IMG/VR virus record: IMGVR_UViG_3300020392_000070
Location: 1 to 26,125 of that record
Source of the DNA: a virus
Reading direction: 5' to 3' (one strand)
DNA: 26,125 nt
A program made the position numbers and the translations under genes. Below are positions 1 through 26,125 of this stretch, in pieces; positions within the stretch are counted from its first letter, which is position 1, and the number at the start of each line of letters is the position of its first letter. The notes under the pieces are model-generated. The model was not told where the DNA came from and did not search any database. It worked only from the letters and a program-made list of their open reading frames with translations.

Positions 1-632
1 TTGATCCAAATAAAATATATGTTATATCATTAGACCCTAGTACAGGAACAGGTGGAGATAATGCGGCCATAGTATGTTATGACCTACCTACAATGAATCA
101 AGTATGCGAATGGCAACATAATAAAACACCCATCGAAGGGCAAATTAAATTACTAAGAGATATTGCAAAAGAAATAAATGAGCAAGGAGCAACTGAAATA
201 TATTGGACTGTTGAAAATAATGCTATAGGAGAGGCGGCTTTAGTTGTAATTAGAGATACTGGTGAAGAAAGTTTTCCAGGTACATTTTTACATGAACCTA
301 ATAAAGTACAAGGCAAAAAAGGTCGGAAAGGATATCACACCCATCACAAAAATAAGATGGAAGGTGCTTTAGCAATGAAACGTCTTATAGAAAGTGATAA
401 ACTTACACTTACAAGCAAAAATATAATAAGAGAATTAAAAGAATTTGTTGCTCGTGGTACAACATTTGCCGCCAAGCCTGGAGGCACAGACGATTTAATT
501 ATGGCTACATTGGTTGCAGTTAGAATGATTACATATATTGCACAATATGAAGATGCTATATATGACGAAATAGAAACAAGTGTTAATGACGATGACGATT
601 TTAATGGACCACTTCCAATAGGGGTCTTATAA
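1..632 (+). CDS. 17: Terminase large subunit, C-terminal nuclease domain (partial)
   Basis: This is the 3' part of the DNA-packaging motor gene (T4 gp17), cut by the left edge; the first whole codon is at 3 and 209 residues are visible. Terminase cuts concatemeric DNA and pumps it into the prohead. The visible part is the RNase H-like nuclease domain. The fragment carries the expected acidic triad: Asp in SLDPSTGTGGD (fragment residue 11), Glu in VENNAIGEA (about 71) and Asp in GGTDDLIMA (about 163). Their order and spacing are close to T4 D401/E458/D542. The ATPase domain would lie to the left of the window. The first ATG in frame (93) is internal, not a start. The gene ends only 9 bases before a late-promoter box at 642. 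Assignment is confident from motif order and length. Confidence 0.9.
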   Translation, partial: DPNKIYVISLDPSTGTGGDNAAIVCYDLPTMNQVCEWQHNKTPIEGQIKLLRDIAKEINEQGATEIYWTVENNAIGEAALVVIRDTGEESFPGTFLHEPNKVQGKKGRKGYHTHHKNKMEGALAMKRLIESDKLTLTSKNIIRELKEFVARGTTFAAKPGGTDDLIMATLVAVRMITYIAQYEDAIYDEIETSVNDDDDFNGPLPIGVL

Positions 633-641
633 GAATTTTTT

Positions 642-649
642 GATAAATA
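642..649 (+). promoter_or_regulatory. T4-type late promoter GATAAATA, 5 nt before ATG
   Basis: GATAAATA matches the T4 gp55-dependent late box (TATAAATA) at 7 of 8 positions. It is followed by exactly five bases (TAAGT) and then ATG at 655. No Shine-Dalgarno sequence fits between box and ATG. If transcription starts at the usual late distance, the mRNA would begin at or next to the start codon. Confidence 0.6.
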
Positions 650-654
650 TAAGT

Positions 655-1890
655 ATGAACAATAAAGCAGATTTAAATCTTAAATTATTTGACTTTTTAA
701 AAGGTAGTGGTATAAAACTTACACTAAAAGATGATAGTGGCAACGATACCATTGAACCTGAAATTGCTGAAAGATTTTTTAGTAGCAATCCAAATATTAT
801 GGTAACTGTAAATGAAGAGGAAAAGGAAGTTAAATTAAGTAGATCTAAAATTGTTCCTGAAGAGATTATAAATAAGTTACATAAGGGTATAAAAGAAATA
901 GCACAAGACGGTTTATACAGTTTTAAGTATAAAATATATGGCAAAAATATTACACCCAAACACAATGAGTATAAAGTGAAATCAGAAGTTACAGAAGCAA
1001 GTTTAGGTAGAATGTATGGTAGTACAAAGACTAGTTACCAACCTTTAGATGCGGTAAAAATAGTAGTACGTCACACTAAGCCTGTAAATGAAGAAGTTAG
1101 AGGCTCACGTAGTAGAGCAATTTCCAAAATCTTTATACAACGTGGAGAAGAAAGATTTGCACTACCTCATAAAAGTTTAGCAGGTGCAAGAGCAATGGCA
1201 AGACATGTTCACAATGGAGGTAATCCGTTTGATAATGTAGGCCACTCTATAAATGAAATGGTAGAAAATTTACAAGACCTTAGTCAATTTGTAAGATATG
1301 TGGACAGAAAAGGATTAGTAAATGAAGACAATGCACAATATGTAGATATTGCTAAAGAGTCCATTTCTAACATGCGACTTAATTTAAAAAGATTAAGTGG
1401 TGCTAAATCATATGCAAAAGCAGTAGACACAATAGATGCAATGAACACATTAACATTAAGTGAAAATGAAAATGATCTTGCAGATTTATTTACAGAAAAA
1501 CATGTAGATAATACTGTACAATCTGCTTTTCCAAAAATTAATAGATTATTAAATATTCAACGTTCAGTTGCAGACTACATTGAAAACTCTATAGAAAATA
1601 GTAGATTTAGTGTACCAGCAATTAACGAAGAAGTTGTTGATTTTCCTAATAAGAAGTCAGAAATAGCACACAAATTAAATACAATTAGTGAATGCATTGA
1701 TGACAAAATCTTAAAAGAATTTTTAAACAACACAACAAGTAAAATCTTAAAAGATAGAAAACTTGACGAGTTTACAATTAACATGGTTAAAAAGTTAATT
1801 GGTAAAATAAACGAAAAAGTAGAAACAGATATAGATGAAGATTTAGTAGAATTCGTCGATTATACCAAAAAACTAGACGAAATCTGCTAA
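655..1890 (+). CDS. Conserved-looking marine myovirus protein, unknown function (411 aa)
   Basis: The function is not recognised. An upstream in-frame TTG at 640 exists, but ATG at 655 (start MNNKADLNLK) is preferred because the late-promoter box 642-649 overlaps the TTG-ATG interval. The protein is hydrophilic, with no signal peptide or membrane segment. A central stretch around RGSRSRAISKIFIQRGEERFALPHKSLAGARAMARHVHNG looks like a compact conserved domain, followed by mostly helical sequence (LQDLSQFVRYVDRK and similar). I recall similar ~400-aa hypothetical proteins in marine T4-like phages, but this was not checked. Its late promoter and place directly after terminase suggest a virion or assembly role; that is inference. 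A hairpin at 1906-1936 separates it from the early gp32 promoter. Confidence 0.75.
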   Translation: MNNKADLNLKLFDFLKGSGIKLTLKDDSGNDTIEPEIAERFFSSNPNIMVTVNEEEKEVKLSRSKIVPEEIINKLHKGIKEIAQDGLYSFKYKIYGKNITPKHNEYKVKSEVTEASLGRMYGSTKTSYQPLDAVKIVVRHTKPVNEEVRGSRSRAISKIFIQRGEERFALPHKSLAGARAMARHVHNGGNPFDNVGHSINEMVENLQDLSQFVRYVDRKGLVNEDNAQYVDIAKESISNMRLNLKRLSGAKSYAKAVDTIDAMNTLTLSENENDLADLFTEKHVDNTVQSAFPKINRLLNIQRSVADYIENSIENSRFSVPAINEEVVDFPNKKSEIAHKLNTISECIDDKILKEFLNNTTSKILKDRKLDEFTINMVKKLIGKINEKVETDIDEDLVEFVDYTKKLDEIC

Positions 1891-1905
1891 AACTGATATA
1901 TAATA

Positions 1906-1936
1906 TTGTAAGAAAAAACTTATATTTTTTTTACAA
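1906..1936 (+). terminator. A/T hairpin, terminator-like, before gp32 promoter
   Basis: TTGTAA (1906-1911) pairs with TTACAA (1931-1936), and AAAAAA (1913-1918) with TTTTTT (1925-1930). There is one bulged G at 1912 and a 6-nt loop. It lies 15 bases after the stop of the 411-aa gene and just before the sigma70-type promoter at 1943. The T-run lies within the stem rather than after it, so termination strength is uncertain. Confidence 0.45.
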
Positions 1937-1942
1937 AAACGG

Positions 1943-1971
1943 TTGACTTTGTCAACATTAGGCATTATAAT
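1943..1971 (+). promoter_or_regulatory. sigma70-type early promoter for gp32 operon
   Basis: TTGACT (1943-1948), 17-nt spacer and TATAAT (1966-1971): a near-perfect host sigma70 promoter. The -35 element is embedded in an inverted repeat, TTGAC-TTT-GTCAA (1943-1955), which could be an operator. The same TTGACTT...TTATAATA pattern recurs at 7973 and 16403. The leader to the gp32 ATG is about 50 nt and ends with AGGAG (2017-2021), 6 nt before ATG 2028. Confidence 0.8.
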
Positions 1972-2027
1972 AGGCAAACAAGTGTATGAATTATGATTAC
2001 ACGACATGGCAAACATAGGAGAAAAAC

Positions 2028-3032
2028 ATGGCAACATTGGCTGAAATTAGAGCAAAACTAGCCGCAATGGATTCTAAACCAGGCGGTTCATCAACAGGTG
2101 GCGACAATGCTATCTATCCATTTTGGAATATCTCAGAAGGCACTAGTGCAACACTAAGATTTCTTCCAGACGGAGATCCCAACAATACATTCTTTTGGAC
2201 AGAGCGACAAATGATACGTTTATCGTTTCCTGGAATAAAGGGTGGTGATATGAAACCTACAACTGTACAAGTACCTTGTATGGAAATGTGGGGTGAACAA
2301 TGTCCGGTACATAATGAGATCAGACCTTGGTTCAAAGACGCATCACTAGAAGATATGGGTCGTAAGTATTGGAAAAAGAGAAGTTATATATTCCAAGGAT
2401 ATGTAGTAGACAGTCCACTACAAGAAGACTCAGTTCCAGAAAATCCGATTAGGAGATTCATTATTGGACCACAAATCTTTAACATTATCAAAGGTGCATT
2501 AATGGACCCTGATATGGAAAATATTCCTACAGATTATATTAATGGTACAGACTTTAGATTATCAAAAACAATGAAAGGTCAGTATGCTGACTACTCAACA
2601 AGCAAATGGGCAAGAAAAGAAAGAGCACTCGATGAGCAAGAACTTGCCGCAGTTGATACAAATGGATTGTATGATCTTAAAGACTTCTTACCTAAGAAAC
2701 CATCAGCAGAAGAAGTGGACGTAATATATAATATGTTCCAAGACTCTGTTAATGGTGAATTGTACGACAACGAAAAGTACGGTAACTTTTTTAGACCTAT
2801 TGGCCAGGCCGCACCTGCTAAGGTACAAACACCTTCAGCACCGGCTCAGGCTACAGCAACACCAGTAGCAGAAACAACACCGGCACCGGCACAAGAAGCC
2901 GCACCGGCACCTGCTCCTGAAGTGCAACCAGCAACAGAAACAGTAAGTGCTTCTGCCGATAACACTGAAAGTTCGGCTGGTAAGGCATCTGCAGATGACA
3001 TCCTGCAGATGATAAGAAATCGTCAGCAATAG
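2028..3032 (+). CDS. 32: Single-stranded DNA-binding protein (gp32-like)
   Basis: T4 gp32-type ssDNA-binding protein, which coats single strands and coordinates replication, recombination and repair. The N-terminus (MATLAEIRAKLAAMD) is short and charged. The core contains NAIYPFWNISEGTSATLRFLPD (residues ~28-48) and VPCMEMWGEQCPVHNEIR (82-99), with C84, C92 and H95 in the region of the T4 gp32 zinc site. A full four-ligand set is not obvious. Residues ~259-320 form an Ala/Pro/Glu-rich linker, visibly more GC-rich than the surrounding DNA. A short tail (SADDILQMIRNRQQ) follows, in place of a long acidic T4-like C-terminus. At 334 aa it is slightly longer than T4 gp32 (301). AGGAG 6 nt upstream supports the ATG. 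It is first in the early block with uvsX, as expected for this role. Confidence 0.9.
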   Translation: MATLAEIRAKLAAMDSKPGGSSTGGDNAIYPFWNISEGTSATLRFLPDGDPNNTFFWTERQMIRLSFPGIKGGDMKPTTVQVPCMEMWGEQCPVHNEIRPWFKDASLEDMGRKYWKKRSYIFQGYVVDSPLQEDSVPENPIRRFIIGPQIFNIIKGALMDPDMENIPTDYINGTDFRLSKTMKGQYADYSTSKWARKERALDEQELAAVDTNGLYDLKDFLPKKPSAEEVDVIYNMFQDSVNGELYDNEKYGNFFRPIGQAAPAKVQTPSAPAQATATPVAETTPAPAQEAAPAPAPEVQPATETVSASADNTESSAGKASADDILQMIRNRQQ

Positions 3033-3042
3033 TTGACGTTTG

Positions 3043-3110
3043 GTAGCCATACTTAGGGATTTGAATACTTGGTCCTGTTTACTTCAAAGATCTGGTATGG
3101 CTACATTTTT
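3043..3110 (+). ncRNA. Structured RNA/hairpin between gp32 and SGNH gene
   Basis: GTAGCCATAC (3043-3052) and GTATGGCTAC (3095-3104) form a perfect 10-bp stem. Inside it, TTTGAA (3060-3065) and TTCAAA (3083-3088) form a second 6-bp stem with a 17-nt apical loop. The outer stem is followed by A and five T (3105-3110), as in an intrinsic terminator. It sits 10 bases after the gp32 stop and 11 bases before the next ATG. It could be a partial terminator, an mRNA-stabilising 3' end for gp32, or a translation-control element. I see no tRNA features. Confidence 0.55.
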
Positions 3111-3121
3111 AAGGGATAAAA

Positions 3122-3856
3122 ATGAGTACATTATTAGCAATAGGAGATAGCCACACATTTGGTTCAGAGATATACGGCGAAGGCGATAATCGACCTGAAT
3201 CAATATACAAGGCTTTCCCAGAGAAACTAAAACAACTATTAGAAATAGATGAATGTGTTAATCTAGGGCAACCTGGTGCTAGTATTATGCGAACTGAAAG
3301 ACTGTTAGTTGAATATCTAGCAAACAATCCTAAACCAGAACTAGTTTTATTAGGCTGGACTTGTTTAGGAAGATTTGAATATGCAGACGGATTTGACGAT
3401 GACGGTTCTTATCATTATAACTTAGTGAACAGTTGGAAAGCACCAGATATGGCAGAAGGCACTGAAAGGTATGAAGCATACAAACAGTTTTTGCCTATTT
3501 GTTTAGCAGAAGACTTATTAGCACAAAAATATAGGACATTGTATATATGTGAAAATATATGCAAAAATAATAACATTCCATATCTAATGTTTGATGTAAT
3601 GACAAATACAAAAGATGAAGCACCTATAAATGATGAAGATGTAAAGTTTTGGTCAGGTGAACACGAGATTGATAAATCATTATATAACGCAATAGATAAA
3701 AATAATTACATGGAAACAAGTTATTGGGACTGGATTATGGATGGCAAATTTCCAGAAGTTAAAGTAAACGGAGGTCATGCCAATGAGGCAGGACATGAGA
3801 GATGGGCACAAAAACTAGTCGAAGAATTAAAAGAAAGGAATATATACGGAGTATAA
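3122..3856 (+). CDS. SGNH/GDSL-family hydrolase-like protein
   Basis: Probable SGNH-fold hydrolase (esterase or deacetylase type), 244 aa. Block I is GDSHTFG (residues 8-14) with candidate nucleophile Ser10. Block II-like NLGQPGAS (47-54) supplies a conserved Asn/Gly. The C-terminal block is VNGGHANEAGH (215-225) with candidate catalytic His219; the usual Asp of the DxxH motif appears as Asn216. No signal peptide is seen, so it is cytoplasmic or virion-associated. Placing an acyl-hydrolase between gp32 and uvsX is unusual. Possible substrates are host lipids, glycans or modified nucleic acid, and nothing in the sequence decides among them. The final GGAG-like sequence of this gene serves as RBS for uvsX one base downstream. 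Confidence 0.7.
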   Translation: MSTLLAIGDSHTFGSEIYGEGDNRPESIYKAFPEKLKQLLEIDECVNLGQPGASIMRTERLLVEYLANNPKPELVLLGWTCLGRFEYADGFDDDGSYHYNLVNSWKAPDMAEGTERYEAYKQFLPICLAEDLLAQKYRTLYICENICKNNNIPYLMFDVMTNTKDEAPINDEDVKFWSGEHEIDKSLYNAIDKNNYMETSYWDWIMDGKFPEVKVNGGHANEAGHERWAQKLVEELKERNIYGV

Positions 3857-3857
3857 A

Positions 3858-4964
3858 ATGCAAAAACCATTTGATTTAAGCAAATTTAGAACCGGCATTA
3901 CTAAAAGCATAAGCGGTATTAGTGCTGGTTTTCATGATCCACAAGATTGGATCAGTACAGGAAATCACACACTCAACTATTTGATCAGTGGTGATTTTAA
4001 TAAAGGCATACCACTAGGTAAAGTTAGTGTGTTTGCAGGAGAGTCTGGTTCAGGTAAAAGTTTTATCTGTGCTGGTAACTTAGTTAGAAATGCACAAGAC
4101 CACGGTTGTCAAGTTGTAGTATTTGACAGTGAAAATGCTCTTGACGAAGAATGGCTACAAGCACTTAATGTTGATACCAGTCCTGAGAAACTGTTAAAAA
4201 TAAGTGTATCAATGATTGATGATGTAGCAAAAGCAATATCAGAATTTATGAAAGACTATAAAGCAAATTATGGTGACTTAGAATATAACGAAATGCCTAA
4301 GTTACTGTTTGTTATAGACAGTCTGGGTATGTTGCTAACCCCAACTGACGTTGATCAGTTCCAAAAAGGTGACATGAAAGGTGACATGGGTCGTAAACCA
4401 AAGGCCCTTACAGCATTGGTTAGAAATACAGTAAACCAATTAGCACCATACCCAGTTGGCTTAGTTGCTACTAACCACACATACGCATCACAGGATATGT
4501 TTGATCCAGATGATAAAATAAGTGGCGGACAAGGCTTTATATACGCATCTAGCATAGTTGTAGCAATGAAGAAACTAAAACTAAAAGAAGACGCAGACGG
4601 TAATAAAACTTCTACAGTACAAGGTATAAGAGCCGCATGTAAAGTAATGAAGTCTAGATACAGTAAGCCGTTTGAAGGCGTACAAGTAAAGATTCCATAT
4701 GAAACTGGCATGGACCCATACAGTGGTATGTTAGAAATGTTAGAGTCTAAGGACATAGTAGAGAAAGTTGGAAACAAACTTTCTTATGTGTCTCCTGTTA
4801 CAGGTGAAGAAATCAAAGAGTTCAGAAAAGGCTGGACTGGAGATAAACTTCAGGTAATTATAGACGAATGGGGTCAAAATCCAAAAACTAGTTTAGTCGA
4901 AGAAGACGATATCGACGAATCAGAACTAGATGATCCATCAGTTTATGAGGAGAACATTGAATGA
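3858..4964 (+). CDS. uvsX: UvsX RecA-like recombinase
   Basis: Phage RecA/Rad51-family strand-exchange protein, 368 aa (T4 UvsX is about 390). Walker A is GESGSGKS (61-68) and Walker B is LLFVIDS (149-155). VATNHTYAS (203-211) follows in the L1/sensor region and DPDDKISGGQGFIYASSIV (216-234) at the L2 position. The C-terminus is strongly acidic (EEDDIDESELDDPSVYEENIE), as in many UvsX proteins. It acts with gp32, UvsY and UvsW in recombination-dependent replication, all of which lie nearby. The stop overlaps the next start (ATGA at 4961). Confidence 0.95.
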   Translation: MQKPFDLSKFRTGITKSISGISAGFHDPQDWISTGNHTLNYLISGDFNKGIPLGKVSVFAGESGSGKSFICAGNLVRNAQDHGCQVVVFDSENALDEEWLQALNVDTSPEKLLKISVSMIDDVAKAISEFMKDYKANYGDLEYNEMPKLLFVIDSLGMLLTPTDVDQFQKGDMKGDMGRKPKALTALVRNTVNQLAPYPVGLVATNHTYASQDMFDPDDKISGGQGFIYASSIVVAMKKLKLKEDADGNKTSTVQGIRAACKVMKSRYSKPFEGVQVKIPYETGMDPYSGMLEMLESKDIVEKVGNKLSYVSPVTGEEIKEFRKGWTGDKLQVIIDEWGQNPKTSLVEEDDIDESELDDPSVYEENIE

Positions 4965-5194
4965 CAGCCGATCTAAGTTTAATAATTGAAACCTGGGAAT
5001 GTGTTAAACCTTCTGTAAACGTTAAAGAACGTGATGAGGTTTGTGCAAACCTGGTTAGAGTTTTTGATGAACACGGATTAGTAGACTATGATGAAGTTGG
5101 TGTGAATGAATGTGATAAACATTTACGCCAAGCCATCGAAGAATACTTTGAAGTTGACTACGAAGACGAAGAAGAATCAGGAGACTGGGATTAG
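4961..5194 (+). CDS. Small acidic protein after uvsX, unknown
   Basis: This 77-aa protein starts MTADLSLIIETWECVKPSVN and ends in an acidic tail (EVDYEDEEESGDWD). There is no membrane segment and no recognised motif. The ATGA overlap with uvsX implies translational coupling, and the next gene starts 2 bases after its stop. Its place between uvsX and a uvsY-like gene suggests a recombination accessory, but that is only context. It is likely real given the tight operon packing. Confidence 0.7.
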   Translation: MTADLSLIIETWECVKPSVNVKERDEVCANLVRVFDEHGLVDYDEVGVNECDKHLRQAIEEYFEVDYEDEEESGDWD

Positions 5195-5196
5195 TA

Positions 5197-5655
5197 ATGG
5201 CAGGCTGGTATAACAAAGTTTCAGATAATTTAAGTAATATTGTTGACGCAATAGAATATTTTGATGCTGAATTAGAAGAAGCAAAGAAAGAATGTTATAT
5301 CAAGGGTAATGTGGAACGTAATAGTGCCGCATTACCTGGCATTACAGAACATAGATTTAATCAACTACAAGAAATAGAAGCAATATTAGAACATATTAAT
5401 ATTCAACTAAGAAAAACTAGAAGTAGAGTTTTTAGAAATTTTCTTGAAAGTTATAACAGGCAATTAACAAGCAGAGATGCTGACAAATATGTTGATGGCG
5501 ATGATGATGTAATTAACCTTACACAATTAGCAAATCAATTTAGTTTATTAAGAAACAAATATCTTGGCATCATGAAAGGATTGGATACAAAACAATGGCA
5601 GATAGGACACATAGTGAAACTGAGAACAGCAGGTATGGAAGATATATCAATTTAG
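5197..5655 (+). CDS. uvsY: UvsY-like recombination mediator (tentative)
   Basis: This 152-aa, mostly helical, charged protein lies just downstream of uvsX. UvsY loads UvsX onto gp32-coated DNA. The C-terminal part (LRNKYLGIMKGLDTKQWQIG, then HIVKLRTAG) resembles the T4 UvsY C-terminus in pattern (ALDAIKSRGFAIKHIQDMR). The size is close to T4 UvsY (137 aa) and the central RNFLESYNRQLTSRDADKYV fits its basic helical core. The similarity is weak by eye and position carries much of the call. It starts MAGWYNK directly after the previous stop. The next gene's ATG lies 61 nt inside this one. Confidence 0.55.
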   Translation: MAGWYNKVSDNLSNIVDAIEYFDAELEEAKKECYIKGNVERNSAALPGITEHRFNQLQEIEAILEHINIQLRKTRSRVFRNFLESYNRQLTSRDADKYVDGDDDVINLTQLANQFSLLRNKYLGIMKGLDTKQWQIGHIVKLRTAGMEDISI

Positions 5656-6515
5656 ATATATTAGATGACCTACTTGAATCCATTCACGCACTAAAAGACG
5701 AAGAAAAATATATCCTTAGTCTTGACGACTCCGTAGAAGATACATTGAAAGATGTGTTGCATACATATCTTAAATGGCACCAAATAAAAGTAATTCCAAA
5801 TGCTAAAAAACATGTACTAGGTACGTTACATCAATCTCCTAGTAGATTAGTTTTAGAATCAAAAGACCAAAAATCCTTTTCATATTACTATGATAATTTA
5901 GACACAAAAATAGATGTCAAAAATTTAAAGTCAAATGTTTTAAAATACTTAGGATTTTATGATATGACATTTCAGTCTTCAAGTGATAATACAGATATAT
6001 TTACAGCAATAATGACTATTAGAGAATTTTATAGACATAATATGAAGTCTCATAAAGATTGTGTTATAACTGTAAACAATACAGATATCAATACAATAAA
6101 AGCATTATCTTATTCTAATTCTACAGGATTAGCAATAGGTATTTCTAATAACAAAATTGATATGGATACACTTACAACACATTGTAAAGAATCCTCAGAA
6201 TTTATTTCAAGTATAATACTACCAGATGAAGTAGATAATGTCAAAGAAGTGTGCGACCTAGTACATCAACATGATATTAAGGTTATAAAAATAGCATCAT
6301 ACAAAGACATACTAAAAGAAACTTATCTTGCAGATTGTGGTGTTGACATAATAGTATTTGGTCCTGTAGCAACTACACAAGAGTTGCATTACTATTTGCC
6401 AAACCACAAGCAGGATAATACAGGATTTGCATTAGGTTTTGGAACTGTATCACAAACAGCATATAATAGAAAGAGCATACAAATTTGTAAAAACATACCA
6501 GTAAAAAATGGCTAG
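5595..6515 (+). CDS. Unknown protein, 306 aa, between uvsY-like and uvsW
   Basis: The function is not recognised. The only usable ATG is at 5595, which gives an unusually long 61-nt overlap with the upstream gene in another frame; no good Shine-Dalgarno precedes it. The N-terminal half is charged and helical. The C-terminal half shows alternating hydrophobic strands and helices (TGLAIGISNNKIDMD, IKVIKIASYKDILKE, GVDIIVFGPVATTQE), hinting at an alpha/beta or TIM-like fold, but no catalytic motif stands out. It overlaps the uvsW start by 8 nt, so it belongs to the same operon. It ends in a basic, Gly-terminated tail (ICKNIPVKNG). Confidence 0.7.
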   Translation: MADRTHSETENSRYGRYINLDILDDLLESIHALKDEEKYILSLDDSVEDTLKDVLHTYLKWHQIKVIPNAKKHVLGTLHQSPSRLVLESKDQKSFSYYYDNLDTKIDVKNLKSNVLKYLGFYDMTFQSSSDNTDIFTAIMTIREFYRHNMKSHKDCVITVNNTDINTIKALSYSNSTGLAIGISNNKIDMDTLTTHCKESSEFISSIILPDEVDNVKEVCDLVHQHDIKVIKIASYKDILKETYLADCGVDIIVFGPVATTQELHYYLPNHKQDNTGFALGFGTVSQTAYNRKSIQICKNIPVKNG

Positions 6516-7971
6516 ACAAACAAGATTAGAAATCAAAGATGAAGTAAACATTAAGTTTCACGACTTAGATGTAGCCACACGTAGAAAATTATCTGATACT
6601 TGCAAATACTTTTTGCCATATGCATATCATATGCCAGCATATAAATTAGGTCGCTGGGACGGGTATGTTAGATTTTGTGATATTGGTGGCAGAAGTTATT
6701 TAAATTTACTTGATCAACTAATTCCTGTAGTGACAGAATTAGGTTATGAAGTTGTGTTAGATGATAAAAGAGAAAAATGGGACTTCAAATTTGATGAGAT
6801 AAAACAAGACACATATGAACAATTTAGTTGGCCTAAGAAACACCCTGCAGAAGGTTTACCCATAATACTAAGAGATTATCAAGTAGAAATAATTAATAAG
6901 TTTCTGGCCAACCCACAATGTTTACAAGAAATTGCCACCGGTGCAGGTAAAACTCTTGTAACAGCCGCACTAAGTCACCAATGTGAAAAGTATGGAAGAA
7001 CAATAGTGATAGTACCAAATAAGGACCTTGTAACGCAAACAGAAGCGGACTACAAGCATTTAGGACTAGACGTTGGTGTTTTCTATGGTGATAGAAAAGA
7101 ATACAATAAAACGCACACAATTTGTACTTGGCAAAGTTTAGAAATATTACATAAAAAATCTAAGGCCAAAGAAGCAGTTGATTTTGACATACAAACTTTT
7201 ATAGAAGGTGTAGTATGTATAATGGTTGATGAGGTACACAAAGCAAAAGCAGATGTACTAAAACAATTATTAAGTAGTGTCTTTGCAAATGTACCTATTC
7301 GTTGGGGACTAACAGGAACAATACCCAAAGATCAACATGAAGCAGTAGCATGTACAAGCACAATTGGACCAGTAATAGGACAATTAAGTGCAAAAGAGTT
7401 ACAGGATAAAGGTGTACTTTCAAATTTAGAAGTAAACGTATTACAACTTGCAGATACACATGTTGGATTTAATAGTTATGCACAAGAACTAAAATGGATT
7501 ACAACAAATCCAGATAGAATAAAATTTATAAGTGAACTTATAAATGGAATGACCGATAATGGTAACACTTTGATCTTAGTTGACAGAATAAAAACAGGAC
7601 AACTGCTAATTGAAGAAAATCCAGATTGGGTTTTTATAAGTGGCGAAATGAAACAATCAGAAAGGAAAGATAATTACGATGAAGTAAGCGAAGCCGAAGG
7701 TAAAGTAATTGTTGCTACATATGGTGTGGCGGCAGTAGGTATTAACATACCAAGAATATTTAATTTAGTTCTTATTGAGCCTGGGAAAAGTTTTGTTAGA
7801 GTTATACAAAGTATCGGTAGAGGTATTAGAAAAGCAAAAGATAAGGATTTTGTAAATGTGTTTGATATCACTAGTACATTAAAATATAGCAAACGACATC
7901 TAACAGAAAGAAAAAAGTTTTATAGAGAAGCAGAATATCCATATAAAATTACTAAAATAGAATACATATAG
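6508..7971 (+). CDS. uvsW: UvsW-like superfamily 2 helicase
   Basis: 487-aa SF2 DNA/RNA helicase of the T4 UvsW type, which unwinds R-loops and branched recombination intermediates and helps switch from origin- to recombination-dependent replication. The small N-terminal domain (ending near WDGYVRFCDIGGRSYLNLL) is characteristic. Helicase motifs follow: Q-like LRDYQ (121-125), motif I ATGAGKT (143-149), motif II DEVH (241-244), motif III LTGT (268-271), and motif VI QSIGRGIRKAKD near the C-terminus. Length matches T4 UvsW (~500 aa). It closes the uvsX block; the stop is followed at once by the next sigma70-type promoter. Confidence 0.95.
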   Translation: MARQTRLEIKDEVNIKFHDLDVATRRKLSDTCKYFLPYAYHMPAYKLGRWDGYVRFCDIGGRSYLNLLDQLIPVVTELGYEVVLDDKREKWDFKFDEIKQDTYEQFSWPKKHPAEGLPIILRDYQVEIINKFLANPQCLQEIATGAGKTLVTAALSHQCEKYGRTIVIVPNKDLVTQTEADYKHLGLDVGVFYGDRKEYNKTHTICTWQSLEILHKKSKAKEAVDFDIQTFIEGVVCIMVDEVHKAKADVLKQLLSSVFANVPIRWGLTGTIPKDQHEAVACTSTIGPVIGQLSAKELQDKGVLSNLEVNVLQLADTHVGFNSYAQELKWITTNPDRIKFISELINGMTDNGNTLILVDRIKTGQLLIEENPDWVFISGEMKQSERKDNYDEVSEAEGKVIVATYGVAAVGINIPRIFNLVLIEPGKSFVRVIQSIGRGIRKAKDKDFVNVFDITSTLKYSKRHLTERKKFYREAEYPYKITKIEYI

Positions 7972-7972
7972 A

Positions 7973-8000
7973 TTGACTTTTAATATTTTAGTGTTATAAT
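7973..8000 (+). promoter_or_regulatory. sigma70-type promoter upstream of 8019 operon
   Basis: TTGACT (7973-7978), 16-nt spacer and TATAAT (7995-8000). The flanks repeat the pattern of the gp32 promoter (TTGACTTT, TTATAATA). The downstream gene has AGGAG at 8009-8013, 5 nt before its ATG, so the expected transcript has a very short leader. Confidence 0.75.
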
Positions 8001-8018
8001 AAGAACTTAGGAGATTGA

Positions 8019-8522
8019 ATGAATATATTGACAATAGAAAACAACGTTTACGACTTAGATAGTGTACCAGATCAAGTTAATGATCTAAGATACTGCATAC
8101 TAGATGTAAGCGATCCTGATTTCTATGATTACTATTGGTTAGAATTAATCTTCTTAGAAAGTTTTTATTCGCCGGCAGTAGTTCTTAATATTGGTGGCAA
8201 CGAAATAAAAATGCCAATGGATTGGAGTATTGCTATCTGCGATGATGACTATCATACAGAAATAGAAATAGTTCCACTAACAAGTTTAAACAATAGAGGT
8301 TTTAAAACACCTGTATTTAATCCAATGAATAATAAGATTCCAGAAATAGAAGAAGTATTCATTACAAACTATTATCAAGATATAAAATGGTTTTTTCCTA
8401 AACTGAAACCAGGACATTTATTAGTAACACCCATAGAACAAAAGGCTGTACCTAAGAGTGTGTTGTTTGTAAAAGAAGCGAATAAAATACCAGATGTTGT
8501 TGATTTAGGAGATGTATTTTAA
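8019..8522 (+). CDS. Unknown conserved-looking protein, 167 aa
   Basis: First gene of the operon after the 7973 promoter, with a good AGGAG. The protein contains DLRYCILDVSDPDFYDYYWL and LIFLESFYSPAVVLNIGG (residues ~22-60), KMPMDWSIAICDDD (~66-79), VPLTSLNNRGFKTPVFNP and a C-terminal KWFFPKLKPGHLLVTP. I recall similar hypothetical proteins in marine T4-like phages but know no function. It is acidic and rich in aromatics, with no membrane segment or signal peptide. The leading position suggests early expression. AAGGAG directly at its stop serves the next gene. Confidence 0.75.
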   Translation: MNILTIENNVYDLDSVPDQVNDLRYCILDVSDPDFYDYYWLELIFLESFYSPAVVLNIGGNEIKMPMDWSIAICDDDYHTEIEIVPLTSLNNRGFKTPVFNPMNNKIPEIEEVFITNYYQDIKWFFPKLKPGHLLVTPIEQKAVPKSVLFVKEANKIPDVVDLGDVF

Positions 8523-8531
8523 GGAGATATA

Positions 8532-9302
8532 ATGGCAAAAAGAAAATTTAGAATTGATACTGGTTATTACGGTGGTGAATGTGTAATAGGTGAAGTTTCA
8601 AATGAGTTTGTAACTAAAACTGTAGATATGGACCCAAGCGAATTAGTTGACACAGTTTTATCATTTGATAACTGGGGCGGTGACGAAGACCTCGACGAGA
8701 ATGCAGAGCACGATGATCCAGAACAAATTCCTGCTCCTAGAGATGATTATTACATGTGGGAATGCGACGACATAGAGCATATTAATAGTGCATACGGTGA
8801 TTCCGAATTTACTGTTTACGAAGTTCCAGCAGATGGCTCAGATGATTATGACCATGAAAACGAAGTTGGTACTTTTGCTGGTATTCATATGTATGGCAGA
8901 GAAGGCGGATACTTTGGTCAAGAAGCACCTGATATGATTTGCCAAGAGGATAGCGAAGGAAATATGTATGTGCCTGTGTTAGCATTTCACAGTTGTGAGA
9001 AAGGCACCTTTGCTAGTTACTTTGTAGAAACAGATGGAGAAGACTTTGATAGATACAAATTAGGCATGGGTATTGTAGAAACAAACCTAGGAGAATTTAT
9101 TGATAAAGTGTACTATAACAAGGTCGAACTTGATGCAGAATACGACTATAATGATACTACCGGTAAAAGTTATCATGCAGAAGTTGGCTGGTTAAATAAG
9201 AAGTGGCATGACTCAGAAGCAGATTTTGATGAACTCGACGAAGACTTTTTACTAGAGTTTGATGAAAATGTTAAGTGGGAAAAAGAGCAAAACGAGGTAT
9301 AA
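8532..9302 (+). CDS. Highly acidic protein, 256 aa, unknown
   Basis: The function is not recognised. By my count Asp plus Glu make up about 27% of residues, in clusters such as GGDEDLDENAEHDDPEQ and DSEADFDELDEDFLLEFDEN. The N-terminus (MAKRKFRIDTGYYGGECVIGEV) is ordered and slightly basic, and a Gly-rich central part (GTFAGIHMYGREGGYFGQE) suggests a folded beta domain. AAGGAG 5 nt before ATG gives strong translation. The stop overlaps the next ATG (TAATG at 9300-9304). Such acidity in an early phage protein could mean a DNA mimic or host-enzyme inhibitor, but that is speculation. Confidence 0.75.
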   Translation: MAKRKFRIDTGYYGGECVIGEVSNEFVTKTVDMDPSELVDTVLSFDNWGGDEDLDENAEHDDPEQIPAPRDDYYMWECDDIEHINSAYGDSEFTVYEVPADGSDDYDHENEVGTFAGIHMYGREGGYFGQEAPDMICQEDSEGNMYVPVLAFHSCEKGTFASYFVETDGEDFDRYKLGMGIVETNLGEFIDKVYYNKVELDAEYDYNDTTGKSYHAEVGWLNKKWHDSEADFDELDEDFLLEFDENVKWEKEQNEV

Positions 9303-10078
9303 TGAGAGTATTAATATTTGGATTGCCAGGAAGTGGCAAAACATATTTGGCAGAACGTTTAGTTGAATACTTAGGTGACAAAGTTGCCTGGTTCAACGCA
9401 GATAAAGTTAGAGAAGAAGCAGACGATTGGGACTTCTCTGAAGAAGGTAGATTAAGACAAAATCAACGCATGATTGATTTGTGTATAAATGCTGAATTGG
9501 AAGGCAAAATAGCAATAGCAGATTTTGTAGCACCATTTGAAAGTGCTAGAAATAAATTCTTTGCTGACTATGAAATATTCGTAGACACAATAGAAGCAGG
9601 TAGATTTGAAGATACTAACAAAGTATTTGAAAGACCAATGGCAACAGATTACAACGTTCGCGAACAACGTGGCGATGTAGATGCTAAAATAATTGCTTAT
9701 GAACTTGGACAAAGATTTATATGGGATAACCAAGCACCTACTACACAAATGCTTGGAAGATTTCAACCTTGGCACCCAGGACACCAAGCACTATTTGATA
9801 GAGCATTGGCAAAACACGGACAAGTGTTTTTAATGGTGAGAGAGATGCCAACAGATGAAAAGAATCCTTTTCCAGTACATGAAGTTGTAGAAAACTTACA
9901 ACAAAGTTTACACAAATTTGCTGGCAAGGTAAAAATACAAGTTGTACCTAACTTGTTAAACATAACGTATGGTAGAGATGTTGGATATAAAATTGAGCAA
10001 GAAGTTTTTGACGATACTATACACGATATCAGTGCTACTAAAATACGTGAACAAATGAGAGAAGAAGGAAAATTATAA
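9302..10078 (+). CDS. Bifunctional APS-kinase-like / nucleotidyltransferase fusion
   Basis: 258 aa from ATG 9302 (start MRVLIFGLPG). An in-frame ATG at 9275 would add nine poorly conserved residues inside the upstream gene. N-terminal domain (1-~135): P-loop kinase with Walker A GLPGSGKT (7-14). FNADKVRE (31-38), DFSEEGRLRQNQRMIDLC (44-61) and ADFVAPFESAR (73-83) follow the adenylylsulfate (APS) kinase pattern. C-terminal domain (~148-258): HxGH-type nucleotidyltransferase with GRFQPWHPGHQALF (152-165) and ISATKIRE (243-250). It is nearer in size and motif to NadM/cytidylyltransferase-type enzymes than to full ATP sulfurylase. The kinase-then-adenylyltransferase order resembles animal PAPS synthetase. 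The substrate is unproven: PAPS synthesis, NAD metabolism or activation of a sugar/alcohol all fit. Confidence 0.8.
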   Translation: MRVLIFGLPGSGKTYLAERLVEYLGDKVAWFNADKVREEADDWDFSEEGRLRQNQRMIDLCINAELEGKIAIADFVAPFESARNKFFADYEIFVDTIEAGRFEDTNKVFERPMATDYNVREQRGDVDAKIIAYELGQRFIWDNQAPTTQMLGRFQPWHPGHQALFDRALAKHGQVFLMVREMPTDEKNPFPVHEVVENLQQSLHKFAGKVKIQVVPNLLNITYGRDVGYKIEQEVFDDTIHDISATKIREQMREEGKL

Positions 10079-10395
10079 TGGCGGATAACAATGGCATGGC
10101 AACGGCATATCATTTAATACAAAAAATTACGCAGTGGCACCATGATAGAAATCTAATTGAAGGAGCCACAGACAAAGATCAATTAGCAAAACTCATACAA
10201 GAAATGGGAGAACTAAGTGATAATATTTGTAAAGGTAATGATATAAGAGATGACATTGGTGATATGTTAGTAGTATTAATTAATATTATGGAAAGAAATA
10301 AAATCACCATGGAAGAATGTTTAGCAGTTGCATACATGGATATTAAAGATCGTAAAGGTAAAATGATTGACGGAATATTTGTCAAGGAGGAATAA
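10078..10395 (+). CDS. MazG-like nucleotide pyrophosphohydrolase 1
   Basis: 105-aa all-alpha NTP-PPase of the MazG-like superfamily, expected to hydrolyse (d)NTPs to NMP plus PPi or to act on alarmone-like nucleotides. The metal-binding pattern is visible as QEMGELSDN (41-49; E42, E45) and RDDIGDMLV (57-65; D59, D62). The length suits a single-domain member. TAATG overlap with the kinase gene implies coupling. A second, different MazG-like gene lies at 13836. Confidence 0.8.
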   Translation: MADNNGMATAYHLIQKITQWHHDRNLIEGATDKDQLAKLIQEMGELSDNICKGNDIRDDIGDMLVVLINIMERNKITMEECLAVAYMDIKDRKGKMIDGIFVKEE

Positions 10396-10532
10396 TGATT
10401 TTAAAATGGTTGGTTATCGGAATTTTGGTGGGTTGGCTCACTCCAAGGCCTAAATACTTAGGACCAATAGAGGAGGCAATCTGGAAGCCTATTAAAGAAA
10501 AGATTCCAGCAAAATATCATTTTTGGGGGTAA
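10395..10532 (+). CDS. Tiny single-span membrane peptide, 45 aa
   Basis: This ORF is easily missed because of its size. ATG at 10395 overlaps the preceding stop (TAATGA), and a very strong AAGGAGG (10384-10390) lies 4 nt upstream. The peptide begins MILKWLVIGILVGWLTPRPK: a hydrophobic N-terminal span (about residues 2-16), then a soluble tail rich in Pro, Lys and Trp ending KYHFWG. It reaches to 3 bases before metK. A small inner-membrane protein is the likely form; function is unknown. The strong RBS and exact packing argue that it is real. Internally, 10449-10462 is the palindrome CCTAAATACTTAGG. Confidence 0.7.
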   Translation: MILKWLVIGILVGWLTPRPKYLGPIEEAIWKPIKEKIPAKYHFWG

Positions 10533-10535
10533 CAT

Positions 10536-11639
10536 ATGACATATCAATTTACAAGTGAAAGTGTTTCAGAAGGACACCCTGATAAAATATCCGATCTAAT
10601 ATCTGATAGAGTTGCAGACTATATACTTGCTGGTAATGACTCACATAGAGCGGCAGTTGAAACATTAGTTACAACAAATATGGTTACAATAGCAGGAGAG
10701 TATAAAAGTACTGTACCAATTAATAAAGAACACATTGAAGAAATTGTAAGAGGTGTGGTTAGAGAAATTGGATATGAGCAGGAAGGCTTTCACTGGGAAC
10801 ATCTAAAAGTGTATAACGAACTGCATGGACAAAGTCCAGACATAGCATTGGGCACTGATAACTTTGGTGCAGGAGACCAAGGACTCATGTTTGGTTATGC
10901 CTGCAAAGAAACACCAACGTATATGCCTAGTGCAATATATTATAGCCATAAAATTTTACAGTACCTTGCAAGTGAAAGACGTATATCCTATTCTTGGTTA
11001 GGACCTGATAGCAAATCACAGGTTACAATGGAATATGATAGTGTTAATAATCCAGTAAGAGTCAGTAAAGTAGTCTGTAGCAGTCAGCATACAGAAGAGT
11101 TTACATTAGACGCAGTCAAAGATGGCATAAAAGAATTAGTGATCAAAGCATTAGAAGAATCAGATGCACCTATTGATGATGATACCGAATATTTAATTAA
11201 CCCTACAGGCAAATTTGTAATAGGAGGACCTGATGGAGATACAGGACTTACTGGAAGAAAAATTATTGTTGATACTTATGGTGGGTATGCTCCACATGGC
11301 GGTGGTGCTTTTTCAGGTAAAGATTGCACTAAGGTCGACAGATCAGCGGCATATATGGCACGATATTTGGCAAAGAACGTTGTAGCATCAGGCCAAGCAG
11401 ATAATTGTACAGTACAACTAAGTTATGCTATTGGTGTAAAAGAACCAACTAGTGTTTATGTTTATGCTGACGGTGAAGTTAGAGCCGACATAGCAGATAT
11501 ATTAAGAGATAGAGTTGACTTAACTCCAAAAGGCATAATAGACAAATTCGATTTATTTAATATACAACTTTCAGATACAACAAACTATGGTCACTTTGGT
11601 AAAACTCTTTTACCATGGGAACAAGTTGATCTGTTTTAA
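10536..11639 (+). CDS. metK: S-adenosylmethionine synthetase
   Basis: Makes S-adenosylmethionine from methionine and ATP in the cytoplasm. The 367-aa sequence is close to full length (E. coli MetK 384) and appears intact. It begins FTSESVSEGHPDKISDLISD (residues 5-24), with the ATP-binding GHPDK, then has GTDNFGAGDQGLMFGYA (106-122) and the signature GGPDGDTGLTGRKIIVDTYG, then GGYAPHGGGAFSGKDCTKVDRS (249-270). All main catalytic blocks are present, so activity is likely. It is phage-encoded, inside an early-type operon, and the stop overlaps the next start (TAATG). Likely roles are supplying SAM for phage DNA or protein methylation or for polyamine synthesis; no methyltransferase is visible in this window. 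Confidence 0.95.
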   Translation: MTYQFTSESVSEGHPDKISDLISDRVADYILAGNDSHRAAVETLVTTNMVTIAGEYKSTVPINKEHIEEIVRGVVREIGYEQEGFHWEHLKVYNELHGQSPDIALGTDNFGAGDQGLMFGYACKETPTYMPSAIYYSHKILQYLASERRISYSWLGPDSKSQVTMEYDSVNNPVRVSKVVCSSQHTEEFTLDAVKDGIKELVIKALEESDAPIDDDTEYLINPTGKFVIGGPDGDTGLTGRKIIVDTYGGYAPHGGGAFSGKDCTKVDRSAAYMARYLAKNVVASGQADNCTVQLSYAIGVKEPTSVYVYADGEVRADIADILRDRVDLTPKGIIDKFDLFNIQLSDTTNYGHFGKTLLPWEQVDLF

Positions 11640-12004
11640 TGTTTACAGTTTACAGAATAGATTTTCCAGACGGTAAAGTTTATTTTGGATATACTGCAAA
11701 GCCTTTAACATTAAGACTTGAAGAACATATAGAAAGCAGTCAAGTAGGCAAATCCCCTCTTTATAAAGCAATCAGAATGTGTGAATACAAATGCGTAGGA
11801 AGAGAAGTAAATAAATTTCATACAATGGAAGAAGCATTAGACTGGGAAAAGAAATTAATAAAAAGAACACCTAAAGAAAAACGTCTTAATGTAAGTTGGG
11901 GAGGAGAAAATGGCGAAAACAATAAAAGAAGGTGGGCACAACAAGATATAATTAAAAAACATTATAAAAAGAAAAATAGGAAGGCAAAATACAAATATGG
12001 TTGA
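11639..12004 (+). CDS. GIY-YIG nuclease-like small protein
   Basis: 121 aa, starting MFTVYRIDFPDGKVYFGYTA. The pattern VYRIDFPDGKVYFGYT followed by LTLRLEEHI matches the GIY-YIG fold core (GIY...YIG, then Arg and His on the next helix) in degenerate form. LDWEKKLIKRTPKEKRLNVSWGG fits the later Glu-containing helix and N/G-rich end. The C-terminus is extremely basic (NNKRRWAQQDIIKKHYKKKN). It could be a free-standing homing-type nuclease (T4 seg-like) or a repair/restriction nuclease. There is no intron nearby and the operon is not disrupted. It overlaps both neighbours slightly (metK and apt). Confidence 0.6.
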   Translation: MFTVYRIDFPDGKVYFGYTAKPLTLRLEEHIESSQVGKSPLYKAIRMCEYKCVGREVNKFHTMEEALDWEKKLIKRTPKEKRLNVSWGGENGENNKRRWAQQDIIKKHYKKKNRKAKYKYG

Positions 12005-12533
12005 TATAAAAAACAGCATACGAACAGTACCCGACTTTCCTATTGAAGGAATACAGTTTCGAGATATTACTGGATTATTAGAAGACACAGAAGCATTTAA
12101 TAAATGTTTAATAGATCTTACAGCAGAAATAATGTTGTTTAAAGGAGATGTAATTGTAGGAATAGAAAGCAGAGGCTTTTTATTTGGAACTCCATTAGCA
12201 AGAGATATTGAGATACCATTTGTGTTAGCAAGGAAGCCAGGCAAATTACCAAATAAAACTGTTAGTAAAAAATATGATTTAGAGTATGGAAAAGCAGAAT
12301 TGCAAATACAATTACTTTCCCCAATAAACGGAAAAGTAATTATTATTGACGACTTAATTGCAACAGGAGGCACCGCTTTGGCATGTGCAAACCTTATACA
12401 CGAAAATTGGAATATACCTAAAGAAGATATATTAATTCTGGCAGTAATAGACTTGCCCAATTTGGGCGGTTCTGCTATAATACAAGACAACGGTTATAAT
12501 GTAAGAACATTGGTAGAATTTGATGGCGAGTAA
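11997..12533 (+). CDS. apt: Adenine phosphoribosyltransferase
   Basis: 178 aa, the normal Apt length. It converts adenine plus PRPP to AMP. Visible motifs are the N-terminal IRTVPDFPIEGIQFRDIT (8-25), typical of Apt, GIESRGFLFG (55-64), and the PRPP-binding VIIIDDLIATGGTA (114-127). It overlaps the GIY-YIG-like gene by 8 nt and the next gene by 11 nt, so it is co-transcribed with metK. Together these suggest adenine salvage linked to SAM use, since SAH and methylthioadenosine breakdown release adenine. The link is inference. Confidence 0.92.
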   Translation: MVDIKNSIRTVPDFPIEGIQFRDITGLLEDTEAFNKCLIDLTAEIMLFKGDVIVGIESRGFLFGTPLARDIEIPFVLARKPGKLPNKTVSKKYDLEYGKAELQIQLLSPINGKVIIIDDLIATGGTALACANLIHENWNIPKEDILILAVIDLPNLGGSAIIQDNGYNVRTLVEFDGE

Positions 12534-12987
12534 ACCACTTTTACAAATAAAAGATATCATGGCGGCAGTAGACCGCAAAGACTATGAATACTATAGTCGA
12601 CTAACTGATGAGCAACGTAAAAGTTTAAACTTATGGATGACTCAAAGATATGCAAGTAGTGTACAGGGCAAATATGCAGGCCATTATCTAGTAATGATAA
12701 ATGAGTTTATGAATACAAATTGGAGTGACATAAGTAAACACCCAGAATTGCAATGGAAGTTAATGTGTTTAGCAGGAGTTGGTAAAAGTCAATTTCATCC
12801 TTTTGTAAAAGTACCAAAGGCAAAACGTAAAAAAGACAAAGTTGAAGAAATGGTAAGAGAAATATTTCCTTTGGCAAAAACAGATGAAGTAGAATTACTA
12901 ATGAATATGAATACAAAAGATGATTTAAAGGTGCTGGCAGAAATACATGGCTTTGATGATAAAAGTATAAAGGAAATTTTTGCATGA
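12523..12987 (+). CDS. Candidate clamp-loader small subunit (gp62-like), tentative
   Basis: 154 aa from ATG 12523; a TTG one codon upstream is less likely. The protein is helical and basic. It has LQIKDIMAAVDRKDYEYY near the N-terminus, LNLWMTQRYASSV, then INEFMNTNWSDISKHPELQWKL, FVKVPKAKRKKDK and a C-terminal LKVLAEIHGFDDKSIKEIF. This order (helical repeat with a conserved RY/NK step, an N-x-N-x-x helix, a Pro/Lys-rich strip and a final short helix pair) resembles gp62 proteins of cyanomyoviruses as I recall them. There is no unambiguous motif, and gp44/gp45, the usual partners, are not in the window. It could be another replication accessory. Confidence 0.4.
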   Translation: MASKPLLQIKDIMAAVDRKDYEYYSRLTDEQRKSLNLWMTQRYASSVQGKYAGHYLVMINEFMNTNWSDISKHPELQWKLMCLAGVGKSQFHPFVKVPKAKRKKDKVEEMVREIFPLAKTDEVELLMNMNTKDDLKVLAEIHGFDDKSIKEIFA

Positions 12988-13658
12988 ATTTAACATGTGC
13001 ATATTGTGGTAAAACATTTATGAGTGAAAGAACTCTAAGTGCTCATATGTGCGTACAAAAAAGGAGGCACACTGACAAAGATTTAACACATGTTCGATTG
13101 GCATTTAGAACATATCAAAAATTTTATGAAATAAACATGCATAATGCAAAAACAAAAACTTATGAAGAATTTGCTGAGAGCAAATATTATGCAGGATTTG
13201 TAAAATTTGGTAGAAAAATGGTAAAAGAAGATTTACTAGAGCCTGAAAATTATGCAGAATATTTAATAAGAGAAAGTGTAGCACTAAAAGATTGGTCAAA
13301 GGATGCAATATATGATATCTATTTGAAACAATTAATAAAAAAAGAACCAGCACAAAGAGGCATAGAAAGAAGTATTAAATGTATGCAGGCATGGAGTGAA
13401 GAAAAAAATAAAGAATGGAATCAATATTTTAGAGAAGTATCACCACAGTTAGCAGTTTATCATATAAGAGGCGGAAAGATATCTCCTTGGTTTTTATTTT
13501 TAAGTGAAAGCGGACAAGAATTGTGGAGTAAGTTTAACAGTGAACAAGTAGAACTTATAAAAGATATTGCAGATCCTGGCTTTTGGAGAAGAATATTTTT
13601 AAAAAATACTGAAGAAGTAAATTTAGTACAAGACATAGTGGAGGCGTCAAATCTATGA
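12984..13658 (+). CDS. N-terminal zinc-finger protein, unknown (224 aa)
   Basis: Starts MNLTCAYCGKTFMSERTLSAHMC: C5 and C8, a 12-residue spacer, H21 and then C23 or H29, a classical C2H2/C2HC finger with the aromatic and Leu positions of the fold. The rest is helical and basic. It includes LTHVRLAFRTYQKFYEIN, KTYEEFAESKYYAGFVKFGR and a C-terminal part IRGGKISPWFLFLSESGQEL. Eukaryote-like single fingers in phage proteins usually bind nucleic acid or protein. A replication or late-transcription accessory is possible from its place in the early operon. I saw a faint helical-pattern similarity to the gp59 helicase loader but do not trust it. Start ATG overlaps the upstream stop (ATGA). Confidence 0.7.
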   Translation: MNLTCAYCGKTFMSERTLSAHMCVQKRRHTDKDLTHVRLAFRTYQKFYEINMHNAKTKTYEEFAESKYYAGFVKFGRKMVKEDLLEPENYAEYLIRESVALKDWSKDAIYDIYLKQLIKKEPAQRGIERSIKCMQAWSEEKNKEWNQYFREVSPQLAVYHIRGGKISPWFLFLSESGQELWSKFNSEQVELIKDIADPGFWRRIFLKNTEEVNLVQDIVEASNL

Positions 13659-13843
13659 GCGATAAAGAAAACAAGAATGCATTTGATTTAACTGATATAG
13701 ACAGTATAGCAAGTGCCTGGAAACCAAGTGATGGAATAAATTGGGATATTATACAACGTATGCGATTTATGAATGCAGATGCAGAAATACCACCTGAGGA
13801 TGGTTACACATCTGGCAAACGAAAATTTGAAGGAAATGAATAA
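13655..13843 (+). CDS. Small acidic protein, 62 aa, unknown
   Basis: Sequence MSDKENKNAFDLTDIDSIAS... with WKPSDGINWDIIQRMRFMNA in the middle and a basic end (SGKRKFEGNE). GGAGG (13640-13644) lies 10 nt upstream and ATGA overlaps the preceding stop. No motif is recognised. Its small size and the Asp-rich then amphipathic layout could fit a protein-binding peptide, for example an RNA polymerase or replication adaptor, but nothing confirms this. It overlaps the MazG-like gene by 8 nt. Confidence 0.6.
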   Translation: MSDKENKNAFDLTDIDSIASAWKPSDGINWDIIQRMRFMNADAEIPPEDGYTSGKRKFEGNE

Positions 13844-14096
13844 ACAACAGGAAATGCTGGTTATAACAATGGAGGAGTGTGCAGAACTCAGCCAGGCTTG
13901 TAGTAAACTTATACGTTTTGAAGACGAACGTACACAAGAAGACATTGCAAATTTACAGGACGAGGCTGGCGATTTGATTTGTATGTTAGAAATTTTAAAA
14001 GAAAACAATCTTTTGACAGATGATAAAATACAAGAACGTGTACAAGTTAAAAGAAATAAATTAAAAAAGTGGAGCAATTTATTCAATGAAGATTGA
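13836..14096 (+). CDS. MazG-like nucleotide pyrophosphohydrolase 2
   Basis: 86 aa from ATG 13836 (MNKQQEMLVITMEECAEL). A second in-frame ATG at 13854 is possible, and a longer upstream frame from 13773 would run inside the preceding gene. The metal-binding motif is clear: MEECAELSQ (12-20; E13, E14, E17), then QDEAGDLICML (41-51; E43, D46). The C-terminus is basic. It differs in sequence from the MazG-like protein at 10078. Members cleave NTPs to NMPs; in phages they are linked to nucleotide-pool or (p)ppGpp control. ATG of the next gene overlaps its end by 11 nt. Confidence 0.8.
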   Translation: MNKQQEMLVITMEECAELSQACSKLIRFEDERTQEDIANLQDEAGDLICMLEILKENNLLTDDKIQERVQVKRNKLKKWSNLFNED

Positions 14097-14661
14097 CTTT
14101 GATGTTGATATTGACATGGCAGACAGAACAAAATTGCTGTCTGTGTTGAATAATATTACAGGTAGTATCAAACGTCCAGGTGGCATGGAAAAACACAACA
14201 CAGGCGTTTATATACAGCCTATACCCCATGATCCTGTAACAGGCCTTAGTAACATTGATCACAAAGAAGCAGATGATTTAGGTTACTTTAAATTAGATGT
14301 TCTTAACAATAGTGTGTATAACAATATTGAAAGTGAGCAAGAATTAAATAATTTATGTAAGCAGGAACCAGTGTGGGAACTACTAAGTGCTAAAGAAATA
14401 GTAGAACAACTGTTTCATATTAATAATCATTATGACATTATAGAACAACATAAACCAACTAACATAGATCAATTAGCGATGATACTTGCAATGATAAGAC
14501 CAGGTAAGAGATATTTGGTTGGAAAAAGTTGGGAAGAAATTGAAAAGGATGTTTGGAAAAAACCAGATAATGATACATATTTTTTCAAGAAGTCACATGC
14601 GTATAGTTACGCAATGGCTATAATTGTTCAGTTAAATAAGTTAGTCAGCCTTCTTGACTAA
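14086..14661 (+). CDS. Miniature DnaE (DNA polymerase III alpha)-like protein
   Basis: 191 aa. Segments match the bacterial DnaE palm/fingers in order. IDFDVDIDMADRTKLL (3-18) resembles the DFDVDF catalytic block; KHNTGVYIQP (36-45) the KHAGGVVI block; GYFKLDVLNNSVYNNI (67-81) the KFDFLGL block with the third catalytic Asp (here D71). NIDQLAMILAMIRPGK (126-141) resembles the IALVALFRPGP block, and FFKKSHAYSYAMAII (166-180) the FNKSHSAAYAL block. The PHP domain, most fingers/thumb and all C-terminal domains are absent, so this is a minimal relic about one-sixth the size of DnaE. The Asp triad is retained. Whether it polymerises is unknown. It ends in a palindrome shared with the opposing gene. 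Confidence 0.65.
   Translation: MKIDFDVDIDMADRTKLLSVLNNITGSIKRPGGMEKHNTGVYIQPIPHDPVTGLSNIDHKEADDLGYFKLDVLNNSVYNNIESEQELNNLCKQEPVWELLSAKEIVEQLFHINNHYDIIEQHKPTNIDQLAMILAMIRPGKRYLVGKSWEEIEKDVWKKPDNDTYFFKKSHAYSYAMAIIVQLNKLVSLLD
14641..14661. terminator. Palindrome carrying both convergent stop codons
   Basis: TTAGTCA (14641-14647), 7-nt spacer and TGACTAA (14655-14661) form a perfect 7-bp stem. The TAA of the plus gene (14659-14661) and the TAA of the minus gene (complement of 14641-14643) lie at its two ends, so both genes end on the same stem. There is no long T-run, so this may be a weak bidirectional terminator or a 3'-end stabiliser. Confidence 0.4.
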
Positions 14662-15012
14662 TTGAATTGTTCTTCTTTTAATACGTTTTTTAACTAGATT
14701 GTGAATACTAGTGACTGGTCCAAATAATATTTCTATGTCTTTGTTGTTAAATGTTTTTAAACAATTTCTAAATTCTTTCATTTCATTGAACAAAAACACA
14801 TCTATAGGAATCTGCCGATTACTTTCCCACCACCATGTTTCGCCTAGTTCAACAAATTGTTTTTTGTCTTCGGGTGCTATTAATACGTTGTAATCATAAA
14901 ATGATGTAACCGCATTGTCTTGATTTTGAACTATACCAAAGTATTCTTTCTCACCATAAGTAAGCATAGTAAAGAAAGGAAACTTTTCTTGTATTTCCTT
15001 TTGGTCCTGCAT
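14641..15012 (-). CDS. Only minus-strand gene: conserved-looking 123-aa protein, unknown
   Basis: Begins MQDQKEIQEKFPFFTMLTYG and contains EYFGIVQNQDNAVTSFYDYN, ELGETWWWESNRQIPIDVF (unusual WWW), LKTFNNKDIEILFGP and a basic end (KKRIKRRTIQLVKKAD). I recall similar hypothetical proteins in marine T4-like phages, without function. It converges on the mini-DnaE gene with a 21-nt tail-to-tail overlap. A perfect late box TATAAATA on the minus strand ends 5 nt before its ATG, with no Shine-Dalgarno, so it is a late gene with probable leaderless mRNA. As the only gene on this strand, its transcript is antisense to the 3' end of the early operon. Confidence 0.8.
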   Translation of the reverse strand: MQDQKEIQEKFPFFTMLTYGEKEYFGIVQNQDNAVTSFYDYNVLIAPEDKKQFVELGETWWWESNRQIPIDVFLFNEMKEFRNCLKTFNNKDIEILFGPVTSIHNLVKKRIKRRTIQLVKKAD

Positions 15013-15017
15013 AACTT

Positions 15018-15025
15018 TATTTATA
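15018..15025 (-). promoter_or_regulatory. Perfect late promoter TATAAATA (minus strand)
   Basis: TATTTATA on the plus strand is TATAAATA on the minus strand, the exact T4 late consensus. Five bases (AAGTT) separate it from the ATG at 15012-15010. It is paired divergently with the plus-strand box at 15034. Confidence 0.75.
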
Positions 15026-15033
15026 CCTCTCTA

Positions 15034-15041
15034 GATAAATA
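15034..15041 (+). promoter_or_regulatory. Late promoter GATAAATA for 15063 gene
   Basis: GATAAATA is followed by an AGAAGGA Shine-Dalgarno (15046-15052) and ATG at 15063. This is the conventional layout with a short leader. It lies 8 bp from the opposing minus-strand box. Confidence 0.65.
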
Positions 15042-15062
15042 TAATAGAAGGAATGAACATGT

Positions 15063-15881
15063 ATGAGCAATTTAAAACTTTTTATGTATCAATACAACAC
15101 ACTGAATCTTGTGAAAAAACAGGATTATTTTTATTTGGATAACAGAAGTATGAATAGAAAAGAATTTATAGTACACAAAGGAATGGATAATATTATCCAT
15201 ATCAAAGTTACCAATCAGGATAGAAAACAGCAAAACGTTTATAATGATGAAATACAAGCAGACATTATAAAGTATTCCACTAATGAAAAAGTTTTAACAA
15301 GATTTGCAGTACCTACTTTAGAAAAAGGTTGTGCTGATCTTAAATTAACAGAAGCAGATATGAATTCATTAGTAGAAGGCCAATACAAAGTGTCTTTTAA
15401 GAATGTAGCAGAAGACGGTACAAAGACACCTATATATTCTGATTATAACAATGGAATATTATGTACACTAATTGTTAAGAATGATGCTGATCCTTCTCCT
15501 ATACCAACCCAGGTTGCAAATGTGTTTAACCAAACAAAAAATACAGATAACGGCGACACAGCAAATGTGTTTACAAGTGGCTCATTTACAGGCAATCAAA
15601 AGAAAAACTTTAGAGATGCTACTCACACTATAGGTATCTACTCTACAACCTTTACAGGAAATGTATTTGTTGAAGGAAGTTTAAGTCTACAAGCACCATC
15701 AAGTGATGACTCAAATTGGGCAAGTATTCCTATTGTAAATAATCTAGAAAGAATACCAATGGCAAATGTTTCCGGCGTAACATATTATAGTTTTACAGGA
15801 AACTTCAGTTATTTAAGATTTAAATATTCTCCTGGTCCAACCAATTCAGGAACATTTGAAAAAATACTCTTAAGAAATTAA
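15063..15881 (+). CDS. Probable virion structural / tail-associated protein
   Basis: 272 aa. After MSNLKLFMYQYNTLNLVKKQ, residues ~35-140 (VHKGMDNIIHIKVTNQDRKQ, later LEKGCADLKLTEADMNSLVEGQYKVSF) form a beta-rich domain. It has the look of the N-terminal attachment modules of phage tail or neck appendages, in which DIIK...NEKVLTRFAV alternates with ...DLKLTEADM.... Residues ~160-272 are Thr/Ser/Gly-rich beta sequence (YSTTFTGNVFVEGSLSLQAP, VTYYSFTGNFSYLRFKYSP), typical of virion proteins. AGAAGGA about 10 nt upstream picks ATG 15063. A competing ATG at 15053 in another frame gives only a 29-aa peptide. Late expression is indicated by GATAAATA at 15034. Exact role is unknown. Confidence 0.7.
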   Translation: MSNLKLFMYQYNTLNLVKKQDYFYLDNRSMNRKEFIVHKGMDNIIHIKVTNQDRKQQNVYNDEIQADIIKYSTNEKVLTRFAVPTLEKGCADLKLTEADMNSLVEGQYKVSFKNVAEDGTKTPIYSDYNNGILCTLIVKNDADPSPIPTQVANVFNQTKNTDNGDTANVFTSGSFTGNQKKNFRDATHTIGIYSTTFTGNVFVEGSLSLQAPSSDDSNWASIPIVNNLERIPMANVSGVTYYSFTGNFSYLRFKYSPGPTNSGTFEKILLRN

Positions 15882-15884
15882 ATA
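15877..15884 (+). promoter_or_regulatory. Possible late box ATTAAATA, 5 nt before ATG
   Basis: ATTAAATA overlaps the stop codon of the preceding gene and is followed by CTATT and ATG at 15890. It shares the TAAATA core and the 5-nt spacing with three other boxes, but differs from consensus at the third base. Weak alone. Confidence 0.35.
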
Positions 15885-15889
15885 CTATT

Positions 15890-16420
15890 ATGCACAAATT
15901 GAATAACGGTATTCACGCCTGTGTATTTCCTACCCGTTGTGGCACACGTTGGATTGCACAGACTTTGTTTGATAATAATTTAATAGATTATACAGCACCA
16001 AATCATGAGTTTGATATAAATCAATATGATAAAAATTTACAAAATATAATGTTTGTGAGAAATCCTTTTACAAGAGAACGTAGTATATACAGATGGTACA
16101 AAGTTATAAAGGAAAAGGAATACAAAGATATTACATTTGAAGAGTTTGTAAACAGTGATGACTTTGAATACGAACCAACTTATGTGCAAAAATACCAAGA
16201 TAAAATAAAACTTATTGATAAATTTGTACATTTAGAAATGCTAGATAATTTTATGAAAAGAGCATTCAACATAAACAAAATTTATATTGGCGACTATCAT
16301 ATACCTGGAGACGATAGTAATGATAGAGACGCCTATAATGATCAACTTATAGAAAAAGTACTAATCAAATACAAGGAAGACATAAAACTGATCGATTTTG
16401 ACTTGACTTCCTATATATAA
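15890..16420 (+). CDS. Sulfotransferase-family protein
   Basis: 176 aa. The N-terminal HACVFPTRCGTRWIAQTLF (9-27) matches the 5'-phosphosulfate-binding loop of PAPS-dependent sulfotransferases (Pro-Lys/Thr-x-Gly-Thr-x-W pattern). NIMFVRNPFTRERSIYRWYK (52-71) matches the 3'-phosphate-binding segment (VRNP...R..S.Y). The Lys of the classic loop appears as Thr/Arg here. FVHLEMLDNFM (112-122) fits the later family helix (family pattern: ..YE.L...). It would transfer sulfate from PAPS to a hydroxyl of a sugar or protein. There is no Shine-Dalgarno, only a TAAATA box 5 nt before ATG. Late context hints at modification of virion or host-surface glycans. A PAPS-synthetase-like fusion at 9302 could supply the donor. 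Confidence 0.7.
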   Translation: MHKLNNGIHACVFPTRCGTRWIAQTLFDNNLIDYTAPNHEFDINQYDKNLQNIMFVRNPFTRERSIYRWYKVIKEKEYKDITFEEFVNSDDFEYEPTYVQKYQDKIKLIDKFVHLEMLDNFMKRAFNINKIYIGDYHIPGDDSNDRDAYNDQLIEKVLIKYKEDIKLIDFDLTSYI

Positions 16421-16431
16421 TCCTTTATAAT
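16403..16431 (+). promoter_or_regulatory. sigma70-type promoter for gp61-gp41
   Basis: TTGACT (16403-16408), 17-nt spacer and TATAAT (16426-16431), overlapping the end of the sulfotransferase gene. The -10 ends 7 nt before the primase ATG at 16439, so the transcript would have almost no leader. It shows the same TTGACTT...TTATAATA form as the promoters at 1943 and 7973. Confidence 0.8.
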
Positions 16432-16438
16432 ATAAAGA

Positions 16439-17428
16439 ATGGAACAGTCTGACGCAATACAACAAGTACATGAGTTGCTGACAACTCATATGCCTCCTAA
16501 AAACAGGAAGACTCCTGCTGGGTGGGTAACATTTGATTGTCCTATGTGCAATGACAAAAGAGGCAGAGCAGGTGTAATTGCAACAGGTCCTAAGATTGCA
16601 TACAACTGTTTTAATTGTGGCTTCTCTACTGGTTGGAGTCCAAGCAAACGAATTGGTAAAAAATACAAAGACCTTGCAGTTAAATTAGGTGCAACTAATG
16701 AAAGTGTAAAGAAACTTGTATTAGAACTAATGAAAATAGAAGAATTTGATAACGTATCAGATGATATTGTAATAAGTTATGAAAAATTTAAACCAGTAGA
16801 ATTACCAAATGTTATAAATGTAAGAGATGTGCCTAAGTTAGCATACAACGAAACACACGAAAAAATAATGCTGTATGCAAAAGAAAGAAAATTACTAGAT
16901 ACAAACTATGACTTATTTTTATGTGATGATTTTATGCTTAAAAACAGACTGATCATTCCTTTCTACTACAACCAAGAAGTAGTTGGTTATGTAGGCAGGC
17001 ATATAAATCCACCTACAAAAGAAACACCTAAATACATAAACAATAGTCAAGCAGGATATGTGTTTAACATAGACAAATACATATACTCAGATAGAGATAT
17101 TGTAGTAGTAACAGAAGGTGTAATTGATGCTATACTTATAGATGGTATAAGTGTGCTAGGTAATGCAATGAATGAAAGACAGATACAACAGATAAATTCG
17201 TTAAATAAAAGAGTAATACTTTGTCCTGACAGAGATGCACCAGGCAAAGAATTGATAAGGCAGGCCGCTGAACTAGGGTGGGAAGTAAGTTTCCCGCCTT
17301 GGCACACAGATATAAAAGATGTTGGTGATGCGGTGCTCAAATATGGCAGACTTTTGACATTATCTAGTATAATTAAATATGCTGTCGCAAATAAGATAAA
17401 AATTGAAGTGCAGAGTAAAATGTTATGA
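16439..17428 (+). CDS. 61: DNA primase (gp61-like)
   Basis: 329 aa, close to T4 gp61 (342). The N-terminal zinc-binding domain has CPMC (34-37) and CFNC (57-60). It is followed by a TOPRIM catalytic core with VVVTEGVIDAIL (222-233; E226) and VILCPDRDAPGK (259-270; D264, D266). It makes RNA primers for lagging-strand synthesis and works with gp41 helicase, whose gene follows with an ATGA overlap at 17425. The nearest upstream ATG to the promoter -10 (7 nt) is used, with no Shine-Dalgarno, so initiation may be leaderless here too. Confidence 0.93.
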   Translation: MEQSDAIQQVHELLTTHMPPKNRKTPAGWVTFDCPMCNDKRGRAGVIATGPKIAYNCFNCGFSTGWSPSKRIGKKYKDLAVKLGATNESVKKLVLELMKIEEFDNVSDDIVISYEKFKPVELPNVINVRDVPKLAYNETHEKIMLYAKERKLLDTNYDLFLCDDFMLKNRLIIPFYYNQEVVGYVGRHINPPTKETPKYINNSQAGYVFNIDKYIYSDRDIVVVTEGVIDAILIDGISVLGNAMNERQIQQINSLNKRVILCPDRDAPGKELIRQAAELGWEVSFPPWHTDIKDVGDAVLKYGRLLTLSSIIKYAVANKIKIEVQSKML

Positions 17429-18810
17429 GTGATATTAAAGATTACGGCGAAGATATACAAGAACTGTTTCTAAGATTCTTAGTTACAGACCCTGATGTGT
17501 TTGTAAGGGTAAACAATATTGTACAGCCTTATATGTTTAATAGAAAATACAGAGAAGCAGTAGAATTTTTAAAAGAACATGCAAACAAATACAACAGCAT
17601 TCCTACATTAGAACAATTAGAAGCAGTTAATGGCATTGATCTGAAGCCAGTAGAAGACGTTCATGAAAGCCATATGAATTGGTTTATGGATGAATTTGAG
17701 CAATTCTGTAAACACAAGGCCCTGGAAAAAGCAATACTTGATAGTACAGACTTATTAGAAAATCAAGACTATGGTACTGTTGAAGTAATGATTAAAGAAG
17801 CAAGTCAAGTAGGTCTTGTTAGTGATTTTGGTTTAGATTATTATGAAAATCCCAAAGAAAGATTGCAATGGATAAAAGATCAAGCAGGTGCAATTAGCAC
17901 AGGTTGGAAAAACTTTGATCAAAAACTGTATGGTGGACTTAATAGAGGGGAACTTACAGTATTTGCAGGTGGCTCTGGTGCTGGTAAAAGTTTATTCTTA
18001 CAAAACTTAGGTGTAAATTGGAGTCAAGCAGGACTTAATACAGTATATCTAAGTTTAGAGTTAAGTGAACAACTGTCAAGTATGCGTATTGATGCAATGG
18101 TCAGTGAGTATGCCACCAGAGATGTCATGAAAAACATGGATGATGTGGACTTGAAAGTGCGTATGAAAGGTAAAGGTGCTGGTAAATTCCGCATAAAACA
18201 GATGAGTAATGGCATAAATGCCAACGATATTAGGTCGTTTTTGAGGGAATATGAAATACAAACTGGTATAAAAGTAGATGCTTTATTAGTAGATTACTTA
18301 GATTTAATGAGTCCAATCAGCACTAAAGTTAGTCCAAGCGACCTGTTTATAAAAGACAAGTATGTATCTGAGGAGTTGCGTAATTTAGCAGTAGAATTAA
18401 ACATCTTATTAGTTACAGCATCGCAGTTGAACAGGGGTGCAGTTGAAGAAATAGAGTTTGATCACAGCCATATTGCAGGTGGTATTAGTAAAATACAAAC
18501 TGCTGACAATGTAATAGGTATATTCACAAGCAATGCCATGAGGGAACGTGGTAGATATCAAATACAATTTATGAAAACACGTTCTAGTAGTGGTGTAGGT
18601 AGCAAAGTAGACTTAAAATTCAATCCAGAAACACTGAGAATTGAAGATCTTGAGGAAGATGACGAGTCATATGACACTATTAATACTATCACCATGACAG
18701 AGTCCTTGAAGAGATCTTCTGCAATTCGAAGCGATGATGATGCCACAGAAGAAAATGTTGACATAGTACAGCAAGGTTTGGAACTAAGGAACCTCCTCAA
18801 GAAAAAGTAA
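17425..18810 (+). CDS. 41: Replicative DNA helicase (gp41, DnaB-like)
   Basis: 461 aa (T4 gp41 475). Hexameric 5'-3' helicase of the DnaB/RecA-like family that unwinds the fork and activates primase. The N-terminal helical domain (1-~150) is followed by the core: Walker A AGGSGAGKSL (181-190), Walker B ALLVDYLDLM (286-295), and a C-terminal TASQLNRGAVEEI with IAGGISKIQTADNVIGIF, typical of the family. The acidic C-terminus ends VQQGLELRNLLKKK. The stop is 4 bases before a late-promoter box region. Confidence 0.95.
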   Translation: MSDIKDYGEDIQELFLRFLVTDPDVFVRVNNIVQPYMFNRKYREAVEFLKEHANKYNSIPTLEQLEAVNGIDLKPVEDVHESHMNWFMDEFEQFCKHKALEKAILDSTDLLENQDYGTVEVMIKEASQVGLVSDFGLDYYENPKERLQWIKDQAGAISTGWKNFDQKLYGGLNRGELTVFAGGSGAGKSLFLQNLGVNWSQAGLNTVYLSLELSEQLSSMRIDAMVSEYATRDVMKNMDDVDLKVRMKGKGAGKFRIKQMSNGINANDIRSFLREYEIQTGIKVDALLVDYLDLMSPISTKVSPSDLFIKDKYVSEELRNLAVELNILLVTASQLNRGAVEEIEFDHSHIAGGISKIQTADNVIGIFTSNAMRERGRYQIQFMKTRSSSGVGSKVDLKFNPETLRIEDLEEDDESYDTINTITMTESLKRSSAIRSDDDATEENVDIVQQGLELRNLLKKK

Positions 18811-18814
18811 TTTA

Positions 18815-18822
18815 GATAAATA
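18815..18822 (+). promoter_or_regulatory. Late promoter GATAAATA opening the right late region
   Basis: GATAAATA lies 18 nt before ATG 18841, with CGGAG (18831-18835) 5 nt upstream of that ATG. A conventional late promoter plus RBS, placed just after the early gp41 gene. Confidence 0.65.
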
Positions 18823-18840
18823 TGCTTAAACGGAGATAAA

Positions 18841-19110
18841 ATGTCCTTAAATCGCAGATCAATTTTAGATGAACTAAATTCGATAGTCTCAGATAGAGAC
18901 AAACTCAATGTTATCGAGTCTAGAGGTAACCACATTATAAAAAGTGCATTAAATTTAATTGAATTAATTCAAGAAAATTTTGATGAGCAAGAAGCATTAG
19001 ATTTGCAACGTAGGTTAATTAATTCTATAAAAGGAAATAGACCTGAAAGATTTATCAAGGGCATCAGTATCATAAAAGAATCAAGGTCTAAATCCAATGA
19101 AGATAAATGA
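18841..19110 (+). CDS. Small helical late protein, 89 aa, unknown
   Basis: Starts MSLNRRSILDELNSIVSDRD, continues IIKSALNLIELIQENFDEQEALDLQRRL, and ends in a basic/Ser-rich tail. It looks all-helical with amphipathic segments, and I recall similar short hypothetical proteins in marine T4-like phages. It has a good RBS and a late promoter. A scaffold, prohead-core or assembly function is possible from context only. It overlaps the next gene by 14 nt. Confidence 0.7.
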   Translation: MSLNRRSILDELNSIVSDRDKLNVIESRGNHIIKSALNLIELIQENFDEQEALDLQRRLINSIKGNRPERFIKGISIIKESRSKSNEDK

Positions 19111-20020
19111 AGTAGTCATTTTTGAAGTTGACGACGACACTCAAGCAAAGCGAGATGCTTTTGCTGACATGGACAACAAAAAGAAAAAGAAATTAAAATG
19201 GAACGAAATTGTTGCAAATCCGGATTTAACAGATCTTGAGTTTGATGTTGACGGCGTAGATTATAAAGGTTACATAGATAATAAAAAAAATATTTTCTTT
19301 GTTTATGACCAAGCATTAAACGACTTTGTACCAGCAGATCGCAACTTTACTAGAAGAGCATTTGGTAAAAATATATCAGCAAGAATAAAAAATCTATTAA
19401 ATTTTAAACCAGGTGGTATGGAATATATTAAAAACTTTTTTAGTTTTGATAATAGAGGCGATCCTTCTTTACCAGGTGCTGGTCAGGCCGCTAAATCTAC
19501 AAACATTGGCGGTGTTATAGGTTCGAGAGTTGGCGGACTTATAGATAGAGGTATAGCCAAATTACGTGGTAAAAAACAAGACAAAACAATGCAACAACAA
19601 ACTGCAGGAATTTGGAAAACTGTATATGGAGTAAATCCTCCAGTGGCAGGTGATATAATAAGATTTAAAACTGCAGATGGCAAAGTTGTCGATGGAGAAT
19701 TTGTTACATTAACACCAAGCAATCTTAGTGTAGATAACGACAATGACGGTGTACCAGACATTTTGGTAAAAGCACTATATAAAGATAAAGATGGTAAGCC
19801 TCTTAAGAGTCAGACTCAACATCCTGTGGCAAACACCAACATTATATCAGTAAACGGTAAGCCACTCAAAAAAATTGCGGCACCACCTGATAGACCAAAA
19901 AATCAGCCAGGTAGCGGTCAAACAGACTTAGGAGATATAGGTCTCAAACCACAACGTAGAAGCGACTTAGGTAATACTGGTACATTAGGAGGACCTGCTA
20001 GAGATCTAGGTGCTATATAA
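19097..20020 (+). CDS. Late protein with capsid-targeting-like N-terminus and Ca-loop-like motif
   Basis: 307 aa, unknown function. The N-terminus MKINEVVIFE|VDDD resembles a T4 internal-protein targeting peptide with an I-x-E site for the prohead protease (cleavage after E10). The body is charged and Gly-rich (GGVIGSRVGGLIDRGIAKLRG, residues 138-158). Residues 213-221 read DNDNDGVPD, a calcium-binding loop like those of thrombospondin type-3 or dockerin repeats. The C-terminus is Pro/Gly-rich and probably disordered. There is no good Shine-Dalgarno; its start overlaps the upstream gene, so coupling is likely. Packaging into the head is a hypothesis based on the N-terminus shared with neighbours. 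Confidence 0.7.
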   Translation: MKINEVVIFEVDDDTQAKRDAFADMDNKKKKKLKWNEIVANPDLTDLEFDVDGVDYKGYIDNKKNIFFVYDQALNDFVPADRNFTRRAFGKNISARIKNLLNFKPGGMEYIKNFFSFDNRGDPSLPGAGQAAKSTNIGGVIGSRVGGLIDRGIAKLRGKKQDKTMQQQTAGIWKTVYGVNPPVAGDIIRFKTADGKVVDGEFVTLTPSNLSVDNDNDGVPDILVKALYKDKDGKPLKSQTQHPVANTNIISVNGKPLKKIAAPPDRPKNQPGSGQTDLGDIGLKPQRRSDLGNTGTLGGPARDLGAI

Positions 20021-21288
20021 TGAAAGCAGTAGATCTTACAAAAGGATACTTGACTGAATGCACAATCTATCATAGATTGGACGAAAATAAAAATACTCAT
20101 CTAGAACACTTAGAAGATTTAATCTTCAATGACGGCTTACCTGGTGGACAACAAGCAATTAACTATCTTCACAGTTTCCATGAAATGTTAAAAGGAAGTG
20201 CTAAAACCAAATTTAATCTAACAACAAAATGGGATGGTGCACCTGCAGTATTTGTAGGTACTGATCCAGCAGACGGTAAATTTTTTGTAGGTACTAAAAG
20301 TATCTTTAACAAAAGAGACCCATTAGTAAATAAAAGCATAGAAGATATCAAAGCAAATCATGAAGCAGAAGGATTGCAAGAAAAACTAATTAGTGCATTT
20401 ACACACTTGCAAAAACTTAATTTCAAAGGCAAAGTTATACAGGGCGACTTACTATTTACAGACGACAGTATTACCGATGCAAATATCAAAGGTCAAGATT
20501 TCATTGTGTTTAAACCTAACACAATAATTTATGCTATACCAAAAGATAGTGAATTAGCAAAAAATATTTTAAGAGCCAAAATTGGTGTTGTATTTCATAC
20601 CGAATATGTAGGAGGTCCTACACTTGCAGACACAAATGCTAAATTTGGTTTTGATGCAAGTACTTTAGGCAACAATCCAGATGTATGGTATAGAGATGCT
20701 ATTATTAGAGATTATTCAGGACAAGTAACATTTACTCAAGACGAGTCCGATAAGATGTCAGAACTCATAAACAATGCAGACAGTAATTTAAAATCAGTAA
20801 AAGATTTAGACTTTCTTAAAAACAATGAATTTGGCGAGGATCTTAGAAAAAGAATTAAGACAAGTGTAAATGTGATCATGAAAGAATTAACAGGTTTTGA
20901 ACAAGATCCTAAAGTATTTGCAGAAAGATTTATTGCAGAATACAAAGGCTTTATGAAAAAAGCAATAGATAAACTTAGTAAGCCAGAAAATCAAGTTAAA
21001 AAAACACAATTAATGTTAGACGGAATAAAATTTTTAGAAGATAATCAAGAACAAATAGAAAAAGCATACATTGTATATCTAGATTTAATCAAAGCAAAAG
21101 AAATGATTATAAATAAATTAACTAACATAAAGCAAATAGACACATTTGTACAAAACGCAGAAGGTGACTATGACGTTACTGGAGAGGAAGGTTTTGTTGC
21201 TGTGGATCGCATAGGCAACGCAATAAAATTAGTTGATAGACTTGACTTTAGTGTTAAGAACTTTGGTACAGGGAAACCAGGAGCATAA
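20020..21288 (+). CDS. KxDG nucleotidyltransferase/ligase-like late protein
   Basis: 422 aa. The N-terminus MKAVDLTKGYLTE|C looks like a capsid-targeting peptide (L-T-E at 11-13). NTHLEHLEDLIFNDGLPGGQ (25-44) follows. The core motif is KWDGAPAVFVG (70-80), matching motif I (KxDG) of the DNA/RNA ligase and capping nucleotidyltransferase superfamily, with K70 as candidate adenylation lysine. FFVGTKSIFNK (88-98) is next. Then KVIQGDLLFTD fits motif III (GE, here GD) and GQDFIVFKPNTIIYAIP motif IV. The C-terminal third is helical. It is probably the DUF6267-type family seen in marine T4-like phages (from memory). Enzyme activity and in-virion location are inference. Stop overlaps the next start (TAATG). 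Confidence 0.7.
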   Translation: MKAVDLTKGYLTECTIYHRLDENKNTHLEHLEDLIFNDGLPGGQQAINYLHSFHEMLKGSAKTKFNLTTKWDGAPAVFVGTDPADGKFFVGTKSIFNKRDPLVNKSIEDIKANHEAEGLQEKLISAFTHLQKLNFKGKVIQGDLLFTDDSITDANIKGQDFIVFKPNTIIYAIPKDSELAKNILRAKIGVVFHTEYVGGPTLADTNAKFGFDASTLGNNPDVWYRDAIIRDYSGQVTFTQDESDKMSELINNADSNLKSVKDLDFLKNNEFGEDLRKRIKTSVNVIMKELTGFEQDPKVFAERFIAEYKGFMKKAIDKLSKPENQVKKTQLMLDGIKFLEDNQEQIEKAYIVYLDLIKAKEMIINKLTNIKQIDTFVQNAEGDYDVTGEEGFVAVDRIGNAIKLVDRLDFSVKNFGTGKPGA

Positions 21289-22055
21289 TGGAAACAACTA
21301 AAGAACAAAAACAAGCACAATATAAATTCTTTGGAGAACTGCAAGAAAGCAGATTGTATAGAACAACTGATGGATTTAAACCATATGGCAAAAACGATAT
21401 TGCAGAACTTTTAATGATTACTACAATGCTATTGTATGTTTTTGCACATGATAAAAAATATAGACCTTATGCTATTCAATATGCAAATGGCAGTATTCGA
21501 CATGGCAAATACAGAGCATTAAGAATAGCGGCAAACGATCATTATATGCTTACATACACAATTAATTCTAAATACAAAAAGAATTTTAAATTTAATGATC
21601 AACTGATGCATACATTTATGACAAATCTTGCAAAAGGAAAACTTCCAAACTCAAATTATTTTTTAAGATTGCAAAGACAACTTAAAATTAATAATATGGT
21701 TGTGCAAAATGTAAGAAGATTGATATCAGATTGGCCTAAATTAAAATATAGACAAAAACAATTAGCAGTCACAAAGATGCTACACATAATGAGAGCAAAA
21801 GCAGTTAGAAGTGATTTATATAAAACATTGAATAAATTTGCAAAAGAAAGAAATTATAAATTAGCAAATGCCAGTAACACAGAAATTGATAAAGCAACTA
21901 ATCAAACTACACTAAAACGTTTAGCAGTAGCAGGTGCATCTGCTTATGTTGGTGCAGAGTTTGGACCAAGAATCACAGGTGGCCGATTAGGACCTAAAAC
22001 TGCGGCTGGTTTGGCAGGTATTGCCGCCTACTGGCAAAGTAGAAAAAGATCATAA
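21288..22055 (+). CDS. Basic late protein, 255 aa, unknown
   Basis: Starts METTKEQKQAQYKFFGELQE|S, where L-Q-E could be a prohead-protease site near residue 20. The body is strongly basic, rich in Lys/Arg/Tyr (KYRPYAIQYANGSIRHGKYR, NFKFNDQLMHTFMTNLAKGK, LKYRQKQLAVTKMLHIMR). A hydrophobic, Gly/Ala-rich C-terminal stretch follows (LAVAGASAYVGAEFGPRITG, then AAGLAGIAAYWQSRKRS), a possible amphipathic or membrane-active tail. TAATG coupling to the ligase-like gene suggests joint function. No family is recognised. Confidence 0.7.
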   Translation: METTKEQKQAQYKFFGELQESRLYRTTDGFKPYGKNDIAELLMITTMLLYVFAHDKKYRPYAIQYANGSIRHGKYRALRIAANDHYMLTYTINSKYKKNFKFNDQLMHTFMTNLAKGKLPNSNYFLRLQRQLKINNMVVQNVRRLISDWPKLKYRQKQLAVTKMLHIMRAKAVRSDLYKTLNKFAKERNYKLANASNTEIDKATNQTTLKRLAVAGASAYVGAEFGPRITGGRLGPKTAAGLAGIAAYWQSRKRS

Positions 22056-22058
22056 ATA
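22051..22058 (+). promoter_or_regulatory. Late promoter CATAAATA, 5 nt before ATG
   Basis: CATAAATA matches the late box at 7 of 8 positions and overlaps the stop of the upstream gene. It is followed by GTAAT and ATG at 22064. No Shine-Dalgarno is present. Confidence 0.6.
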
Positions 22059-22063
22059 GTAAT

Positions 22064-22651
22064 ATGCGAATAGACGAAGTAATAGTAAAAGAAATAAGCC
22101 AGCAACAGCAAGATGCTTTAAAGCAGATGCGTGATATTCACGTGCAACGTAGAATGAAAGGCATTGGTACAGATACCAGTACTTACGGTTCGCAAATTGG
22201 ACAATCTGTTGGTACAGATGTGGAAGTAGGCGACTTAACCAACGTTGCTAGAGCAGGAACAAAAGATACTGACATTGCAAAACAGGATACTAATAAAAAA
22301 TCAGATGGCAAAAAAGACACAAGTAAACAGGCCACTGACGTAACTCCGACTTCTGCACAATTGAGAAGAGATGCTCAAACTCAAACATTAAGAGGTAAAA
22401 GCAGAGGCATGGCAAGAAGCGATGAGCCAGGTGGTGGTAGAGTTGGTGCTGATGGTAGAAAATTAAAACATCAAAGATATTATTCAGATCAACCATCCGA
22501 TTTACAAGATTATGATTCTATTATACCCGATTTTATCAATCTAAACAAAATGGGCAAAACTGCTAAAAAATATGCATCTAATTTTGTCCGAGACCCTTCA
22601 AAAACTATGGCGGACCTACGTTATAAATTCAAAGATTTACTTCAAAAGTAA
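22064..22651 (+). CDS. Hydrophilic, probably disordered late protein (195 aa)
   Basis: N-terminus MRIDEVIVKE|ISQQQQDALK is close to that of the 19097 protein (MKINEVVIFE) and looks like a capsid-targeting peptide. The middle (~45-130) is low-complexity, with Gly, Thr, Asp, Lys and Gln (GTDTSTYGSQIGQSVGTDV and similar), ending with Arg/Gly-rich sequence. The C-terminus is basic and helical (KTAKKYASNFVRDPSKTMAD). The late box at 22051 sits 5 nt before ATG with no RBS. Unknown function; a DNA-associated internal head protein is plausible. Confidence 0.65.
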   Translation: MRIDEVIVKEISQQQQDALKQMRDIHVQRRMKGIGTDTSTYGSQIGQSVGTDVEVGDLTNVARAGTKDTDIAKQDTNKKSDGKKDTSKQATDVTPTSAQLRRDAQTQTLRGKSRGMARSDEPGGGRVGADGRKLKHQRYYSDQPSDLQDYDSIIPDFINLNKMGKTAKKYASNFVRDPSKTMADLRYKFKDLLQK

Positions 22652-22659
22652 ACATTTTT

Positions 22660-22667
22660 GATAAATA
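22660..22667 (+). promoter_or_regulatory. Late promoter GATAAATA, cassette 1
   Basis: Lies in TTTTGATAAATAAAAGTAAC (22656-22675), a 20-nt sequence repeated exactly at 23146-23165. The leader is about 40 nt, with AGGAG at 22698-22702, 6 nt before ATG 22709. Confidence 0.7.
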
Positions 22668-22708
22668 AAAGTAACTAAGCAGAAATGCAAATTAAATAGG
22701 AGATTAAA

Positions 22709-23086
22709 ATGGCATTAGTAGGACTAAGTCAAGCAAATCCAAACAGAGTAGATGAAGAAAAATTCTTCATTGGAAAAAACCTTACATTTATTGACGTAGA
22801 CTTTGGCGCGGCTGTAAACGGTTCATTAGGACCAGCAGGTGCAGTTGAGGCAGTATTTGAAGCAATTCAAGGTGAAGGTTTTAACATCTTAGGTCATGGC
22901 GCACTTCACAGCACAAACGCAAATATGAGTTTTATGCTTGAAGGTGAGTATGGTGCAGATACATATGATGGTTCAAACAGTGAAACAGTAGCGGCTCACT
23001 TAGAGGACGTAATCATTGCATTAGGTACAGTTGATTCAATCAACTTGGCATCAGCAACAGTTGCCGCAAAAACCTTTGTACTATAA
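22709..23086 (+). CDS. Small probable virion protein, cassette 1 (125 aa)
   Basis: Starts MALVGLSQANPNRVDEEKFF. The composition is Gly/Ala/Asn-rich and beta-like (FIDVDFGAAVNGSLGPAGAV, GHGALHSTNANMSFMLEGEY), without Cys and with few basic residues, typical of abundant virion proteins. It ends LASATVAAKTFVL. It has its own late promoter, strong RBS and strong terminator, so it is probably a highly made single-gene transcript. A decoration, tail-tube or neck component is possible; no family is recognised. Confidence 0.75.
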   Translation: MALVGLSQANPNRVDEEKFFIGKNLTFIDVDFGAAVNGSLGPAGAVEAVFEAIQGEGFNILGHGALHSTNANMSFMLEGEYGADTYDGSNSETVAAHLEDVIIALGTVDSINLASATVAAKTFVL

Positions 23087-23110
23087 GATTTGTAGACAAT
23101 TTTCAAAATA

Positions 23111-23139
23111 AAAGAGGGCGACCAGATCGCCCTTTTTTT
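23111..23139 (+). terminator. Intrinsic terminator after cassette 1
   Basis: AGGGCGA (23115-23121), 5-nt loop CCAGA and TCGCCCT (23127-23133), followed by a run of T (to 23139). A-U extension of the stem is possible at 23111-23114. A classic GC stem with U-tract in otherwise AT-rich DNA. Confidence 0.9.
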
Positions 23140-23149
23140 ATGACGTTTT

Positions 23150-23157
23150 GATAAATA
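23150..23157 (+). promoter_or_regulatory. Late promoter GATAAATA, cassette 2
   Basis: Second copy of TTTTGATAAATAAAAGTAAC (23146-23165). The leader is about 54 nt and contains the AT dyad AATAATTTTAAATTATT (23171-23187) and AGGAG (23201-23205), 6 nt before ATG 23212. Confidence 0.7.
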
Positions 23158-23211
23158 AAAGTAACCAAGTAATAATTTTAAATTATTACACACGAATAGT
23201 AGGAGATTAAC

Positions 23212-23556
23212 ATGGCATTAATTAATGGAATCGGAAGAGCAGGCGGTGCCGTCGCTAACGACCAGATGTTAACCGCAGAACTTAATCATTTTATTGTAGC
23301 GGCTGGAACAGGTGTTGATTTAACTGATTTTGGTTACACCAATGGGGCTTTAGATGCCGGCGAGAAGGCAGTATTTGCTTTAATGAGCGTCGCAAACCCA
23401 GTAATCATTTCACCACATGCTTCTAACACAAGAATCATGTATTACTCAACAGAAGTACCAGGTGTAACTGCAACTTCACTGCAAACAGCCTTACAGGCTT
23501 CAGGTGGAAACCTAGCAAACGCAACAGTTACAGCAGGAGCATTAGCAGTAGTATAA
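23212..23556 (+). CDS. Small probable virion protein, cassette 2 (114 aa)
   Basis: Starts MALINGIGRAGGAVANDQML. Rich in Ala, Gly, Thr and Val with beta-strand pattern (ELNHFIVAAGTGVDLTDFGY, VANPVIISPHASNTRIMYYS) and ends LANATVTAGALAVV, similar in spirit to the end of the 22709 protein (LASATVAAKTFVL). Codon use is slightly more GC-rich than neighbours (GCC, GCG, GTC). It is probably a small capsid or tail surface protein and may be a distant paralogue of the preceding gene. It is flanked by its own promoter and terminator, implying high late expression. Confidence 0.75.
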   Translation: MALINGIGRAGGAVANDQMLTAELNHFIVAAGTGVDLTDFGYTNGALDAGEKAVFALMSVANPVIISPHASNTRIMYYSTEVPGVTATSLQTALQASGGNLANATVTAGALAVV

Positions 23557-23582
23557 TAAAATAAGTTCAAATTAACTTTTTT

Positions 23583-23610
23583 AAACCCCCTTTTCGAAGG
23601 GGGTTTTTTT
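23583..23610 (+). terminator. Strong terminator with TTCG tetraloop after cassette 2
   Basis: CCCCCTT (23586-23592), loop TTCG and AAGGGGG (23597-23603), followed by seven T (23604-23610). A-U pairs can extend the stem. The UUCG loop is a stable tetraloop sequence (here closed by U-A rather than the most stable C-G). Confidence 0.92.
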
Positions 23611-23647
23611 ATGGCTTTAAAAATAAATCATAATATACAGCGAAAAT

Positions 23648-23655
23648 GATAAATA
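23648..23655 (+). promoter_or_regulatory. Late promoter GATAAATA for 23684 operon
   Basis: GATAAATA is followed by CGGAG (23674-23678), 5 nt before ATG 23684. Conventional late layout with a leader of about 20 nt. Confidence 0.65.
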
Positions 23656-23683
23656 TGCTATAACAGGAACACACGGAGACATT

Positions 23684-24088
23684 ATGGCACAGACAAAAGC
23701 AGGTGGGTTAGTAACTTCAAGTGAAACACTAACAGGAGATGTAGAATTTTTTACACTCTTTACCACAGTAGACATAACTGCCACATCAAATTTTACAGAC
23801 AATACACAAAAAGATTTTGAAAGTGTAGTACAGGTTATTAGTTTGAGAGCACAACCTATGCTTATGAACACACCTATAGTAGTAGACGGTACTTCGGCAG
23901 GACTAGAAGACTACGGTGCACCAACTTTAACTGGTGCGGGTTGGGTGTTTAAATTTGCATTTGAAAGACAAGGTGCTCATACACTAGACACATTGAAAGA
24001 CGAACTAAATGGTATCGTTTTAAATGGCGGTACAATTGATACAAAAAGTTCCAAAAATATGGAATTTTCTAAACAGGATGTATTGTAA
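23684..24088 (+). CDS. Probable virion structural protein (134 aa)
   Basis: Starts MAQTKAGGLVTSSETLTGDV. It has many Thr/Ser/Val beta segments (EFFTLFTTVDITATSNFTDN, ESVVQVISLRAQPMLMNTPI) and a mid-protein GAPTLTGAGWVFKFAFERQG. No signal peptide or catalytic motif is seen. Late promoter and composition suggest a small virion component. TAATG overlap couples it to the XhlA-like gene. No family is recognised. Confidence 0.7.
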   Translation: MAQTKAGGLVTSSETLTGDVEFFTLFTTVDITATSNFTDNTQKDFESVVQVISLRAQPMLMNTPIVVDGTSAGLEDYGAPTLTGAGWVFKFAFERQGAHTLDTLKDELNGIVLNGGTIDTKSSKNMEFSKQDVL

Positions 24089-24330
24089 TGGCAGACAAAA
24101 AATTAGATAAAAAACCATCAGAGCAATTATATGCAAATGAACCCGATTTAAAAACTCAAGTTATAGCAGACATGCTTAGAATCGAGCAGGTAACTACTGA
24201 GATAAAAGAATTTAAAGTTGAAGTAAAAGAACATTTTGCAAAAATTGAAAATTGGTTAGTAGGCATTATGGCAGGTGTATTTGCTACAATGTCAAGTTTG
24301 ATAATAGCATTAATATTTAAGTTATTTTAA
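24088..24330 (+). CDS. Coiled-coil plus C-terminal membrane protein (XhlA-like)
   Basis: 80 aa: a charged N-terminus, a heptad-like helix (RIEQVTTEIKEFKVEVKEHF, residues 31-50), then one C-terminal transmembrane span (WLVGIMAGVFATMSSLIIAL, 56-75) ending IFKLF. This is the layout of XhlA-type haemolysin/holin-associated proteins. In a T4-like phage it might take part in lysis or in membrane anchoring of the prohead or virion. It is co-transcribed with virion genes. No endolysin is adjacent, so a lysis role is only suggestive. Confidence 0.55.
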   Translation: MADKKLDKKPSEQLYANEPDLKTQVIADMLRIEQVTTEIKEFKVEVKEHFAKIENWLVGIMAGVFATMSSLIIALIFKLF

Positions 24331-24331
24331 A

Positions 24332-24610
24332 ATGAGAATAGTTGAAGTAGAAGGAGTAATGGAGGCCAAAATGGTCTGGGCAAAGCGAGGCAAGAAGATT
24401 GTCCGTAAAGTCAGATGCACAAGTGGCCCACGTAAAGGCAGAATGGTGTCTAACGCCGGCCAATGCTCTAAACCTATCAACTTAAAAAAACGTATGACGC
24501 TCAAAAAAACAAGAGCAAGAATGGGTAGAAGGATGGCTAGAAAAGCCGCTAGAACCAAAAGAAGAAATCCGGTGAGTAAAAGAGTTGCAAGGTTGAATAG
24601 AAGACGATGA
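24332..24610 (+). CDS. Very basic Arg/Lys-rich late protein (92 aa)
   Basis: N-terminus MRIVEVEGVME|AKMVWAKRG has the same style as MRIDEV.../MKINEV..., with V-M-E then A as a candidate prohead-protease site. The remainder is strongly cationic: KKIVRKVRCTSGPRKGRMVS with two Cys (in RCTSG and GQCSK), then LKKRMTLKKTRARMGRRMAR and ending LNRRR. Such a charge implies binding to packaged DNA, like an internal head or histone-like protein. I recall similar basic proteins in marine T4-like phages. ATGA overlap with the next gene (24607-24610). Confidence 0.75.
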   Translation: MRIVEVEGVMEAKMVWAKRGKKIVRKVRCTSGPRKGRMVSNAGQCSKPINLKKRMTLKKTRARMGRRMARKAARTKRRNPVSKRVARLNRRR

Positions 24611-26125
24611 AGTTAAAAGACCTATACGAATATAATAAAGGAATACAAGATCCTAATTCTAATGCAAGTCAGTCTAAAGACGATGATGCAATGGAGCCAA
24701 TGACTCCTGAAGAAGAAAGAGAAGCGAAGAAAAGTATAAAGCAATTCAAAATTGCAGGTATAAATGTTACTAACCCTAACATGATGGCAAAAGGCTTATC
24801 AAATGTTACCCAAGGTAAGAAACAAACTCCACAACAAGTAAAACAAGCCGATCCTGTTTCTGGTGTACTTGCAAAAATAATATCTAAAAAAGAAAACAAA
24901 CCTTTAAAAATGAGGTTGATGAACATATTCAAACAAGTTCAACAAGGCGATTTAGAAGAAAGTACATTAGCAAAAAAAATATTAAGAAAACTAACAGGTA
25001 AAAAGCCATTAACAAAAATTAAAAAAAGATCCAAACTGCTTAAAGAAGCAGATCCTTTACTATTTGAAATCAACTTTAATCAACGTAGTGTAGCACAGGA
25101 GGCTCTACAGGCTGATATTAGATGTGGTTTTGAGGCAGAAACATTTTGGTTTAGAGCAGAAGGTGGCGGAAGAGTCGACGATATAGACAATATGAGTGTT
25201 GGTGACGTTGAATACGAATACGGTGATTTACCAGATCAAGCATATTCAGATTATAACGATTGGGTTATGGAAAAGGGCATAGACGAATATTTGCCAGACA
25301 TCATAGCCAATTGGGTAGAAGAAAACAGAGACGAAGATTGGGCAATACAAGATTTTATGAGTTCAGACACCGCTCCTACAGATGAAGCGGTAGAAGAATA
25401 TAGAGATGAATTTAAAGAACAAGACCCAACTGAATATGAAAATCGTGAAGAAGACGGTTGGGATATAGACAACTGGACTAGAGATCTAATCAACACAGAA
25501 TACGAATCAGAATATGTAGACTTTCTTTATGACGTAGGGCAGGAAGAAGATCAATTAAGAGATGATGCTGTGGCAGAAGCCGAATCCGATTACTCAATGG
25601 ACGAATGGATTAGTAATGATTGGTACAGTATGAGTTCATTCTTAGATGATTATGGCTATGATTATCCTACTGAAGGAGGCGGAGTTGATGATGTAGCAGA
25701 CATTTTTAATCAGTGGATCAAAAACGACAGTATGTTTAAAGGATATCCTGAAACTGGTGAGTATGGAGAAACTGGAACAACAGATGGCTGGGCAGTTGAA
25801 ACTGATAGTAGTATTGATCCAGATGAAGGTGCAGGTGCTGAACTTATATCACCTGTATATGATACACCAGCAGATATGTTAAAAGATATGAAAAGTCTTT
25901 TTGATTGGAATGATCAAGAAGAAGAGTTTGGCACAAACAATTCAACAGGATTACATGTTACTATGAGTTGGCAAGGCGAAGGTCGAGATGAACCAAACAA
26001 ATTAAAAATGGCACTTCTTGTAGGCGACCAATACTTACTTGGTGAATTTGATAGACTCAAAAATAGTTATACTAAAAGCCAATACAACATATTACTTAAA
26101 TCTGCAGAGGGTATGAAAAGAGGCG
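24607..26125 (+). CDS. Amidoligase-like late protein (partial, runs off right edge)
   Basis: Open from ATG 24607 to the window end (506 codons, no stop). The N-terminus MKLKDLYE|YNKG may be another capsid-targeting peptide (L-Y-E). Residues 1-~150 are basic and probably disordered. Then come amidoligase (glutamine-synthetase-like COOH-NH2 ligase) motifs: CGFEAETFWF (173-182), WAVETDSSI (395-403), AELISPVYDT (411-420) and NSTGLHVTMSW (445-455). In the family these read roughly FGVEIE...W.V..DSS....ELVSP....STGLHVHV. Between the first two lies an acidic insertion of about 215 residues, rich in Asp, Glu, Trp and Tyr. Amidoligases join a carboxylate to an amine using ATP. The substrate is unknown. 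Confidence 0.75.
   Translation, partial: MKLKDLYEYNKGIQDPNSNASQSKDDDAMEPMTPEEEREAKKSIKQFKIAGINVTNPNMMAKGLSNVTQGKKQTPQQVKQADPVSGVLAKIISKKENKPLKMRLMNIFKQVQQGDLEESTLAKKILRKLTGKKPLTKIKKRSKLLKEADPLLFEINFNQRSVAQEALQADIRCGFEAETFWFRAEGGGRVDDIDNMSVGDVEYEYGDLPDQAYSDYNDWVMEKGIDEYLPDIIANWVEENRDEDWAIQDFMSSDTAPTDEAVEEYRDEFKEQDPTEYENREEDGWDIDNWTRDLINTEYESEYVDFLYDVGQEEDQLRDDAVAEAESDYSMDEWISNDWYSMSSFLDDYGYDYPTEGGGVDDVADIFNQWIKNDSMFKGYPETGEYGETGTTDGWAVETDSSIDPDEGAGAELISPVYDTPADMLKDMKSLFDWNDQEEEFGTNNSTGLHVTMSWQGEGRDEPNKLKMALLVGDQYLLGEFDRLKNSYTKSQYNILLKSAEGMKRG

Follow-up and report, generated by a model that had tools for sequence, protein, structure and literature searches.

The stretch of DNA analysed here (the window; 26,125 nucleotides, IMG/VR record IMGVR_UViG_3300020392_000070) is a 26 kb virus fragment of a T4-like phage. 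The open reading frame under study was confirmed at the position given in Table 1; it has the start MKAVDLTKGYLTEC and contains the segment KWDGAPAVFVG with Lys70 (K70). The reading frame is real and is under purifying selection (dN/dS ∼0.08 among close relatives in viral contigs). Its product is a full-length member of DUF6267 (PF19782, phrog_455); the families under these names carry no assigned function, and the ligase reading is new here. No paper was found in the literature on DUF6267, PF19782 or phrog_455, NCBIfam and PADLOC searches yielded nothing useful, and a BFVD structure search gave significant E-values only for DUF6267 relatives.

DUF6267 was found by tblastn in ∼470 phage records, chiefly of Synechococcus and Prochlorococcus phages; cyanophage records name it 'T4-LIKE GC: 71' (syn9 gp183). 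Carriers that are not cyanophages were pelagiphage HTVC008M, Methylophilales phage Melnitz and Stenotrophomonas phage DLP6. No cyanophage or pelagiphage genome examined lacked the gene, and marine T4-like phages rank with the most abundant viruses. Almost all matches in the genome collection came from marine MAG contigs, which are probably viral, and for this reason no cellular DUF6267 family is claimed. One homologue comes from the assembly of the isolate Nonlabens xiamenensis 1Q3, where its contig of 188 kb is perhaps a co-sequenced phage.

A primase/DnaB-helicase pair lies 1.2 kb upstream of the gene, and SSB, UvsX, UvsY, a UvsW-type helicase and MazG are also encoded upstream in the window; relatives of the gene are placed downstream of gp43–uvsX–gp41. 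An earlier reading made from the sequence alone had assigned it to a late operon, apart from the replication genes, which finds no support: both here and in relatives the gene stands in the replication region. No transcription class can be assigned because a promoter scan of the window gave counts equal to those of shuffled sequences. Elsewhere in the window, a complete S-adenosylmethionine synthetase is encoded at 10536–11639 (three Pfam domains, E down to 5e-56; of unknown function according to PHROGs), an APS-kinase-like P-loop domain fused with a cytidylyltransferase-like domain at 9275–10078, and, at 11639–12533, a GIY-YIG nuclease-domain protein with a phosphoribosyltransferase after it. 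A 191-residue protein (14086–14661) matches a PHROG family labelled DNA polymerase, and none of the window ORFs scanned was recognised as a full-length DNA polymerase.

Table 1. Features of the DUF6267 gene and its upstream neighbours in the window (motifs and leader as predicted; the slash marks putative cleavage).
Feature	Position	Strand	Basis
Primase, upstream	16439–17428	+	phrog_47, E 1.7e-40
DnaB-type helicase, upstream	17425–18810	+	phrog_19, E 3.2e-75
Upstream neighbour of unknown function, leader MKINEVVIFE of window-lineage type	19097–20020	+	N-terminal leader comparison
DUF6267 protein, predicted ligase-type nucleotidyltransferase, 422 residues	20020–21288	+	PF19782, E 2.9e-100; phrog_455, E 3.4e-92
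Leader M1–E13 (MKAVDLTKGYLTE/C), candidate capsid-targeting peptide	20020–20058	+	Comparison with T4 IPII/IPIII leader and relatives
Conserved N-terminal stretch H27-LEH-LED33, ahead of long helix	20098–20118	+	N25, H27, H30, E32 invariant
Motif I, K70-W-D72-G73, predicted nucleotidyl acceptor lysine	20227–20238	+	Invariant in 59/59 and in short forms
Candidate motif Ia, T92-K93-S-I-F96	20293–20307	+	K93 invariant
Candidate motif III, Q141-G142-D143	20440–20448	+	Invariant in long set; D143 invariant throughout; strand 139–147
Candidate motif IIIa, H193-T194-E-Y196	20596–20607	+	H193 and T194 invariant throughout; strand 188–197
Helical insertion, residues ∼228–370, between motifs IIIa and IV, shorter in cyanophage forms	20701–21129	+	Secondary structure and alignment
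Motif IV, E390-G391-F-V393	21187–21198	+	58/58; local profile match to T4 Rnl1 motif IV
Motif V, K403-L-V-D406-R407	21226–21240	+	K403 and R407 in 58/58; strand 401–405

Residue conservation was read from a long set of 59 relatives (37–85% identity to the window protein), 58 of which extend to E390–R407. K70, D72, G73, P75, K93 and Q141-G142-D143 are invariant in all 59, as are P166-N167, H193-T194, Y196, N284 and K360, and E390, G391, V393, K403 and R407 are present in each of the 58 that reach this far. Natural forms of 290–320 residues, which have a reduced helical part and 27–33% identity, keep K70, D72, G73, K93 and D143 and likewise H193-T194, E390-G-x-V, K403 and R407. The assignment of KWDGAPAVFVG to motif I of the covalent nucleotidyltransferases, made in the sequence-only reading, is therefore borne out by the invariance of K70, D72 and G73 in the long set and the short forms, and Lys70, the conservation of which had been proposed as a check, varies in none of these homologues. 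The placement of motif III at a Gly-Asp pair is plausible in that D143 is invariant and lies in the right strand, but G142 is replaced by Ala in some short forms; ligases usually have Glu at this motif, whereas DUF6267 has Asp. FIVFKP had been taken as motif IV and was rejected: P166-N167 is invariant in the long set, yet the segment lies ahead of the H193-T-x-Y strand, and E390-G-x-V and K403, each present in 58/58, are the better candidates for motifs IV and V, as which EEGFVAVDRIGNAIKLVDR near the C-terminus is read. H193-T-x-Y196 stands, as judged from the alignment and the modelled strand, at the place expected for motif IIIa, the motif whose aromatic residue packs on the base, and is a candidate for it. 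Motif V is followed by only ∼15 residues forming one helix, and the AlphaFold model contains no C-terminal OB-fold with motif VI.

AlphaFold models were obtained for the window protein (pLDDT 85.2, pTM 0.82) and for a natural 298-residue form (pLDDT 90.3, pTM 0.85). In both models K70 ends a strand, D143 and H193 lie in strands, and E390 and K403 lie in two consecutive C-terminal strands. Comparison of the long model by VIA-align gave NgrRnl, the nick-sealing RNA ligase of Naegleria gruberi, as the closest structural match (5cou, 6vt1; Z 9.0, 3.9 Å over 186 residues), followed by TbREL1 (8.2), T4 Rnl1 (7.7), Trl1 (7.7) and T4 Rnl2 (7.6), with DNA ligases at Z 6.0–6.5; scores of 8–9 are close to the level commonly seen with VIA-align. 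With the short model, all 50 rows were ligases, NgrRnl again being the best match (Z 8.3). Foldseek gave no E-value below 0.001 with either model; the long model returned mostly noise, probably owing to the helical insertion, which is why the natural short form was folded instead, and with this form 46 of the top 50 rows were DNA or RNA ligases or capping enzymes (best E-value 0.07). By residue counting over the VIA-align ranges, not by superposition, K70 is 50 residues from the range start, the same as K99 of T4 Rnl1, and E390 and K403 are 26 and 13 residues before the range end, compared with 27 and 13 for E312 and K326 of NgrRnl (Lys and Glu positions in the known enzymes were taken from mutants named in PDB titles). 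Ligases top every VIA list, in keeping with a predicted nucleotidyltransferase fold, at single scores that are modest (Z ≤ 9.0); what carries the case is that these scores and the invariant residues agree. The fold comparison called for by the sequence-only reading puts the protein closest to RNA ligases and so leaves the ligase interpretation unrefuted.

At the sequence level the relationship is faint. When the PDB was searched by HMM, the single sequence and the family profile alike returned noise only, largely coiled coils, and hhalign against Rnl1, Rnl2 and gp30 profiles detected no global homology; the one meaningful local match placed EEGFVAVDRIGNAIKL on IEGYVAVMKDGSHFKI of Rnl1, corresponding to motifs IV–V (pair P 0.03). 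The window protein did not match the Rnl1 (PF09511) and Rnl2 (PF09414) HMMs at E-values up to 1, these two families were absent among those listed for the 59 relatives, and the HMM of ATP-dependent DNA ligases of the gp30 type (PF01068) did not recognise the window protein. NgrRnl shares 13–14% identity with DUF6267, has an N-terminal domain ahead of the nucleotidyltransferase core and lacks a large helical insertion, which DUF6267 has. Motifs IV–V align locally with those of T4 Rnl1 (rnlA), although the profile comparison is not significant, and the start KYSSLEN of T4 Rnl2 (rnlB) is loosely like KNTHLEH of DUF6267; neither T4 enzyme has a C-terminal domain in common with the family. The likeness to the T4 gp30-type DNA ligase is one of fold at the superfamily level and possibly of biological job, whereas the PF01068 match, the OB-fold domain and the N-terminal DNA-binding domain are missing from DUF6267. 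A survey of jumbo phages (PMC7824862) names Rnl1, Rnl2 and rare divergent ligases and, in the portion of it consulted, contains nothing pointing to DUF6267.

The invariant residues and the predicted fold together give good support to the superfamily assignment of the sequence-only reading, and DUF6267 is very likely to be a new family in the covalent nucleotidyltransferase superfamily. It is predicted, with fair confidence, to be a polynucleotide ligase, probably of a new ligase family because the fold scores are modest and profile comparison detects no global sequence homology. On balance, we favour an unrecognised minimal ligase-type covalent nucleotidyltransferase that seals the nucleic acid of the phage itself, a share of it probably being packed into the head in lineages whose leader is T4-like. 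In the mechanism proposed, K70 would attack ATP to give lysyl-AMP in a nucleotide pocket shaped by E390, K403, D143 and K93; the AMP would be handed to a 5′-phosphate end, after which the 3′-OH would close the break. The predicted architecture is a nucleotidyltransferase core in which motifs IIIa and IV are separated by a helical insertion that varies between lineages, with no OB-fold after motif V. A minimal ligase of this kind, of which a short form exists in nature, would also be interesting as a reagent.

The most likely job of such an enzyme would be the closing of breaks in the phage's own nucleic acid, and for marine T4-like phages in which the searches showed no other ligase, the best guess is that it acts on DNA nicks and Okazaki fragments; DNA nick sealing is accordingly our first choice of substrate. 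A 2010 review (PMC2984593) stated that homologues of the T4 g30 DNA ligase were not found in cyanomyoviruses, either because distant ones had gone unidentified or because they are absent, and preferred the second view, with the ligase of the host taking over. On the question left there, whether the DNA ligase is absent or unrecognised, DUF6267 offers a concrete candidate. When 18 genomes with DUF6267 were searched, 16 had no match to PF01068, PF09414, PF09511 or PF01653, and 17 had none to the two RNA ligase HMMs (PF09511 and PF09414); in controls, T4 gave the expected matches for PF01068, PF09414 and PF09511, and cellular genomes for PF01653. A tblastn search with T4 gp30 yielded 2520 phage records, among which Synechococcus fell outside the ten commonest names (the tenth having 53 records), compared with 371 Synechococcus records with DUF6267. 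Phage DLP6, which has gp30, and contig G003 carry DUF6267 together with a DNA ligase, so that the protein cannot be only a substitute ligase.

RNA repair is a real alternative because the predicted fold is nearest to RNA ligases and the OB-fold domain is missing. The protein would then re-join RNA, such as tRNA, cut by host defence nucleases, in the manner of T4 Rnl1 and Rnl2, rather than seal DNA nicks; the top structural matches are all RNA ligases, motif V is followed by no OB domain, and T4 itself has separate RNA ligases for tRNA repair. We nevertheless consider this rather unlikely, as the PF09414 and PF09511 HMMs fail to recognise DUF6267, the gene stands among replication genes, and neither a polynucleotide kinase nor a 3′ phosphatase was found beside it in the loci read.

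Lysyl-AMP chemistry might also serve a non-joining purpose, namely capping or adenylylation of an end or of a small molecule, perhaps together with an HxGH cytidylyltransferase that is adjoining or fused. In S-PM2 (L020:6016-7791) a cytidylyltransferase-like domain (CTP_transf_like, PF01467) follows DUF6267 at the C-terminus of one fused protein, a cytidylyltransferase gene is next to or near DUF6267 in S-SZBM1, P-HM2, Syn33, Melnitz and DLP6, and capping enzymes occur among the Foldseek rows; the VIA comparison, however, puts RNA ligases above capping enzymes, and such a role appears improbable.

The favoured ligase reading includes delivery from the head in some lineages, a proposal that stems from the N-terminus. 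Capsid-targeted internal proteins of the T4 type are characterised by an N-terminal leader, 10–19 residues long, with a gp21-type LxE/IxE site at its end. The T4 internal proteins IPII and IPIII start with MKTYQEFIAE/A; in IPIII the initial ten residues are enough to direct a protein to the head, and the prohead protease gp21 cuts the leader off (PMC9026906, PMC10229621). Many DUF6267 proteins from outside the cyanophages start similarly (MKFTEYLTEA, MKFQEFLTEA, MNFTQFLTEA, MLNYQEYLTES and the like), so that MKFTEYLTE/A and MKFQEFLTE/A resemble the T4 leader whereas the mature proteins are unrelated. A strict T4-leader-like pattern, chosen post hoc after the sequences had been seen, occurs at 16 of 60 distinct DUF6267 N-termini, compared with 15 of 678 N-termini of other ORFs and 2 of 4081 internal Met positions. 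The capsid-targeting-type N-terminus noted in the sequence-only reading is seen in part of the family; the window protein (MKAVDLTKGYLTE/C) fits a looser form only, and cyanophage copies have no leader. The lineage of the window protein keeps [FYLI][LIC]xE[ACS] near the leader end, and residues 1–22 are predicted to be poorly ordered (pLDDT < 50). A rule that the leader occurs only where gp30 is present was dropped, since contig L046 has a leader-bearing copy and no PF01068 match.

The leader pattern M[KR]xx[DE][VIL]...xE is common to the DUF6267 gene of the window and three neighbours starting at 19097, 22064 and 24332; this pattern, likewise post hoc, was counted in 33 of 320 N-termini compared with 3 of 1520 internal Met positions. 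The four genes (19097–20020, 20020–21288, 22064–22651 and 24332–24610) are apparently unrelated and have one leader type, and the leader type of these neighbouring genes changes in concert between phage lineages. The common leader is possibly a head-targeting signal, and leaders of this kind suggest that marine phages may package a set of enzymes in the head.

In the published virion proteome of Synechococcus phage S-SZBM1 (PMC9146016) the cytidylyltransferase next to DUF6267, with the leader MRFRQFIIEA, is included, whereas DUF6267 itself (SSZBM1_141, leaderless, start MAKNTHLEH) is absent. With the leader-bearing neighbour present and the leaderless protein missing, this list is consistent with the leader being a mark of packaged proteins and speaks against the leaderless cyanophage copies being packaged; for a related proteome (PMC10665884) the authors warn that enzymes of this sort might have been carried over during CsCl purification. 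Judged from these N-termini, head targeting of leader-bearing DUF6267 proteins is plausible, and where a lineage has a T4-like leader, part of the protein would probably be head-packed and delivered at infection; for the window protein, with its looser leader, packaging is conceivable but somewhat doubtful. That the protein is merely a head-packaged internal protein, structural or DNA-binding, whose enzyme core lacks catalysis would suit the T4-internal-protein-like leader of many relatives and of the neighbours and the weak sequence and Foldseek scores, and is nonetheless very improbable, given that the expected active-site residues are invariant, in the right order and strands, in leader-bearing and leaderless forms alike and that the S-SZBM1 copy is missing from the virion proteome. 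A broader scenario is unlikely in its entirety: DUF6267 would be the replicative ligase so far missing from marine T4-like phages, and several lineages would also load it into the head alongside leader-bearing enzymes encoded nearby (an NMNAT-like cytidylyltransferase and others), the whole being injected as a repair kit to seal the incoming genome.

Two further observations concern the downstream end of the window. An open-ended ORF at 24607–26124 has a weak match to a putative amidoligase (PF12224, E 1e-4), and a strong terminator-like hairpin (AAACCCCCTTTTCGAAGGGGGTTT, followed by a T run) lies at 23583–23606 between two small ORFs.

Follow-up and report, generated by a model that had tools for sequence, protein, structure and literature searches.

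The window analysed here is the whole of IMG/VR record IMGVR_UViG_3300020392_000070, a marine T4-like phage fragment of 26,125 bases, which breaks off inside an open reading frame (ORF) for an amidoligase-bearing late protein (Table 1). The initial annotation described this ORF as uncompleted, which is right in that it runs off the contig, but understates the matter. Complete relatives are 1,799–2,213 aa long and the window therefore holds only the front part of the protein; by this comparison the ORF covers, from the N-terminus, between a quarter and a third of a protein of ~1,800–2,200 aa. The surrounding gene order (gp41-like helicase, leader proteins, DUF6267 protein, small proteins, basic protein, amidoligase gene) is conserved. 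The window UvsX is closest to those of Sinorhizobium phage Phosso (67%) and Agrobacterium jumbo phage Atu_ph07 (63%), and the DUF6267 protein to those of T4-like cyanophages (about 40%); on sequence grounds, the source phage is of the T4-like (gp20/gp21/gp23-type) lineage.

Table 1. Features of the window around the amidoligase gene; ↓ marks a predicted cut.
Feature	Position	Strand	Basis
Late protein, leader MKINEVVIFE↓V	19097..20020	+	Leader scan
DUF6267 protein (PF19782), KWDG motif at 20227-20238, leader absent from P-HM2 orthologue	20020..21288	+	E 2.9e-100
Late protein, leader MRIDEVIVKE↓I	22064..22651	+	Leader scan
Small late protein, 134 aa	23684..24088	+	Syntenic family c2; similar protein adjoins SCTP-2 c5 homologue
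80-aa protein, C-terminal hydrophobic stretch	24088..24330	+	Syntenic family c4
Basic protein, 92 aa, leader MRIVEVEGVME↓AKMVW	24332..24610	+	Syntenic family c5, 18 loci
Amidoligase-bearing late protein, N-terminal ~506 aa	24607..26125	+	ORF open at contig end
Predicted capsid-targeting propeptide MKLKDLYE↓, cut after Glu8, motif L-Y-E	24607..24630	+	[LIV]xE leader family-wide
Variable K/R-rich linker/propeptide, ending in predicted prohead-protease site L145-K146-E147↓A148	24631..25047	+	79-sequence alignment
GFEAE, first metal-ligand motif of GS-like fold	25126..25140	+	Residue 174; G, F, E, E 79/79
Acidic insertion, ~215 aa, predicted helical subdomain	25141..25785	+	Constant length/acidity in homologues; model
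WAVETDSS (E398, D400)	25789..25812	+	Residue 395; E 78/79, D 79/79
AELISP (E412)	25837..25854	+	Residue 411; E, S, P 79/79
FGTNNSTGLHV region (N444, T447, G448, H450)	25927..25959	+	STGLHV at residue 446; N, T, G, H 79/79
R483...N486, last conserved residues ahead of contig end	26053..26064	+	Homologue alignment

The basic protein reported earlier as a neighbour of the enzyme is supported; it is a syntenic partner directly upstream. The other neighbour, reported as ligase-like, is the DUF6267 protein, which has the KWDG motif only; a PDB profile search gave no ligase, and DUF6267 as a proven ligase is rejected. KWDG itself is a nucleotidyltransferase-like motif (window 20020-21288; L037:5998-7218, where L numbers denote related viral loci). 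Between the leader genes and the amidoligase gene lies a row of small (~80–135 aa) MAL/MAQ proteins (window 22709-24088), and their number differs among relatives. Further upstream, the window contains a fusion of an APS-kinase/AAA-like and a cytidylyltransferase-like domain (9302-10078; PF01583, PF01467) and an apparent S-adenosylmethionine synthetase, judged by its SESVSEGHPDK start (10536-11639).

Relatives of the protein are hard to find with the window ORF as a single sequence. Used in this way on viral contigs it returned none, because the patterns lay mostly in variable parts; alignments of the core solved this problem. A search with the conserved core gave 3 viral loci, a full-length relative as query gave 22, and the family alignment found relatives on 179 IMG/VR stretches. 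The nearest (L007) is 88% identical across a 106-residue core. In the annotated phage collection the sole match is AUZ94978 of Atu_ph07 (34%, 103 aa). A search of 84,980 prokaryote genomes found no relatives of the protein, and no host can therefore be inferred.

The identification as an amidoligase, and the four ordered motifs on which it was first based (GFEAE, WAVETDSS, AELISP and STGLHV), are borne out, although not by the Pfam match on its own. The window ORF scores 22.7 bits against Amidoligase_2 (PF12224), narrowly over the curated cut-off of 22 (24.4 bits in another scan), which taken alone is marginal. Among relatives, Atu_ph07 scores 30.2 and L021 24.8, and only 5 of 15 family members reach E≤0.01 on their own, the other 10 falling short. 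Chance is excluded because there is homology across the 179 relatives, with near-invariant catalytic residues in 79 sequences and matches between profiles: hhalign gives 96.6% (E 6e-10) against amidoligases of Porphyromonas, Christensenellales and uncultured phages, and 99.2% (E 1.2e-19) against a set from Atu_ph07, SCTP-2 and LR745206. In the 79 aligned viral relatives the metal, ATP and substrate residues (ExE, ExD, E, TGxH, R, ExR) are retained, and none of the catalytic positions is lost. In L007 numbering, G187-F-E-x-E191, D412, E424, S427-P428, N456, T459-G-x-H462, K479, R495, N498, E558-x-R560, G563-G and R580 are invariant where present, and E410 is kept in 78 of 79. The order of motifs in this family (ExE, E, E, H, R, ExR) would correspond to that of the glutamine synthetase (GS) active site.

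An AlphaFold model built from 15 homologues (mean pLDDT 76) agrees with this fold class. Glutamine synthetases account for every one of its 32 best PDB matches, albeit weak ones (best E 5.1e-3, probability 0.90, low TM-scores) with no PDB match below E 1e-3. Against the viral models in BFVD the top matches are amidoligases, with E down to 2.4e-18; Atu_ph07 is among them, and another entry (647 aa) fits gp124 of Salicola phage SCTP-2 by length. Together these comparisons support the reading of the protein as an amidoligase with a complete catalytic residue set, of which the E-F-R motif (E558-R560, L007) lies outside the window and was read in relatives. ATP-dependent amide-bond formation is the predicted activity.

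The window protein shares its fold class and ordered catalytic motifs with the GS-like phage amidoligases of PF12224 (Iyer et al. 2009; phiEco32, OM43 phages, Porphyromonas phages). The enzymes from Porphyromonas, Christensenellales and LR745206 are leaderless and only 317–518 aa long, whereas proteins of the window family begin with a leader, contain the acidic helical insertion of constant size (215 aa) and continue for at least ~1,200 residues more. AUZ94978 (500 aa) and gp124 and gp125 of SCTP-2 have the domain and an [L/I]xE leader in common with the window protein, and in the case of AUZ94978 and gp124 also an acidic insertion at the equivalent place, but lack the long variable linker and the giant C-terminal part. 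SCTP-2 has two amidoligase copies in tandem; both gp125 and gp124 (L030:2966-6726) are annotated as hypothetical, and both have IxE leaders and an EYEF motif. In a Christensenellales phage (L033:2191-5048) the amidoligase gene is found near terminase genes and a gamma-glutamyl cyclotransferase.

The acidic insertion of ~215 aa that was said to split the motifs is present. In the window the segment between GFEAE and WAVETDSS spans ~212–215 aa with 31% D+E and 5% K+R, and in 14 homologues the insertion is 214–220 aa long with a D+E fraction of 0.31–0.33. Atu_ph07 has 158 aa in the same place and SCTP-2 gp124 a longer insertion (~340 aa) at the equivalent position, whereas the LR745206 enzyme has just a short loop. 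AlphaFold models the insertion as helices (pLDDT mostly 80–92), and the homologue alignment shows near-invariant Y, P and W positions within it. As modelled, it is a structured elaboration of the enzyme, a conserved helical subdomain. A disordered substrate is rejected given the confident helical model and the constant length and acidity, and the earlier suggestion of a substrate or inhibitory pseudo-substrate finds no support in a conserved subdomain with near-invariant W and P. Our guess is that it most likely binds the substrate or a partner.

The N-terminus fits the basic region and the possible capsid-targeting peptide that had been suggested for it. K and R make up 21% of the first 150 residues, and the leader, MKFKDVKTLEHLLKEYG, looks like a T4-style capsid-targeting propeptide. 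In T4, gp21 cleaves after L/I-X-E, and for packaging the N-terminal 10 residues of IPIII are enough (PMC9026906). An [LIV]xE that ends at residues 8–16 is present in every one of the 18 distinct family members inspected (shuffled mean 3.3, max 9), and four other phage amidoligases compared lack such a leader. In a wider set of 48 distinct starts, 45 have it; of the remaining three, two are truncated by the edge of their locus and one has F-L-E instead. Leader-like starts, counted with a regular expression composed after the sequences had been seen, occur in 67/187 late genes vs 1/30 upstream genes (shuffled mean 5, max 13), and [LIV]xE alone is present in 6/20 upstream genes too. Two orthologues of neighbouring proteins lack the leader, and their first residues coincide with or adjoin the predicted cut: SCTP-2 gp12 starts MAKLIYGRSG where the window basic protein has VME↓AKMVWAKRG, and P-HM2 PHM2_162 starts MSKNTHLEHLED at or adjoining the cut that its relatives have as LEAE↓GKNTHLEHLED.

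A second site of the type L-x-E↓A is found just before the catalytic domain (L in 74/79 and I in a further 4, E in 76/79, following A in 58/79), at the position of the single site in the Atu_ph07 and SCTP-2 amidoligases. The window is itself a fragment; a T4-type (S77) prohead protease is encoded by Atu_ph07, by SCTP-2 and by a 250-kb relative. In the last of these, sites of the LxE type occur near the N-termini of the protease (MANKLYE↓YM), scaffold (NFKDLLE↓N) and capsid protein (DVVLE↓N), these names being based on position, Pfam matches and likeness to the T4 order.

The Atu_ph07 homologue AUZ94978 lies two genes from the portal on the opposite strand, and gene order suggests that it is gp196, a position inside CDS 170–215, the cluster that yielded many virion proteins (PMC6102473). 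In the 250-kb relative the amidoligase is ~70 kb away from the head module, which counts against head targeting. In most relatives, the gene downstream of the amidoligase encodes a protein with a Cu/Zn superoxide dismutase domain (10/11 records, E about 1e-44), in some cases with ParB-like (nuclease) regions. These superoxide dismutase genes are found just past the amidoligase at L012:14639-16840, L014:14424-15974, L021:14060-15748 and L010:13645-15735.

What the computations show is the family and its fold, the intactness of the catalytic residues, the leader, the synteny and that related genomes encode the protease; we infer packaging, cleavage, ejection and action in a new host. The reading we consider probable is that of a head-packaged and ejected amidoligase effector, delivered as T4 Alt is but with a different chemistry. 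The short N-terminal propeptide would target the giant late protein into the prohead core, where a T4-type (S77) prohead protease would cut after [L/I]xE, once at the leader and probably a second time shortly ahead of the catalytic domain. The GS-like amidoligase domain would then be packaged along with the genome, making it a predicted component of the virion, and be ejected into the new host, where it may modify a host (or early phage) molecule through an ATP-driven amide bond. This is favoured because the reaction requires ATP, and the new host would supply it. T4 Alt and the internal proteins IPI–III (CTS proteins) likewise have a propeptide ending in L/I-X-E, and a T4-type protease is found in relatives of the window. 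Alt is likewise an enzyme, but an ADP-ribosyltransferase, whereas the window protein is an amidoligase within a much larger protein whose packaging is predicted only. Another point of comparison is the polyvalent proteins (Iyer et al. 2017, PMC5512222), which are likewise very large phage proteins with at least one predicted effector enzyme; the ParB-like regions in the neighbour of the amidoligase add to the likeness, while the delivery tag of the window family is T4-CTS-like. Amidoligases have 0 occurrences in that survey. Polyvalent proteins combine two or more distinct effector domains in one chain; in the window family the amidoligase is well supported, and a possible second domain would be the nuclease-like C-terminal one described next.

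The remaining ~1,100–1,600 aa of the giant protein have no recognised function, and searches of PHROGs with the giant protein and of PDB sequences with the full L007 protein, the A3 profile and a C-terminal profile gave nothing useful. A model of the middle and C-terminal part (L020 897-2090) has a pLDDT of 60 and no PDB match. A C-terminal E..GD..ExK signature is found in 5/5 relatives at ~20% identity, with Pfam and PDB matches that are not significant, and is only a lead towards a nuclease. The pattern G..E - GD - ExK, which is PD-(D/E)xK nuclease-like, lies in L012:13698-14639, with equivalents in L013, L014, L020 and L021. Conserved [LIVM]xE sites number 7, vs ≤4 for 14 other end residues and 5 for E one position nearer, so that the excess of such inter-domain sites is only modestly above control. 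It is conceivable, though we would not expect it, that the whole is a capsid-delivered polyprotein, in which one leader would take into the head an amidoligase, a middle part and a nuclease of the PD-(D/E)xK type, and these would be separated by the prohead protease at the conserved inter-domain LxE sites before ejection.

Alternatively, the enzyme may act during assembly, packaged or bound to the core, and cross-link or tag prohead or internal proteins, so that the modified molecule would be the virion. A late gene with a head-targeting leader suits this reading as well, and the cell in which assembly takes place contains ATP, whereas the finished phage head presumably does not. We nevertheless think it unlikely, as the giant accessory protein and the superoxide dismutase and ParB-like regions of its neighbour look more like delivered effectors, and no conserved substrate pair was found. 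In the literature, the roles suggested for phage amidoligases relate to the envelope or to metabolites, and modification of the infected cell's envelope (peptidoglycan or a surface receptor) that blocks superinfection, cf. the phiEco32 amidoligase, is the published proposal (Iyer 2009, as cited in PMC10580990). For the window family this seems improbable: a head-targeting leader is unexpected on an enzyme whose action is confined to the producing cell, and no glutamine amidotransferase was noticed among the annotated neighbours. That the fold is a mere scaffold in a non-enzymatic head or ejection protein would suit the very large size and the long part without recognised function, but is very unlikely when practically all 79 sequences retain the catalytic residues and the linker is free to vary.

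Phage amidoligases are already known; what they do is unproven, the usual guess being that they modify the envelope. If the form described here is head-targeted, amide-bond chemistry would join the activities of proteins injected at the start of infection, beside ADP-ribosylation by T4 Alt, and T4-like phages might then be suspected of taking over their hosts in part by tagging a host target covalently through amide bonds. From the leader one also gains a rule by which head-packaged proteins within this uncultured lineage can be listed, and the cultured relatives Atu_ph07 and SCTP-2 make the head-targeting idea testable.
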